Source: Kaistia algarum (GTDB lineage Bacteria > Pseudomonadota > Alphaproteobacteria > Rhizobiales > Kaistiaceae). From it: a stretch of DNA of 64,000 nucleotides. The stretch spans positions 1,860,001 through 1,924,000 of the forward strand of contig NZ_JAPKNJ010000001.1 in the NCBI RefSeq assembly GCF_026343945.1, in the 5' to 3' direction. The notes beneath the pieces were generated by a model. It searched no databases and was not told the origin of the DNA. It saw nothing but the letters and a program-made list of their open reading frames with translations. Positions 1-64,000 of the stretch are shown here, piece by piece; the first letter of the stretch is position 1; every line of letters starts with the position of its first letter. A program made the translations under genes and the position numbers.

Positions 1-1942
1 ACCAGGCCGGCCCGCCGGGAACGATCTGCATCCGGTCGACCGCTGCGCCGAGCGAGTCGAGCAGTGCCAGCGCATCGGCCTTGACGTCGAAGACGCCGAC
101 CGGTGCCGCCTTGCCCTGCCAGTGACGACCTGCGGCCGAAACGCCTGCTGTGCCGCGGCGAACGCCGGAGGCTGCGATGATCTGGTCGGATGGCCGCGTG
201 CCCCGGAAGGCCTGCCCGACCTCGAATAGCGCCGCATCGTCATGGCCGCGATCGGCATTGCGCTGGACCGCCAACAGCAGACCCGGCAGCAGGCTCGGCC
301 GCATGTCGGACATGTCGGTCGAGATCGGATTGGCCAGCGCCAGCGCGGGAGCGCCGCCGCCGAAGGCTTCCGCGGCCCGCTTGGCAACGAAGGACCAGGT
401 CACGGCCTCGACGAGCCCCCGCGCGGCGAGGATGCGCTTGGCGCGGCGCGTGCGGCCCTGCAGCAGCGTCAGCACCGGACGCGTCACGTCATCAGACTTC
501 GGCAGCGGCGTTGAGGGCACGCGGTCGACGCCGACGATGCGCATCACCTCCTCGACGAGGTCCGCCTTGCCGTCGATATCAGGCCGCCAGGACGGCGCCA
601 CGGCCGTCAGGACCGGAGCCGAACCGGAAAGACCAAAACCCAGCGCCGTCAACACGGCGCGGATCTCGTCCTCGCTCGGATCGATGCCGGCAAGGCGCTT
701 CACCTCGGCGATCGGGAAGGCGACCGAACGATGCGGCTGCGGCACCGTGCCGGCGACGACGATGTCGCTCGGCGTCCCACCGCAAAGGTCGAGCACCAGC
801 TTGGTCGCAAGCTCCAGGCCCGGCAGCATGAAGGCCGGGTCGACGCCGCGCTCGAAACGGTAGCGCGCATCGGAATTGATGCCGAGCTTGCGACCGGTCT
901 GCGCGATGGCCAGCGGCTCCCACAGCGCCGATTCGATCAAGACGTCGACGGTATCTTCGGAACAGCCCGAGGCCTCGCCACCCATAATGCCGGCGAGCGA
1001 TTCGACGCCATGATCGTCGGCGATGACGCACATCGACGGATCGAGGGCATAGGTCCGCCCGTCCAGCGCCAGCAGGCCCTCACCGTCGCGGGCACGTCGC
1101 ACGGTGAGATGGCCGTGGACCTTGGCCGCGTCGAAGACATGCAGCGGCCGGCCGCGATCGAAGGTCAGATAATTGGTGATGTCGACCAGCGCGTTGATCG
1201 GGCGCAGCCCGATGGCACGCAGCTTGGCTTGCAGCCAATCCGGTGAAGGGCCGTTCTTCACGCCGCGCACGAGGCGTAGGCCGAAGGCCGGGCAGAGCGA
1301 GGGCGTATCACCGAAATCGAGCGTCACGCCGACGGGACAGGGGAACGTCCCGGCGACGGGAGTGACCGCGCCGTCCTTCAGGGTTCCAAGGCCAGCGGCG
1401 GCCAGATCCCGCGCGACGCCGTAGACACCGAGGCAATCGGAGCGGTTGGGCGTGATCGCGATGTCGATAACCGGATCGGCGAGACCGGCCCACTCGGCAT
1501 AGGGTGTGCCAACCGGCGCGTCGTCCGGAAGGTCGATGATGCCGTCATGATCCTCGGAAAGCTCGAGCTCCGCGGCCGAGCACAGCATGCCGTGGCTCTC
1601 GACGCCGCGGATCGTGCCGACAGCAAGCGTGATGTTCTTGCCGGGAATATAGGTGCCGGCGGGCGAGAACACGCTCTTCATGCCGGTGCGCGCATTCGGG
1701 GCGCCGCAGACGACCTGCACCGGCTCGCCCGAGCCCGTATCGACCATGCAGACGCGCAGCCGGTCGGCATTGGGGTGCTGAACGGCCGAGACGACATAGG
1801 CGATCGTGAACGGCGCGAGTTGCTTCGCCTTGTCCTCGACGCCCTCGACCTCCAGCCCGATCCGCGTCAACCCCTCGGCGATCGCGTCGACGGAAGCCTC
1901 GGTGTCGAGATGTTCCTTGAGCCAGGAGAGGGTGAATTTCAT
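1..1942 (-). CDS. pheT: Phenylalanine--tRNA ligase beta subunit (partial, 3' end outside window)
   Basis: Large subunit of the cytoplasmic alpha2-beta2 phenylalanyl-tRNA synthetase, which charges tRNA-Phe. Translation from the ATG at 1942 begins [15 protein letters not shown] and stays open for 647 codons to the window edge. The family is usually about 800 residues, so roughly the last 150 are missing. The EMAP-like tRNA-binding domain lies near residues 40-150, and the last visible residues (ending GGPAW) match the start of the C-terminal anticodon-binding part. An AAGGAG ribosome site overlaps the pheS stop 11 bp upstream, so it is translated from the same mRNA as pheS. The product is clear; only the end is unseen. 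Confidence 0.96.
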
Positions 1943-1952
1943 GTCGCTCTCC

Positions 1953-3035
1953 TTACGAACTCAAACCGCTCACGAGGCTTGGAATATCCAGCGGGCGGAA
2001 GCCGTAATGGGACAGCCAGCGGAGATCGGCGTCAAAGAAGGCGCGGAGATCGGACATGCCATATTTCAGCATGGCGATGCGGTCGATGCCCATGCCGAAG
2101 GCGAAGCCCTGATATTTGTCCGGATCGAGGCCAGCGAAACGGATCACGTTCGGATGAACCATGCCGCAGCCGAGAATCTCCAGCCAGTCGTCGCCCTCGC
2201 CGAAGCGAACCTCGTTGCCGATGCGGCGGCAGCGAATATCCACCTCCATCGACGGCTCGGTGAAGGGGAAGAAGGACGGCCGCATGCGCATCTCGACCTT
2301 CTCGACTTCGAAGAAAGCACGGCAGAAGGCTTCGAGCAGCCATTTCAGATGGCCGATATGGCTCGTCCGGTCGATGACCAGCCCCTCGACCTGATGGAAC
2401 ATCGGCGTGTGGGTCTGGTCGCTGTCCATGCGGTAGGTGCGGCCGGGCGCGATGATGCGGATCGGCGGCTTCAGCTGCTCCATGGCGCGCATCTGCACAG
2501 GTGAGGTGTGCGTGCGCAGCAGCAGACGCTCGCCGTTCTCGTCCGGATTGAAGAAGAAAGTGTCGTGCATTTCCCGCGCCGGATGGCCGACGGGGAAGTT
2601 CAACGCCGTGAAATTATAGTGGTCCGTCTCGATGTCCGGGCCCTCGGCGACGGAGAAGCCGAGATCGCCGAAGATCGCGGTGATCTCGTCGATGACCTGG
2701 CTCACCGGATGGATCCGGCCGGTCTCCAGGCCGCCCGTCCGGACGGGCAGCGTCACATCGACCGTCTCGGCAGCGAGTCGGGCGGCGAGGCCCGCCGATT
2801 TCAGCGCGGCGCGGCGGATCACAAGCGCTTCGGCGATGCGGTCACGCAGGCCGTTGAGCGCCGGTCCCATGACCTTGCGCTCTTCCGGCGTCATGGTGCC
2901 GAGGCCCTTTAGACGCTCGGAAACGGAACCCTTCTTGCCGAGCGCGGCAATGCGCACGGCCTCGATCGCGGGCTCGTCGGCGGCCGCGTCGATGGCGCCG
3001 CGCAATTCACGCTCGAGCGTGTCCAGATCGGACAT
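1953..3035 (-). CDS. pheS: Phenylalanine--tRNA ligase alpha subunit
   Basis: Catalytic subunit of phenylalanyl-tRNA synthetase; it forms Phe-AMP and transfers Phe to tRNA. It has 360 residues, the usual bacterial length: an N-terminal coiled-coil tRNA-binding region (residues 1-90), then the class II core. Motif 2 is around [14 protein letters not shown], and motif 3 is near the C-terminus at [17 protein letters not shown]. The start at 3035 follows a GAGGGGG ribosome site. pheT follows after 10 bp. The gene lies 172 bp downstream of rplT on the same strand, the common infC-rpmI-rplT-pheST order. A perfect 14-bp palindrome sits just before the ribosome site. Confidence 0.98.
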
Positions 3036-3046
3036 CGGAACCCCCT

Positions 3047-3060
3047 CAGCGGCGCCGCTG
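3047..3060 (-). promoter_or_regulatory. Perfect palindrome in the pheS leader
   Basis: CAGCGGCGCCGCTG is its own reverse complement and ends a few bases before the GAGGGGG ribosome site of pheS. In RNA it could form a short GC-rich hairpin or dimerise. I see no Phe-rich leader peptide that would make a classical attenuator, so a role in controlling pheST is only inferred. Confidence 0.35.
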
Positions 3061-3180
3061 GCGCCGGATCAGTGACAACGGATCCGATGAGGAAAGCTCG
3101 CCGGATCCACCGGAAACGCCCCGCGCCACGGCAAGCCGCAGCGACGGAGAGGCTCGTTCCGGCCCCGGAAAGTCCGGTGC

Positions 3181-3201
3181 GGCCGCCCTGACAGGGCGGC
3201 C
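3181..3201 (-). terminator. GC-rich hairpin between rplT and pheS
   Basis: GGCCGCCC and GGGCGGCC form an 8-bp stem around TGACA, 6 bp after the rplT stop in the direction of transcription. There is no U tract on the minus-strand transcript, so this may be a weak or Rho-assisted terminator, or a processing or stability element separating infC-rpmI-rplT from pheST. Confidence 0.4.
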
Positions 3202-3207
3202 CGGGCG

Positions 3208-3576
3208 TCAGGCGGCCTTGAGCGCGCCTTCAGCCTGATCGACCAGCGCCTTGAAGGCCGCGGGCTCGCTGATCGCGAGCTCGGCCAGCACCTTGCGGTC
3301 GACCTCGATACCAGCCTTGGCGAGGCCGTCGATAAACCGGCTGTAGGTCAGGCCCTCAGTCACCTCACGGACGGCAGCGTTGATGCGCTGGATCCAGAGA
3401 CCACGGAAGGAGCGCTTCTTGGCCTTGCGGTCACGGAACGCGTACTGGGCAGCCTTGTCGACCGCGGCCTTGGCCGTACGGATCGTATTCTTGCGGCGGC
3501 CGTAGAAGCCCTTGGCCCTCTTGAGGACCTTCTTATGCTTGGCGTGCGCGGCAACGCCGCGCTTAACTCGCGACAT
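3208..3576 (-). CDS. rplT: 50S ribosomal protein L20
   Basis: L20 binds 23S rRNA early in large-subunit assembly and in many bacteria represses its own operon. The 122-residue product begins [19 protein letters not shown] and carries the basic N-terminal arm followed by the globular rRNA-binding part ([18 protein letters not shown]). Length and sequence are typical. It follows rpmI by 25 bp in the infC-rpmI-rplT operon. Confidence 0.98.
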
Positions 3577-3601
3577 GATTCAATTCTCCGGTAAGGGGCG
3601 T

Positions 3602-3796
3602 TCAGCCGTTCAGGAACTGCTTGATGATCTTGGCATCCGCATCCGAAAGCGTCGTGGTGCCACGCGCATTGCGGATGAACTTGGCGGAACGCTTGATCAT
3701 CCCGTGCCGCTTGCCGGCCTGAGCCGTCTTCACCTTGCCGGTGGCCGTGAGCTTGAAGCGCTTCTTCGCTCCGCTCTTGGTCTTCAACTTGGGCAT
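3602..3796 (-). CDS. rpmI: 50S ribosomal protein L35
   Basis: A small basic large-subunit protein. The 64-residue product starts [20 protein letters not shown], the family signature. The frame is open further upstream to 3853, but the start at 3796 gives the normal length and the conserved N-terminus, so the longer form is rejected. Ribosomal genes rplT (downstream) and infC (258 bp upstream) flank it. The infC-rpmI gap holds two hairpins that could contribute to operon feedback. Confidence 0.97.
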
Positions 3797-3959
3797 TTTG
3801 CATATCCTTAGATCTGCGCCGAAAGATAAATCCGCCGATCCGCCCGTCGTCAAACGGGTGGTGCGGCGGCGTCTTCGGCATGGAAGCCTTCGTGAGCCGA
3901 CACGGCATGCCCGGAGAAATCGCCGGAATGGCGTTCCTCTCGCCGGGCGGCTCGGAAAC

Positions 3960-3980
3960 GGCGGCGTTATAACCGCCGCC
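3960..3980 (-). promoter_or_regulatory. Hairpin in the infC-rpmI spacer
   Basis: GGCGGCG and CGCCGCC form a perfect 7-bp stem around a TTATAAC loop. It lies in the 258-bp transcribed spacer between infC and rpmI. In other bacteria the equivalent region carries the structure by which L20 represses rpmI-rplT. That role is not demonstrated here. Confidence 0.35.
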
Positions 3981-4010
3981 GCCCTTCAGCACAAGCACAA
4001 TGCTGGATAG

Positions 4011-4028
4011 CCGGCTGAAAACAGCCGG
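4011..4028 (-). promoter_or_regulatory. Tetraloop hairpin just after infC
   Basis: CCGGCTG and CAGCCGG form a 7-bp stem with a four-base loop, 27 bp past the infC stop on the transcript strand. No U tract follows. It may be an attenuating or mRNA-stabilising element ahead of rpmI-rplT. Confidence 0.35.
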
Positions 4029-4054
4029 ATCGCAAAGCGAACAGCGAGCCCGGG

Positions 4055-4594
4055 TCAGCGCGGCGCCAGCACCATGATCATCTGGCGGCCCTCAAGCTTC
4101 GGCTCGGCTTCGACCTTGGAGATCTCGGCCGTCTCGTCGCGGACGCGCTCCAGAAGCTTCATGCCGAGATGTTGGTGCGCCATCTCGCGGCCGCGGAAGC
4201 GCAGGGTCAGCTTGACCTTGTCGCCTTCCTCGAAGAAGCGCTTGATCGCCTTCATCTTCACGTCATAGTCGTGATCGTCGATGGCAGGGCGCATCTTGAT
4301 CTCTTTGACCTCGACGATCTTCTGCTTCTTGCGGGCCTCGTTGGCCTTTTTCTGCGACTGGTATTTGAAGCGGCCGAAATCGAGGATCTTGCAGACCGGG
4401 GGTTCGGCATTGGGCGAGATCTCGACAAGGTCGAGTCCGGCCTCTGCCGCCATGGCCAGCGCTTCATCGAGCGGCGTGGGCCCTACGTTCTGGCCGTCCT
4501 GGTCGATCAGCTGGACATCACGGATTCCGCGGATTTCGCGGTTGATACGCGGCCCGTCCTTGGTGGGCAGCGGCGCTTTGAAGGGACGACGAAT
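4055..4594 (-). CDS. infC: Translation initiation factor IF-3 (AUU start)
   Basis: IF-3 keeps the 30S subunit free and proofreads start-codon choice. From 4594 the product is 179 residues and begins (read as Met) [21 protein letters not shown], followed by the N-domain, a basic linker ([13 protein letters not shown]) and the C-domain ([13 protein letters not shown]). The frame extends upstream to 4654, but the only good ribosome site (AGGAG, 8 bp before) serves the ATT codon at 4594, exactly where homologues begin. An AUU start is the classic autoregulatory device of infC, because IF-3 discriminates against it. First gene of infC-rpmI-rplT. Confidence 0.93.
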
Positions 4595-4811
4595 GGAAGA
4601 GACTCCTCTCACGATGGATCGAAGGCAAGGCCGAAACGGCCACAAAACCGACACGAGCAGCCCCGACGTCCTTGACGCGAGGTTATCACCGGCCGGTTCG
4701 GGGCTCAGCCTGCCCGAACATGTCGTTGAAAATCAGCGAATGAGTCGCGAAAGTCAACCGCAAGCATGGTTTTCCGCGCGAAACGCCACGAAACGTGAAG
4801 ATGGGGATCCT

Positions 4812-5579
4812 ATGGCGCCTTTCCAAGGTGAGCTGACGGTGGGAAGCGGGGTGGATGCGCGGCAGGTCGCGTTCCTGCGCCGCGAGGGCGAAGGCCCCGA
4901 GATATTCTTTCTCGGCGGCTTCATGTCCGACATGCGGGGCGCCAAGGCCGAGGCACTGGACGCCTTCGCCGAGCGCACCGGCCGGGCGATGATCCGGTTC
5001 GACTATTCCGGCCACGGCCAATCGGGCGGAAACGTCGAGGACGGCACGATCTCGCGCTGGCTGGAAGAGGCGGCGACGGTGCTGGGCGACGTCGCCAAGG
5101 GCCCGCAGATCCTGGTCGGCTCGTCGATGGGCGGCTGGATCGCCGTGCTGCTGGCGCTGGCCGATGCCCGCGCGCAGGGCGGACGGATCGCGGGGCTGGT
5201 GCTGCTCGCCCCCGCCATCGACATGACGCAGGATCTCATCCTGCCGCATATGAGCGCCGAGGCTCGCGCCGAGCTGGAGACAACCGGGCGCTGGCGGTTG
5301 CCGAGCGCCTATTCCGAGCGGCCCTATGTCATCACAAAACGGCTGATAGAGGATGGCAAACGCCATCTTCTTGGCGGCGGACCCATTGCCATCGGCGCGC
5401 CCGTCCATATCATTCAAGGCGTCCTCGACGAGGAGGTTCCCTGGAGCCACGCGGTGGATCTGGTCTCGCATCTGGCGCAGGACGATGTCGTGCTGACGCT
5501 GATCAAGGATGCCGGCCACCGCCTTTCGCGGCCGGAGGATCTCGACAAGATGCTATCGGCGGTCGCGACGATCGCCTGA
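4812..5579 (+). CDS. Alpha/beta hydrolase (serine esterase/thioesterase type)
   Basis: A 255-residue alpha/beta-hydrolase-fold protein. The nucleophile elbow is GSSMGG (Ser about residue 102), the acid is probably Asp in GVLDEEVPW and the catalytic His is in DAGHRLSRPED. This pattern resembles the ABHD10/palmitoyl-thioesterase-like group; the substrate cannot be read from sequence. The frame is open far upstream across infC. I chose ATG 4812, giving the N-terminus MAPFQGELTVGSG; ATG 4741 would add about 24 poorly conserved residues. Divergent from infC; a molybdoenzyme gene follows after 28 bp. Confidence 0.85.
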   Translation: MAPFQGELTVGSGVDARQVAFLRREGEGPEIFFLGGFMSDMRGAKAEALDAFAERTGRAMIRFDYSGHGQSGGNVEDGTISRWLEEAATVLGDVAKGPQILVGSSMGGWIAVLLALADARAQGGRIAGLVLLAPAIDMTQDLILPHMSAEARAELETTGRWRLPSAYSERPYVITKRLIEDGKRHLLGGGPIAIGAPVHIIQGVLDEEVPWSHAVDLVSHLAQDDVVLTLIKDAGHRLSRPEDLDKMLSAVATIA

Positions 5580-5607
5580 CAGTGCCCCACGCGAATAGGA
5601 GAAGACG

Positions 5608-6213
5608 ATGGCGACGCGCGGATTTGTCGGCAGGCGGCCGACCGACGAAATCGGCAACCGCCTGCCGCCCGGACAATATCTGACCGAGGATTTTCCGGTC
5701 CTCTCGGCCGGGCCGACGCCACATGTCGCGCTCGACAAGTGGTCGTTCACGATCAAGGACGGCGTGAAGCCGGTCGCGACGTGGAACTGGGATGAATTCG
5801 CGAAGCTGCCGCATGTGAAGCTGACGCGCGACATTCATTGCGTCACCAAATGGTCGAAGTTCAACACCGCCTGGAGCGGCGTGATGATCGACGACATTCT
5901 CGCCGAGGCGGGGATCGAGGCGCCGACCGAATGGACGCTCGCCCATGGCCATGACGGCTACACCACCAATGTGCCGACGGCCGATCTCGTCGGCGGCAAG
6001 GCGATGGTGGCGACGGCATATGAGGGCCAGCCGATCACAGCGGACCATGGCGGGCCGGCGAGGCTGCTGGTGCCGCATCTCTATTTCTGGAAGTCGGCCA
6101 AATGGCTGACCGGATTGCAGTTCACCAAGCGCGACGAGGCCGGATTCTGGGAGCTTCGCGGCTATCACATGTATGGCGACCCGTGGCGCGAGCAGCGTTT
6201 CACCGGTGACTGA
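5608..6213 (+). CDS. Sulfite-oxidase-like molybdopterin oxidoreductase
   Basis: A 201-residue protein of the sulfite-oxidase fold (oxidoreductase molybdopterin-binding domain). The molybdenum-ligating cysteine is in DIHCVTKWSKF (about residue 90), and the cofactor-binding segment GGPARLLVPHLYFWKSAKW is present. I see no Tat or Sec signal, so it should be cytoplasmic, unlike periplasmic MsrP/YedY. Its stop overlaps or abuts the next gene, an FAD/NAD reductase, which is the likely electron partner. The physiological substrate is unknown. Confidence 0.9.
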   Translation: MATRGFVGRRPTDEIGNRLPPGQYLTEDFPVLSAGPTPHVALDKWSFTIKDGVKPVATWNWDEFAKLPHVKLTRDIHCVTKWSKFNTAWSGVMIDDILAEAGIEAPTEWTLAHGHDGYTTNVPTADLVGGKAMVATAYEGQPITADHGGPARLLVPHLYFWKSAKWLTGLQFTKRDEAGFWELRGYHMYGDPWREQRFTGD

Positions 6214-6961
6214 GCCCCTGTTGGATGCATCCGCACGGCCCCGGCGGCTCGAATGGCAAAGCGCTGTCGTCGAGGCGATCGAGGCCCAGACGCCGACTGT
6301 AAAATCGTTCCGCCTGCGTCCCGAGCGGTGGGGCGGCTTCCGCGCCGGCCAGCATGTCGATGTCCGCCTGACCGCTCCTGACGGCTATTCTGCCCAGCGT
6401 TCCTATTCAATCGGTTCCGCACCGGATGGAAGCGGCACGATCGAACTCGCGATCGAGGAAATGCGCAATGGCGAGGTCTCGCCCTTCTTCCATGAGGTGG
6501 TGGAGGTCGGCGATACGATCGAGCTCAGAGGGCCGATCGGCGGTCATTTCATATGGGACGTCTCGATCGGGGGCCCCATTCTCCTGATCGGCGGGGGCTC
6601 GGGGCTGGTGCCGCTCATGTCGATGCTGCGCCACCGCGCCATTGTCGCGCCGGAGATCCCGGCTGTGCTCATCTATTCAGCGCGGCGCTATGACGATCTC
6701 ATCTGGCGCGAGGAACTGTTCCACCGCCGCGACAAGGACCGCAATTTCCGCCTGATCGTGAACCTGACCCGTGAATCGGCCCGGCCCGGCCTCCATTTCG
6801 GCCGCATCGACGCCGACCGAATTCTGGAGGCGATTGCCGAGGAGACCTCCTGGATCACCTATATCTGCGGTTCCAATCCCTTTGTCGGCGCCGCGTCGGA
6901 CCTTGCCATCGCGGCCGGGCTTGCCCCGGAGACGATCCGCACGGAGCGCTATGGGGGCTAA
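6206..6961 (+). CDS. FAD/NAD(P)-binding ferredoxin-reductase-type oxidoreductase
   Basis: A 251-residue flavoreductase of the ferredoxin-NADP reductase superfamily. FAD is bound by RSYSIGSAP (RxYS motif) and NAD(P)H by the GGGSGLVPLMSML segment; the end (ICGSNPFVGAAS, RTERYGG) is the usual C-terminus. There is no 2Fe-2S domain. I chose the GTG at 6206, which overlaps the preceding stop by 8 bp; an ATG at 6173 would give 11 more residues and a 41-bp overlap. Tight coupling to the molybdoenzyme suggests a two-protein NAD(P)H-linked redox system. It converges on the epimerase, with overlapping stops. Confidence 0.88.
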   Translation: MTEPLLDASARPRRLEWQSAVVEAIEAQTPTVKSFRLRPERWGGFRAGQHVDVRLTAPDGYSAQRSYSIGSAPDGSGTIELAIEEMRNGEVSPFFHEVVEVGDTIELRGPIGGHFIWDVSIGGPILLIGGGSGLVPLMSMLRHRAIVAPEIPAVLIYSARRYDDLIWREELFHRRDKDRNFRLIVNLTRESARPGLHFGRIDADRILEAIAEETSWITYICGSNPFVGAASDLAIAAGLAPETIRTERYGG

Positions 6962-7839
6962 CCTCGCCAGCTTCCGCTGTCCCACAGCGCGCTCAGAGCA
7001 TCGCGATAGGTCGGATATTTCAGCTCCACCCCAAGCCGGGACTTGAGCGCGCCATTGGCGATGCGCTTGTTGTCGGCATAGAAGGATCGCGCCATCGGCG
7101 AGAGCTGGGCGTTCTCGAAGGGGATATCCGGCAGCGGCGGATAGCCGGCGAGGCTCGCTGCGAAGGCGACGACGTCCTGCGGCGGCGCGGGCTCGTTGTC
7201 GGTGACGTTGAAGATACCGCCCGCACGCTGATCGGCCGCCGCTTCCAGCACGGCGGCGATATCGTCGACATGGATACGGTTGAACACCTGCCCTGGCTTG
7301 ACCAGCCGGCGCGCGGTTCCCTCAGCCAAGTTGACGAAGGTGTTGCGGCCCGGCCCATAGATGCCGGCCAAGCGGAAAAGACCGACGGGAATGGCCTTCT
7401 CCTCGCCGAGCGCGGTCCATGCGGCCTCGGCCTCGACGCGGTTGCGCGCCCGCTCGGAGACGGCATTGGGCGGGCTTGCCTCGTCGGCCCAGCCGCCGCC
7501 CTGATCGCCATAGACACCAACCGTGGAAAGATATCCTATCCAGGCGAGATCGGGCGCGGCGAGGATGGCGTCGCGATAGAGCCGCAGCGCGGAATCGCCG
7601 CTCGAGTCCGGCGCGATGGATTGAACGAGATGCGTGGCGCGGCGAACCGCCTCGCCGATGGCTGGGCTCGGCGTCACTCCGTCGAAGACCAGCGCATCGA
7701 TCCCCTCGGCGCGCAGCCGCCTTGCCTTTTCCGCCGAACGCACCGTGCCGCCGATCGAGGCATAGTCGCCCCGGACCCGCCGCACGAAGGCGCTGGCCGA
7801 ATAGCCCAGCCCCAAGATAAAGAGATGGCGCGCTGTCAT
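6958..7839 (-). CDS. NAD(P)-dependent epimerase/SDR (YeeZ-like)
   Basis: A 293-residue extended SDR with an N-terminal Rossmann motif ILGLGYSASAFVRR. The YLSTVGVYGD region carries the catalytic-type Ser and Tyr, and FNVTDNEP lies in the substrate half. It resembles YeeZ-type nucleoside-diphosphate-sugar epimerase homologues of unknown substrate. Its stop codon overlaps that of the convergent reductase (6958-6961). Start at 7839: MTARHLFILGLG. Confidence 0.85.
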   Translation of the reverse strand: MTARHLFILGLGYSASAFVRRVRGDYASIGGTVRSAEKARRLRAEGIDALVFDGVTPSPAIGEAVRRATHLVQSIAPDSSGDSALRLYRDAILAAPDLAWIGYLSTVGVYGDQGGGWADEASPPNAVSERARNRVEAEAAWTALGEEKAIPVGLFRLAGIYGPGRNTFVNLAEGTARRLVKPGQVFNRIHVDDIAAVLEAAADQRAGGIFNVTDNEPAPPQDVVAFAASLAGYPPLPDIPFENAQLSPMARSFYADNKRIANGALKSRLGVELKYPTYRDALSALWDSGSWRG

Positions 7840-7906
7840 GACTATTTCCCGGGCGACCCCTGAACGAAGGTGACCGCCCGGCTTTACGATCGAAGCGCTG
7901 CCGCGA

Positions 7907-8818
7907 TCAAGCCTCGTCGCCCTCCGCCGGCTGGCTGACGACGCCCTGCTCCCAGCCGAGGATGGCGCGCTTGCGCGTCAGGCCCCAATGATAGCCGGTC
8001 AGCGCGCCAGACTTGCCGAGGATGCGGTGACAGGGCACGACGAAGGAGATCGGGTTTCGCCCGACCGCGGCACCCACCGCCCGCGCCGCCTTGGGGTTCG
8101 CCACCTTCTCGGCGATCTGCGAATAGGTCGCGGCATGGCCGAGCGGCACGGACAGAAGCGTCTCCCACACCCGCACCTCGAAATCCGAGCCGATCAACAC
8201 GATCCGGAGCGGCGTATCCTCGCGCCAGCGCGAGGGCTCGAAGATGCGTGCCGCGTAGGGCGCCGTCGCCTGCTGGTCTTCCTCATAGGTCGCGCAGGGG
8301 AAGCGGCTTTGCATGTCGAGCAGCGCCGCGCGCTCCTCGCCCGGATCGGCGAAGGCGAGTCCGGCGAGGCCGCGGTCCGAGACCATGATCAGCGCATAGC
8401 CGAAGGGCGAGCCATGAAAACCCCATTTCATGATGACGCCCTCGCCGCGCGCCTTGTAGGCGCCCGGGCTCATCGCCTCATGGGTGACGAAGAGGTCATG
8501 CAGCCGGCCCGGCCCCGAAAGGCCGACCTCGTAGCTCGTATCGAGGATCGACGCATCGGCGGCGAGCAGGGCACGGGCATGGTCGAGGGTCAGGGCCTGG
8601 ATGAAGGCCTTCGGCGACAGGCCGCACCAGCGCGTGAACAGCTTCTGCAGCGACAGCGGGTTCATGCCGACATGCTTGGCCACGCGCTCCAGCGACGGCT
8701 GCTCACGCCAGCGTTCCGACAGAAACTCGATGGCGCGGCGGACGATCTCGTAATCGGCCTCCGGCGTCAGGAGCGGCATGGGCTCGCAGGCGGCAAGGGC
8801 GGCGGGGATGTTCAGCAT
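7907..8818 (-). CDS. AraC-type HTH fused to O6-methylguanine-DNA methyltransferase
   Basis: 303 residues. An AraC-type helix-turn-helix pair (about residues 30-125) is followed by an alkyl-DNA methyltransferase domain with active site VPCHRILG (Cys263). This is Ada without the N-terminal four-Cys zinc domain that senses methylphosphotriesters, so it should repair O6-alkylguanine by suicidal transfer, but how (or whether) methylation would switch on its DNA-binding part is unclear. The pattern is common in alphaproteobacteria. No alkB or alkA homologue lies alongside. Confidence 0.9.
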   Translation of the reverse strand: MLNIPAALAACEPMPLLTPEADYEIVRRAIEFLSERWREQPSLERVAKHVGMNPLSLQKLFTRWCGLSPKAFIQALTLDHARALLAADASILDTSYEVGLSGPGRLHDLFVTHEAMSPGAYKARGEGVIMKWGFHGSPFGYALIMVSDRGLAGLAFADPGEERAALLDMQSRFPCATYEEDQQATAPYAARIFEPSRWREDTPLRIVLIGSDFEVRVWETLLSVPLGHAATYSQIAEKVANPKAARAVGAAVGRNPISFVVPCHRILGKSGALTGYHWGLTRKRAILGWEQGVVSQPAEGDEA

Positions 8819-8938
8819 TGGCGTCGTGTCCCGTGTCTACGTTGCCAATCTAGGAAGCCGGCGTCGACGACGACACCCGAATCTTGCACGAGGCTTCTTT
8901 CCAGACCAGCTCCACGACGCTGCACCCGGGCCACGACG

Positions 8939-8966
8939 AAAAAAGGGCCGCCCTCTCGGACGGCCC
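8939..8966 (-). terminator. Rho-independent terminator of ahcY
   Basis: On the minus strand GGGCCG/CGGCCC (with one mismatch and two further pairs around a 4-base loop) is followed directly by six T. It begins about 30 bp after the ahcY stop. Confidence 0.85.
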
Positions 8967-8995
8967 CATTACTATTCCGGCTCGGAAGCCCCCGC

Positions 8996-10399
8996 TCAGT
9001 AGCGGTAATGTTCCGGCTTGAACGGACCCGTTTCGGCGACGCCGATATAGGACGACTGCTTCTCCGACAGCTTGGTCAGCTTGACGCCGATCTTGGCCAG
9101 ATGCAGCGCCGCGACCTTCTCGTCGAGATATTTCGGTAGCGTGTAGACCTTGCGCTCATAATGGCCGGGCTTGGTCCAGAGTTCGATCTGTGCCAGCGTC
9201 TGGTTGGTGAAGGACGCCGACATGACGAAGCTCGGATGACCGGTGGCATTGCCGAGATTGACCAGGCGCCCTTCCGACAGAAGGATGATGCGCTTGCCGC
9301 TGGCGAACTCGATCTCGTCGACCTGCGGCTTGACGTTGTTCCACTTCAGGTTCCGCAGCGCGGCGATCTGAATCTCGCTGTCGAAATGGCCGATGTTGCA
9401 GACGATCGCGCGGTCCTTCATGGCCCGCATATGCTCGATCGTGATGACATCGACATTGCCGGTGGCCGTGACGAAGATGTCGGCGCGCGGCGCCGCATCT
9501 TCCATGGTCGTGACCTCATAGCCTTCCATCGCCGCCTGCAGGGCGCAGATCGGATCGACTTCCGAAACCATGACGCGGCAGCCGGCCTGGCGCAGCGAGG
9601 CGGCCGAGCCCTTGCCGACATCGCCGAAGCCGGCGACCATGGCGACCTTGCCCGACATCATGACGTCGGTGCCGCGACGGATGCCGTCGACCAGCGATTC
9701 GCGGCAACCATAGAGATTGTCGAATTTCGACTTGGTGACCGAATCGTTGACGTTGATGGCCGGCCAGAGCAGCTTGCCCTGCTTCTGCATCTCGTAGAGG
9801 CGATGCACGCCGGTGGTCGTCTCCTCGGTGACGCCCTTGATCGATCTGGCGATCTTGCCGTACCAGCCTGGATGGGTGCCGAGGCGTTTCTTGATCGAGG
9901 CGAAGAGGACTTCCTCTTCCTCATTCTCCGGCTGTTCCAGGAAGGCGGTGTCGCCATCCTCGGCGCGCTGGCCGAGATGGATGAGCACCGTGGCGTCGCC
10001 GCCATCGTCGAGGATCATGTTCGGAACGCCGCCATCGGCCCATTCGAAGATGCGGTGCGTATAATCCCAATAGTCGACGAGGCTCTCGCCCTTGATGGCG
10101 AAGACCGGCGTACCGGAAGCAGCGATCGCCGCCGCGGCGTGGTCCTGCGTCGAATAGATGTTGCAGGAGGCCCAGCGGACATCGGCGCCGAGCGCCTTCA
10201 GCGTCTCGATCAACACGCCCGTCTGGATCGTCATATGCAGCGAACCGGCGATGCGCGCGCCCTTCAGCGGCTGCGTCGGACCGAACTCGGCGCGAACGCT
10301 CATGAGCCCCGGCATCTCGGTCTCGGCGATCGACAGTTCCTTGCGGCCCCAATCGGCGAGTCCAATATCCTTGATCGCGTAGTCGTGCACCTTGGCCAT
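8996..10399 (-). CDS. ahcY: Adenosylhomocysteinase (SAH hydrolase)
   Basis: Splits S-adenosylhomocysteine to adenosine and homocysteine, relieving product inhibition of methyltransferases. The product is 467 residues, the long proteobacterial form. Visible signatures include the NAD-binding [17 protein letters not shown], the substrate segment [19 protein letters not shown] around the catalytic Lys/Asp, and C-terminal KPEHYRY. I chose ATG 10399 because AAGGAG lies 9 bp upstream; the ATG at 10408 would overlap that site. A perfect 16-bp palindrome lies 73 bp upstream of the start, and a strong terminator follows. Confidence 0.97.
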
Positions 10400-10471
10400 G
10401 AGCCGCATCTCCTTGTCGCTTGAGCGTTGGCAGCGCTTATAGCGGAGGGAGAGGACGGCGGCAATCAGGAT

Positions 10472-10487
10472 ATAAAGATATCTTTAT
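10472..10487. promoter_or_regulatory. Perfect 16-bp palindrome upstream of ahcY (candidate SahR-type operator)
   Basis: ATAAAGATATCTTTAT is identical to its reverse complement and sits in an AT-rich patch of the ahcY promoter region. SAM-cycle genes (ahcY, metH, metF, metK) of many Proteobacteria are controlled by the ArsR-family repressor SahR, which binds AT-rich palindromes and responds to SAH. The assignment here is by position and symmetry only. Confidence 0.6.
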
Positions 10488-10526
10488 GTGATGGAGTGCA
10501 GCTTCGCGTTCCGGTGCCACGCTCCG

Positions 10527-10557
10527 CTTGAACCCTCCCCTTGAGGGAAGGTTCAAG
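10527..10557. repeat. Inverted repeat between ptsH and ahcY
   Basis: CTTGAACC and GGTTCAAG form 8-bp outer arms, with a TCCC/GGGA inner stem. It lies 10 bp after the HPr stop. No T tract is present on either strand, so it is a poor intrinsic terminator. It resembles the short GC-rich palindromic repeats scattered between genes in many alphaproteobacteria. Confidence 0.4.
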
Positions 10558-10566
10558 AAAGAAGGG

Positions 10567-10863
10567 TTACTCCTCCTCGCCGAACTTGTCGGCGAGGAGC
10601 TTCTCGATCGCGTCGAGGGCTTCCTGGGCCTGCGGGCCTTCCGCGGTGACGCGGATGGAGGAGCCGATGCCGGCGGCGAGCATCATCAGGCCCATGATCG
10701 AGGTGCCGCCGACCATGTTCTGGTCCTTCGAGACGGTGATGACCGCATCGAAGCTGTCGGCGCATTGAACGAATTTGGCCGAGGCACGGGCGTGCAGGCC
10801 GCGGCGGTTGATGATGGGGAGGTCGCGGCAGAGTGCGGCGTCGTCCGTCATCGTCGCGCTCAT
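10567..10863 (-). CDS. PTS phosphocarrier protein HPr
   Basis: A 98-residue HPr-family protein. The phosphorylatable histidine is His24 in NRRGLHARASAKF and the regulatory serine region is GTSIMGLMMLAAG (Ser55), the target of HprK. In alphaproteobacteria this incomplete PTS has no sugar permease and is regulatory (carbon, nitrogen and envelope signalling). It overlaps the EIIA gene by 4 bp (ATGA), so the two are translationally coupled. A 9-residue N-terminal extension precedes the usual core. Confidence 0.95.
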   Translation of the reverse strand: MSATMTDDAALCRDLPIINRRGLHARASAKFVQCADSFDAVITVSKDQNMVGGTSIMGLMMLAAGIGSSIRVTAEGPQAQEALDAIEKLLADKFGEEE

Positions 10864-11261
10864 TGGCCCGCCAGAACCTGGCTGGCGACATTGATATATT
10901 TGCGTCCCGCCTCCTGAGCGCCCTGGATGGCCGCCTGCAGCGGCTTCTCCCCGCGCACGCTGGCGAGCTTGATAAGCATTGGCAGATTGACGCCGGCGAT
11001 GACCTCGATGCGGCCGGCTTCCATCACCGATATGGCGAGGTTGGACGGGGTGCCGCCGAACATGTCGGTGAGCAGGATGACGCCGCTGCCGTCATCGACG
11101 CCTTTGACGGCATCGACGATGTCCTGACGCCGGCGCTCCATATCGTCCTCCGGACCGATCGCGATCGTCTCGATCTGGCTCTGGCGGCCGACGACGTGCT
11201 CCAGGGCGGCGCGGAACTCGGTGGCGAGCTGGCCGTGGGTGACAAGGACGAGCCCGATCAT
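10860..11261 (-). CDS. PTS IIA component, mannose/fructose family
   Basis: A 133-residue EIIA-Man-type domain that accepts phosphate from HPr on His9 (LVTHGQLA). There is no fused IIB domain and no IIC or IID gene nearby, so it probably acts as a regulator rather than in sugar uptake. It lies between hprK (180 bp upstream) and HPr (4-bp overlap). Confidence 0.93.
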   Translation of the reverse strand: MIGLVLVTHGQLATEFRAALEHVVGRQSQIETIAIGPEDDMERRRQDIVDAVKGVDDGSGVILLTDMFGGTPSNLAISVMEAGRIEVIAGVNLPMLIKLASVRGEKPLQAAIQGAQEAGRKYINVASQVLAGQ

Positions 11262-11343
11262 GCCCTTCGATTACCTGTTGTTCTCGTTGCTCGACGCCCT
11301 GCGGGCCGAATGGCTGTCCGAAGCCGGACCTTTCCGGTAGCAG

Positions 11344-11361
11344 GGCGGGTGGAGGCCCGCC
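11344..11361 (-). promoter_or_regulatory. Hairpin in the hprK-EIIA spacer
   Basis: GGCGGG and CCCGCC form a 6-bp stem with a 6-base loop in the 180-bp gap between hprK and the EIIA gene. It has no U tract. It may mark the start of a separate EIIA-HPr unit or a partial attenuation point. Confidence 0.25.
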
Positions 11362-11441
11362 GAACGGCTCCGCATCTTGACCGAACGATGCCGCAACGCA
11401 AGAAAAAAGCGGGCGCGTGGATCATGGATTTTTCAGTCATC

Positions 11442-11903
11442 CTAAACTGGAACCGCCGGAAAGCGGATGGCGGCCAACACCCGCACCCAGCCATCGGCCT
11501 GCCCGATCGGCAAGGCCATGCGCCTGAGGCGGACCCCTTCAATCTCGATTTCCGCCGCTGCCGCCGATGGCAAGCGGGAACAGAGTTCGACGGGCTGCAG
11601 GTCGACGACGAGACCGATTTCCGCTGAAGATAGATAGGGTTGGCGAAGGATCCCCTGGCCACGCACCTCGATCAGGCCAGCCAGCGGCTCCGGCGGCGAC
11701 GCGAAAAGCCGGCCCGCCTCAGCGGCCAGGACGACGCGGTCGTCGGCGATCAGGCGGCAGTCGTCCCGACCGGCGATGAGCAGGGCGAGGACGAGCGACG
11801 ACTTGCCGCTGCCGCTCTGGCCCCGCACCAGCACGCCGCGCCCCTCGACTTGAATTGCCGAGGCATGGACCGTCGCCGGTAAGGCTTTTGGCGTTTGTCC
11901 CAT
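11442..11903 (-). CDS. hprK: HPr kinase/phosphorylase, short alphaproteobacterial form
   Basis: Phosphorylates and dephosphorylates the regulatory Ser of HPr. At 153 residues it is about half the Gram-positive enzyme: the N-terminal domain is absent and only the catalytic P-loop domain remains (GQSGSGKSS at 28-36, LIADDRV at about 53-59, and ASPPEPLAGLIEVRGQGI). The start at 11903 lies 4 bp after the chvG stop; a longer in-frame extension overlaps chvG and is rejected. Placement after chvI-chvG ties it to the same regulatory operon. Confidence 0.92.
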   Translation of the reverse strand: MGQTPKALPATVHASAIQVEGRGVLVRGQSGSGKSSLVLALLIAGRDDCRLIADDRVVLAAEAGRLFASPPEPLAGLIEVRGQGILRQPYLSSAEIGLVVDLQPVELCSRLPSAAAAEIEIEGVRLRRMALPIGQADGWVRVLAAIRFPAVPV

Positions 11904-11907
11904 GGTG

Positions 11908-13686
11908 TCAGGCCGACGCCGCCGGCAGGCGCACGGTGAAGCGCGCGCCATGCGCCAAGCCTTTCTCGGCCCCGGAGCGACCCACATTCTCCGCCCAGAT
12001 GCGGCCGCGATGGGCCTCGACGATCTGCTTGGAAATGGAAAGGCCAAGGCCGGAATTCTGCCCGAACGCCTCCTGCTCGGGGCGATCGGTATAGAAGCGC
12101 TCGAAGATGCGCTCGATCTGGTCGGCGCCGATTCCCGGCCCGTCATCCTCGACGACGATATCGACGAAGGCGCCGCTGCGCTTCACGCTGACCCGGACAT
12201 GGCCCTCTTTCGGCGTGAAGGAGCGGGCATTGTCGAGAAGGTTGGTGAAGACCTGGCCGAGGCGCCCGTCATGGCCGAGCACGACATAGGCATCGGGCGT
12301 CTCCGCCTTGGCAACCTCGAGGCGGATCTGCGGCCCTTCCGGCGATGCGATTTCGCGCGCGATCGAGACCACCGCATCGGCAATCTTCGCGACATCCACC
12401 GGCAGCGCGTCCTGGCGGGCCAGCTCGGCATCGAGGCGCGAGGCGTCGGAGATGTCGCTGATCAAGCGGTTCAGCCGCTGGACGTCATGCTGGATGATCT
12501 CGTTGAGCCGTGCCTTCGACGCCGCCGTCTTGGCGAGCGGCAGCGTCTCCACGGCGCTGCGAAGCGATGTCAGCGGGTTCTTCAGTTCGTGACTGACATC
12601 GGCCGCGAAGCTCTCGATCGCCTCGATGCGGTTGAAGAGCGCCTGCGTCATCTCGCGTAGCGCCACCGAAAGATGGCCGATCTCGTCCTGCCGGCTCGAA
12701 TAGTCGGGGATCTGCGGGCGCGAGGAGGCGCCGCGGCGTACGCGGTCGGCCGCATCGGCGAGGCGGCGGAGCGGCGCGGCGATGGTGCCGGCCAGCAGGA
12801 TCGACAGGACGACGACGACGGCTGCCGAGACCAGGAAGACGCGCACGATCGCCATGCGCTCGGCGTGAACGATCGCATCGATATCGCCGCCCTGGGTCGA
12901 GAGCAGCAGCACCCCGAGCACCGATCGATAGCGCTGGATCGGCACGGCGACGGACACGATCAGTTCGCCGCGCTCGGTAATGCGCACGATCGAGGACGGA
13001 CTGCCGACAAGGGCCGTCGCGACCTCCGGATAGTCCTTGCCGGAGAGGCCCGCGAGTTCGTGATAGATCGGCAGATCATCGCGCTGCAGATGGATCTTCA
13101 CCCATTCCCAGATGCGATCGAACAGGGCCGGCTCGTCCTCCGCCGTCGCCGGGAGGTCGAAGCGCAGCACCTGGCCGCGGGAATAGAGATTGGAGGAATC
13201 GAGGATCAGGCTGCCGTCGCGGTCATAGATGCGGGCGCGCGTGCGCGTCGGCGAGATCAGGCGCCGCAACACCGGCGCCACGCGTTCCGGATTGATCGGG
13301 AAATCGAGACCCTCGACTTGATTGAGGCCCGGCGCCAGGTTTTCACCGGCCTGCTGTTCCAGCAGCTTGTCGGGATCGATCGTGATGGTGTTGGTCTCGA
13401 CGCTCGCCGAAGCGGCGATCGCCCCGGCGATGATCTCGCCCTGCGTCAGAAGGCTCTCGAGCCGCGCGTCGATCAGGCCGGCGCGGAACTGGTTCAGATA
13501 CAGGATGCCGGAGACGAGAACGATCAGCGCCGCGAGGTTAAGGACGACGATCCGCCGCGTCAGGCTCGAAAAGAGATGCGGCCCGACCGAGCGCAGCATG
13601 CGCGCGCCGAGACGCCGCCACAGCCGCAGCCGCAAGCGCCGCGGCGGATTGCGGACGGGAAGCTGCTCGTCGAGGCTCGCCGTCAT
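11908..13686 (-). CDS. chvG: Sensor histidine kinase ChvG (ExoS/BvrS family)
   Basis: A 592-residue membrane sensor kinase with TM1 at about 46-66, a roughly 210-residue periplasmic domain, TM2 near 277-305, HAMP, the H-box ADVSHELKNPL (His366) and an ATPase with FGQNSGLGLSISKQI. In rhizobia, Agrobacterium and Brucella this kinase senses acid and envelope stress and controls succinoglycan, motility and virulence. It lies 28 bp downstream of chvI, with hprK next. Identity rests on sequence plus the conserved gene order. Confidence 0.93.
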   Translation of the reverse strand: MTASLDEQLPVRNPPRRLRLRLWRRLGARMLRSVGPHLFSSLTRRIVVLNLAALIVLVSGILYLNQFRAGLIDARLESLLTQGEIIAGAIAASASVETNTITIDPDKLLEQQAGENLAPGLNQVEGLDFPINPERVAPVLRRLISPTRTRARIYDRDGSLILDSSNLYSRGQVLRFDLPATAEDEPALFDRIWEWVKIHLQRDDLPIYHELAGLSGKDYPEVATALVGSPSSIVRITERGELIVSVAVPIQRYRSVLGVLLLSTQGGDIDAIVHAERMAIVRVFLVSAAVVVVLSILLAGTIAAPLRRLADAADRVRRGASSRPQIPDYSSRQDEIGHLSVALREMTQALFNRIEAIESFAADVSHELKNPLTSLRSAVETLPLAKTAASKARLNEIIQHDVQRLNRLISDISDASRLDAELARQDALPVDVAKIADAVVSIAREIASPEGPQIRLEVAKAETPDAYVVLGHDGRLGQVFTNLLDNARSFTPKEGHVRVSVKRSGAFVDIVVEDDGPGIGADQIERIFERFYTDRPEQEAFGQNSGLGLSISKQIVEAHRGRIWAENVGRSGAEKGLAHGARFTVRLPAASA

Positions 13687-13714
13687 TCCTCCATCCGTTC
13701 CCGCGATCGGCCCG

Positions 13715-14422
13715 TCACGCTTCCTTGAAGCGGTAGCCGACGCCGTAGAGCGTCTCGATCATGTCGAAATCGTCGTCGACGGCTTTGAACTTCTTCCTCA
13801 GGCGCTTGATATGGCTATCGATGGTCCGGTCGTCCACATAGACCTGATCGTCATAGGCGGCGTCCATCAGCGCATTGCGGCTCTTCACCACCCCAGGGCG
13901 CTGGGCGAGGGCGTAGAGAATCAGGAACTCCGTCACCGTGAGCGTCACCGGCTCGCCGTTCCAGGTGCAGGTATGGCGTTCCTGATCCATGGAGAGAGCA
14001 CCACGATCGAGATTCTTCGCCGCGTCCGGCACCTTGCCGGGCACAGGCGCCGCGTCGCGCGGCTGGAAGCGGCGGAGCACCGCCTTGACCCGCTCGACCA
14101 GAAGGCGCTGCGAGAACGGCTTCTTGATGAAGTCGTCGGCGCCCATCTTCAGGCCGAACAATTCGTCGATCTCGTCATCCTTCGAGGTCAGGAAGATGAC
14201 GGGAAGATCCGTGCGCTGGCGCAGGCGGCGCAGAAGCTCCATCCCGTCCATACGCGGCATCTTGATGTCGAGGATGGCAAGATCGGGAAGACTTTGCTGA
14301 AAGCCATCCAGCGCGGAAGCACCGTCCGTATAAGTCTGGACACGGTAGCCTTCCGATTCGAGCGCGATGGATACAGACGCAAGAATGTTGCGATCATCAT
14401 CGACGAGGGCAATCGTCGGCAT
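13715..14422 (-). CDS. chvI: Response regulator ChvI (BvrR family, OmpR type)
   Basis: 235 residues. A receiver domain with the acidic pocket VDDDRN and the phospho-acceptor Asp52 in [11 protein letters not shown], then a winged-helix DNA-binding domain (about 135-232) ending GVGYRFKEA. It is the partner of ChvG immediately downstream. In this order the system globally controls envelope, exopolysaccharide and carbon genes. It is divergent from the hugZ gene across 235 bp. Confidence 0.95.
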
Positions 14423-14598
14423 GAAATGACGTCTCCCGGCGGTTGTTCCGCTACGCTGCTCTTCTCGGCCACGTGGACGAGAATCCGGCCAACACGGCCG
14501 GCAACCGCGTTAAGGTCGCAGGAATACGCGGAAAATGTGGCATTGACCCTATAGGATATCCACGATCGACGCCATGGCGACGCTGGACCCACCGATAA

Positions 14599-14625
14599 AA
14601 ATGATGATTATAACAGTCATCATTT
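14599..14625. promoter_or_regulatory. 27-bp inverted repeat upstream of hugZ
   Basis: AAATGATGA and TCATCATTT are perfect 9-bp arms separated by nine AT-rich bases. It ends 32 bp before the hugZ start, in an AT-rich patch shared with the divergent chvI promoter region. Size and symmetry fit a dimeric repressor such as a Fur-family protein; the regulator is unknown. Confidence 0.55.
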
Positions 14626-14657
14626 AGGATTCGAGCGGCGCGAAAGGTGGATTAGAC

Positions 14658-15380
14658 ATGGCAGACGAGACCTCGTTCGACGCAATAGCGACGGCCCGGT
14701 CGGTGATCCGGAATGCGCGCTCCGCCAGCCTGGGGACGCTCGACGAGACCGGCGCCCCGTTTGTCAGCCTCGTGACCTTTGCCACGATGCCGGACCTTCG
14801 TCCGGTGCTGTCGCTTTCCGATCTCGCCGTCCATGCGAAAAACCTGAAGCGCGATCCGCGCGCCTCGCTGCTTTTCGTTGCCCCCGGCGGCGAGAGCGGC
14901 AACCCGCTTGCCGGCTCGCGGCTTACCCTGACGGGCCGGCTGGCGCCGACGGACGACGAAGCGGCGCTCTGGCGCTACCAGCAGATGCATGGCGACAGCA
15001 CCACGAGCTTCGCCGACTTCCACACCTACCGCTTCGAGGTCTCCGGCTCCCATCTCGTCGCCGGATTCGGCCGGATCGTTGCGATTGCCCCCGACGAGCT
15101 TCTGCCCGACCATTCGGATTGCGGCGACGTGCTGGCGGGCGAAAAGATGGTCGTCGAGCATATGAACGCGGACCACGCCGACGCGATCGGCTTCTATGCC
15201 GTCAAACTGCTCGGGCTGGAGCCCGCGAACTGGCGCATGACCGGCAGCGATCCGGACGGCATCGATCTGGCCTTTTCGGAAAAGAGGGCGCGCCTTGACT
15301 ATCCCGCGCGCGCCCGAACCGTCGCGGAGGCCGGCGGCTATCTCAAGAACTTCGCCAAGGAGGCGCGGGAACGCGCCTGA
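14658..15380 (+). CDS. HugZ-family FMN-binding split-barrel/haem-utilisation protein
   Basis: 240 residues. An N-terminal pyridoxamine-5'-phosphate-oxidase-like split barrel (LGTLDETGAPFVSLVTF) is followed by a DUF2470 domain (VEHMNADHADAIGFYAVKLLG). Proteins of this architecture include HugZ-type haem oxygenases that release iron from haem; others act on flavin substrates, so haem use is probable, not proven. An AAGGTGG ribosome site precedes the ATG. A 27-bp inverted repeat lies just upstream, as expected for metal-controlled expression. Confidence 0.85.
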   Translation: MADETSFDAIATARSVIRNARSASLGTLDETGAPFVSLVTFATMPDLRPVLSLSDLAVHAKNLKRDPRASLLFVAPGGESGNPLAGSRLTLTGRLAPTDDEAALWRYQQMHGDSTTSFADFHTYRFEVSGSHLVAGFGRIVAIAPDELLPDHSDCGDVLAGEKMVVEHMNADHADAIGFYAVKLLGLEPANWRMTGSDPDGIDLAFSEKRARLDYPARARTVAEAGGYLKNFAKEARERA

Positions 15381-15664
15381 GGCCAAGAAAAGCCACCTCG
15401 CAATATTCGACGCGGATTGCGATCTGTTTGCTTTTATTTGGAAACCAAACAATCCAGACGCTTAACCGCGTTGCTTGGTCGCACCCGATTCAATCGATTT
15501 TATGGGCTGCCGAGGCTGGGTACCCCATTGTTCTGCTTGCGAAAAAATCCTTGGCCACCCTAGGTTCCGGAGCTGGGCCGAGCGCCCGCGCGATCGGGAA
15601 ATCCGTATCGCATCGCCCGTAGCGAGGACCCGTCCGCCGGCGTCCTTACCGAGGAGAATATACT
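15381..15664 (+). other. Intergenic promoter region of pckA
   Basis: 284 bp between hugZ and pckA. It contains an AT-richer patch (15400-15500) that probably holds the pckA promoter, an AATCGATT palindrome near 15490 and the GAGGAG ribosome site before the GTG start. I see no convincing open frame or terminator after hugZ. In rhizobia pckA is controlled by LacI-type PckR, but I could not identify a convincing operator. Confidence 0.5.
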
Positions 15665-17269
15665 GTGACCGAGAACGGCATTTTCAATCCTTCTTTCGGC
15701 GCCGATCGCTTCGGCCTGAAGTGGCTTGCCGGTCTCTATTGGAACTACGGGGCGCCCGAGCTCTATGAACAGTCATTGCGCCGCGGCGAGGGTCGCCTGA
15801 CCGCCGATGGCGCGCTGACGGTCGAGACCGGCGTCCATACCGGCCGTTCGCCGCAGGACAAGTTCATCGTGCGCGACGCCGCCACCGAGGCGACTGTCTG
15901 GTGGGACAACAACAAGCCGCTGTCCGCGGCGCATTTCGATACGCTCTATGCCGATATGCTGTCGCATGCGGCCAATCGCGAACTGTTCGCGCAGGACCTT
16001 TTCGGCGGCGCCGATCCGACCGAGCGCGTCAATGTGCGCGTCTTCACCGAGAAGGCCTGGCATTCGCTCTTCATCCGCAATCTCCTGATCCGTCCGGATG
16101 TCGCGGCGCTGAAGACCTTCGTGCCGAAGCTGACCATTCTCGACCTGCCCAGCTTCAAGGCGAGCGCCGAGCGCCACGGCGCCCGCACCGAGACGATGAT
16201 CGCCTGCGATTTCTCCCGCGGCATCGTGCTGGTCGCCGGAACCTCCTATGCCGGCGAGATCAAGAAAGCCGTCTTCACCTATCTGAACTTCACCCTGCCG
16301 GCGAAGGGCGTCATGCCGATGCACTGCTCGGCCAATATCGGCCCCGAGGGCGACACGGCCGTGTTCTTCGGCCTTTCCGGCACGGGCAAGACGACGCTTT
16401 CGGCCGATCCCGCGCGCACGCTCATCGGCGACGACGAGCATGGCTGGGGTCCGCAGGGTGTCTTCAACTTCGAAGGCGGCTGCTACGCCAAGACGATCCG
16501 CCTCTCGGCCGAGGCCGAGCCGGAGATCTATGCGACCACCAAGCGCTTCGGGACGGTACTCGAAAACGTGCCGCTCGCCCCGGTTACCCGCGTTCCCGAC
16601 TTTGACGATGCGTCGAAGACCGAGAACACCCGCGCCGCCTATCCGCTCGACTTCATCCCGAATGCCAGCGATACGGGCCGCGGCGGCCACCCGAAGGTCA
16701 TCGTCATGCTGACGGCCGATGCCTTCGGCGTGATGCCGCCGATCGCTCGGCTGACCCCGGCGCAGGCCATGTATCATTTCCTCTCCGGCTACACGGCCAA
16801 GGTCGCGGGAACCGAGAAGGGCGTGAGCGAGCCGCAGGCGACGTTCTCGACCTGCTTCGGCGCCCCGTTCATGCCGCGTCATCCGGCCGAATATGGCAAT
16901 CTGCTGCGCGAACTCATCGCCGAGCACGGCGTCTCCTGCTGGCTGGTTAATACCGGCTGGACCGGCGGCGCCTACGGCACCGGACGGCGGATGCCGATCA
17001 AGGCGACCCGTACGCTGCTCGCCGCGGCCCTTGATGGATCGCTCGACCAGGGCCGGTTCTATCTCGACCGCACCTTCGGCTTCCAGGTTCCCACGGACGT
17101 CGCCGGTGTCGAGCCGCATCTCCTGCATCCGCGCAAGACCTGGCAGGACAAGGCCGGCTATGATGCGCAGGCGGCGCGGCTCGTCGGCATGTTCCTGAAG
17201 AACTTCGAGAAGTTCTCGGCCTATGTCGACGACGAGGTTGTCAACGCCGCGCCGGGCATGGTCGCGTAA
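15665..17269 (+). CDS. pckA: Phosphoenolpyruvate carboxykinase (ATP)
   Basis: Converts oxaloacetate plus ATP to phosphoenolpyruvate, the committed step of gluconeogenesis in rhizobia growing on dicarboxylates. The 534-residue length is typical. Visible signatures are the substrate motif near [10 protein letters not shown], the P-loop [11 protein letters not shown] (about 239-249), the metal-binding GDDEHGWG and the [14 protein letters not shown] segment. The start is a GTG preceded by GAGGAG at good spacing. It stands alone on the plus strand next to chvI/chvG. Confidence 0.98.
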
Positions 17270-17282
17270 GCTGCCAGGACGG

Positions 17283-17302
17283 CGCCGGCCGATGGGCCGG
17301 CG
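17283..17302 (+). terminator. Hairpin after pckA
   Basis: CGCCGGCC and GGCCGGCG form an 8-bp stem with a GATG loop 13 bp past the pckA stop. No T tract follows, so it is a weak intrinsic terminator or an mRNA 3' stabiliser. Confidence 0.45.
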
Positions 17303-17403
17303 TCGCTCCGCCGCACCTCAAGAGCCATTTTGGATCAGCGCCGCGCGCCAATCTATCCATAGTGGTTTATCTATTCTGATACACTGTATATTGATATTTA
17401 GTC

Positions 17404-17422
17404 TTTACGAATGATTAACCAT
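17404..17422 (+). promoter_or_regulatory. CtrA-like site upstream of divL
   Basis: TTTA, seven bases, then TTAACCAT. This matches seven of eight positions of the alphaproteobacterial CtrA motif TTAA-N7-TTAA. It lies about 180 bp before the start of divL, whose product regulates CtrA activation, so a feedback site would make sense. Single near-matches also occur by chance in AT-rich promoters. Confidence 0.4.
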
Positions 17423-17603
17423 AGTCGGCCGACAATCGATCGGCTCGTGATGATCCTACCGTCGATCTTTTTCTCGGACCGATCGACTTCCCAGGTGATT
17501 CCCCAAGCCGCTACATTAGGGTGATTCGCGCGTAGCCGGAGTTTGTGATCGGCATAGGAAGCGGCTTGATCTCAATAGCTCTGACGGCGGAAAGGCCTGT
17601 TGC

Positions 17604-20087
17604 ATGCTTTGGCATCGCAGGAAATCGACGAGGATTCGGACGGCGCTCGGCTCTCCGATGCTCGCTTCCTCGCTCCTTTTCATACCCGGATCGACCGCCT
17701 CGGCCGCCGACGCGCTCTCGTCCACAGCTCTCTCCGGGCCGTCCGGCGTCGTGGCACTGTCCGCCAGCCTCGGCGTCGTCCTGTTCTCGATCCTAAGCGT
17801 CGTCGTGGTGCTGCGAGCCCGCCGTAGAGCCGAGCGCGACAACGCGGCGCTCCGCCTTCGCCTCGCTGACCTTCGCTCTGCGGCCGACCGGGCCGAGGCT
17901 CTCGTCGATGTCGACGATCAGCGCCTCGTCGCCTGGAGTGGCGCCGGCGAGGCGCCTTTGGTCATGGGACGCCTGCCGGAGATTTGCGGTGCGCCGGTCG
18001 ACCGGTCGAATTTCCTGGCCTTCGGCACCTGGCTGCCGCCGGCCTCGGCCTCGCGCCTCGACGCCGCGATCGAGCGGTTGCGCGGACGCGGCGAGACATT
18101 CACGCTGGCGCTCGACACGCGAAGCGGGACGGTCGTCGAAGTGACGGGGCGCACATCCGCCGGCCGCGCCGTCGCCCGCTTCCGCGACCTGACCGGCGAC
18201 CGTCTGACGCTCGCCGAGCTGGAATCGCGCCATCGCCGCCTTTCCCTCGAGGTCGGCGCCATGCGAGCGCTGTTCGAGGCGGCAGACATGCCAGCCTGGA
18301 TCCGCAATCGCGATGGCCGGCTCGAATGGGTGAACGCCGCCTTTGCCCGCGCGGTCGAGGCGCCCGATCCCGAGGACGCCGCCGAGCGAGGCGCCGAGCT
18401 GCTCGACACAGCCGGACGCCAGGCGATCATCCGCGCCCATGCCGCCGGGCCCTTCTTCTCGGGCCGATTGCCGATCGTTGTCGCCGGCGCCAGGCGGGCC
18501 TTCGATGTCGTCGATGTCGTGTCCGAGGCCGGCAGTGCCGGCATCGCCGTCGACGTCACGGAACTTGAGACGCTGCAGAGCACGATGCGGCGCCTCGTCG
18601 AATTCCATGCGCGCACGCTCGATCAGTTGGCGACCGCGGTGGCGATCTTCGGCGCCGACCGGCGGCTGCGGTCCTACAATGCCGCCTTCCGCTCGCTGTT
18701 CGGCCTCGACGACGCCTTCCTGGCCGCCATGCCGGATGAAAGCGCGGTGCTGGACGCGATGCGTGCCGGCCGCCGACTGCCCGAGCAGGCCGATTTCAAG
18801 AGTTGGCGCAAGGAATTGCTCGCAGCCTATCAATCGGTCGACACCCGTGAACATTGGTGGCATCTGCCGGACGGACAGACGCTGCGCGTGCTCTCCAATC
18901 CGCATCCGCAAGGCGGCATGACGTGGATCTACGAGAACGTCACGGAACGACTCGACCTTGAAAGCCGCTACAATGCGCTGATCCAGGTCCAGGGCGAGAC
19001 GCTCGACCATCTCTCGGAAGGCGTCGTCGTCTTCGGATCCGACGGAAGGCTGCGCCTCAACAATCCCGCCTTCGCCGAGATCTGGCAGCTCGGCGCCGAT
19101 TTCCTGGCCGATCGGCCGCATGTCGGCGAGATCGTGCGTGCCTGCCGACGCTTCCACGACCAGCCGGCGGATTGGGCCAATCTGACCGCCGACGTGATCG
19201 GGGTCGGCGACCGGCGCGCCGCCCGCAGTGGGCGCATGGAGCGTCGCGACGGGCATATGCTCGACTATGCCACCATCCCGCTGCCGAACGGCCAGACCAT
19301 GGTCACCTTCGTCGATGTCAGCGATTCGGTGCGCGTCGCCCGGGCGCTGACCGAGAAGAACGAGGCGCTGGAGGCGGCGGACGGGCTCAAGAACGCCTTC
19401 ATCCAGCATGTGTCCTATGAGCTGCGCTCGCCGCTCACCAACATCATCGGCTTCACGCAGCTACTTTCCGACGACGGCGTCGGCCCGCTCAACGACAAGC
19501 AGCGCGAATATACCGGCTACATCCTCTCCTCAAGCGGCGCGCTGCTCGCCATCGTCAACGACATTCTCGACCTCGCCACCGTCGATGCCGGGATCATCGC
19601 GCTCGAACTTGGCGATGTCGACGTCGCGGCGACGATCTCTGCGGCGACGGAAGGCGTGCGCGATAGGCTGGTCGAATCGCGCATCCGCCTGGAGACGAGC
19701 ATCGCGCCAGATATCGGCTCGTTCGTCGGCGACGAGAAGCGCGTCCGCCAGATCCTCTACAATCTCCTGTCCAATGCCGTCGGCTTCTCGCCGACCGACA
19801 GCCGCGTCGTGCTCACGGCCAAGCGCAATGGCGCGGCCGTCGAATTCACCGTCGCCGACGAAGGCCCTGGCATCTCGCCGGAGTTCATCCGTCAGGTATT
19901 CGACCGCTTCGAGAGCCGGACATCGGGCGCAGCCCGGGGCGGTGCGGGGCTGGGCCTTGCCATCGTCAAGAGCTTCGTCGAGCTGCATGGCGGCACCGTC
20001 GCGATCGATTCGGAGGAAGGCCGCGGCACGACCGTCACCGTCCGCTTGCCGACCCGCCCGGCGACGATGGCTGAAGCCGCGGAATGA
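17604..20087 (+). CDS. divL: DivL-type PAS sensor kinase with Tyr in place of the phospho-acceptor His
   Basis: 827 residues: an N-terminal hydrophobic segment and a TM helix (about 47-71), a long region with several PAS-type repeats (about 120-570), then a histidine-kinase-like module. The H-box reads HVSYELRSPLTN, so Tyr605 occupies the position of the phosphorylated His. The ATPase lobe looks intact (LYNLLSNAVGF, VADEGPGIS, GAGLGLAIVKSF). Tyr-for-His substitution is the hallmark of DivL, which in alphaproteobacteria binds CckA and DivK-P to set CtrA phosphorylation. Its position between pckA and tsaE fits Rhizobiales gene order. It overlaps tsaE-amgK by 4 bp. Confidence 0.87.
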   Translation: MLWHRRKSTRIRTALGSPMLASSLLFIPGSTASAADALSSTALSGPSGVVALSASLGVVLFSILSVVVVLRARRRAERDNAALRLRLADLRSAADRAEALVDVDDQRLVAWSGAGEAPLVMGRLPEICGAPVDRSNFLAFGTWLPPASASRLDAAIERLRGRGETFTLALDTRSGTVVEVTGRTSAGRAVARFRDLTGDRLTLAELESRHRRLSLEVGAMRALFEAADMPAWIRNRDGRLEWVNAAFARAVEAPDPEDAAERGAELLDTAGRQAIIRAHAAGPFFSGRLPIVVAGARRAFDVVDVVSEAGSAGIAVDVTELETLQSTMRRLVEFHARTLDQLATAVAIFGADRRLRSYNAAFRSLFGLDDAFLAAMPDESAVLDAMRAGRRLPEQADFKSWRKELLAAYQSVDTREHWWHLPDGQTLRVLSNPHPQGGMTWIYENVTERLDLESRYNALIQVQGETLDHLSEGVVVFGSDGRLRLNNPAFAEIWQLGADFLADRPHVGEIVRACRRFHDQPADWANLTADVIGVGDRRAARSGRMERRDGHMLDYATIPLPNGQTMVTFVDVSDSVRVARALTEKNEALEAADGLKNAFIQHVSYELRSPLTNIIGFTQLLSDDGVGPLNDKQREYTGYILSSSGALLAIVNDILDLATVDAGIIALELGDVDVAATISAATEGVRDRLVESRIRLETSIAPDIGSFVGDEKRVRQILYNLLSNAVGFSPTDSRVVLTAKRNGAAVEFTVADEGPGISPEFIRQVFDRFESRTSGAARGGAGLGLAIVKSFVELHGGTVAIDSEEGRGTTVTVRLPTRPATMAEAAE

Positions 20088-21613
20088 GCGGCGCGATCCT
20101 TCGCCTGGCACTGGCCGATGAGGCTGCCACACGCCGCCTCGGCGAGGACATCGCGGCGATCCTGAAGCCCGGCGATCTGGTCCTGCTCTCGGGCGATCTG
20201 GGTGCTGGAAAATCGACCCTGGCGCGATCGTTGATCCGCGCGGTTGCCGACGACGAAACGCTCGACGTGCCCAGCCCGACCTTCACGCTGGTGCAATCCT
20301 ATCCGCTGCGCCTGACGCTTTCCCATTTTGATCTCTACCGCATCGCCGACGCCGGCGAGATCGACGAACTCGGCCTCGACGAGGCGCTCGGCCTTGGCGC
20401 GGCGCTGGTCGAATGGCCCGAGCGCGGCGGTTCGATGCTGCCGGCCGGCGCGCTCCGCATCCGTCTCGAAGACGAGGGCGAGGGCCGCGTTGCGACGATC
20501 GATACACCAGGCGACTGGCCGGAGCGGATTGCCCGTACGCTCTCCGTCCGCTGCTTCCTCGATCGCTCGGGCTGGCCGGGCGCCGCACGGCGCCATCTGC
20601 AGGGCGATGCCTCGACGCGGGCCTATGAGCGTATCTCTCGCCCCGAGACCTTCGGCGCGGGCGAGAGCGCGGTGCTCATGAATGCGCCGGCCCGTGCGCC
20701 CGGACCGCCGCTTCCGGGCGGCGGCACCTATGACGAGGTCGCCCACCGCGCCATCGATGTCCGTCCCTTCATCGCCATGGATGAGGCGATCCGCGCCGCC
20801 GGCTTCTCCGCCCCCGCGATCTTCGCCGCCGATATGGGCGATGGACTGCTGCTCCTGGAAGATCTCGGCAGCGAGAGCCTCCTGAAGGCCGGCGAACCCG
20901 ATTTCGAGCGCTATGCGCTGGCGGTCGAGGTACTCGCGGAGATCCATGCCGTACCTCGGGCAAGGCATTGGAAGCTGCCGGACGGGACGGATTATCGTCT
21001 CCCGCGCTTCGACGTCGCCGCCTTCGCCATCGAGGCCGATTTGGCGATTCGCTGGTATGCGCCACTGCTCGGGGTCACGCTTTCCAACGAGGCCGAGGCT
21101 GCGTTCGCATCGATCTGGCAACAGCTTTTCCAGCGTCTCGACAGGACCGAGAAGAGCTGGCTGCTGCGCGACTATCATTCGCCGAACCTCCTCTTCCTGC
21201 CGCATCGCCATGGCACGGCGCGGATCGGCATCCTCGACCATCAGGACGCGATGATCGGCGCCAGCGCCTATGACGTCGCCTCGCTCGGCCAGGATGTCCG
21301 CGTCGCCGTAGCGCCGGGCTTCGAAAGTGCGCTGAAGGCCCGCTATGTCGCACGTCGCCATGCGCTCGGCGCCTTCGACGAGGTCGCCTTTGCCGAGGCC
21401 TATGCGATTTCAGGGGCGCAGCGCACGACCAAGGTTCTGGGCGGGTTCGCTCGCCTCGCCGCCTCCGGAAAGCCCCAATATCTCCGTCACATTCCCCGTG
21501 TATGGGATTACCTTCGGCGCAATTTCCAACATCCGGTTCTGTCGGACCTCGCGCTCTGGTATGAGTCCTATTTACCGTATGATGACAAATCGGCTCCATC
21601 CGGGAGCCCTTGA
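20084..21613 (+). CDS. TsaE / AmgK fusion: tRNA t6A ATPase joined to a sugar kinase
   Basis: A 509-residue two-domain protein. Residues 1-150 are TsaE (P-loop GDLGAGKSTLA at 37-47, then SPTFTLVQ), the ATPase of the threonylcarbamoyl-adenosine tRNA modification complex. Residues about 165-500 are an aminoglycoside-phosphotransferase-fold kinase with the catalytic loop LLRDYHSPNLLF and metal site GILDHQD, like AmgK (anomeric N-acetylmuramate/N-acetylglucosamine kinase). The next gene, murU, is AmgK's partner, which supports that reading. The start overlaps the divL stop by 4 bp. The fusion is known in Rhizobiales. Confidence 0.92.
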   Translation: MSGAILRLALADEAATRRLGEDIAAILKPGDLVLLSGDLGAGKSTLARSLIRAVADDETLDVPSPTFTLVQSYPLRLTLSHFDLYRIADAGEIDELGLDEALGLGAALVEWPERGGSMLPAGALRIRLEDEGEGRVATIDTPGDWPERIARTLSVRCFLDRSGWPGAARRHLQGDASTRAYERISRPETFGAGESAVLMNAPARAPGPPLPGGGTYDEVAHRAIDVRPFIAMDEAIRAAGFSAPAIFAADMGDGLLLLEDLGSESLLKAGEPDFERYALAVEVLAEIHAVPRARHWKLPDGTDYRLPRFDVAAFAIEADLAIRWYAPLLGVTLSNEAEAAFASIWQQLFQRLDRTEKSWLLRDYHSPNLLFLPHRHGTARIGILDHQDAMIGASAYDVASLGQDVRVAVAPGFESALKARYVARRHALGAFDEVAFAEAYAISGAQRTTKVLGGFARLAASGKPQYLRHIPRVWDYLRRNFQHPVLSDLALWYESYLPYDDKSAPSGSP

Positions 21614-21637
21614 GACGACGAAGAAAAAGAGCGTTCG

Positions 21638-22384
21638 ATGAGTGCGCCTATCCCTTTTCGCAAGCCCGCTGGTCCGAAGCGGGGCATGGTCCTCGCCGCC
21701 GGCATCGGCAAGCGCATGCGCCCCGTGACGGCGACCGTGCCGAAGCCCCTGGTCGAAGTTGCCGGCCGGCCGCTGCTGGATCACGCGCTCGACCGCCTCG
21801 CCCGCGCCGGCGTCGAGACTGCCGTGGTCAATGTCCATTATCTCGCCCATCTCGTCGAAGCGCATCTGAGGCGGCGCGAACGTCCCCATGTCGTGATCTC
21901 GGATGAGCGGGGCGAATTGCTGGAGACCGGCGGCGGCATCAACAAGGCCCTGCCTCTGCTTGGCGACCAACCCTTCTATGTGATGAATTCCGACAGCTTC
22001 TGGATCGAGGGGCCGCGTCCCAATCTCGATTGGCTGGCCGGGGCCTGGGACGATGCGCGCATGGATGCGCTGTTGATGCTGGCACCGACCGTCGCATCCA
22101 TCGGCTATCCGGGCGCCGGCGATTTCGTGATGGAAAAGGACGGCAGCCTCGCACGCCGCGCCGAGCGGACCATTGCGCCCTTCGTCTATTCCGGCGCCGC
22201 GATCCTCTCGCCGCGCCTGTTCGACGGTGCGCCTTCCGGTGCCTTTTCGCTGAACCTGCTGTTCGACCGGGCGATCGAGGCCGGACGCCTCTTCGGCGTG
22301 CGCATGGACGGTATCTGGCTGCATGTCGGTACGCCGGAGGCGATCCGCGACGCGGAGGCCTCGGTCCGGGAAAGCGCAGCCTGA
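21638..22384 (+). CDS. murU: Sugar-phosphate nucleotidyltransferase, MurU type
   Basis: 248 residues with the nucleotidyltransferase signature MVLAAGIGKRMRP near residue 17 and the PKPLVEVAGRPL segment. With the preceding AmgK domain it would make UDP-MurNAc from recycled N-acetylmuramate, bypassing de novo (fosfomycin-sensitive) synthesis. The gap to tsaE-amgK is 24 bp and to addB 5 bp. The generic alternative is a mannose-1-phosphate guanylyltransferase; context favours MurU. Confidence 0.87.
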   Translation: MSAPIPFRKPAGPKRGMVLAAGIGKRMRPVTATVPKPLVEVAGRPLLDHALDRLARAGVETAVVNVHYLAHLVEAHLRRRERPHVVISDERGELLETGGGINKALPLLGDQPFYVMNSDSFWIEGPRPNLDWLAGAWDDARMDALLMLAPTVASIGYPGAGDFVMEKDGSLARRAERTIAPFVYSGAAILSPRLFDGAPSGAFSLNLLFDRAIEAGRLFGVRMDGIWLHVGTPEAIRDAEASVRESAA

Positions 22385-22389
22385 GGACG

Positions 22390-25300
22390 ATGGCGCGGGA
22401 ACTGCCCCATGTCTTTTCGATCCCCGCCGGCCTCCCTTTCCTGCCGACACTCACGGACGCACTGCTCTCGGGCCGCTTCGGCGGGCTCGGCGACGATCCG
22501 CTGGCGCTGGCCGATGTCGTCATCTTCCTGCCGACCCGGCGCGCCGCGCGGGCGCTGCATGAAGCGATCCTCGAGCGTTCCGCCGGCCGCACCGCGATCC
22601 TGCCGGAAATCCGGCCGATCGGCGATGTCGACGAGGCCGATCTGCTGCTCCAGCCCTTCGAAACGCCGGCCGATCGCCTCGTCCTGCCGGCCGCCTTCAC
22701 GCCGCTCGACCGCCAACTGACGCTCGCCCGGCTCACCGCCGCCTGGTCGGGCGCGCTCCGCCGCGATCTGCTCGGCCTCTCTGGCCCGGGGACGCCGCTC
22801 ATCCCCGCTTCGGCCGCCGATGCCTTTCATCTCGCCGGGGACCTCGCGCGGCTGATCGACGATGTCGAAACGGCCGGCGTGGACTGGCGGCGGCTCGACA
22901 ATCTTGTCCCGGAGAACCTCGCACGCTACTGGCAAATTTCGCTCGATTTCCTGAAGATCGTCGCCGAGGCCTGGCCGGCCATCCTGGCTGAGAAGGGCCG
23001 CGCCGACCCGTCCGCGCGCCGCGACCGGCTCATCCGGGCCGAGGCGGCGAGGCTCAAGGCGACCGCTGGGAACCGTATCGTGCTCGCCGCCGGTTCGACC
23101 GGCTCCATTCCCGCGACGGCCCATCTGCTCGCCACCATCGCGCGCCTGCCGCGCGGCGCGGTCATTCTGCCCGATCTCGACCAGCAGCTGGACGAGATCG
23201 GCTGGAACGCGATCGGCGGTCCCGATCTAGCGGAGAGCGCACCGGCCCATCCGCAATATGGCCTGCGGCAGCTTCTGGCGGCCATCGGGATTGCGCGGCG
23301 GGAGGTCGAGGCGCTTGGCGCACCAGTTCAAGCCGTAACGGCCCGGCGACGGCTGATTTCCGAGGTCTTCCGCCCGGCGGCCACGACGGAAGCCTGGGCC
23401 AGTTCCGGCGCCGCCGACCCCGAGGCTACGAAGGGCATGGCGCTCCTAGTCGCCCGAACCGAGCAGGAAGAGGCCGTCGCCATCGCGCTGGCCTTGCGCG
23501 AGACGGTGGAGACGCCGGGCGCCACGGCAGCGCTGGTAACGCCAGACCGCCGCATTGCCGGCCGGGTCGCGATCGAGCTGGCGCGCTTCGGCATCGCCGT
23601 CGACGATTCCGCCGGGCGGCCCCTATCGACCGCGCCGCCGGGCGTGCTGGCGCGGCTGGTGCTCGCGGCGGCGGCTTCCGACGGCGCTCCGCTCGACCTG
23701 CTGGCGCTCGCCAAGCATCCGCTCGCCCATTTCGGCATGGAGCGCGCCCGCTGCCGCCGCGCCGCCGAGATCCTCGATTTGCATCTCTTCCGCGGCCGAC
23801 CTCTGCCCGGCGGGCTGGCCCGGCTGGAAGCCGAGTTTGCGGCGCTCGACCTGCCCGAGGAATTCCACGAGCCGGCTGGCGAACTCATCACGCGGCTCGT
23901 CGCGGCGCTGATGCCGCTGAAGGCGAGCCTCCTGCAGCGAGACCGCCTGTCCGTCTCGGCGCTGACCGCGGCACTCCTCGGCGCGCTCAAGGAAGTCTCG
24001 GCCGACGAAGCGGCCACCGAATCGGTATGGACCGGCCCTGCCGGCGGCGCGCTCGAAGCGCTGCTCGAAGGACTGACCAGCGAGGCGGCGGGCGAGCTTC
24101 TTCTGCGCGGCTTCGAATATCTGCCGCTCGTCGACGCCGCCATGGCTGCCGTCGCGGTTGCCGGCCCGCCAATTGCGGACGGCCGCGTTTTCATCTGGGG
24201 CACGCTGGAGGCCCGCCTGCAATCGGTCGACCGCATCGTGCTGGCCGGGCTCGACGAGGGCATCTGGCCGAGCGAGGCGCGCACCGACCCCTGGCTGTCG
24301 CGCTCGATGCGGCTTGCCTTCGGCCTCGAAGCACCCGAACGCCGTCTCGGCCTCTCTGCGCATGATTTCGCGAGCGCCCTGGCGACACCCGACGTCGTGG
24401 TGACGCGGGCCGAGCGCCGGGGCGGCACGCCGACCGTGCCGGCGCGCTGGCTGCAGCGCCTCGCGGCCCGGCTTGGCCCCGAGCCCAGCGCGGCGCTGAC
24501 CCGGCGCGGCCATGTCTATGTCGAATGGGCCCGGGCGCTCGACACCGCCGAGATGGTGCGCTCGATCCGCCGGCCGGAGCCGAGGCCGCCGCTGGCCGCC
24601 CGGCCGCGGCAGCTTTCCGTGACCGAGATCGAGACTCTGGTCCGCGACCCCTATGCCATCTACGCAAGGCGGGTGCTGAAGCTGCAGCCGCTCGATCCAC
24701 TTGACGTTGTGCCGGATGCGGCAATGCGCGGCACGCTGATCCATGAGGCGCTGGGCGAATTCGGCAAATCATGGTCTGGCCCCTATGATGAGCGGGCGCT
24801 CGCCGCGTTGATCGAACAGGGCCGGCTCGCCTTTGTGCCAATCGAGCCCTATCCGGCCATCCATGCGCTCTGGTGGCCACGCTTCCTGGCCATTGCCGAC
24901 TGGTTCATCGCCTGGGAGGCGGAGCGCGGCGAGATTGCCGCGCGCCATGCCGAGATCGGTGGCGCCTGGACGTTGCCGGACGGCTTCCGGCTGGTCGGCC
25001 GGGCCGACCGCATCGACCTGCGCCGCGACGGGGCCGTCGAGATTCTCGATTTCAAGACCGGCAACCCGCCCTCGGCCAAGCAGCTTTCGACCGGGCTCGC
25101 CCCGCAATTGGCGCTGGAAGTGGCGATGGCCCGCGCTGGCGGCTTTCCCAATATTCCCGCCGGCGCCTCGGTCGCGACGCTCGGCTGGATCGGCCTCGGT
25201 TCGGTCGGGAAAGGCGAGCCCTTCCGCTCGGCCGTGCGCGACCGTTCGCCCGACGAACTCGGCGCCGAGGCGGCGGAACGGCTGGCAGCGCTCATCACCG

Positions 25301-25434
25301 CCTATGCCGATCCGGCGCGCGCCTATGTCTCGCGGGCGCGGCCAATGTTCGAGACCCGCTTCGAAAGCCCCTATGATCATCTCGCCCGCGTCTCCGAATG
25401 GGCGCTCGGCGAAGACGGCGAGGGCGAGGCATGA
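22390..25434 (+). CDS. addB: Double-strand break repair protein AddB
   Basis: 1014 residues. Subunit of the AddAB helicase-nuclease that resects DNA ends for RecA loading. It starts MARELPHVFSIPAGLPFL, with the Walker A region degenerate as in other alphaproteobacterial AddB proteins. A C-terminal RecB-type nuclease domain has GRADRIDLR and VEILDFKTGNPPS (about residues 863-890). Only one cysteine is visible in the whole protein, so the 4Fe-4S cluster of Bacillus AddB cannot form. The start at 22390 follows TGAGGA and lies 5 bp after murU; the stop overlaps addA (ATGA). Confidence 0.95.
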   Translation: MARELPHVFSIPAGLPFLPTLTDALLSGRFGGLGDDPLALADVVIFLPTRRAARALHEAILERSAGRTAILPEIRPIGDVDEADLLLQPFETPADRLVLPAAFTPLDRQLTLARLTAAWSGALRRDLLGLSGPGTPLIPASAADAFHLAGDLARLIDDVETAGVDWRRLDNLVPENLARYWQISLDFLKIVAEAWPAILAEKGRADPSARRDRLIRAEAARLKATAGNRIVLAAGSTGSIPATAHLLATIARLPRGAVILPDLDQQLDEIGWNAIGGPDLAESAPAHPQYGLRQLLAAIGIARREVEALGAPVQAVTARRRLISEVFRPAATTEAWASSGAADPEATKGMALLVARTEQEEAVAIALALRETVETPGATAALVTPDRRIAGRVAIELARFGIAVDDSAGRPLSTAPPGVLARLVLAAAASDGAPLDLLALAKHPLAHFGMERARCRRAAEILDLHLFRGRPLPGGLARLEAEFAALDLPEEFHEPAGELITRLVAALMPLKASLLQRDRLSVSALTAALLGALKEVSADEAATESVWTGPAGGALEALLEGLTSEAAGELLLRGFEYLPLVDAAMAAVAVAGPPIADGRVFIWGTLEARLQSVDRIVLAGLDEGIWPSEARTDPWLSRSMRLAFGLEAPERRLGLSAHDFASALATPDVVVTRAERRGGTPTVPARWLQRLAARLGPEPSAALTRRGHVYVEWARALDTAEMVRSIRRPEPRPPLAARPRQLSVTEIETLVRDPYAIYARRVLKLQPLDPLDVVPDAAMRGTLIHEALGEFGKSWSGPYDERALAALIEQGRLAFVPIEPYPAIHALWWPRFLAIADWFIAWEAERGEIAARHAEIGGAWTLPDGFRLVGRADRIDLRRDGAVEILDFKTGNPPSAKQLSTGLAPQLALEVAMARAGGFPNIPAGASVATLGWIGLGSVGKGEPFRSAVRDRSPDELGAEAAERLAALITAYADPARAYVSRARPMFETRFESPYDHLARVSEWALGEDGEGEA

Positions 25435-28400
25435 TCGCCGTCGACGCCCATACGAAACGCGTCCAGCAGCAGGCGACCGACCCCGCCGCATCGGCCTGGG
25501 TGTCGGCCAATGCCGGCTCGGGCAAGACCTATGTCCTGGCGCGGCGCGTCGTCCGATTGCTGCTTTCCGGAGCCAATCCCGGCTCGATCCTCTGCCTGAC
25601 CTTCACCAAGGCGGCGGCGGCGGAAATGGCGAGCCGCGTCTTCGGCATCCTCGCCGGCTGGACACGGCTCGACGATGCGGCGCTCGACGCGGAACTCACA
25701 GATTATCAGGGCCACACCGACGCCATCGAGCGGGTGAAGGCGCGGCGGCTCTTCGCCGAGGCGCTGGAGACACCGGGCGGGCTCAAGATCCAGACCATCC
25801 ACGCCTTCTGCGAAAGGCTGCTGCACCAGTTTCCGCTGGAGGCCAATGTCGCCGGCTCGTTCGAGGTGCTTGACGAGCGCGAGGCGGCGATCCTGATCGA
25901 GCGCGCCCGCCGCGATATGATTGAGACGGCGTCGTCAGCACCGGATGGCCTGCTCGGCCAGGCCTTCTCCCGCGTGCTGGAGGCAGCCAGCGACAGCGGC
26001 ATCGAGGAAGCGCTGGCCGGCATCATCGAGAAGCGCGACGCGATGGCGGAATTCATCGCGCGGTCCGGATCGCTGGAGGCGGCGCTTGCCGCCCTGCGCC
26101 AGGCGCTGGATCTGGGACCGGACGACGACGCGGAGCATTTCACTTTGGCGATCGCCGAGGGGGTGCCACTTAGCGACGGCGAAATCGCCCGCCTTGCCGA
26201 GCAGCTTGCGTCGGCCGGCACGCGGCATCGACCGCGCGCTGAGCCACTGCAAGCCTTCCTCCACGCGGGGGATGTTGCGGGCCGCGCCGAGGCCTGGCTC
26301 CGCTTTCTGACGAAATCGGATGGCAAGGAGTTGCTATCGCTCGCCTATTTGGCCCCGAAGGCAGTATTCGACGCCTGGCCGAGTCTTGAAGAGGCCCTTT
26401 CGGCCGAGCGTGAGCGAATCGAGACCTTGCTCGACCGCATAGCCACTGCCACCGCCTTCGAAGCGACCACGGCGCTGATGATCGTCGGCGAGGCGGTGCT
26501 GCGCTTCTATGAGTCGGCAAAGCTTCTGCGCGGCGCGCTCGACTTCCAGGACCTAATCGTGCGCACTGCCGAATTGCTGACCCGCTCGGGCGCTAGCGCC
26601 TGGGTGCACTACAAGCTCGACCGCGGGCTCGACCACATCCTCGTCGACGAGGCACAGGACACCAGCCCGCGCCAGTGGCAGGTGATCGGCGAACTGGTCT
26701 CCGAGTTTTTTGCCGGCGAAGGCAGCGACCCACGCCGGCGTACCCTGTTCGCGGTCGGCGACGAGAAGCAGTCGATCTATTCCTTCCAGGGCGCGGTTCC
26801 CGCCTTCTTCTCGCGCCAGCGCGACCAGTTCGCCCGCCGGGCCCAGGAAGTCGAGCTGCCGTTCTCCGCGCTGGAGCTGAACCTCTCCTTCCGCTCGACC
26901 GCCGACGTGCTCGCCGCCGTCGACCGCGTCTTCGCCGCGCCGATCGCCCATACCGGCCTCACCCGCGATCCGCAGCCGACCGTGCACCAGGCGGCCCGGC
27001 GGGGCGAGCCTGGCCGCGTCACGGTCTGGCCGCCGATCGTCGCCGAGAAGCGGGAGGAGCCGGACGAATGGCATCAGCCGCTCGACCGGCTGGATGAGGC
27101 GAGCCCCGAAGTGCGGCTCGCCACCCGGATCGCCTCGACCATCCGCCAATGGCTGGATGCGGGCGAAAGGATCGAGGCCACCGGTAAGCCGATCCGCCCC
27201 GGCGGCATATTGGTGCTGACGCGCAAGCGCGGCGCCCAGACCGACGCGATCAACCGCGCGCTGAAATCCGCCGGCCTCCCTGTCGCCGGCGCCGACCGCC
27301 TGGCGCTCGCCAGCCATATCGCCGTGCTTGATCTGCTCGCGCTCGCCGATTTCGTATTGCAGCCGGAGGACGATCTATCGCTTGCCGCCCTGCTGAAGAG
27401 CCCGCTGATCGGCCTTTCGGAAGAGGCGCTGTTCGCGATCGCCCATGGCCGCCGCGGCTCGCTCTGGAAGGCGTTGCGCGCGGCGACCGATGGTCCGTTC
27501 GTCGAGGCGGCCGAGCGGCTCCAGGATTGGCGAGGCCGGGCGGATTATCTGCGGCCCTATGACTTCTTCGCCCGGATTCTGGGCCCGGACGGCGGAAGGC
27601 GCCGCTTCCTCGCTCGGCTGGGGCCGGAAGCGGATGATGTGCTGCAGGAGTTCCTCGCCCAGGCTCTCGCCCATGAAGGCGTGGACGTGCCGACGCTGCA
27701 GGGCTTCACGCAGTGGATGCGGGCGGCGGCGACGCAGATCAAGCGCGACGCCGATCTCGCCCGCGACGAGATCCGCGTCATGACCGTGCATGGCGCCAAG
27801 GGGCTTGAAGCCGAGATCGTCTTCCTGGTCGATACCGGTTCCAAGCCGGTCCATCCCAGCCATGATCCGAAGATCGTGGCGCTCGCCGACGATCCCGACG
27901 AGGCCGAGGGCGCCCCACTGGTCTGGGTTGCGCCCGGCGCGCCACGGCCGCGTACGATCGAAGCCACGCTGGAACGGCTGCGCGACAAGGCGCGCGAGGA
28001 ATATCGCCGCCTGCTCTATGTCGGGCTCACCCGCGCCCGCGACCGTCTCATCGTATGCGGCACGGCCAGATCGGCCCCCGGCAGCGAGGTGCTCTGGCAG
28101 GACCTCGTCTTGCAGGCGCTCGAAACCGAGGCCCGCAGGAGCGAGGTCGCCTTGGGCGCGGATCGGTTCGAGGCCCTCGAATGGCGCGCCGACTGGACGG
28201 CCAGTCCGGCTGCTCTGGTCGACGAGACTGTCGCGACCTTTCATGGGACGCCGCTCCCCGACTGGATCGCCAGGCCGCCCCCGGCGACGCCCGCCCGACG
28301 CCGGCTGGCCCCGTCCTCCGCGGCCGGCTTCGCCGAGGCCGAGCCGGATCCGTTCCGGCCGGCACCATCGGCGGGCAGAGCCGAGGCCATGAAGCGCGCG

Positions 28401-28913
28401 GCCGAGCGAGGGCGGATCGTGCATCGCCTTCTCCAGGCCCTGCCCGAGCACCCGCCGGAACGTCGAAGCGCCGTGGCTGCGGACTTTCTGGGCCAGGCCA
28501 CCGATTGGCCGGAGGACGCCCGCATGGCCCTGGTCGCCGCGCTCGGTGCCATCCTGGCGGACCCGGCCTTCGCTCCCGTCTTCGTCGCCGGAAGCCGCGC
28601 CGAAGTGCCGCTGGCTGGCTTCATCGCGACGGAGTCCGGCCACGCAGAGGTGTCCGGACGGATCGACCGGCTTTCGATCCTGCCGGACCGCGTCCTGCTA
28701 GTCGACTTCAAGACCAGCCGTCCGCCCGCGAGCGCCGATGACGCGCTCGCGCCGTCCTATATCGCCCAGATGGCGCTCTATCGCGCCTTGCTGGCGGATC
28801 TCTATCCGGAGCGCCGGATCGAGGCGGCTCTCCTCTTTACCGAGGGCCCTACGCTTATTCCGGTCCCGCCGGAGCGGCTCGATGCGTGCATTTCGCGCAT
28901 CACCGCGACGTGA
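25431..28913 (+). CDS. addA: Double-strand break repair helicase AddA
   Basis: 1160 residues. A UvrD/RecB-family SF1 helicase with Walker A SANAGSGKTYVLARR (25-39), Walker B LVDEAQDTSPRQW near 404, motif V/VI VMTVHGAKGLEAE and RRLLYVGLTRARDRL, and a C-terminal nuclease with SGRIDRLS...LLVDFKTSRPP (about 1073-1100). It works with AddB in end resection. The start at 25431 gives a 4-bp ATGA overlap with addB, so the two are translationally coupled. Confidence 0.97.
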   Translation: MIAVDAHTKRVQQQATDPAASAWVSANAGSGKTYVLARRVVRLLLSGANPGSILCLTFTKAAAAEMASRVFGILAGWTRLDDAALDAELTDYQGHTDAIERVKARRLFAEALETPGGLKIQTIHAFCERLLHQFPLEANVAGSFEVLDEREAAILIERARRDMIETASSAPDGLLGQAFSRVLEAASDSGIEEALAGIIEKRDAMAEFIARSGSLEAALAALRQALDLGPDDDAEHFTLAIAEGVPLSDGEIARLAEQLASAGTRHRPRAEPLQAFLHAGDVAGRAEAWLRFLTKSDGKELLSLAYLAPKAVFDAWPSLEEALSAERERIETLLDRIATATAFEATTALMIVGEAVLRFYESAKLLRGALDFQDLIVRTAELLTRSGASAWVHYKLDRGLDHILVDEAQDTSPRQWQVIGELVSEFFAGEGSDPRRRTLFAVGDEKQSIYSFQGAVPAFFSRQRDQFARRAQEVELPFSALELNLSFRSTADVLAAVDRVFAAPIAHTGLTRDPQPTVHQAARRGEPGRVTVWPPIVAEKREEPDEWHQPLDRLDEASPEVRLATRIASTIRQWLDAGERIEATGKPIRPGGILVLTRKRGAQTDAINRALKSAGLPVAGADRLALASHIAVLDLLALADFVLQPEDDLSLAALLKSPLIGLSEEALFAIAHGRRGSLWKALRAATDGPFVEAAERLQDWRGRADYLRPYDFFARILGPDGGRRRFLARLGPEADDVLQEFLAQALAHEGVDVPTLQGFTQWMRAAATQIKRDADLARDEIRVMTVHGAKGLEAEIVFLVDTGSKPVHPSHDPKIVALADDPDEAEGAPLVWVAPGAPRPRTIEATLERLRDKAREEYRRLLYVGLTRARDRLIVCGTARSAPGSEVLWQDLVLQALETEARRSEVALGADRFEALEWRADWTASPAALVDETVATFHGTPLPDWIARPPPATPARRRLAPSSAAGFAEAEPDPFRPAPSAGRAEAMKRAAERGRIVHRLLQALPEHPPERRSAVAADFLGQATDWPEDARMALVAALGAILADPAFAPVFVAGSRAEVPLAGFIATESGHAEVSGRIDRLSILPDRVLLVDFKTSRPPASADDALAPSYIAQMALYRALLADLYPERRIEAALLFTEGPTLIPVPPERLDACISRITAT

Positions 28914-28988
28914 CATACCAGCGCTTGACCGCGCGGGAGGCGATACCTACGTTCGGATCAACTTCCTCAAGCTGCTAGCGAGTCTTCT

Positions 28989-29309
28989 ATGGCAACCGCC
29001 AAAGTCACCGACAGTTCTTTCGACACCGACGTTCTCGGTGCTACCGGCCCGGTCGTGGTCGATTTCTGGGCCGAGTGGTGCGGCCCGTGCCGCATGATCG
29101 CCCCGGCTCTCGAAGAGATTCAGGCCGAGATGGGCGGCAAGGTCACGATCGCCAAGCTGAACATCGACGAGAATCCGAACATCGCCGTGCGCTATGGCGT
29201 TCGCTCGATCCCGACGCTGATCCTGTTCAAGGATGGCGAACCGGCTGCGATCCAGGTCGGCGCGGCGCCGAAGAATCGCCTCGCCGACTGGATCAAGAAC
29301 GCGATCTGA
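28989..29309 (+). CDS. trxA: Thioredoxin
   Basis: A 106-residue cytoplasmic thioredoxin with the active site [10 protein letters not shown] (Cys31, Cys34) and the conserved cis-Pro in RSIPTLILF. Reduces disulfides in ribonucleotide reductase, PAPS reductase and others. It lies 75 bp after addA, as in other Rhizobiales, and is followed by an intrinsic terminator. Confidence 0.98.
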
Positions 29310-29334
29310 TCGCTTCGGAACAGCCGACTGGATT

Positions 29335-29361
29335 CGGGGCCTTCGGGCCCCGTTTTCGTTT
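29335..29361 (+). terminator. Rho-independent terminator of trxA
   Basis: CGGGGCC and GGCCCCG form a 7-bp stem capped by a TTCG tetraloop, followed by TTTTCGTTT. It ends at the stop codon of the convergent folC. Confidence 0.88.
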
Positions 29362-30680
29362 CAGCGTGGCGGCGTGCCGTTGGCTTCCAGCACCGTACCG
29401 GCAAGATAGAGCGAGCCGCAGATCAGGATGCGCGGCACGGTGCCGGGCGGCAGCAGGCGGCGAAGCTTTTCGAAGGCGGCGGCGACATTCGCCACCGCTT
29501 CCGCCTCAAGGCCGGCCGCCATGGCCGCGCCGACGAGCTCCACCGGATCCCGCCCGGCATCGGAGCTCTCGATCGGCACGGTGAAGACGTGGCTGGCGAG
29601 GCCCGCGAAGGGACGGAAGAAGCCAACGGGATCCTTGGTCTGCAGCATGCCCACGATCATGTAGAGCGGCCTCGGCACGCGCTCCTCCAGATCGGCCATG
29701 GCTTCCGAGATCACCGCGCCGGCGCCCGGATTGTGGCCGCCATCGAGCCAGATCTCGGCGCCCGCCGGGGCGAGATCGACGAGCTTGCCGCTCGCAAGCC
29801 GCTGCATGCGCGCCGGCCATTCAACGCTCGTCAGACCCGTTTCGATCGCGGCCGTCGGGATGGCGAGCGAGGACCGGCGCAGCGCCGCGATGGCGGCACC
29901 GGCATTGACGAATTGATGGCGGCCGGGAAGGCGGGGCGGCGGCAGGTCGAGCAACCCGTCCTCGTCCTGAAAGACGAGACGGCCCCGCTCGGAATGGGCG
30001 ATCCAATCCTGATTGCCGACGAAGAGCGGCGCGCCAAGCCGGGCGGCCTTCGCCTCGATCACGCCGAGAACGGGCGCCACCTGAGGCGAGGTAACGACCG
30101 GCCGGCCGCGCTTGATGATGCCGGCCTTCTCGCCAGCGATATCCTCCAACCGATCGCCGAAGAATCTCTCATGGTCGAGCGAGATCGACGTGATCACCGA
30201 AACTTCTGGCAAGCGGATGACGTTGGTGGCGTCGAACCGCCCCCCGAGCCCGACTTCGAGCAGCGTCACATCCGCCGGATGGTCGGCGAAGAGCTTGAGC
30301 GCCGCGGCCGTCGTGATCTCGAAATGGGTGATCGGCGCGCCGTCATTGACGCGTTCGAGTTCGAGCAACGTCGCGACGAGTTCCTCCTCGCTCACAAAGC
30401 GACCGCCGCCGGGCTGGCCCAGACGGATGCGCTCGTGAAAGCGCACGAGATGGGGCGAGGTATAGACGTGGACGGTCCGACCCGAGGCCTCCAGCATCGC
30501 GCGCAGAAAGGCCGTCACCGAGCCTTTGCCGTTGGTTCCGGCGATGTGGAACACCGTCCCCAGACGCTCTTCCGGATGGCCGAGCTTTTCCAGAAGCGGC
30601 TCCAGGCGATCGAGCGATAGATCGATCTCCTTGGGATGGAGCTGGAAGAGCCGCTGCAGGACGACGGTACTGGTAACCAT
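29361..30680 (-). CDS. folC: Bifunctional folylpolyglutamate/dihydrofolate synthase
   Basis: 439 residues of the Mur-ligase superfamily. It makes dihydrofolate from dihydropteroate and adds glutamates to folates. The P-loop FHIAGTNGKGSVTAFLR lies at about residues 44-60, followed by YTSPHLVRFHERI and GGRFDATNVI; the C-terminal domain has WLDGGHNPGAG. Last gene of the trpF-trpB-trpA-accD-folC run. Confidence 0.96.
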   Translation of the reverse strand: MVTSTVVLQRLFQLHPKEIDLSLDRLEPLLEKLGHPEERLGTVFHIAGTNGKGSVTAFLRAMLEASGRTVHVYTSPHLVRFHERIRLGQPGGGRFVSEEELVATLLELERVNDGAPITHFEITTAAALKLFADHPADVTLLEVGLGGRFDATNVIRLPEVSVITSISLDHERFFGDRLEDIAGEKAGIIKRGRPVVTSPQVAPVLGVIEAKAARLGAPLFVGNQDWIAHSERGRLVFQDEDGLLDLPPPRLPGRHQFVNAGAAIAALRRSSLAIPTAAIETGLTSVEWPARMQRLASGKLVDLAPAGAEIWLDGGHNPGAGAVISEAMADLEERVPRPLYMIVGMLQTKDPVGFFRPFAGLASHVFTVPIESSDAGRDPVELVGAAMAAGLEAEAVANVAAAFEKLRRLLPPGTVPRILICGSLYLAGTVLEANGTPPR

Positions 30681-30700
30681 GGGAAACGCTCTCGGCGACG

Positions 30701-30714
30701 GGCGGGCGCCCGCC
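30701..30714. repeat. Perfect GC palindrome between accD and folC
   Basis: GGCGGGCGCCCGCC is its own reverse complement, in the 109-bp gap between accD and folC. There is no T tract. It may be a transcript hairpin or simply GC-rich spacer. Confidence 0.3.
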
Positions 30715-30789
30715 GATCGGTAGTTTCATGCAGAAAAGACGGTCGAGCCCGGACAGCGGTGGCGCCGCCCGGCGGAAGATAGCAGCGGA

Positions 30790-31695
30790 CTACGACGCCA
30801 GCGCGACCTCGTCATGGCGCTGGCCGGCGATCGCCGGCAGCCTGGCTGCCTTCGGCCCGAGCAGGCCGCAGAGCCGGGCGATGGTCGCGCGGAGCTGATG
30901 GCGATGGACGACCATGTCGACCATGCCGTGATCATAGAGATATTCGGAACGCTGGAAGCCCGGCGGCAGCTTCTCGCGGATCGTCTGCTCGATGACGCGC
31001 GGGCCGGCAAAGCCGATCAGCGCGCCCGGCTCGGCGATATGAATATCGCCCAGCATGGCATAGGACGCCGTGACACCGCCGGTCGTCGGATTGGTGAGGA
31101 CGACGATATAGGGAAGCCGCGCCTCGCGCAGCGCGATCACCGCCGCCGTCGTGCGGGGAAGCTGCATCAGCGACAGGATGCCTTCCTGCATGCGGGCGCC
31201 GCCGGAGGCCGCGAACATGATGAAGGGCTGCTGGCGCTGCAGCGCCGCTTCCATGCCGGCAATCACGGCCTCGCCGGCCGCCATGCCGAGCGAGCCGCCC
31301 ATGAAATCGAAATCCTGCACCGCCGCGACAAGCGGCACGCCCTCGACGAAGCCGGCGCCGACGACGACCGCGTCCTGCAATCCGGTCTTGGTGCGCGCAT
31401 CCTTGAGGCGGTCCGTATAGCGACGCTCGTCGCGGAACTTCAGTGGATCGACCGCCACATCGGGAACCGCGATCGACTCGTATTTCCCCTCATCGAAGAA
31501 ATAGTTGAGCCGCTTCGGGGCGGTCATCCGCATGTGATAGCCCGAATTCGGGATCACGTAGTGATTGGCCTCAAGGTCGCGATGGAACACCATCTCGCCC
31601 GTCTCGGGACATTTGACCCAGAGGTTCTCCGGGACTTCCCGCTTGTTCAGGAGGCTCTTGATCTTCGGACGAACGACGTCGTTGATCCAGCTCAT
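30790..31695 (-). CDS. accD: Acetyl-CoA carboxylase carboxyltransferase subunit beta
   Basis: 301 residues. Forms malonyl-CoA with AccA, AccB and AccC, the first step of fatty-acid synthesis. It starts [16 protein letters not shown] and has the crotonase-type core ([27 protein letters not shown]). The N-terminal zinc ribbon is degenerate: only the first cysteine ([12 protein letters not shown]) of the usual four is present, so zinc binding is unlikely. It sits between trpA and folC, the standard proteobacterial arrangement. Confidence 0.96.
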
Positions 31696-31712
31696 GCGAA
31701 AAACCCTCTTCT

Positions 31713-32555
31713 TCAGGCCGCGGCGGACCGGCGCACGCTGGCAACGCCCGAGGCGAGCGAGGATACGAGATTGACGACGGCCGGCACGGTCGCCGCCGTT
31801 GCCCTGCCCTCGTCGTCCAGTGAGGCGGCGATCGCCGCGACAATGGCCGAACCAACGACGACGCCATCGGCATTGGCGCCTATGGCGGCAGCCTGCTCGG
31901 CCGTGCGAACGCCAAAGCCGACCGCGACAGGCAGATGGGTATGGCGCTTGATGCGCGCAACCGATTCTGCGACGCGGCTCGCATCCGGCGCGGCTGAGCC
32001 AGTGATGCCATTGATCGAGACGTAATAGACGAAACCGGAGGTGTTGCGGAGCACCATCGGCAGGCGTTGGTCATCCGTCGTCGGGGTGGCGAGGCGGATG
32101 AAATTGAGCCCGGCCGCGAGCGCCGGGATGCAGAGCTCATCATCGGCCTCCGGCGGCAGGTCGACGATGATCAGACCGTCCACGCCAGCCGCCTTCGCGT
32201 CGCGAACGAAGGCTTCGGAGCCATGCGAATAGATCGGGTTGTAGTAGCCCATGAGCACGATCGGCGTCGCGTCGTCGCTCTTGCGAAATTCGCGCACCAG
32301 ATCGAGCGTCTTGTTGAGCGTCTGCCCGCCCTTCAACGCGCGCAGCCCGGCGGCCTGGATCGCCAGACCATCGGCCATCGGATCGGAGAAGGGCATGCCG
32401 AGCTCGATGACGTCGGCGCCGGCGGCCGGCAGCGCATGGAGCAGCGCCAGCGTGGTTGCCGGATCGGGATCGCCGGCCGTCATGAAGGTCACAAGCGCCG
32501 GCCGGCCCTCGGACTTGAGCGCGGCAAAACGACGGTCGATGCGGGTTTCGGTCAT
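31713..32555 (-). CDS. trpA: Tryptophan synthase alpha chain
   Basis: 280 residues. Cleaves indole-3-glycerol phosphate to indole, which is channelled to TrpB. A TIM barrel with the conserved [26 protein letters not shown] (catalytic Glu and Asp region) and [10 protein letters not shown] phosphate loop. I chose ATG 32555 ([10 protein letters not shown]); the frame is open further upstream, but that part is not conserved. It lies 78 bp after trpB and 17 bp before accD. Confidence 0.97.
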
Positions 32556-32633
32556 GGCATTCGGCCTAGGCTCGATGGAGGATGGCGTCAAGACGGGGAA
32601 GGCGCGCGGGGAAGGTTCGGCCACGCGCCCGAT

Positions 32634-33853
<1,220 letters not shown>

Positions 33854-33857
<4 letters not shown>

Positions 33858-34543
33858 GTCGGAATCCTCAGGCCGGCGGCCCGGCTGGTTTCGGCTTGAA
33901 GGCTGGCGCCGCGCGCTGCGGCCACGAAGGCGCGGATTTGCTCCGGATCCTTGATCCCCGGAACACTCTCCACGCCGGACGAAACATCGACGCCGATCGC
34001 ATGCGTTCGGGCTAGGGCCTCGGCGACGTTGCCGGCGTCAAGCCCACCCGAGAGCATATAGCTAAGGTCCGGATCCAGTTCGTCCAGAAGGCTCCAGTCG
34101 AAGGCGAGGCCGTTTCCGCCCGGCAGGACGGCTCCCTTCGGCGGCTTGGCATCGAGAAGCAGGCGGTCGGCGACGTGCGCATGAGCGGCGATCGCTGCAA
34201 GATCGGCCGGCCCGGAAATGCCGATCGCCTTCAACACGCCGAGACCGAAGCGATCCTGCACCGAGGCGACCGTTTCCGGGGTCTCCTGGCCATGCAGTTG
34301 CAGCCAGTCGGGACGAACCGTCGCGACGATCTCGGCAAGCGCCTCCTCGGTCATATCGACGGTGAGCGCGACGATCTCCGCCCGGCCGCGCACCCGTGCG
34401 GCCAGTTCCTGGGCGCGTTCCGGCGAGACGAAGCGCGGGCTCCTGGCGAAGAAGACGAAACCGACCATGTCGGCGCCGGCGCCTAGCGCGGCATCGAGCG
34501 TCTCCTCGGTCGAGAGGCCGCAGATTTTGACGATCACGGACAT
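33854..34543 (-). CDS. trpF: Phosphoribosylanthranilate isomerase
   Basis: 229 residues. Third step of tryptophan synthesis (Amadori rearrangement of PRA to CdRP). A TIM barrel starting [20 protein letters not shown], with the catalytic-type Cys in KICG and the ending [15 protein letters not shown] chose ATG 34543; a longer frame to 34579 adds 12 non-conserved residues. First gene of the trpFBA-accD-folC run. Confidence 0.97.
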
Positions 34544-34609
34544 GAATTCTGCATCCTGAGCATGGGCACCCTTTGCCACGAAAGCGCCGGGAAGTCCAAC
34601 GGTCCGGGC

Positions 34610-35077
34610 CTATCCGAGCCGGGACAGGAGGCGAGTGGCAGAGGCGACGTCCGCCGCATCGAGCCCTGCCTCAAGGCGCGCGTGCTCTTCCCGCCAGAGC
34701 GGAACCGCCCGGCCGACCGTCTCGCGGCCGATTTCGGTCAGCGACGGGCGGCGGATGCGCGCGTCGCCGTCGTCCGGACGCACAATGACCAGCCCGCGCC
34801 GCTCCAGGACGCGGACCGCCGCCGTCAGTGTCGCCTTGTCCATCGCCAGGAATGCCGCCAGCTCGCCGAGCCGGGGTTTCCAGCCGCCGCTGAGGGCGAC
34901 CAGAATGGAGAAATGGCCATTGGTGATCCCAAGCGGGGCGAATAGCCGATCGAACCGCTGCGCCAGCAGTCGCGCCGCCCGCTGCGCGGCAAGACAGAGG
35001 CACCGATCCCGCACTTCATGGACAGCGGCAAGCGGCAGGGCCGGCGCAACTTCGAGAGAGGGGCTTGTCGTCGACAT
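34610..35077 (-). CDS. MarR-family transcriptional regulator
   Basis: A 155-residue winged-helix repressor: FSILVALSGG, then the recognition region LAAFLAMDKATLTAAVRVLERRG and the wing RPDDGDARIRRPSLTE. Divergent from an MFS exporter gene, its likely target. The ATG at 35077 has no ribosome site and sits inside a palindrome-plus-repeat operator, so the mRNA may be leaderless or translation may begin at a later codon. The ligand is unknown. Confidence 0.88.
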   Translation of the reverse strand: MSTTSPSLEVAPALPLAAVHEVRDRCLCLAAQRAARLLAQRFDRLFAPLGITNGHFSILVALSGGWKPRLGELAAFLAMDKATLTAAVRVLERRGLVIVRPDDGDARIRRPSLTEIGRETVGRAVPLWREEHARLEAGLDAADVASATRLLSRLG

Positions 35078-35105
35078 TATCGTTTGATATCAAATTATCG
35101 TTTGA
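35076..35105. promoter_or_regulatory. Candidate MarR operator with direct and inverted repeats
   Basis: TTTGATATCAAA (35083-35094) is a perfect 12-bp palindrome of the MarR type. It is framed by two identical copies of ATTATCGTTTGA (35076-35087 and 35094-35105), 18 bp apart. It overlaps the start codon of marR and lies 70 bp before the MFS start, so binding could repress both divergent genes. Confidence 0.72.
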
Positions 35106-35175
35106 GAGGCAATGTGACGGGACGCCGCGGGGCTTGTGCAGTACAGGCTCCGCACGGTCGATGGGAGAAGAGACG

Positions 35176-36390
35176 ATGCAGCAACACCCCTATCGCTGGG
35201 TGATCGTCGCGGTCGGCGGCCTGATGGGCTGCGTCGCCATGGGGGCGATGTTCTCGCTGCCCGTGTTGCTGACGCCGATGACCGAGGCGACGGGCTGGTC
35301 GCGCACCGGTATTTCGGGGGCGATGACCATCGGGTTCCTGTCCATGGCACTGACTTCGATGGTGTGGGGGGCGCTCTCGGATCGCTTCGGCGCGCGGCCG
35401 GTGGTGATGACCGGCGCCGCGCTGTTCGCCCTGAGCCTCTGGCTTGCCGGTCACGCGCCGAGCCTCCTGCTGTTCCAGCTTTTCTTCGGCGTGATGGTGG
35501 GCGGGGCGGTCGCTGCCTTCTTCGCGCCCATGATGGCGACCGTTACCGGCTGGTTCGAAACGCAGCGCAGCCTCGCCGTATCGCTGGTCTCCGCCGGCAT
35601 CGGCCTCGCCCCGGTGACCATGTCGCCCCTCGCCGCCTGGCTGGTTTCAAGCCATGACTGGCGCACCGTGCTCTCGATCCTTTCGGTGATCGTCGCCGTG
35701 ACGACGATCCCGCTCGCCTTCTTCCTGCGCCGGCCGCCAGTATCGACGCCGCACCCGAGCGACGAGATCGACGCGCCGCCGGCCGCGATGAGCGTGCGTG
35801 CCGCCGTGACCTCGGTGCCGTTCGTCGTTCTGGTGCTGACCAATTTCTTCTGCTGCGCCACCCATTCCGGGCCGATCTTTCACACGGTCAGTTATGCCGA
35901 GATCTGCGGCATAACGGCCATCGCGGCCGTGTCGATCTATTCGGTCGAGGGAATCGCCGGCATGTTCGGCCGCATCGGCTTCGGCGTGGCCGGCGACCGC
36001 TTCGGCGCCAAGCGGGTTCTGGTCGCCGGCCTGCTGGCGCAGGCATTCGGCGCGCTCGCCTATTTCTTCGCCCGGGACCTCGGTGAGTTCTATGCCGTCG
36101 CCGCTGTCTTCGGCTTCATCTATGCGGGCATTATGCCGCTCTATGCGGTTCTGCTGCGCGAGAATTTCCCCATGCGCATCATGGGCACGCTGATGGGCGG
36201 CACGGGAATGGCCGGCGCACTCGGCATGGCGCTCGGCCCGACGCTGGGCGGCTGGATCTTCGACGTCACCGGCAGCTATGGCGGGCTTTACCTGACCTCG
36301 TTCGGGCTCGGACTGGGCGCTTTCCTCATCGCCATGACGTTCCGACCGTTTCCCCCGCGGACGCTGGACGAGGAACTACGCACGGCATGA
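35176..36390 (+). CDS. MFS transporter
   Basis: A 404-residue major facilitator with about 12 hydrophobic segments, beginning MQQHPYRWVIVAVGGLMGCV. The loop 2-3 motif reads WGALSDRFGARPVVM, and a second copy (GRIGFGVAGDRFGAKRVLV) starts the second half. This resembles the oxalate/monocarboxylate-type MFS group; the substrate is unknown. I chose ATG 35176, which has a GGAG site at good spacing; the upstream open frame runs into the MarR operator. Divergent from and probably repressed by the MarR protein. Confidence 0.88.
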   Translation: MQQHPYRWVIVAVGGLMGCVAMGAMFSLPVLLTPMTEATGWSRTGISGAMTIGFLSMALTSMVWGALSDRFGARPVVMTGAALFALSLWLAGHAPSLLLFQLFFGVMVGGAVAAFFAPMMATVTGWFETQRSLAVSLVSAGIGLAPVTMSPLAAWLVSSHDWRTVLSILSVIVAVTTIPLAFFLRRPPVSTPHPSDEIDAPPAAMSVRAAVTSVPFVVLVLTNFFCCATHSGPIFHTVSYAEICGITAIAAVSIYSVEGIAGMFGRIGFGVAGDRFGAKRVLVAGLLAQAFGALAYFFARDLGEFYAVAAVFGFIYAGIMPLYAVLLRENFPMRIMGTLMGGTGMAGALGMALGPTLGGWIFDVTGSYGGLYLTSFGLGLGAFLIAMTFRPFPPRTLDEELRTA

Positions 36391-36411
36391 TGTGCCCGAA
36401 GCGGAGCGGGA

Positions 36412-37362
36412 TCAGCCGATCCGGCGCCAGAGATGGGCCGCAGCTGCGAGATCCTCGAGCGCCGTGCCGACGGACTTGAAGAGCGTAATCTCCTCAGCAT
36501 TGCGCCGACCTTCGCTCTCCCCCCGCGCCAGCGAGAAGAGGTCGCCCATGATCGCCTCCCGCGTCAGAACGCCGGACGCGATCGGACCTACAATGTCGCC
36601 GGCCTCGGCCAGCGCGCCATCGAACGTGTCGACATAGACCCGGGCGCGGCGCATGGCATCATCGTCGGCCTCGCGCATGGAAGGCGTGAAGCCGCCGACC
36701 AGATCGACATGGGTGCCGGGTCTCAGAAGCGCACCCCGGACGAGCGGCACCTTCGACAGGGTCGCCGCCGAGACGATGTCGGCCTCGGCTACGGCGGCTT
36801 CGAGGTCGTCGACAGGCTTGACCACGAGGCGCGGCTGCGTCAACCGTGCAGCCAGCGCCTCCGCCTGTTCGGGCCGCCGGCTCCAGATCGAGACGCGCTC
36901 GATCGGGCGCGAGGCGGCGTGTGCCTCGACGAGGTGGGCGGCCACCGCGCCGGCGCCGATCATGACGAGATGCGAGGCATCCGGACGGGCAAGATAGTCC
37001 GCCGCGAGCGCCGAGGCGGCGGCCGTTCGCCATAGCGTCAGGCGCGGCCCATCGATCAGCGCCAGCGGCGCTCCGGTCTCGCCGGAGAAAAGCAGATAGA
37101 CGCCCTGCACCGTCGCAGCGCCCCGGGCTGCGTTGCCGGGAAACACCGAGACGATCTTGACGCCGACATGGCCGAAACCCGCTTCCGTCTCGCCGTCAAA
37201 GGCCGGCATCAGCAGCAGCGTGGCGTCGCCATCCTTCCGTGGGATCGTGTGGTGATGGCGGGTCGGCGTCTCCGCAGGCGCGCAGAAGGCTGCGCGCAAG
37301 GTCTCGACCAGCTCCACACGGTCGAAGGTGGCGTCGATCCTCTCAGCTGGAATGACCCGCAC
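36412..37362 (-). CDS. Ornithine cyclodeaminase/mu-crystallin family protein
   Basis: A 316-residue NAD(P)-binding protein: VIGAGAVAAHLVEAH is the dinucleotide motif and VSIWSRRPEQAEALA follows. The family includes ornithine cyclodeaminase, alanine dehydrogenase-like and ketimine reductase enzymes, so the reaction cannot be fixed. It lies 5 bp after a LapA-domain gene on the same strand, and converges with the MFS gene. Confidence 0.87.
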   Translation of the reverse strand: MRVIPAERIDATFDRVELVETLRAAFCAPAETPTRHHHTIPRKDGDATLLLMPAFDGETEAGFGHVGVKIVSVFPGNAARGAATVQGVYLLFSGETGAPLALIDGPRLTLWRTAAASALAADYLARPDASHLVMIGAGAVAAHLVEAHAASRPIERVSIWSRRPEQAEALAARLTQPRLVVKPVDDLEAAVAEADIVSAATLSKVPLVRGALLRPGTHVDLVGGFTPSMREADDDAMRRARVYVDTFDGALAEAGDIVGPIASGVLTREAIMGDLFSLARGESEGRRNAEEITLFKSVGTALEDLAAAAHLWRRIG

Positions 37363-37367
37363 AATGT

Positions 37368-37712
37368 TCAGGCGGCGCCGCGGCGCGGTATGGCCAATGC
37401 GGTGGCAGGGCTGCTGCGCACCGCCTTGAAGGCCTCATTCTCGCGGCGGACGCTCGCCGTCTCCCGCTTCAGCCGCCGTGCCTGGCTACGCCAATGCGAC
37501 TGCCCGAGCCAGACGGCGACACCCCCGATAAGTACGCCCAGAGCGAGGGCCGCGAAGAAGACGACATAGAGCGGCAGCGCCATGGCTACCGCCGGTGCCT
37601 CGCCGTTGAAGGGGTCCAGCGAAAGGATGACTGGATGGCGATTGGCCACAGAAAGAGCCACGACCACAATGGCCAGCGGAATCAGGATGATAGCAGCTAT
37701 CAGACGTCTCAT
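37368..37712 (-). CDS. LapA-domain (DUF1049) membrane protein
   Basis: 114 residues with two hydrophobic helices (about 5-24 and 44-68) followed by a basic, possibly coiled-coil cytoplasmic tail (WRSQARRLKRETASVRREN). LapA proteins of this type usually sit beside ihfB and are linked to lipopolysaccharide assembly in enterobacteria. Here it is 119 bp downstream of ihfB. Confidence 0.82.
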   Translation of the reverse strand: MRRLIAAIILIPLAIVVVALSVANRHPVILSLDPFNGEAPAVAMALPLYVVFFAALALGVLIGGVAVWLGQSHWRSQARRLKRETASVRRENEAFKAVRSSPATALAIPRRGAA

Positions 37713-37831
37713 CGATCGCTCCCGCTGGAACCATCCGGCGCATCATGGAATCGCGAAAGGGTCTCAGCGCTCCGTGGGGCCGCGCTATCGCGGCGCGAAC
37801 CGGGGTCCACTTCGCTCTTTACGAACGCGGG

Positions 37832-38113
37832 TCAGGCGTCGTTCAGGCGCTCCCGCATTTCCTTGCCCGTCTTGAAGAAGGGCACGAATTTCTCCGTCAC
37901 ATCAACCTTTGTGCCCGTACGCGGGTTCCGGCCCTGGCGCGCCGGGCGGTTCTTGACCGAGAAGGCACCGAAGCCGCGCAGCTCGACCCTGTCGCCCCGG
38001 GCCAGAGCATCGACGATCTCGTCGAGTATCGAGTTCACGATGTGCTCGACATCGCGTTGATAAAGATGCGGATTCTGCTCGGCGATCTTCTGCACGAGTT
38101 CTGACTTGATCAT
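37832..38113 (-). CDS. ihfB: Integration host factor subunit beta
   Basis: 93 residues of the HU/IHF family. Bends DNA as a heterodimer with IhfA in replication, recombination and sigma-54 promoters. It begins [18 protein letters not shown], and the beta-arm with the intercalating proline is in [11 protein letters not shown]. It overlaps sppA by 4 bp. Confidence 0.96.
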
Positions 38114-39105
38114 CGCGCAGTCCCCTCCGCGTCCTCAAAAGCCGCCGGAGCCTGCCAAACCGATTGCAGACCGTCAAGGTTCAGTCTCTGCGGCAGAAAG
38201 CGGGCGAGGCCGCCAGCGGCGGAAGCCGGGTCGAGACCGACCTGTCTGGCGAGAAGCAGCACGGTCGCCTCGGCGAAGGAGAAGCTCGAAGACGGCTCCT
38301 CCTTCTTCCATTCGACAATCCGAAGATCGGAGGCGATGCCCCGCTCCTTGACCAGCCACGCAATGGCCGCCTCCTCGCCGCCCACCTCGTCGATGAGCCC
38401 GGCGGCAAGGGCCTGGCGGCCCGAATAGACGCGCCCATCCGCAAGGCGGAGCGCGGTCGGCCGATCCAGCTTGCGCCGCTCGGCGACGATGTCGACGAAC
38501 CAGCCATAGGTATCGCCGATCAGCGATTGGATCACGGCGATCGCCTCGGGCGAAGCCGGCTCGAACGGCGAGGGCGAGGCCTTGAGTGGCGAGGACTTCA
38601 CCTCGGTAAGCTTGATACCGAGCTTCGCCATCGCCTCGGAGACCTCCGGCGACTGGAACAGGACGCCGATCGATCCGGTGATGGAGCTTTTATAGGCGAC
38701 AATGTGGTCCGTCGCGATCGCCGCCATATAGGCCGCCGAAGCTCCCAGCGTCTTGATCGAGGCGACCGTCGGCTTCTTCTGCGCCAGTTCGCGCAGCGCA
38801 TCATAGAGCGCCTCGCCGCCAACGGTGGCGCCGCCCGGCGAATCGATCGAGATGAGCACGGCCTTGACGGCATCGTTCTTGGCGAGCCGGTCGATCAGTT
38901 CCAGCTGGGCCCGGTCATCGGCGATGAAGCCGTTGATGGCGATGCGGGCGACATGCGGATTGGAACGCTCGCCGATCCGCTCCGGCCCGATGGCGAGCAC
39001 GGCTCCGATCGCCACCGCCGCAACCAAAGCGAGGAGGCCGACGACGCGCCAGAAGACAAGCTTCCGCTTCAGCCGTCGTCGATCGATGATCTGGTCCGCG
39101 TCCAT
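38110..39105 (-). CDS. sppA: Signal peptide peptidase SppA
   Basis: 331 residues, the short SppA form. An N-terminal membrane anchor (about 18-40, [20 protein letters not shown]) is followed by an S49 serine protease domain. The catalytic Ser is in [12 protein letters not shown] and the general-base Lys probably in [11 protein letters not shown]. Degrades signal peptides left in the inner membrane. It overlaps ihfB by 4 bp; rpsA is upstream beyond a terminator. Confidence 0.93.
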
Positions 39106-39219
39106 GCCGCTCGGATCTCCTAAGCCAGTCGCCCCTCAACCATGGGGTTAGCCGCTTTGGGTCGCGAAATCAAACCAGCGCGGCGGCAAGCGATTGGCCG
39201 AATTGGAAAAACCCGCCTC

Positions 39220-39253
39220 AAACGCAAAACGCCCCGGACAAGCCGGGGCGTTT
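39220..39253 (-). terminator. Rho-independent terminator of rpsA
   Basis: AAACGCCCCGG and CCGGGGCGTTT form an 11-bp stem with a 5-base loop. On the minus strand a T-rich tail (TTTTGCGTTT) follows. It lies 30 bp past the rpsA stop. Confidence 0.92.
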
Positions 39254-39283
39254 CGTTACCGAACCGTCGTTGGACGGAAAGGA

Positions 39284-40981
39284 TTATTCGTCGCTCTGGC
39301 GAGCCTTGAGCGCTGCGCCGAGGATGTCGCCGAGCGAAGCACCCGAATCCGACGAGCCGAACTGCGCGACGGCTTCCTTCTCTTCGGCGATTTCGAGCGC
39401 CTTGATCGAGACGGAGACCTTGCGGGCCTTCTTGTCGAAATTGGTGACGCGGGCGTCAACCTTCTCGCCGGGAGCGAACCGCTCCGGACGCTGCTCGGAC
39501 CGATCGCGGGCCAGATCGGCGCGACGGATGAAGGTGGTCAGATCCGAATCGGCGATCCGGACTTCGAGGCCGCCTTCGTTGACCGCGAGGATCTCGCAGG
39601 TAACGACAGCACCCTTGCGGATGTCGCCGGAAGCTTCGACGAAGGGATCGCCGCCGACCTGCTTGATGCCGAGCGAGATGCGCTCCTTCTCGATGTCGAC
39701 GTCGAGCACCTGCGCCTTGACCATGTCGCCGCGGTTGTACTCGTCGATGACCTGCTCGCCCGGACGGTTCCAGTCGAGGTCCGAGAGGTGGACCATGCCG
39801 TCGACATCGCCATCGAGACCGATGAACAGACCGAACTCGGTCTTGTTCTTGACCTCGCCCTCAACAACGGCGCCGATCGGATACTTCTCGGCGAAGGCTT
39901 CCCACGGATTCTGCAGGGTCTGCTTGAGGCCGAGCGAGATGCGACGCTTGACCGGATCGACCTCGAGGATGACGACTTCGACTTCCTGCGAGGTGGAGAC
40001 GATCTTGCCGGGATGGACGTTCTTCTTCGTCCAGGACATCTCGGAGACGTGGATGAGGCCTTCGATGCCCGGCTCCAGCTCCACGAACGCGCCGTAATCG
40101 GTGATGTTCGTGACGCGGCCGGTGAACTTGACGCCAACCGGGTACTTCGCCTCGATGCCGGCCCAGGGATCAGCCTCGAGCTGCTTCATGCCCAGCGAGA
40201 TGCGATGCGTCTCGTGGTTGACGCGGATGATCTGGACGCGAACGGTCTGGCCGATCGAGAGCACTTCGGTCGGATGGTTGATGCGGCGCCACGCGATGTC
40301 GGTGACATGCAGCAGGCCGTCGATACCGCCAAGGTCAACAAACGCACCGTAATCGGTGATGTTCTTGACGACGCCCTCGATGATCTGACCCTCTTCGAGG
40401 CTCTGGACCAGCTCGGAACGCTGCTCGGCGCGGGTCTCTTCGAGGACAGTACGGCGCGAGACGACGATGTTGCCGCGGCGCTTGTCCATCTTCAAGATTT
40501 CGAAGGGCTGCGGCGTGTGCATCAGCGGACCGACGTCGCGCACCGGACGGATATCGACCTGGCTGCGCGGCAGGAACGCCACGGCGCCGTCGAGGTCGAC
40601 CGTGAAGCCGCCCTTGACCTGGTTGAAGATCACGCCGGTGACCTTCTCCTTCTTGTTGAACTGCTCCTCGAGGCGGATCCAGCTCTCCTCGCGGCGCGCC
40701 TTGTCGCGCGAGAGAACGGCTTCGCCGAGCGCATTCTCGACGCGCTCCAGATAGACTTCGACGACGTCGCCGACCTTGATCGGCTGGTCACGGCCGGGGC
40801 CGGCAAATTCCTTGAGCGCCACGCGGCCTTCGGTCTTCAGACCGACGTCGATGACGGCGAGATCCTTCTCGATCGCAACGACGGTGCCCTTGACGACGCT
40901 GCCCTCATAGAGGTCTTCCTTCTGGAAGGATTCCTCGAGCAGCGACGCAAAGTCTTCGCGGGACGGGTTGGTTTGAGCCAT
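39284..40981 (-). CDS. rpsA: 30S ribosomal protein S1
   Basis: 565 residues with six S1 RNA-binding repeats (starting near residues 28, 115, 200, 285, 372 and 460). Repeats 3 and 4 share KNITDYGAFV and TNITDYGAFV. Binds mRNA leaders on the 30S subunit. I chose ATG 40981 (MAQTNPSREDFASLL) with AGGAG 6 bp upstream. The frame is open much further upstream, but that part is not S1 sequence. Order aroA-cmk-rpsA is the normal one; the cmk-rpsA gap is 295 bp. Confidence 0.97.
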   Translation of the reverse strand: MAQTNPSREDFASLLEESFQKEDLYEGSVVKGTVVAIEKDLAVIDVGLKTEGRVALKEFAGPGRDQPIKVGDVVEVYLERVENALGEAVLSRDKARREESWIRLEEQFNKKEKVTGVIFNQVKGGFTVDLDGAVAFLPRSQVDIRPVRDVGPLMHTPQPFEILKMDKRRGNIVVSRRTVLEETRAEQRSELVQSLEEGQIIEGVVKNITDYGAFVDLGGIDGLLHVTDIAWRRINHPTEVLSIGQTVRVQIIRVNHETHRISLGMKQLEADPWAGIEAKYPVGVKFTGRVTNITDYGAFVELEPGIEGLIHVSEMSWTKKNVHPGKIVSTSQEVEVVILEVDPVKRRISLGLKQTLQNPWEAFAEKYPIGAVVEGEVKNKTEFGLFIGLDGDVDGMVHLSDLDWNRPGEQVIDEYNRGDMVKAQVLDVDIEKERISLGIKQVGGDPFVEASGDIRKGAVVTCEILAVNEGGLEVRIADSDLTTFIRRADLARDRSEQRPERFAPGEKVDARVTNFDKKARKVSVSIKALEIAEEKEAVAQFGSSDSGASLGDILGAALKARQSDE

Positions 40982-41276
40982 AAAATCTCCTGATGCCATT
41001 GCTGGCGTGCGTCGGCGGTTCGTGTTGCGATATCGAGACCCGGCCCTGCCAGGCGATCCGGCCCTTCTGAAGGGCGGATGGCGGCTGCCGAATTCGGCGG
41101 ACCGACGCTTCCGGATCGGGACTCGATGCTTCATCCGACTGCGGCCTCCCACAGCGTCCCCGAAGAGACGCCGGACGATGGTCCGTCGGAATTGGGGCTC
41201 TATATAGCCTCGCTCGCTGTACAGCAAGGCAGAAATGGCGCAAAAAGGCGCGTTTCAGCCTCGAAACAGGGCAAAT
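40982..41276 (-). promoter_or_regulatory. cmk-rpsA spacer with probable rpsA promoter
   Basis: 295 bp between cmk and rpsA. A minus-strand CTTGCTG and a TATATA-like box about 15 bp apart (41205-41228) could be a promoter, leaving a leader of more than 200 nt in which S1 autoregulation might act. No gene is seen. Confidence 0.35.
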
Positions 41277-43273
<1,997 letters not shown>

Positions 43274-43464
43274 TCAGGCTCCCCGAGGCCGCGAAAGCCG
43301 GTGAAGGCTACGACGCGCCACCGCCGGAACGAGCGATCGGCGGGCGGCCGTCCGATAGCATGACGCGCGCCGACCCGCCACCTTGGAGCGGCATTCGGGA
43401 GACCCGTTGTGCCTTTCCGGCCTTCGGCCGCGAGAATCCGCGCGGCCTCGCATATGAATTGTTT

Positions 43465-43493
43465 TTGACAGCGCCTTTCCAAGTCATTATGGG
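43465..43493 (+). promoter_or_regulatory. Sigma-70-type promoter of the FYDLN-acid gene
   Basis: A perfect -35 box TTGACA is separated by 17 bp from TATGGG. The start codon of the downstream gene is 32 bp beyond. Spacing and the -35 are ideal; the -10 matches only its first three bases. Confidence 0.65.
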
Positions 43494-43525
43494 AGCCCGG
43501 CTCTTTCAAACCGACGAGGCACGAC

Positions 43526-43912
43526 GTGGCGAAAGCTGAACTCGGCACAAAGCGGATCGACCCCGAGACGGGGAAGAAGTTCTACGACCTGAACAAAGAT
43601 CCCATCGTCTCGCCCTATACGGGCAATTCCTACCCGCGTTCTTTCTTCGAAAGCGGCCCGGTTCGCGCCCGGCCGGCCACGAAGGAAGTCGAGGAGGAAG
43701 AGGCTGAGGATGAGGTCGCGGAGACGGCCGAGTTCATTAGCCTCGAGGAAGCCGACACCGAGGCCGCCGGTGGCGCCGAGGTCGTGGACCCGGATGCCGA
43801 CGACGAGGACGTCGTGATCGAGGACGACGGCGACGTCTTCATCGAGGAAGAAGAGGAAGAGGGCGACGACGTGGCCGACATCATCGGCGGCGTCGACGAC
43901 GAGGAAGTCTAA
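43526..43912 (+). CDS. TIGR02300 / FYDLN-acid domain protein
   Basis: 128 residues of unknown function. The N-terminal 35 residues contain the family motif KKFYDLNKDPIVSPYTG, next to a conserved SYPRSFF. The rest is an extremely acidic low-complexity tail (long runs of Glu and Asp), which suggests a nucleic-acid-mimic, chaperone-like or protein-binding role. The start is a GTG with GAGG 8 bp upstream. Restricted to alphaproteobacteria; divergent from aroA, followed by a terminator and a tRNA gene. Confidence 0.9.
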   Translation: MAKAELGTKRIDPETGKKFYDLNKDPIVSPYTGNSYPRSFFESGPVRARPATKEVEEEEAEDEVAETAEFISLEEADTEAAGGAEVVDPDADDEDVVIEDDGDVFIEEEEEEGDDVADIIGGVDDEEV

Positions 43913-43940
43913 AAGCTTCCACAGCTGCTTTGGCGGCTTG

Positions 43941-43970
43941 GTGGCAATCCCGAGATTGCCACTTGATTTG
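43941..43970 (+). terminator. Terminator after the FYDLN-acid gene
   Basis: GTGGCAATC and GATTGCCAC form a perfect 9-bp stem with a CCGA loop, followed by the moderately T-rich TTGATTTG. It lies 28 bp past the stop. Confidence 0.72.
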
Positions 43971-43991
43971 CAAAAAGGCGCAGCCTAAAGA
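43963..43991 (+). promoter_or_regulatory. Possible promoter of tRNA-Ala
   Basis: TTGATT, 17 bp, then TAAAGA. It lies about 44 bp before the tRNA 5' end and overlaps the tail of the preceding terminator. Confidence 0.4.
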
Positions 43992-44034
43992 TCGCGCCGC
44001 GCCGGGGGTTCCCATCCCCCGGTACTGGACGGAA

Positions 44035-44110
<76 letters not shown>

Positions 44111-44142
44111 GTCCTCCTCAGATCATTCCATTGACGCAGACT

Positions 44143-44170
44143 GGCCGCCTTTCGGGCGGCCTTGTCGTTT
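44143..44170 (+). terminator. Terminator of tRNA-Ala
   Basis: GGCCGCC and GGCGGCC form a 7-bp stem around a 5-base loop, followed by TTGTCGTTT, 33 bp after the tRNA. Confidence 0.82.
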
Positions 44171-44296
44171 CTGGCTGCGAGCTGTAGGCGGTCGAATGTC
44201 CAGCGGCCTCGAAGGAATAGCGAACGCACGCCCTTCACAGGGCCAGCGATAGCTGTGATGTTGCCCCGCAGGAATTCTCTTGCCCTGTGATCGCCG

Positions 44297-45295
44297 ATGT
44301 GGACCCCGCCTGAACCGCCGCCAAACGAGGGCGCGCGACTTGCCGAGCTCAACAACCTGGGTCTTCTCGATTCGCTTCCCGAAGAACGTTTCGACCGCAT
44401 CGCACGGCTCGCTGCACGCTTCTATGGAGCTGACGTTGCATTTCTCAGCTTCATCGATGGCACGCATCAATGGATGAAGGCCAAGACGTCGGCCGACCTT
44501 CATGATTTCATCGAACGAGACCGAAGCGTTTGTACCCTGGTGGTCTCCTCGGGCACCGAACTCGTCATCGACGACATGCGCACGGCGCCGGAACTGGCGG
44601 GGCATCCGCTCGCTGGCGACATGCCCTGGCGCTTCTATGCGAGCGTCCCCTTGCGCGGCGAGCACGATCATATCGTCGGATCGCTCTGCATATTGCGCTC
44701 GGATCCGGGAGCGCCTCCCGAGTTCAGCACGGACATACTTTGCGATCTCGCCGCGATTTCGAGCCATGAGATGATTCTTGCGAAGCGAAACGCCGAGCTT
44801 CGCCGGATCAGCAATACCGACGCGCTGACCGGGCTCGCCAATCGGCGAATGTTCGATGAGACGTTGCAGCGCGCATGGCGTCGCGCCCGCCGCACAGGCG
44901 AAGAGGTGTCGCTGCTGATGCTGGACCTCGATCACTTCAAGGAGGTGAACGACTCGCTTGGACATCATGCCGGCGACAGGGCGCTTGCAACCTTTGCCGA
45001 CTTTCTCTCGCCATTCGCCAGACGCCCCGAAGACCTCGTTGCGCGCGTCGGCGGCGAGGAGTTCGCCGTTCTGCTCTCGGGCACCGACGCCGTCGGCGCC
45101 GAGACAGTCGCGCGGCGCTTGCTGGAGGAGCTCGCGGATGCCGACATCCCGCATCCACGGCGCGGAAGACTGACCGTCAGCGTCGGCGTCGCGACATTGT
45201 CGGCGAGCGAGGCTGTCGATGACTGGCGAAACCGGGCTGATAGCGGGCTCTACGCCGCCAAGACGTCCGGAAGAGCCGCGGCGCGGGTGGGATAG
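44297..45295 (+). CDS. GAF-GGDEF diguanylate cyclase
   Basis: 332 residues. A GAF sensor domain (about 25-165, beginning LNNLGLLDSLPEERFDRI) is joined to a GGDEF domain (about 172-330). The active site is GGEEF (252-256), a functional variant. The product-inhibition I-site RxxD (R243-P-E-D246) lies exactly five residues before it, so feedback-inhibited c-di-GMP synthesis is expected. It has no TM helix and no EAL domain. The ribosome site is weak. Neighbours give no hint of the signal. Confidence 0.93.
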   Translation: MWTPPEPPPNEGARLAELNNLGLLDSLPEERFDRIARLAARFYGADVAFLSFIDGTHQWMKAKTSADLHDFIERDRSVCTLVVSSGTELVIDDMRTAPELAGHPLAGDMPWRFYASVPLRGEHDHIVGSLCILRSDPGAPPEFSTDILCDLAAISSHEMILAKRNAELRRISNTDALTGLANRRMFDETLQRAWRRARRTGEEVSLLMLDLDHFKEVNDSLGHHAGDRALATFADFLSPFARRPEDLVARVGGEEFAVLLSGTDAVGAETVARRLLEELADADIPHPRRGRLTVSVGVATLSASEAVDDWRNRADSGLYAAKTSGRAAARVG

Positions 45296-45426
45296 ACGCC
45301 GATTGACGAAGCTTTTGGGCCGGACAACGCGCCGGGCTGATGGCCCGAATGTCCGCCCCCGTCGTCAGGACTTGCGTCATTGAACCAACATCGCCACATC
45401 TTGGCCGTTGGGGAAGGATGAGGCCG

Positions 45427-45750
45427 ATGGCGATTTACCGCGCATATTTCATTTCAGGTCCGGCACGATCGAGCTGGAAGGATCGCTTGCGGCTCGTGGC
45501 CGCCGCGGTCGCCGGCATCGTGATCCTCGCCTCGGCGCTGATCCTCTCCGTAAGCCTGCTGCTGGTGCTGATTCCAATCGGACTCGTCGCCTATCTCTTC
45601 CGTGGCCGGATCCTGCGTGCTCTGTTCCGCCGGGCGGGAGTGGAGATGCCGACAGCCGCTGCTCCCGAGCCGCCGCCTCGTCACGGCACGGACGGGGTGA
45701 TCATCGAGACGGATTATACCGTCATCGATAGGACAAACGATCGCAGCTAG
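45427..45750 (+). CDS. Small membrane protein of unknown function
   Basis: 107 residues: a short cytoplasmic N-terminus (MAIYRAYFISGPARSSWKD), one long hydrophobic segment (about 25-57, probably a hairpin), then a Pro-rich hydrophilic tail ending DYTVIDRTNDRS. I do not recognise a family. The start was placed at 45427 with TGAGG just upstream; an ATG at 45418 is also in frame. The gene for another small membrane protein follows after 72 bp. Confidence 0.65.
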   Translation: MAIYRAYFISGPARSSWKDRLRLVAAAVAGIVILASALILSVSLLLVLIPIGLVAYLFRGRILRALFRRAGVEMPTAAAPEPPPRHGTDGVIIETDYTVIDRTNDRS

Positions 45751-45822
45751 CCGATTGGCAGGAAGGCGAGGCGGAAACTTTTGCCGTCCCGCGCATTTCC
45801 CTTCCAGAGAAGGAGAGATGCC

Positions 45823-45996
45823 ATGACCGAATTCGCGACCAAGCGGACTGCCGATATCAACGCCAGCCAGAAGCTCGATACCGTCGAGGCCCGCCAGGCG
45901 GTCGCGCCGCATCGGCTTCGTTACATGCTCGTCTTCGGCACCGTCGGCGCCATCGTCGCATTGGGGGCGATCTGTCTTCTCTTCCTCGCGGGATGA
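45823..45996 (+). CDS. Small single-pass membrane protein (hypothetical)
   Basis: 57 residues starting MTEFATKRTADINASQKLD, with one C-terminal TM helix (about 34-56, LVFGTVGAIVALGAICLLF). An AAGGAGAG ribosome site 7-10 bp upstream fixes the start and supports translation. Function unknown; no recognised domain. Converges on the DMT transporter gene. Confidence 0.62.
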   Translation: MTEFATKRTADINASQKLDTVEARQAVAPHRLRYMLVFGTVGAIVALGAICLLFLAG

Positions 45997-46023
45997 CCGC
46001 CGACCGGAGCCGGGCGACGTCGC

Positions 46024-46983
46024 TCAGGGCTGCGCGTTGAGCGTCGAGCCGACTTCCTCAGCCACGCTTTCGCCCTCGGGCGTGCCCACGCGGCGCTCCT
46101 GAATGAGGATGTACAGACCCGAGGCGACGACGATCGCGGCACCGACCAGCACATGCAATTCGGGATGGTCGCCGAAGAAGATGTAGCCGAACACCACGGC
46201 CCAGAGCAGCATCGTATATTGGTAGGGGACGACGACCGAGGCCGGGGCGAGCTTCAGCGAACGATTGACGCAGAACGCGGCGATCATGGCCGCGATGCCG
46301 ACCATCGACAGCAGGCCGAAATCCGTCAGGGTCGGCGTCACCCAGTCGAGGGGCGCGAGGATGAGGCCAGCGATGAGCGCAGCTCCGGTCGAGAAGGCGA
46401 GCAGCGTGCTGTCGGGCGAACCGCGCAGCTGACGCGTCACAATCATCAGCACCGAATAGAGAAAGCTGCCGGTCATGGCGATGACCGCCGGCCAGGAGAG
46501 GCTCGCGGCGGACGGTTTCAGCACGACGATCACGCCGACGAAGCCGACCAGAATCGCGATCCACCGGCCGCGATCGATCTTCTCCTTCAGCACCAGCGCC
46601 GACAGGGCCGCAACGAATACCGGCGAGGCGAGGTAGAACGTCATGACGTCGGCGAGCGGCAGATAGCGGACGGAGGCGTAGAACATCGCCACCTCCGTGG
46701 TCGCCAGCACGATGCGGAAGACTTGCAGGCCGGGGCGTGGCGCGCGGCGCAGTGCGGCGATACCGCCATCGCGATGAAGGAACGGCACGAGCGCGATCAT
46801 CGCCGCCAGCGAGCGGAACAGCAGGACTGCACCCACGGAATAGGTGTCAACCAGCCACTTGCCAAGCGCGTCATTGGCCGAGAAGATGAAAATGCCAAGC
46901 AGCATCAGGCCGATGCCGGCCATCCTCGGGGAAAGCCGTCGGCCGCCGCGGGTAGAAGCGGTGGGATGGGTTGTGATTGTCAT
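46024..46983 (-). CDS. DMT-superfamily (EamA) transporter
   Basis: 319 residues with about ten hydrophobic helices in two EamA repeats (first from about residue 20, second from about 160). Likely an inner-membrane exporter of metabolites or amino acids; the substrate is unknown. I chose ATG 46983; a GTG at 47016 would add 11 residues, and neither has a clear ribosome site. Divergent from the DEAD-box helicase gene across 288 bp. Confidence 0.85.
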   Translation of the reverse strand: MTITTHPTASTRGGRRLSPRMAGIGLMLLGIFIFSANDALGKWLVDTYSVGAVLLFRSLAAMIALVPFLHRDGGIAALRRAPRPGLQVFRIVLATTEVAMFYASVRYLPLADVMTFYLASPVFVAALSALVLKEKIDRGRWIAILVGFVGVIVVLKPSAASLSWPAVIAMTGSFLYSVLMIVTRQLRGSPDSTLLAFSTGAALIAGLILAPLDWVTPTLTDFGLLSMVGIAAMIAAFCVNRSLKLAPASVVVPYQYTMLLWAVVFGYIFFGDHPELHVLVGAAIVVASGLYILIQERRVGTPEGESVAEEVGSTLNAQP

Positions 46984-47271
46984 GGCCGATGCGATCGCGA
47001 CGGCGGCAGAATGCACAATTTAGCGGCGCATACAATTGTCCTTCCGGGCAATATTTATGCGAGCATCGTGATTCAACCGTCACGGGAGCGTCATTCACGT
47101 TCCGTGACGAGTTTTCATTTGATTTTTCGTACACGACCCCGCATATAGCGAAGGATGATCATCGTGATCGCGCATGCTCCATGCGACACTGTCCATGGTT
47201 CGAGCCCGCAACTTGCGGGGCACGACGCCGTCCTCTGACTCCTTCGCGCGTGGGTCACGACTTCAGTTCAG

Positions 47272-48576
47272 GTGCCGGATGGCGCTTGCGAAATTAGGCT
47301 ATTTTTCTTGAATCCATCGAATAATTTTGCGGATTTGGCTCTTGCCGAACCGCTGCTGCGTGCTCTAGCCGCGGCGGGCATGGTCGTGCCAACGCCGATC
47401 CAGGCCCAAGCCATTCCGGCACTGCTCGAAGGTCGCGACATGCTGGGCATCGCCCAGACAGGAACCGGCAAGACGGCGGCGTTCGGCTTGCCGCTCCTCC
47501 AGCACCTTTCCAAGCGTGCGGACGGTCTCGAAGCCAAGAGCGCCCGCGCGCTCATCCTGGCCCCGACCCGCGAACTCGCGATCCAGATCGATGTCGAACT
47601 GCGCAAGTTCGCGAAGTTCCTCGGCATTCGTCATGCGCTCGTCTTCGGCGGCGTCGGCCATCAGCCGCAGATCCGCGCCATGGAGAAGGGCGTCGACATT
47701 CTGGTTGCGACGCCGGGCCGACTGCTCGACCATATCCAGGCGAAGGCGATCCGGCTCGACCGCGTCGCCCATCTCGTCCTCGACGAGGCGGATCGCATGC
47801 TCGATATGGGCTTCGTCCGCGACGTCATGAAGATCGTCGCCATGCTCCCGGCCCAGCGGCAGACGCTGCTGTTTTCGGCGACCATGCCCGACGAGGTCGC
47901 CCAGCTCTCACGCAAGCTCCTCAAGGAGCCGATCCGCGTCGAGGTGACCCCCGAAGTCGTGACGGTCGAGCGCATCGAGCAGAAGCTCTACCGCGTCGCG
48001 ACAGCCGACAAGCGCCACTTCCTCATCGACCTGCTGTCGGACGCCGCCATGGAGCGGGTGATCGTCTTCACCCGCACCAAGCACGGCGCCGACCGCGTCG
48101 CGGAGCATCTTGCAAGGGGCGGCGTCGCGACGCTCGCCCTGCATGGAAACAAGTCCCAGGGCGCCCGTCAGAAGGCGCTCGCGGGCTTCAAGGACGGGAG
48201 CCTTCGGGTTCTCGTGGCGACAGACATAGCGGCACGCGGCATCGACGTCGCCGATATCACTCATGTCGTCAACTTCGACCTGCCGGACGAGCCGGAGGCC
48301 TATGTCCATCGCATCGGACGGACGGCCCGGGCTGGTCGCAGCGGCATGGCCTACTCCCTCTTTGACGCTGGCGAAACTGCGCGGCTGAAGGCGATCGAAC
48401 GGCTGATTCGCCGTCCGATCCCCGAAGTCGCGACGAATTTCAGGCCTTCCATCCCGGTCGCCCGCCCCGCGAAAGATAGTCCGCGCGGCGAGCTTTCGGC
48501 TCGGGAAGGGCAGCCGATGCAAGAAAAGAGCAAGAAAAACCGGTGGCGAGGTCAACAACGCCGCCGCGCCGCTTGA
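47272..48576 (+). CDS. DEAD-box RNA helicase (RhlE/DeaD-like)
   Basis: 434 residues. The Q motif PTPIQAQAIP, Walker A AQTGTGKTAAF, DEAD box VLDEADRMLDMG, SAT (LLFSATMP) and HRIGRTARAGRSG are all present, with a basic C-terminal tail (KKNRWRGQQRRR). Unwinds structured RNA, probably at low temperature. The start is uncertain: GTG 47272 or TTG 47308 (just before NPSNNFADLAL). cspA follows after 53 bp and infA after that, which suggests a cold-response or RNA-remodelling cluster. Confidence 0.9.
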   Translation: MPDGACEIRLFFLNPSNNFADLALAEPLLRALAAAGMVVPTPIQAQAIPALLEGRDMLGIAQTGTGKTAAFGLPLLQHLSKRADGLEAKSARALILAPTRELAIQIDVELRKFAKFLGIRHALVFGGVGHQPQIRAMEKGVDILVATPGRLLDHIQAKAIRLDRVAHLVLDEADRMLDMGFVRDVMKIVAMLPAQRQTLLFSATMPDEVAQLSRKLLKEPIRVEVTPEVVTVERIEQKLYRVATADKRHFLIDLLSDAAMERVIVFTRTKHGADRVAEHLARGGVATLALHGNKSQGARQKALAGFKDGSLRVLVATDIAARGIDVADITHVVNFDLPDEPEAYVHRIGRTARAGRSGMAYSLFDAGETARLKAIERLIRRPIPEVATNFRPSIPVARPAKDSPRGELSAREGQPMQEKSKKNRWRGQQRRRAA

Positions 48577-48629
48577 CGACGGGGTCGTCGACGGCAAAGT
48601 TCTCTACCGCCAGACTGAAGGAGATTTCC

Positions 48630-48836
48630 ATGGCGACGGGTACGGTGAAGTGGTTCAATGCGACGAAGGGCTATGGATTCATCCAGCCCGACCAGGGCGG
48701 TCAGGACGTGTTCGTTCACATCAGCGCAGTTGAGCGTGCTGGTCTGTCGACGCTGCGCGATGGCGCCAAGATTTCCTATGAGCTCGAGACGGATCGCCGC
48801 GGCAAGACGTCGGCGACGAATCTGAAGGTCTCCTGA
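48630..48836 (+). CDS. Cold-shock protein, CspA family
   Basis: 68 residues, one cold-shock domain with both RNA-binding motifs (KGYGFI and VFVHI). Binds single-stranded RNA and prevents structure. AAGGAG lies 7-8 bp before ATG 48630, which fixes the start. It lies between the DEAD-box helicase and an IF-1 gene (8 bp downstream), so it is probably cotranscribed with them. Confidence 0.95.
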
Positions 48837-48844
48837 GGAACCCC

Positions 48845-49126
48845 ATGGCGAAGGAAGAAGCGCTCGAATTCGAGGGAACGGTCGTCGAGGTTTTACCCGA
48901 CGCGAAGTTCCGGGTTGAACTCGAGAACGGGCATGTCGTCGTCGCCTATACGGCGGGCCGGATGAAGAAGAACCGAATCAAGACCCTGGCGGGTGACCGC
49001 GTCACGGTCGAGATGACGCCATACGATCTCGATCGTGCACGGCTGGTCTTCCGGCACAAGGGCGACTCGGTCGCGCCGCCCTCGACGAAGACGCCGTTTC
49101 GCGGTGGAGCGATGCGACGTCGCTGA
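48845..49126 (+). CDS. infA: Translation initiation factor IF-1 (C-terminally extended)
   Basis: 93 residues. The S1-like OB fold matches IF-1 ([54 protein letters not shown]), then an extra basic tail of about 20 residues ([14 protein letters not shown]) beyond the usual 72. IF-1 blocks the 30S A site during initiation. Placement after cspA rather than in a ribosomal cluster suggests a second, cold- or stress-linked IF-1; whether another infA exists lies outside this window. Confidence 0.92.
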
Positions 49127-49216
49127 TTCCGACGCTGGAATTTCGGCCTGGCGCGATTTTGTCGTGCCGGGCCGTCCTTCCGGCGAGGGCATTGGTTCGC
49201 GAAGCCAATACCCCTC

Positions 49217-49245
49217 TTGCGCTACTAGTCGGAAGGCGTTAATAA
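49217..49245 (+). promoter_or_regulatory. Promoter of a small transcription unit
   Basis: TTGCGC, 17 bp, then TAATAA. It lies in the AT-richer part of the 600-bp gap after infA and about 180 bp before a strong terminator, which would define a transcript from about 49252 to 49425. Confidence 0.5.
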
Positions 49246-49282
49246 TTGCTTCGTCCGGTGGGGTTCTGTTGAACGTTTCCGG

Positions 49283-49390
49283 ATGTTGGTTAGAAATGTA
49301 CTAAAAGTTGTCGTCTTCGTAGTTGTGTTGGTAATTTATGAGTTCGGGCGCGTTTTGGTCCGGACAAAAGGTTATTCGATTGAAGTTTAG
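49283..49390 (+). CDS. Possible 35-residue membrane peptide
   Basis: ATG to TAG, starting MLVRNVLKVVVFVVVLVIYE: a positively charged N-terminus, one hydrophobic helix (about 6-18) and a basic tail with RVLVRTKGYSIEV. The stop is 5 bp before an intrinsic terminator. Against it: no clear ribosome site, and third-codon positions are far less GC-rich than in neighbouring genes. It may be a chance frame in a small RNA. Confidence 0.35.
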   Translation: MLVRNVLKVVVFVVVLVIYEFGRVLVRTKGYSIEV

Positions 49391-49395
49391 TCCCA

Positions 49396-49425
49396 CCGCC
49401 GGCCTTGTGCCGGCGGTTTATTTTT
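49396..49425 (+). terminator. Strong Rho-independent terminator
   Basis: CCGCCGGC and GCCGGCGG form a perfect 8-bp stem with a 5-base loop, followed by TTTATTTTT. It is too far (270 bp) from infA to be its simple terminator, so it probably ends the small transcription unit just upstream. Confidence 0.88.
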
Positions 49426-49726
49426 GGGGCCGACATTCGCGGCGGCTCTGCGGTCGGCCGGCCTTCCGACCCGGTTGACGGGGTTGGATCTTGAGGCTGG
49501 CAAGCCGGCCCGAGTTCTGCATAATCTGATGCGAAAACAAAGAGATAGATCGTCAATCCTCCATTCAAGAGGGCCTATGGCGATCAAAGTTAAGCCTCGC
49601 GGTGTGGAGAGCGCTTCGAGCCCTCCGATTGGTCAAGGCCTCCGCTAGCCCCCTATCGTTCCAGCATTCGACGCCGCTTGAAGTGGCTGCGACCGGTTCG
49701 CTCCGGATCGCGATCCGGAGATTTCC

Positions 49727-50191
49727 ATGTTCAAGGCCCTTCGCAATCTCCTGGCCGATTTCGGCGGCGACAGCCAGACACGGCATTTTCGCGAGGACGA
49801 TCACCGCCTCGCGGCCGCGGCGCTGCTTTATCACGTCATCGCCGTGGACGGATCCGTGGATGAGAGCGAGCGCGTACGCCTGCATGGTCTCCTGAAATCG
49901 CTTTACGCGCTGGATGATGAGGAGACGGATGAGCTTGTCCGCGACGCCGAGACGGCCGACCAGGAGGCGGTCGACCTTTACCGCTTCACCAGCCTGTTGA
50001 AGGATCGGCTCGAACTCGCCGAGCGCGAGCGCGTCGTCGCGATGATGTGGGATCTCGTCTATCGTGACGGCGAGTTGCACGAATTCGAGGACAATGCGAT
50101 CTGGCGAGTTGCCGATCTGCTCGGCATTTCGAACCGCGACCGCATCCGCCTCAAGCAGGACGTGCGCAGCCAGGCCGTCAAGGACGCCTGA
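49727..50191 (+). CDS. TerB-family tellurite-resistance-like protein
   Basis: A 154-residue all-helical protein with the TerB/DjlA N-terminal pattern of acidic motifs (AVDGSVDESERVRLHGLL and YRDGELHEFEDNAIWRVADLLG), which bind divalent metals in structures of the family. Despite the name, such isolated genes are rarely linked to tellurite resistance, and no ter operon is present. Function unknown; the amidotransferase gene follows after 57 bp. Confidence 0.82.
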   Translation: MFKALRNLLADFGGDSQTRHFREDDHRLAAAALLYHVIAVDGSVDESERVRLHGLLKSLYALDDEETDELVRDAETADQEAVDLYRFTSLLKDRLELAERERVVAMMWDLVYRDGELHEFEDNAIWRVADLLGISNRDRIRLKQDVRSQAVKDA

Positions 50192-50248
50192 GACGCGGCC
50201 GGCGCGACCATTTGTGTCTGGCGCGATATTTGCGTTAAGTTTCTCGCC

Positions 50249-50998
50249 ATGTTGCCGCGCAACGCACCCCGCAAGCTCCCCGTCCTGATCGTCCTGCATC
50301 AGGAGCACTCGACACCCGGCCGCGTCGGACAGCGGATCGAGGCGCGAGGGCACCGCCTGGACATTCGCCGCCCCCGGTTCGGCGATCCCCTGCCGACGAC
50401 TCTGGTCGATCATGCAGGCGCCATCATTTTCGGCGGGCCGATGAGCGCCAATGACGACGAGGACTTCGTCCGCCGCGAAATCGACTGGCTTGCCGTGCCT
50501 TTGGCCGAGCAGGCGCCTTTTCTCGGCATATGCCTTGGTGCCCAGATGCTGGCCCGTCATCTCGGCGCCCGGGTCGGCCGCCGCGAGGATGGCCTGGTCG
50601 AGATCGGCTACTACCCCCTTCACCCGACGAAAGCGGGAAGCGAACTCTGTCCGTGGCCGGAGAAGGTCTATCAGTGGCACGGCGAGGGCTTCGAGATTCC
50701 CGCCGGAGCCGAACTTCTGGCCACGAGCGAGCTTTTTCCCAACCAGGCCTTCCGCTACGGATCGTCAGCCTTCGCCTTCCAGTTCCACATCGAACTGACG
50801 CTCGCCATGATGCATCGCTGGACCACGCGCGGCGCCGAGCGCTTCGGCCAGCCGGGAGCCCAGCCGCGCCATCACCACCTGGAGGGGCGTGCGCTCTACG
50901 ACGCACAGAGTTCGGCCTTTCTCGATGCCTTCCTAGATGGGTGGCTTGCTCTGCCGCCGGCCCGCGCTGGCCGATCGGTTGTCCTCGCCGCGGAATAA
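50249..50998 (+). CDS. Class I glutamine amidotransferase (GMP-synthase-like)
   Basis: 249 residues. The nucleophile Cys95 is in FLGICLGAQML, FGGPMSAND resembles the oxyanion-strand region, and the catalytic His-x-Glu is in FQFHIEL. A stand-alone GATase1 domain resembling the glutaminase half of GMP synthase; such proteins act on diverse amides or gamma-glutamyl substrates. There is no fused synthetase. Start taken at ATG 50249. Confidence 0.86.
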   Translation: MLPRNAPRKLPVLIVLHQEHSTPGRVGQRIEARGHRLDIRRPRFGDPLPTTLVDHAGAIIFGGPMSANDDEDFVRREIDWLAVPLAEQAPFLGICLGAQMLARHLGARVGRREDGLVEIGYYPLHPTKAGSELCPWPEKVYQWHGEGFEIPAGAELLATSELFPNQAFRYGSSAFAFQFHIELTLAMMHRWTTRGAERFGQPGAQPRHHHLEGRALYDAQSSAFLDAFLDGWLALPPARAGRSVVLAAE

Positions 50999-51334
50999 GC
51001 GGTCTCGCAGTCTGCAATTCCTGTTGCAGAATGCAATGCGCGCTTCGTGAATCAGCTCTTAACAAGTTCTACATATTGCGGTTTCGGAATCGTCTTACCT
51101 CCGCATCTAGCGACATGGGGAGCCTTTGCGCGTGGCAAGGGGATTGCGACAGGGTTACCAAGCTGACCTTCAGGTTTTGCGTAGTCAGCGAGAATCGGAC
51201 GGAGAGGGGGATTCAACCGAGACCCCCGGGCACCCCCTCTCCGCACCGACCACTTGCATAGATTCCGAACAGCGGATTGAGTGGAGGCGCGGCGGAGTTC
51301 TCCGGCTGCAGCCCTGCCACCGGATGATCCGCCG
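50999..51334. other. 336-bp intergenic region before the choline-kinase-like gene
   Basis: No credible gene is present. It contains a moderately AT-rich stretch (51050-51100), where a promoter is likely, and a long GC-rich inverted repeat at 51200-51243 that would fall in the mRNA leader. Confidence 0.6.
51200..51243 (+). promoter_or_regulatory. Leader hairpin with alternative pairings
   Basis: CGGAGAGGGGG pairs perfectly with CCCCCTCTCCG (11 bp) across a 22-base loop. The same GGGGG run could instead pair with a CCCCC inside the loop (51222-51226). Mutually exclusive stems are typical of regulated leaders. It ends 92 bp before the choline-kinase-like start. No known riboswitch consensus is recognised. 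Confidence 0.4.
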
Positions 51335-52225
51335 ATGATGCTGCCTCCCGATCCGAAGGCCTTTGCCGCGGGCCTCGCCTGCTGGAGCCGGCCGGTCGAC
51401 CCTGAGCCCCTGCCGGGTGGCCTCACCAACACGAATTTCATCGTCGAGGATGATGGCCGCCGCTATGTCGTCCGCGTCGGCGGCGATATTCCCGAGCATG
51501 GCATCGTCCGCTCGATCGAGCTTGCCGCCAGCCAGGCCGCGGCGGCCGCCGGCATATCGCCGATCGTCTATCATCATGAGCCCGGCGCCCTGGTCATGGA
51601 TTTCATCGAGGGCCGGACGCTCACCCCCGAGGACATAAGGGATCCGCGCAACCTCGAACGACTGGTGCGGCTCATCCGCCATACCCATCGCGACATACCG
51701 CGCTTCTTTCGCGGGCCGGCCCCGATGTTCTGGCCGTTCCAGGTGATCCGCGACTACACCCACACGCTGGAGGATGGCGAAAGCTACCATCTGCCGATGC
51801 TGGTCCGCCTGCTCGACGCTGCCGACCGGCTGGAGGTCGCGGTCGGGCCGATCGAACTCGTCTTTGGCCATAACGACCTGCTCGCCGCCAATTTCATCGA
51901 TGACGGGATGCGGATCTGGCTGGTCGACTGGGATTATGCCGGCTTCAATTCGCCGCTCTTCGACCTCGGTGGGCTCGCTTCCAACAATTCCTTCCTGCCG
52001 GCCGAGACCGAGCAACTGCTCGAACTCTATTTCGAGCGCCCCGTCGACGAATCGCTTCGGCACAAGGCTGCGGCTATGACGGCGGCGTCGCTGCTGCGCG
52101 AGAGCATGTGGAGCATGGTGTCCGAGATCCATTCGACGCTCCATTTCGACTATGCCGCCTACACCCAAGAGAATCTGCGCCGCTTCGACGTGGCGCTCGC
52201 CGCATTCGACGCGCTGGACCGCTGA
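51335..52225 (+). CDS. Choline/ethanolamine-kinase-like phosphotransferase
   Basis: A 296-residue aminoglycoside-phosphotransferase-fold kinase. The N-lobe GGLTNTNFIVEDDGRRYVVRV is typical of choline kinases, the catalytic loop is VFGHNDLLAANFI, and the metal-binding Asp is in WLVDWDYAGFNSPLFDLG. It probably phosphorylates choline or a related alcohol. It lies 12 bp before a dimethylglycine/sarcosine-dehydrogenase-type gene, which suggests a methylamine/choline context. ATG 51335 and 51338 are both possible. Confidence 0.86.
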   Translation: MMLPPDPKAFAAGLACWSRPVDPEPLPGGLTNTNFIVEDDGRRYVVRVGGDIPEHGIVRSIELAASQAAAAAGISPIVYHHEPGALVMDFIEGRTLTPEDIRDPRNLERLVRLIRHTHRDIPRFFRGPAPMFWPFQVIRDYTHTLEDGESYHLPMLVRLLDAADRLEVAVGPIELVFGHNDLLAANFIDDGMRIWLVDWDYAGFNSPLFDLGGLASNNSFLPAETEQLLELYFERPVDESLRHKAAAMTAASLLRESMWSMVSEIHSTLHFDYAAYTQENLRRFDVALAAFDALDR

Positions 52226-52237
52226 GGCCAATCCTTC

Positions 52238-54688
52238 ATGAGTGAAATTCCCTCCGAGGCCCGGATCGTCGTCATCGGCGGCGGCATCGTCGGCTGTTCC
52301 GTCGCCTATCACCTCGCCGCCATGGGCGAGAGCGAAGTGCTGCTGCTGGAGCGCGGCAAGCTCACCTCCGGCTCGACCTGGCATGCCGCCGGGCTCGTCG
52401 GCCAACTGCGCACCTCGGCCAACATCACGCAGCTTCTCGGCTATTCCGTCGCGCTCTATGACCGGCTGGAGGCCGAGACCGGGCAGGCGACCGGCTGGAA
52501 GCGCAATGGCGGATTGCGGCTCGCCTGCAATGAAGAGCGCTGGACCGAGGTGAAGCGGCAGGCGACGACGGCGCGCTCCTTCGGCCTGGAGATGGAGTTG
52601 CTGTCGCCGAAGGAGGCGCAGGATCTCTGGCCGATCATGCAGGTTGAGGACGTCATCGGCGCCGCCTTCCTGCCGACCGACGGCCAGGTCTCGCCTTCCG
52701 ACATTTCGGCAGCCCTCGCCAAGGGCGCCCGCATGAAGGGCGCTATCATCCGCGAGGGCGTCGCCGTCACCGGCATTCGGATCGAGGACGGGCGCGTCAC
52801 GGCGGTGGAAACCGACCAGGGGCTCGTTGCCTGCGGCAAGGTCGTGATCTGCGCCGGGCAATGGTCGCGCGAACTGGGCCGTATTGCCGGCGTCAATATC
52901 CCGCTCGTCTCGGTCCAGCACCAATATCTGATCTCCGAGCCGGTACCGGGGGTGACACCGGGCCTGCCGACGCTCCGCGATCCTGACCGCCTCACCTATT
53001 GGAAGGAGGAAGTTGGCGGCCTCGTCATGGGCGGCTACGAGCCGAACCCGAAGCTCTGGGACGTCGATCCTCTGCCGGCTAACTTCGAATTCCAGCTGCT
53101 CGACAACGATCTCGACCATTTCGAGCCGCTTCTCGAACAGGCGCTGGGCCGGGTGCCAGCGCTCGGCGAGGTCGGCATCCGCCAGTTCATCAACGGCCCC
53201 GAGAGCTTCACGCCCGACGGCAATTTCATCCTCGGCGAGGCGCCGGAGGTGAAGGGCGTGTTCGTCGGCGCCGGCTTCAACGCCTTCGGCATCGCGTCGG
53301 GCGGCGGCGCCGGCATGGCGCTGGCCGAATGGGTCGCCAAGGGCCGGCCGCCCTTCGATCTCTGGCCGGTCGACATCCGTCGTTTCGGCCGCAATCACCA
53401 CGACCTTTCCTGGATCCGCTCGCGGACGCTCGAAGCCTATGCACGGCACTACACCATGGCCTGGCCATTCGAGGAGTTTGAAAGCGGCAGGCCGCTACGC
53501 CGCTTGCCGCTCTATGACCGGATCAAGGCGGAAGGCGCGTGCTTCGGTGAGAAGCTCGGCTTCGAGCGCGCCAACTGGTTCGCAGATATTGGCGCGGGCG
53601 AGACGCCCGAGGACCATTATACCTATGGCCGGCAGAACTGGTTCGAGGCGGTCGGGCGCGAGCATCGCGCCGCGCGTGAGGCCGCCGTGCTGTTCGACCA
53701 GAGTTCCTTCGCGAAGTTCGAACTCACGGGGCGCGATGCCGAGTCTGCACTTGCCTGGATCGCCGCCAACGACGTGGCCAAGCCCGTCGGCCATCTCGTC
53801 TATACGCAGATGCTGAACGCGGCCGGCGGCATCGAGGCCGACCTGACCGTCGCCCGCCTGGCGCCGGACCGCTATTACGTCGTCACCGGCACAGGCTTTG
53901 CGACGCATGATTTCCACTGGATATCATCGAACATCCCCGAAAGGCTCGACGCGCGGCTCACCGACATCACGTCGCAGAACGCGACCCTGGTGTTGATGGG
54001 ACCGAGGGCGCGCGACATCCTTTCGAAGCTGACGCGCGACGACATCTCGCACACTGCCTTTCCCTTCGCCCGTGCCCGGCGCCTTTCCATCGCGGGCTGT
54101 CCGGTCCTCGCGCTACGCGTCACCTATGTCGGCGAACTCGGCTGGGAGCTGCATGTACCGGCCGAATTCGCGCTGACGCTCTATGATGCGCTGATCGAGA
54201 CCGGCCGGCCGCTGGGCCTGAAGCTCGCCGGCTACCGCGCGATCGAATCGCTGCGGCTGGAAAAGGGCTACCGCGCCTGGGGCGCCGAGATCGGGCCGGA
54301 CCATTCGCCGCTCGTCGCCGGGCTCGGCATGTTCGTCAAATTGAAGAAGCCGGTTCCCTTCCTCGGCCGCGCGGCGCTGGAAGCGCAGGCCGCCAAGCCG
54401 CTGCCACGCCTGCTCGCCGCCTTCACCACGGAGGATCCCGACATCGTCCTCCTCGGGCGCGAGACGATCTACCGGAATGGCGAGCGGGTCGGCTGGCTCG
54501 CCTCGGGCGGCTATGGCTATACGGTCGGCAAGCCGATCGGTTATGGCTATGTCCGCCGCGCCGCGGGCGTCGACCGCGATTTCGTTCTCTCCGGCCGCTT
54601 TGAGCTGGAAGTTGCCGGCGAACGCGTCGCCGCCGAAGTCCATCTGGATCCGCTCTACGATCCCGAGGGGCTTTGTATCCGCGCCTGA
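52238..54688 (+). CDS. Dimethylglycine/sarcosine dehydrogenase-type flavoprotein (DAO + GcvT)
   Basis: 816 residues. An N-terminal FAD-binding DAO domain (VVIGGGIVGCSVAYHLA, 11-27) has the covalent-flavin His49 in SGSTWHAAGL. A middle FAO-type linker (about 370-425) is followed by GcvT folate-binding and C-terminal domains (about 430-815). It oxidatively demethylates an N-methyl amino acid and passes the C1 unit to tetrahydrofolate. Dimethylglycine or sarcosine is the likely substrate. Coupled to the choline-kinase-like gene. Confidence 0.92.
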   Translation: MSEIPSEARIVVIGGGIVGCSVAYHLAAMGESEVLLLERGKLTSGSTWHAAGLVGQLRTSANITQLLGYSVALYDRLEAETGQATGWKRNGGLRLACNEERWTEVKRQATTARSFGLEMELLSPKEAQDLWPIMQVEDVIGAAFLPTDGQVSPSDISAALAKGARMKGAIIREGVAVTGIRIEDGRVTAVETDQGLVACGKVVICAGQWSRELGRIAGVNIPLVSVQHQYLISEPVPGVTPGLPTLRDPDRLTYWKEEVGGLVMGGYEPNPKLWDVDPLPANFEFQLLDNDLDHFEPLLEQALGRVPALGEVGIRQFINGPESFTPDGNFILGEAPEVKGVFVGAGFNAFGIASGGGAGMALAEWVAKGRPPFDLWPVDIRRFGRNHHDLSWIRSRTLEAYARHYTMAWPFEEFESGRPLRRLPLYDRIKAEGACFGEKLGFERANWFADIGAGETPEDHYTYGRQNWFEAVGREHRAAREAAVLFDQSSFAKFELTGRDAESALAWIAANDVAKPVGHLVYTQMLNAAGGIEADLTVARLAPDRYYVVTGTGFATHDFHWISSNIPERLDARLTDITSQNATLVLMGPRARDILSKLTRDDISHTAFPFARARRLSIAGCPVLALRVTYVGELGWELHVPAEFALTLYDALIETGRPLGLKLAGYRAIESLRLEKGYRAWGAEIGPDHSPLVAGLGMFVKLKKPVPFLGRAALEAQAAKPLPRLLAAFTTEDPDIVLLGRETIYRNGERVGWLASGGYGYTVGKPIGYGYVRRAAGVDRDFVLSGRFELEVAGERVAAEVHLDPLYDPEGLCIRA

Positions 54689-54802
54689 GACGATTTCACC
54701 GGGGGCTGACGGCGGCAATATTGACCTGCGTCATTGACAGATCGTGCCGTCCTCATATGTGTTCGGATCAGAAATCGGTAATAATCACTTAGAGTTATTC
54801 CA

Positions 54803-55825
54803 ATGTATGACGTCACGCGGCGCCGGTTCCTGCTGACGGCGGGCGCTGGCGGACTGGCCTTGGTCTCGGGCCTTCCCCGCCCCGCCCGCGCCGACAGCGC
54901 GCCGCTCGCGCTCTATAATGGCCAGCATCGCCCGCCCGTCGAGGCGCTGATCGCCGCCTTCACCAAGTCGACCGGCATCGAGGTGACGGTCCGCCATGGC
55001 AACAGCGCCCAGCTCGCCAGCCAGATCGTGGAGGAGGGCGCTCACTCCCCCGCCGATCTGTTCTGGTCGGAGGAGAGCCCCTCCCTTGTCGCGACCGCCC
55101 GGCGCGGCCTGCTGGCGCCGCTCGATCCCGAGACGCTCCAGCAGGTGCCGGCCATCTTCTCGGCCAAGGACGGCACCTGGATTGGCGCCACGGCACGCTG
55201 CCGCGTCGTCGTCTACAACAAGTCGATGATCGACGCCGCCGCGCTGCCGCCTTCCGTGCTCGATTTCGCGACGGAAGCCTGGAAGGGCAAGGTCGCCTAT
55301 GCGCCGAATTCCGGCGCCTTCCAGCAGCAGATCATGGCCGTGATGATCCTCAAGGGCCGTGACGCGGCGCTCGCCTGGCTGAAGGGGCTGCGCGATTTCG
55401 GCGAGGTCTATAATTCGGATTCGGCCGCCGTCGAAGCCGTCGAGGGCGGCGATATCGCTGTCGCGCTCAGTAACAACTACTATTGGTATGCGCTCGCCCG
55501 CGAGATCGGCGAGGCCGACATGAACTCGGCGATCTACAATATTGGCCGCGGCGATCCAGGCACGCTCGTTACCGTCTCCGGTGCGGGCGTCCTGAAGAGC
55601 GCGAAGAACGCGGAAGCCGCGCAGCGCTTCGTCGCCTTCATGGTGAGCGAAGAGGGGCAGAAGACCATCGTGGAAGCGATCGCCGAATATCCGCTCCGAC
55701 CCGGCGTCACCTCGCCCTTCCCGCTCGCGCCCTTTGCCGGGCTCGACCCGGCACCGGTGACGCCCGATCAGCTTGGCGACGCGGAGGCGGCGCTCGACCT
55801 GCTCCGGGAGGCGGGCCTCGCTTGA
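54803..55825 (+). CDS. ABC transporter substrate-binding protein, ferric iron type
   Basis: 340 residues with a Tat-type signal (TRRRFLLTAGAGGLALVSG), then a periplasmic binding domain of the FbpA/FutA class. The motif NNYYWYALARE holds the tandem tyrosines that coordinate Fe3+ in this family, with another Tyr in KVAYAPNS. Probably captures Fe3+ for the permease encoded next (TTGA overlap). The mRNA leader has only a weak ribosome site. No ATPase gene is in the operon. Confidence 0.88.
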   Translation: MYDVTRRRFLLTAGAGGLALVSGLPRPARADSAPLALYNGQHRPPVEALIAAFTKSTGIEVTVRHGNSAQLASQIVEEGAHSPADLFWSEESPSLVATARRGLLAPLDPETLQQVPAIFSAKDGTWIGATARCRVVVYNKSMIDAAALPPSVLDFATEAWKGKVAYAPNSGAFQQQIMAVMILKGRDAALAWLKGLRDFGEVYNSDSAAVEAVEGGDIAVALSNNYYWYALAREIGEADMNSAIYNIGRGDPGTLVTVSGAGVLKSAKNAEAAQRFVAFMVSEEGQKTIVEAIAEYPLRPGVTSPFPLAPFAGLDPAPVTPDQLGDAEAALDLLREAGLA

Positions 55826-57414
55826 GTGACGCGCTCGGCGATATCGGTTCGGGACTTGCCGGCGGGGCGCCACGATCGGCGCGGCGCATCGCCCTCGGAC
55901 GGCCGCCGCTGCTGCTGGTCATGGCGGCGCTCGTCCCGACGGCGCTGATCCTGCTGCCGATCGTCTATGTCGTGCTGCGATCCTGGAGCGCCGGCTGGTA
56001 TGCGATCGGCGCGGAACTCGTCCGGCCGCGCACAGCTCTCCTCTTCTGGAACACGACGGTATTGACCTTTGCCGTCACCGGCCTTTCCGCGGTGATCGGC
56101 TTTACAGGGGCTTGGCTGACGGAGCGCTGCGCGTTGCCGGGCAGGGCGATCTGGCGCATCGCCCTGTCGCTTCCCCTCGCCATGCCTGCCTTCGTCGCCA
56201 GCTTCGCCTGGAAGTCGCTCGGCTCGGAATTCCAGGGGCTCGGCGGCGCCATATTGATCCTGACTCTGGAGAGCTTTCCGCTGATCTATCTGCCGCTCGC
56301 CGCAGCCCTGCGCTCGATGGATCCAGCGATGGAGGAGGTCTCGCGCTCGCTCGGCCGCAATGGCCGCCGCACCTTTCTCGCCGTCGTGTTGCCCCGCGCC
56401 CTGCCGGCGCTCGGCGGCGGCGCGCTGCTGGTTGCGGCGCATATGCTGTCGGAATTCGGCGCGCTTGCCATGCTGCGCGTGCAGACGCTGACGACGGCGA
56501 TCTTCCAGCAATATGAACTGCAATTCGACAATGCGACCGCGGCGGTGCTCTCGGCCGTCCTGATGCTGCTCTGCCTGCCGGTGGTGCTGGGCGAGATCGC
56601 GCTGCGGCGCGGCCAGCGCGTTTCCAAGGTCGGGCGCAACACGGCGCGGCAGCGCTCGCCCGTGCCGCTTGGCCGTCTCGCACCGGTTGCGCTTCTGGGT
56701 CTTGTCGCGCTGACTGTGCTGTCGCTTGGCGTGCCCTTCGGCCGCCTGGTCTATTGGCTGATCGTCGGCCTCTCGGCGGGGCGCGGCATCGATACGATCC
56801 TGCCGGCACTGGGCGGCTCTTTGTCGCTCGCCATCGCCGGAACCTTCGTGACGACGCTGGTCGCGCTGCCGCTCGTGCTTCTGAGCCTCAAGAGCCGCGG
56901 CCTCTTCGTGCGCATCGCCGACCGCCTGCCCTATGTCGTCCATGGCCTGCCGGGTCTCGTCGTCGCGCTGGCTCTGGTCTATTTCGCCATCCGGCTCTTT
57001 CCGGCGATCTACCAGACCGCTTGGGTCCTGTTTGCTGCCTACGCCATCCTGTTCCTGCCGCTGGCCCAGTCGGCGATCCGCGCTTCGGCCGAGCTCGTCC
57101 CGCGCGAAATCGAGGAGGTGGCGCGTACGCTGGGTCGCGGGCCGATCGCCGCCTTCGTCAGCGTGACGCTCCCGGCGCTGGCGCCGGGTCTCGGCGCGGC
57201 ACTGGCCCTCGTGGCGCTGGAACTGATGCGGGAACTGACCGCCACGCTGATCCTGGCGCCCACCGGCGTCTCGACGCTGGCGACCGAGGTCTGGTCGCAT
57301 ACCAATGACGGCGCCTATGCCGCCGCGGCGCCCTTTGCAGCGCTGCTGGTGCTGATTTCCGGCCTGCCGGTCTATTTTTTTACGCGTCGCACCCTCACGG
57401 CGATCCGCCGCTGA
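55822..57414 (+). CDS. ABC transporter permease, ferric iron type (FbpB-like)
   Basis: 530 residues with about 12 TM helices in two duplicated permease halves. Each has the EAA cytoplasmic loop: EEVSRSLGRNGRRTFLAVVLP near residue 170 and EEVARTLGRGPIAAFVSVTLP near 430. The start is taken as TTG 55822, overlapping the binding-protein stop by 4 bp, with GGGAGG upstream; a longer frame from 55483 runs inside the previous gene and is rejected. The ATP-binding subunit must be encoded elsewhere. Confidence 0.88.
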   Translation: MSDALGDIGSGLAGGAPRSARRIALGRPPLLLVMAALVPTALILLPIVYVVLRSWSAGWYAIGAELVRPRTALLFWNTTVLTFAVTGLSAVIGFTGAWLTERCALPGRAIWRIALSLPLAMPAFVASFAWKSLGSEFQGLGGAILILTLESFPLIYLPLAAALRSMDPAMEEVSRSLGRNGRRTFLAVVLPRALPALGGGALLVAAHMLSEFGALAMLRVQTLTTAIFQQYELQFDNATAAVLSAVLMLLCLPVVLGEIALRRGQRVSKVGRNTARQRSPVPLGRLAPVALLGLVALTVLSLGVPFGRLVYWLIVGLSAGRGIDTILPALGGSLSLAIAGTFVTTLVALPLVLLSLKSRGLFVRIADRLPYVVHGLPGLVVALALVYFAIRLFPAIYQTAWVLFAAYAILFLPLAQSAIRASAELVPREIEEVARTLGRGPIAAFVSVTLPALAPGLGAALALVALELMRELTATLILAPTGVSTLATEVWSHTNDGAYAAAAPFAALLVLISGLPVYFFTRRTLTAIRR

Positions 57415-57667
57415 CGCCTTATCTTTCAAAAGCATAACGACGATCTACGACAGTCCGTCGGCTCGCTCCGCCGGCGCGGCAAAGTCTCGCCGCAATTCGT
57501 GTGCATAAAGCCCACGGTATGCGTAGCGAGCTGGCTCGACAACCTAAGCGTCGACTTGGCTCCGATGGAATAACGCTCGATTTTATAAATCGTTAATGGG
57601 AGATATTCACGCGGATACCAAAGCGGCGGCGGGGCAATACGGTCTAGGTCAAATAGAGAGCGATCTC

Positions 57668-58867
57668 ATGAAACACTCCGTCCAGTTCGCAGAGCGCGAA
57701 AAATCAACCGAATACTTCGACGCGCCGCGGCGCGCGGCCGAAACGCGGCAAGCCGCTCCGACCAATCCTTTTGCTCGTCCAGAACGAGCCGAACGCGACG
57801 GGACGGCGCCGGCGCCCAATCCAGCGGAGCCCGATGAAACGGCGACGGCCTCGCTCGACGAGCTCGTCTCTGAGCTCGAAGCGGCGCTGATGGCCAATCT
57901 GCACTCCGTTTCCGCCATGCTCGAAGCCGAGCCGCCGGCCCGCAACGAGCTTGAGCCGCCTGCCAATGAGGAAGAGACGGTCGATGCCGAGGCGCTGCAG
58001 CGCTTGATGGACAGCATCCGCCAGCCCGCGCCGAAGCGCCCGACCGAAGAGAGCCACGAGGAGTGGATCCTCCGTCCCACATCTCCCCTGCCGACGGCAG
58101 ACGGCAACGCCGACAAACGGTCGCGGCGAGCAACCGCCCGCCCGCCGGAGCGACGCGAGCCGGCGGGACGTCGCCTGCAGAGCAGCTTGATCGTCGGCGC
58201 GGCCCTCGTGGCGCTGGCCGGGGGCGGCGCCTTCATGACGGTGCAGTCGGTCACGGCCCATGACAACACCGAGCCGGCATCGACGGCCAATGTAGCGGCC
58301 GCTGCATCCACCCTCGAACCAGCGTCCGAGCAGGTCGCTGCCCCCGCAATCGAGCCCGAGGCCGCCGCACCGGCGCCCACCGTCGCTAAAGCTGAGGATC
58401 GGGCTCCGGCCGAGACGATAGCGGCACCGAAGGAGCCGGCGGCGCCCGTCCGCAGCTCCGCTGCCAATCCCGAACCTATTGCAGCAAGCGATGCCAGCCC
58501 GCGCGGCGATCTCGGCTCACTGCCTGAAGCGGCGACGCGTTCGGCGCTTGGGCTTCCCGAAGTTGACGCCCCGGCTGCCGCACCCGCTCCCGAGCGGCTC
58601 GCTTCCGCCGATGTGCAGACCACGGTCCCGGGAGCTGCGCCGGAACCGGTCAAGCGCAGCCTCGGCACGATGGGCGCCGGACCAGCCAAGATCACCAGCA
58701 GCGTCAAGCTGCGCAGCAATCCCGACAATGGCGCGCCGGTGATCGGCGTTCTTTCAGCCGGGACCGATGTCACCATCGTCGGCTGCAAGGGCTGGTGCGA
58801 GGTGACGGCGGGCGACAGGCGCGGCTTCGTGTTCCAGCGCTTTCTGGCCCCCGCGAATGCCGGCTGA
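57668..58867 (+). CDS. SH3-domain protein with one TM helix
   Basis: 399 residues: an acidic, Ala/Pro/Glu-rich cytoplasmic part (1-170), one TM helix (about 174-196, SSLIVGAALVALAGGGAFM), a long Ala/Pro-rich periplasmic linker, and a C-terminal bacterial SH3 domain (about 338-395, SSVKLRSNPDNGAPVIG, then GCKGWCEVTAGDRRGFVF). Such domains bind peptidoglycan peptides. I chose ATG 57668 with a GAGAG site; ATG 57596 is also in frame. Its last 114 bp are antisense to the end of the LysR gene. Confidence 0.82.
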   Translation: MKHSVQFAEREKSTEYFDAPRRAAETRQAAPTNPFARPERAERDGTAPAPNPAEPDETATASLDELVSELEAALMANLHSVSAMLEAEPPARNELEPPANEEETVDAEALQRLMDSIRQPAPKRPTEESHEEWILRPTSPLPTADGNADKRSRRATARPPERREPAGRRLQSSLIVGAALVALAGGGAFMTVQSVTAHDNTEPASTANVAAAASTLEPASEQVAAPAIEPEAAAPAPTVAKAEDRAPAETIAAPKEPAAPVRSSAANPEPIAASDASPRGDLGSLPEAATRSALGLPEVDAPAAAPAPERLASADVQTTVPGAAPEPVKRSLGTMGAGPAKITSSVKLRSNPDNGAPVIGVLSAGTDVTIVGCKGWCEVTAGDRRGFVFQRFLAPANAG

Positions 58868-59803
58868 GGCGAACCGGTCCGTCTCGCCAGCGGCAATCTC
58901 GCGCTCGATTTCCCGAACGATCGCCATATAGGCGGTCGCTGCCGGCGAGCGCGAGCGCCCTCGGCGGGTGATGAAACCGTAATTGAGCCGCAGCCAGGGA
59001 ACGTCGACAGGAAGGATGATCAGCTGGCCGAGTTCGACCTCGCGGCGAATCTGAAGCGGCGCGGCGGCGCCGAGGCCAATCCCCGAGGCGATGATGTTGC
59101 GGGCCGCTGTAAAGGTTTCGACCGTGATCCGCGGCAGGAAGCGATCGCGCACGAGATCGAACGTGCCGAAATGGCCCTCGGTTCGCGGCAAGGCCGCGCT
59201 GATCCGGGCCGGCGTCGTCGGCCCGACCCAGGGATAGTCCAGAAGATCGTCGAGCGTCAGCGCAAGCCGCGCCGCCAGGGGATGGCTGTTGGCGCAGTAG
59301 AAGCGCAGCGGCCGGGTCGACAGCGGTTCGACCTCCAATTGGAGCTGCTGGCTCGCCTCCGCGATCTCGGCGAGCGCCAGGTCGGCTCTTCCGGCGGCGA
59401 CGTCCTCGACGGCGCGGGTCCAGTCGACGATGTCGAGACGGACCGCGAGCCCCGGATAGAGCGAGGATAACCTGCCGATCGCCTGTTGCCCGGAAATCTC
59501 CGCCGCATAGGGCCCGGCGACGATCGTGAGGTCGCCGATTTCCAGCCCCTTGGCGAGCGCGATCTCGCGCATCATCCCGGCAAATTCGTCGATCACCCGC
59601 TCGCCATGCCGCAGGATGATCCGGCCGAACAAGGTCGGCGTGACCCCGTCGCGGTCGAAGAGCGGCACGCCGAGATCGTCCTCCAGATATTTGAGACTGC
59701 GCGTCAGCGCCGGCTGCGACACGCCGAGTGCCGTGGCGGCACGCCCGAAATGCCGGTGCTCGGCGAGCGCGCGGATCAGTTCCAGATGTCTAATCGAGTG
59801 CAC
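58754..59803 (-). CDS. LysR-family transcriptional regulator
   Basis: 349 residues. An N-terminal winged helix (HFGRAATALGVSQPALTRSLKYLED, 18-42) and a periplasmic-binding-protein-like effector domain (about 90-300). The last 40 or so residues exceed the family's usual length of about 305 and are encoded antisense to the SH3 gene. GTG start at 59803. Divergent from the arylsulfatase gene, which it probably controls; two inverted repeats lie between them. Confidence 0.9.
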   Translation of the reverse strand: MHSIRHLELIRALAEHRHFGRAATALGVSQPALTRSLKYLEDDLGVPLFDRDGVTPTLFGRIILRHGERVIDEFAGMMREIALAKGLEIGDLTIVAGPYAAEISGQQAIGRLSSLYPGLAVRLDIVDWTRAVEDVAAGRADLALAEIAEASQQLQLEVEPLSTRPLRFYCANSHPLAARLALTLDDLLDYPWVGPTTPARISAALPRTEGHFGTFDLVRDRFLPRITVETFTAARNIIASGIGLGAAAPLQIRREVELGQLIILPVDVPWLRLNYGFITRRGRSRSPAATAYMAIVREIEREIAAGETDRFASAGIRGGQKALEHEAAPVARRHLAPALAADDGDIGPG

Positions 59804-59804
59804 G

Positions 59805-59819
59805 ATAACACGCTGTTAT
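59805..59819. promoter_or_regulatory. LysR operator candidate 1
   Basis: ATAACA-CGC-TGTTAT is a perfect inverted repeat only 1 bp upstream of the lysR start codon, where it could mediate autorepression. Confidence 0.6.
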
Positions 59820-59821
59820 GG

Positions 59822-59845
59822 TCCGATACCGCCAATGGTATTGGA
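59822..59845. promoter_or_regulatory. LysR operator candidate 2
   Basis: TCCGATACC and GGTATTGGA are 9-base arms matching at eight positions around a 6-base spacer. It contains an ATAC-N8-GTAT-like core of LysR-box size, about 80 bp before the sulfatase start, where an activator would bind. Confidence 0.62.
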
Positions 59846-59926
59846 CGACCGCATTTCTATAGTTCAGTCTGATCGCAATCTGGGCGCGGCGCAATCGCGC
59901 GACAGTAGATAATCGGGAGGGACAAT

Positions 59927-61492
59927 ATGGCCTGGAAGTCGAAAGCGCTGGTCTCGCTTTGTACGGCGACCTTATTTCTATCGGGCAGCGTGGCCTTTGC
60001 AGCAGAGACGGTCAAGAAACCCAATATATTGGTGATCTGGGGCGACGACATCGGCGGCTTCAACGTCAGCGCCTACAATAACGGCATGATGGGCTACAAG
60101 ACGCCCAATATCGACAGTATTGCCAAGGAAGGCGCGCTGTTCACCGACTGGTACGGCCAGCAGAGCTGCACAGCCGGTCGGGCAGCGTTCATCACCGGCC
60201 AGTCGCCGATCCGCACCGGCCTGACCAAGGTGGGCCTGCCGGGGGCGCCGGAAGGGATGCAGACCGCCGACCCGACCATCGCGACCCTCCTGAAGCCGCT
60301 CGGCTACGCGACCGGCCAGTTCGGCAAGAACCATCTGGGCGACCGCGACGAGATGCTGCCGACCAACAATGGCTTCGACGAATTCTTCGGCAATCTATAC
60401 CACCTGAACGCCGAGGAGGAACCGGAGAACGTCGACTATCCGAAGGACCCCGCCTTCAAGGCCAAGTTCGGACCGCGCGGCGTCATTCACTCCTGGGCGC
60501 TTCCGGATGGAACCCAGAAGATCATCGACACCGGCCCACTGACCCGCAAACGCATGGAGACGGTCGACGAGGAGGTCACCAAGTCGGCGATCGAGTTCAT
60601 GAACAAGTCCCACCAGGACGGCAAGCCGTTCTTCGTCTGGTGGAACTCGACCCGCATGCACGTCTTCACCCATCTGAAGCCGTCCTCGGAGGGCAAGACG
60701 GGCCTCGGCATCTATGCGGATGGCATGGTCGAGCATGACGGCATGGTCGGCGAACTCCTGGCCGAGTTGAAGAAGCTCGGCATCGAGGACAACACGATCG
60801 TGATGTACTCGACCGACAATGGCGCCGAGACCTTCACCTGGCCCGATGGCGGCACGACCATGTTCCGCGGCGAGAAGAACACCAACTGGGAAGGTGGCTA
60901 CCGCGTGCCGTCCGTGATCCGCTGGCCCGGCGTCATCAAGCCCGGCACTGTGGTCAACGATATCACTGCCCATGAGGACATGCTGCCAACGCTCGTCGCC
61001 GCTGCTGGCAATCCCGACGCCAAGCAGCAACTGCTCAAGGGCGAGACCATCGGGGCGCGCAGCTACAAGGTCCATCTCGATGGCTATGATCTCGCGCCCG
61101 CGCTGAAGGGCGAGGCGGCATGGCCGCGCAAAGAATTCATCTATTGGACGGATGACGGCAGCGTCGCGGCCCTGCGCTACGACAATTGGAAGGTCACCTT
61201 CCTTGAGCAGGACGCGCTCGGACTTCGTGTCTGGCAGGACCCGTTCAAGCAGCTGCGCGCGCCGCTCCTTACCAATCTCCGCATGGACCCGTTCGAGCGG
61301 GCGGAGGAGGAGAACGCGATGGGCTATCAGCGCTGGTACATGGACCGCATGTTCGCCATCGCCCCGGCCGGAGCCTATGTCGGCGCCTGGCTGCAGAGCT
61401 TCCGCGACTTCCCGCCGCGCCAGAAGCCGGGGAGCTTCAATCTGGAGCGCGTGATGGAGACCGTGTCCTCCAGAGTGCCGAGCGCCCAGTGA
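59927..61492 (+). CDS. Secreted arylsulfatase
   Basis: 521 residues with a Sec signal peptide (MAWKSKALVSLCTATLFLSG, cleavage probably after AFA near residue 25). The sulfatase core has metal ligands WGDDIGG (Asp40, Asp41) and the formylglycine motif SCTAGRAAFITG (Cys81; C-x-A-x-R), which needs a maturase encoded elsewhere. TDNGAETFTWPDGG holds further metal and substrate residues. Hydrolyses sulfate esters in the periplasm, probably for sulfur supply. A GGAGGG ribosome site precedes the ATG. Confidence 0.92.
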   Translation: MAWKSKALVSLCTATLFLSGSVAFAAETVKKPNILVIWGDDIGGFNVSAYNNGMMGYKTPNIDSIAKEGALFTDWYGQQSCTAGRAAFITGQSPIRTGLTKVGLPGAPEGMQTADPTIATLLKPLGYATGQFGKNHLGDRDEMLPTNNGFDEFFGNLYHLNAEEEPENVDYPKDPAFKAKFGPRGVIHSWALPDGTQKIIDTGPLTRKRMETVDEEVTKSAIEFMNKSHQDGKPFFVWWNSTRMHVFTHLKPSSEGKTGLGIYADGMVEHDGMVGELLAELKKLGIEDNTIVMYSTDNGAETFTWPDGGTTMFRGEKNTNWEGGYRVPSVIRWPGVIKPGTVVNDITAHEDMLPTLVAAAGNPDAKQQLLKGETIGARSYKVHLDGYDLAPALKGEAAWPRKEFIYWTDDGSVAALRYDNWKVTFLEQDALGLRVWQDPFKQLRAPLLTNLRMDPFERAEEENAMGYQRWYMDRMFAIAPAGAYVGAWLQSFRDFPPRQKPGSFNLERVMETVSSRVPSAQ

Positions 61493-61524
61493 GCCCCACT
61501 TCGACCCTTGGCCTTCGAGGATGA

Positions 61525-61555
61525 CGGCGCCCGCCCCCCGGCGGGCGCCGTTTTT
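61525..61555 (+). terminator. Rho-independent terminator of the arylsulfatase
   Basis: CGGCGCCCGCC and GGCGGGCGCCG form an 11-bp stem with a CCCC loop, followed by five T, 32 bp after the stop. Confidence 0.92.
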
Positions 61556-61569
61556 CACCCATCCGGCCC

Positions 61570-61931
61570 GTTGAGACCCAGACGGTTGATCATATCGCAG
61601 ACCGCCATCTTCACTTAAGCGGTTCTCGACCTTGTGCCGCTGGTGGGATTTTCCGGCTTTGGCTCGGCGGGATGCGGGGGTTGATATCCCTGGCTGCGAG
61701 CGCCTGCCGGGACCAGGCGCCGTCTTAGCCGCAATCGGAAATGACAGTCTTGGCCGGCGGGGAGACATCCAGCCCGAAGCGGGCGCTCTGGTGGTCGCGG
61801 ATCTCACCTTCCGACAACGGCATGACGATGGGGCAAACACCGTGACGGCGTCGCGTGTGGAGCTGCCGAAAGAATTCGAAACACATCTTCGAACCGCTTG
61901 TTCGGCCCTGACTGCCATGTTCCTCGACCAC
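61570..61931 (-). pseudogene. Decayed IS5-family transposase fragment
   Basis: On the minus strand PIVMPLSEGEIRDHQSA, PPAKTVISDCG, then DGAWSRQALAARDINPRIP matches the DDE-transposase stretch usually read as LTEGQ...DRGYDADWFRQAL of IS5/IS427-type elements. The Tyr codon after DCG is now TAA (61725-61727). Farther on, QRHKVENR lies in another frame, so there is also a frameshift. The N-terminal part and clear terminal inverted repeats are missing. A dead remnant filling most of the 455-bp gap between sulfatase and transglutaminase genes. Confidence 0.68.
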
Positions 61932-61947
61932 CTGCTACAACCTCCTC

Positions 61948-62832
61948 ATGGCACGCATCCGCATCGTCCATTCCACCGTCTATACTTACCGCAACCCCGT
62001 CGGCCTCACCCGGCATCGGCTGATGCTGCGGCCGGATGACAGTCATGATCTGCGGCTGGTGGAATCGAGCCTGGTCGTCGAGCCGACGCCGTCACGTATT
62101 CTCTGGGCGCATGATGTGTTCAACAATTCCATCGGCTTTCTCGAATGGCCCGAGGATCTGCGAACGGATCGCCTTTCGATCGTCTCGACGCTCGATCTGA
62201 TCCATCATCCCGACGGCGCGCCAGCGCCCCTCTACAGCCTCGATCCGGCGGCGGAGCATTTTCCCTTCGCCTATTCGGCCGACGAACTCGCCGATCTCGG
62301 CCGTCTCGTCGAGCCAGCGGGCGCCGATCCGGATGGCGCGGTTGCGGCTTTCGGACAGCGCTTTGCCCGCGAGCATGGCGCCGCCGGGACGCTGGCGCTG
62401 ATCGAAGCGATGACGCATGCGATCCAGGCCGAGATCGGCTACAGCGCGCGCTACGAGGAAGGGACGCAGACGGCGGCCGAGACCTTGAGGCTCGGCACCG
62501 GCACCTGCCGCGACTTCGCCGTGCTCATGATCGGCGCGCTGCGGTCGCTTGAGATCGCCGCCCGCTTCGTCACCGGCTATCTCTATGACGACACGAGCGG
62601 CACGACTCGCGGCGGCGGTTCGACCCATGCCTGGTGCAGCGTCTATCTGCCGGGCGCCGGCTGGATCGAATATGACCCGACCAACGGGCTTCTCGCCGGC
62701 GCCAATCTCGTGCGCGTCGGCGCAACGCGGACGGCGGCGCAGGCGCTGCCGATTTCCGGCGGCTTCATCGGCGATGCGAGCGATCCGCTGGCGCTTGAAG
62801 TCGACGTGGCGGTGAGTGCCATACCGCTCTGA
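61948..62832 (+). CDS. Transglutaminase-like cysteine protease family protein
   Basis: 294 residues. An N-terminal beta-sandwich domain (1-100, beginning MARIRIVHSTVYTYRNPV) and a transglutaminase core with Cys187 (GTGTCRDFAV), His227 (STHAWCSVYLPG) and Asp243 (EYDPTNG), so the triad is complete. Cytoplasmic, no signal. Proteins of this type are widespread in alphaproteobacteria and often lie in peptide-modification gene sets; the substrate is unknown. The gene begins 17 bp beyond the IS5 remnant. Confidence 0.86.
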   Translation: MARIRIVHSTVYTYRNPVGLTRHRLMLRPDDSHDLRLVESSLVVEPTPSRILWAHDVFNNSIGFLEWPEDLRTDRLSIVSTLDLIHHPDGAPAPLYSLDPAAEHFPFAYSADELADLGRLVEPAGADPDGAVAAFGQRFAREHGAAGTLALIEAMTHAIQAEIGYSARYEEGTQTAAETLRLGTGTCRDFAVLMIGALRSLEIAARFVTGYLYDDTSGTTRGGGSTHAWCSVYLPGAGWIEYDPTNGLLAGANLVRVGATRTAAQALPISGGFIGDASDPLALEVDVAVSAIPL

Positions 62833-62902
62833 TATCCGCTCTGGAACGGCGCGCCGATCGCGGGCAATCTCGGCTATCGCCTTCCAACGGGAACATCCTT
62901 GC

Positions 62903-63364
62903 ATGATCATCGAACAGCGCCTCGCCGAGCTCGGCATCGTCCTGCCGACCGTTCCCCAGCCGGTCGGTTCCTATCTGCCCGCCGCGCGCATGGGCAATCT
63001 GCTCTTTCTGTGCGGGCAGGGACCGCTGCTGGAAAGCGGAGAAAACGCCAAGGGCAAGCTCGGCCGCGAGGTCAGCGTGGAAGAGGGCTACAAGCTGGCG
63101 CGGCTGACCGGGCTCTATCTGATCGCGGCGATGAAGCAGGGACTTGGCGATCTCGACCGCGTCGTCAGGGTCGGCAAGGTGCTCGGCATGGTCAATTGCA
63201 CACCGGAATTCGGCGACATGCCGGCCGTGATCAATGGCTGCTCGGATCTGTTCGTCGAAGTCTTCGGCGACAAGGGCCGCCATGCGCGCTCCTCGGTCGG
63301 CATGGGCTCGCTGCCCGGCGGCATGACCGTCGAGATCGAGGCGGTGGTCGAGATTTCGGACTGA
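62903..63364 (+). CDS. RidA/YjgF-family protein
   Basis: 153 residues, of the ~150-residue type. RidA proteins hydrolyse reactive enamines/imines from PLP enzymes. The C-terminal RSSVGMGSLPGGMTVEIEAVVEI is typical, with the substrate-binding Arg in HARSSVG. I chose ATG 62903 (MIIEQRLAELGIVLP), which matches the usual start; the upstream open frame overlaps the transglutaminase-like gene. It lies 70 bp after that gene, on the same strand. Confidence 0.9.
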   Translation: MIIEQRLAELGIVLPTVPQPVGSYLPAARMGNLLFLCGQGPLLESGENAKGKLGREVSVEEGYKLARLTGLYLIAAMKQGLGDLDRVVRVGKVLGMVNCTPEFGDMPAVINGCSDLFVEVFGDKGRHARSSVGMGSLPGGMTVEIEAVVEISD

Positions 63365-63496
63365 CGGTGCTGAATGCGAACAGGCGTCCTGTGATGCCTA
63401 GACCGGTCATCCCAGGACGCCCGCTGCAAACCACGACGGTGGGGCTACCGGCGGGCTTGTAGTGGCGAGCGATTTGGCGAAAATAACGCGCCTGAC

Positions 63497-63525
63497 AGAT
63501 CGCTCGGTACGTGGGAAATTTACCC
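63497..63525. promoter_or_regulatory. AT-rich patch with an inverted repeat upstream of RidA's 3' neighbour
   Basis: GTGGG-AAATTTA-CCCAC lies in the 213-bp gap between the convergent RidA and cobF genes. It is a symmetrical, AT-centred element of unknown role; with two convergent genes it is more likely a transcript-end structure than an operator. Confidence 0.25.
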
Positions 63526-63577
63526 ACAAATATCAGCCCTGTCAATCGGCCGATTGAGAATTTTACGCACCTGCCGT

Positions 63578-64000
63578 TCAGCCGGATCCGTTGTCCTTCG
63601 CCCGGCGCAGCAGATAGGCGTCCATGATCCAGCCTTTTTCGGCGCGGAGCCTGGCGCGCAGCTCGGCGATCGAAGCCGCCACGTCGCCGGCGCGGCCGGA
63701 GATGACGACCTCGTCCGGCGTGCCGAGATAGGCGCCCCAGAACAAGTCGCGATCCTCAATACCGGGCCGCGTGAACGTCGCCTCGCCGTCGAGCAGCACG
63801 ACGCAATCTTCGTCGGGAATGGCCTCCGCGAGCCGCCGCCCGGTCGTCAGCAGCACCGGTTCGCCGATGCGGTTGAGCGCAATGCGGTGTCGCGCCGCCA
63901 GCGCCTGGATGCTGGATATACCGGGGATCACCTCGACTTCCAGATCGAGGCCGCCGGCTTCGATCCGCTCCAGGATGCGCAGCGACGAATCATAGAGCGC
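63578..64000 (-). CDS. cobF: Precorrin-6A synthase (deacetylating), partial
   Basis: The C-terminal 140 residues of a tetrapyrrole SAM-methyltransferase; the 5' part lies beyond the right edge. ALYDSSLRILERIE, VIPGISSIQALAARHRIALN and WGAYLGTPDEVVISG are characteristic of CobF, which methylates C-1 and extrudes acetate in aerobic cobalamin synthesis. The stop is at 63578, ending RRAKDNGSG. No other cob gene is visible here. Confidence 0.85.
   Translation of the reverse strand, partial: ALYDSSLRILERIEAGGLDLEVEVIPGISSIQALAARHRIALNRIGEPVLLTTGRRLAEAIPDEDCVVLLDGEATFTRPGIEDRDLFWGAYLGTPDEVVISGRAGDVAASIAELRARLRAEKGWIMDAYLLRRAKDNGSG

Follow-up and report, generated by a model that had tools for sequence, protein, structure and literature searches.

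The open reading frame that we name divL, on the forward strand of the 64 kb window (the whole stretch of DNA analysed, 64,000 nucleotides from Kaistia algarum), almost certainly encodes the DivL pseudokinase of a Kaistia-type Rhizobiales bacterium, which would serve as a docking sensor acting on CckA. DivL is known as an inactive relative of sensor kinases with a part in the alphaproteobacterial cell cycle. The protein has a Tyr at the phospho-acceptor position and an intact ATP-binding lobe, its kin are DivL proteins, and the pathway partners are present in the same genome. It is an ordinary DivL of a Kaistia-type genome, Tyr in place of His being the normal state for DivL. By analogy with Caulobacter DivL, it would bind phosphorylated DivK (DivK~P), lack kinase activity and control CckA.

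A tyrosine at the phospho-acceptor position

Reading of the codons gave CAT, GTG, TCC, TAT and GAG, that is H602-V-S-Y605-E, inside the motif QHVSYELRSPL (Table 1). The catalogued copy of the protein (P0001) has 809 residues and Tyr605 would become Tyr587 in it, the residue number depending on the choice of start codon. The H-box was aligned with that of Caulobacter DivL (PDB entry 4q20) and with those of seven other kinases of the Kaistia genome, which read SHELRTP (six) or SHEIRTP (one). Tyr605 fell in the acceptor column in both comparisons, where an active HisKA sensor kinase has a His, and the closest His was His602, three residues upstream; a register shift putting a His at the acceptor site was ruled out by the alignment to 4q20. 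These data bear out the initial annotation, which had read a Tyr for His at this site and an ATP lobe retaining its N, G1 and G2 boxes; the F box is present too. Pfam and an AlphaFold model placed an N-terminal helix, whose membrane insertion is a prediction, and several PAS domains ahead of the kinase part. In the model (mean pLDDT 79.5, pTM 0.37) a long N-terminal helix leads into four PAS-like units, followed by DHp and CA; most domains are good, the DHp is weaker and their mutual arrangement is unsure.

Table 1. Features at and around divL, in positions of the window.
Feature	Position	Strand	Basis and remarks
CtrA-type box TTTACGAATGATTAAC	17404..17419	+	One mismatch to TTAA-N7-TTAAC; between pckA and divL
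divL ORF	17604..20087	+	827 aa; possibly 809 aa, with the true start at 17658
Predicted long helix, residues 46-101, putatively an N-terminal membrane helix with coiled coil	17739..17906	+	Model; hydrophobic stretch; putative role
PAS-like domain 1, residues 106-195	17919..18188	+	Our reading of the model only
PAS-like domain 2, residues 231-317	18294..18554	+	Model; Pfam PAS_8 at 221-254
PAS domain 3, residues 339-451	18618..18956	+	Pfam PAS_7, model
PAS-like domain 4, residues 473-571	19020..19316	+	Model; PAS_7 has two stretches, only the best with coordinates
HisKA/DHp domain, residues 596-663	19389..19592	+	Pfam
His602, three residues before Tyr605	CAT 19407..19409	+	Codon reading, loci counts; common in the same order
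Tyr605 at the phospho-acceptor position	TAT 19416..19418	+	Codon reading and alignments
HATPase_c/CA domain, residues 709-818, with N, G1, F and G2 boxes	19728..20057	+	Pfam, alignment
TsaE-AmgK-like fusion ORF	20084..21613	+	ATG overlaps the divL stop by 4 nt

Conservation of the Tyr was assessed in 246 loci: one from this genome, 37 from a named collection (L011-L047), 159 from a class search in which 205 of 387 genomes matched, and 49 more from an order search in which 146 of 150 matched. Almost all matched the Kaistia DivL at E 1e-60 or better, so that the sample is biased and misses far-off DivLs. Loci L002-L010, L048-L050 and L259 onward were excluded because they were either not DivL or from the own genome, and removal of two duplicates (L210 and L211) gave 244 distinct DivL-like proteins, the own copy (L001) included. 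The acceptor residue was Tyr in 214, His in 11, Phe in 4, a gap in 4, and R, T, G, V, S, K, L or Q in the other 11. All of the 120 listed nearest proteins, P0001 among them, also had the Tyr, which, together with the 214 of 244, argues that Tyr605 is no sequencing accident. The substitution is described in PMC4211667 as a mark of DivL, conserved throughout its homologs with the exception of an Ala in Magnetospirillum magneticum. The initial annotation had likewise called it the hallmark of DivL, and as the usual state this stands; as an absolute hallmark it is ruled out by the His and Phe variants.

Some of the departures deserve separate mention. Three of the four Phe proteins, L062, L243 and L136, belong to family f2 of the same order, and the first two keep an intact ATP lobe and His602. 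The gap in L079 is due to truncation of the frame used by an in-frame stop, and is therefore no evidence of a lost domain. Three DivL-like proteins (L162, L165 and L166, in genomes G063, G309 and G162) end before the DHp domain; G063 and G309 have no DivK match at 1e-20, and G162 has one at 71%, which runs against the published rule that a short DivL goes with the loss of DivK.

The proximity of His602 raises the alternative of an active kinase whose phosphorylated His has shifted there, one helical turn before Tyr605. This His was present in all 37 named-collection loci, in 39 of the 50 same-order loci and in 31 of the 154 same-class loci, and it stays in the Phe variants L062 and L243. However, the acceptor in the aligned register is residue 605, and the 602 column holds Asn in Caulobacter DivL and in 96 of the 154 same-class loci. 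We know of no shifted acceptor within a HisKA domain and consider such a shift very improbable.

A second alternative is that Tyr605 is itself phosphorylated, and early DivL work reportedly proposed such Tyr autokinase activity. PDB entry 4q20 has tyrosine kinase in its title, and the ATP lobe, judged by a four-residue test, is intact in 190 of the 214 Tyr-bearing proteins. Against this, Caulobacter DivL is described as showing no autophosphorylation and its Y550F variant as still binding DivK~P specifically (PMC4211667), and in two f2 genomes (those of L062 and L243) an intact lobe goes with Phe. We therefore regard Tyr autophosphorylation as highly unlikely, and retain the pseudokinase reading.

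Kinship with DivL and pathway partners

The best sequence match among PDB chains was Caulobacter DivL 4q20 (E 7e-44; second best 7e-30), and when the 4q20 segment was searched against the Kaistia genome the divL ORF came first (E 1.2e-44; runner-up 2.4e-34). The two are thus reciprocal best matches, with PDB chains searched in one direction and the Kaistia genome, not a whole Caulobacter genome, figuring in the other. In a tree of the DHp-CA part, built from hand-picked rows without the H-box columns, the seven genome kinases stood apart from 70 DivL-like rows, 4q20 among them (SH-aLRT 89). With the PAS columns added, and with 14 of 77 rows left out for long branches or odd composition, the split between DivL and the kinases had an SH-aLRT of 98. 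The Kaistia DivL fell together with Kaistia and Bauldia, within a set of rows from the same order and from Rhizobiales. These were quick trees with long outgroup branches, in which the sole proven DivL is the 235-residue 4q20 segment and PleC is not separately identified.

A Foldseek search put 4q20 in 8th and 17th place by E-value, after long proteins with many domains; its identity to the predicted DHp-CA (38%) was the highest among the 50 rows listed, with a TM(target) of 0.72-0.76. Since ZraS (9jfj_C) reached a TM(target) of 0.82, above 4q20, the fold alone does not single out DivL.

The genome holds cckA, chpT, divK and ctrA. ChpT was found by PF10090 over its cut-off (C4:4749-5111), and probing with Caulobacter sequences gave DivK (C4:1578-1937, 77%) and CtrA (C4:3840-4445, 86%). 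The ORF after divK was read by us as PleD-like. CckA is L275 (C3 near 607709), with best PDB matches to 5idj and 5idm, the latter named CckA; another locus, L270, looked CckA-like but differs at the N-terminus and was rejected. Of four further kinases (L002-L005), the best NCBIfam model was DivJ in two, PdhS in one and TorS (PdhS second) in one, none reaching its cut-off. DivJ and PleC are described as DivK partners in Caulobacter (PMC2877005). Like kinases of the DivJ/PleC/PdhS kind, the Kaistia DivL is an alphaproteobacterial HisKA-HATPase protein; unlike it, L002-L005 keep the H-box His and fall outside the DivL side of the trees.

The order of its domains is that of sensor kinases, and the protein could be pictured as a DivJ/PleC-type kinase in decay after a recent loss of its His. 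Yet the Tyr is kept in every one of the 120 listed nearest proteins, and both the reciprocal best match and the side of the tree are those of DivL; we give this picture next to no credence. The DivL identity proposed in the initial annotation is therefore supported by the PDB match, the reverse search, the trees, the partners and the conservation of the Tyr, and neither of the two observations named there as contrary to it, a conserved His at the site or a phylogeny outside DivL, was seen.

With Caulobacter crescentus DivL the Kaistia protein shares the H-box Tyr, the N, G1, F and G2 boxes of the ATP lobe, an N-terminal helix that precedes several PAS domains, and DivK-binding residues that are largely kept. 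Changes of R553, T557, Y562, H579 and A601 in Caulobacter DivL are described as disturbing DivK or DivK~P binding (PMC4211667). In a hand reading of the 4q20 alignment, R553, T557 and A601 correspond to R608, T612 and A658, and Y562 and H579 to F617 and Y636. R608 and Y636 were invariant in a 53-sequence alignment; the T612 column held Thr in 111 and Asn in 115 of the 244 DivL-like proteins, so that T612 is no family marker. The Kaistia protein differs in its Rhizobiales context, in sequence (41% identity over the kinase part), in having four PAS-like units as read from the model, and in the CtrA-type box that lies ahead of divL in Kaistia-type genomes, the upstream comparison covering the Kaistia side. 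A Rhizobiales DivL working with CckA has been described in Sinorhizobium meliloti, known to us from description, not sequence, and inferred to be essential from temperature-sensitive alleles (PMC11500502).

The concern that generic names hide DivL proved justified. The closest named relatives are mostly Kaistia. Names given to relatives in the sources are 'signal transduction histidine kinase', 'PAS-domain containing protein', 'ATP-binding protein' and, in one case, 'alkaline phosphatase', the last being the public label of the DivL ortholog P0011 of Kaistia sp. 32K. The best 25 of 82 NCBIfam models included no DivL model, and all of these 25 fell short of their cut-offs.

Gene order gave partial support for the DivL identity: of 216 Tyr loci, 120 have tsaE directly downstream of divL and 20 have it at another place in the locus; in 69 it was not found, and in 7 the stretch was too short. 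In Kaistia, a single ORF joins TsaE to an AmgK-like kinase, and a MurU-like gene comes next, at 21638.

A CtrA-type box ahead of divL and a proposed circuit

TTAA-N7-TTAAC is described as the CtrA motif of Hyphomonas neptunium (PMC7200025). The box between pckA and divL is one of three one-mismatch sites of this motif in the 64 kb window, in which exact TTAA-N7-TTAA was not found. Each of the 9 distinct Kaistia-type relatives for which upstream sequence exists (L011-L017, L019 and L040, two of them labelled Mesorhizobium and Bosea; L018 lacks upstream sequence) has the exact form near the divL frame start, as the sole exact TTAA-N7-TTAA in its locus of about 12.5 kb. The exact form was not found in the four other loci of the family (L020, L021, L212 and L213). 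Of the 234 loci that extend 300 nt or more upstream, 18, two duplicates among them, had an exact box at -300 to +100 relative to the frame start, the frame being counted from the preceding stop codon; beyond this region there were 21 exact boxes in 1.59 Mb, or 0.005 per 400 nt. A promoter and terminator scan gave two weak promoter matches, both inside divL, and no terminator.

As the box is exact in 9 of 9 relatives and has one mismatch in the Kaistia window, CtrA probably controls divL directly in Kaistia. CtrA control of divL is described for Rhodobacterales that lack DivK (PMC2877005). Neither divL nor TTAA was found in the text of PMC4433202, and the phrase 'divL promoter' was not found among the matches listed in a paper search.

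We propose the following mechanism. The Tyr at the acceptor position would remove DivL autophosphorylation, and the DHp-CA unit would therefore act as a docking sensor for DivK~P. Without bound DivK~P, DivL would promote the kinase activity of CckA and hence CtrA phosphorylation through ChpT; with DivK~P bound, it would let CckA act as a phosphatase. Judging from the conserved box, CtrA may in turn bind ahead of divL and feed back on its own activator.

DivL proteins with a natural histidine

By the four-residue test, six of the 11 His-bearing DivLs have an intact ATP lobe, five of one genus and L081. In these five, the Sneathiella-type L117 and L170-L173, tsaE adjoins divL and the DivK of the genome is 78-83% identical to Kaistia DivK; the L081 genome has a DivK at 79%, and tsaE was not found within its locus stretch. 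L117 is a 100% match to a Sneathiella chungangensis protein. The 58 proteins listed as nearest to L117, its own copy included (P0121-P0178), all have the His, as does P0179 (Oceanibacterium hippocampi), and P0180-P0240 have Tyr with the exception of P0199. A further His-bearing DivL-like protein, L242 (G473, a 1.3 Mb genome of the same order), has no recognisable ATP lobe, and its genome has a DivK-like match at 49%.

In trees, the Sneathiella-type His DivL stands beside Tyr-bearing neighbours (a 15-row set at SH-aLRT 99, in a tree of hand-picked rows). An AU test did not reject a grouping of all other DivLs as one clade, which would make the His ancestral (p 0.717 and p 0.401); in the former case, with the PAS columns included, the tree constrained to this grouping scored 9.6 log units higher. 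The root is unsure because of the long outgroup branches.

With a His, an intact lobe and a DivK in the genome, the Sneathiella orthologs are candidates for naturally occurring DivLs with genuine kinase activity. We can tentatively imagine, while doubting it, that the DivL Tyr is a reversible switch, the DivL of the Sneathiella type and of L081 being a DivK~P-stimulated kinase, as the laboratory mutant Y550H of Caulobacter appears to be, and Kaistia keeping a CtrA-controlled pseudokinase. In a literature search, most subscription journals lying outside its scope, no paper was found that treats DivL together with Sneathiella or together with Kaistia.

The identification gives a name to a protein left generic or misnamed in the sources, and places a cell-cycle switch in Kaistia. 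The conserved box would make a feedback from CtrA to its own activator, described for DivK-lacking Rhodobacterales (PMC2877005), testable in DivK-bearing Rhizobiales, and the natural His DivLs would allow the reason for the loss of the His in DivL to be tested directly.
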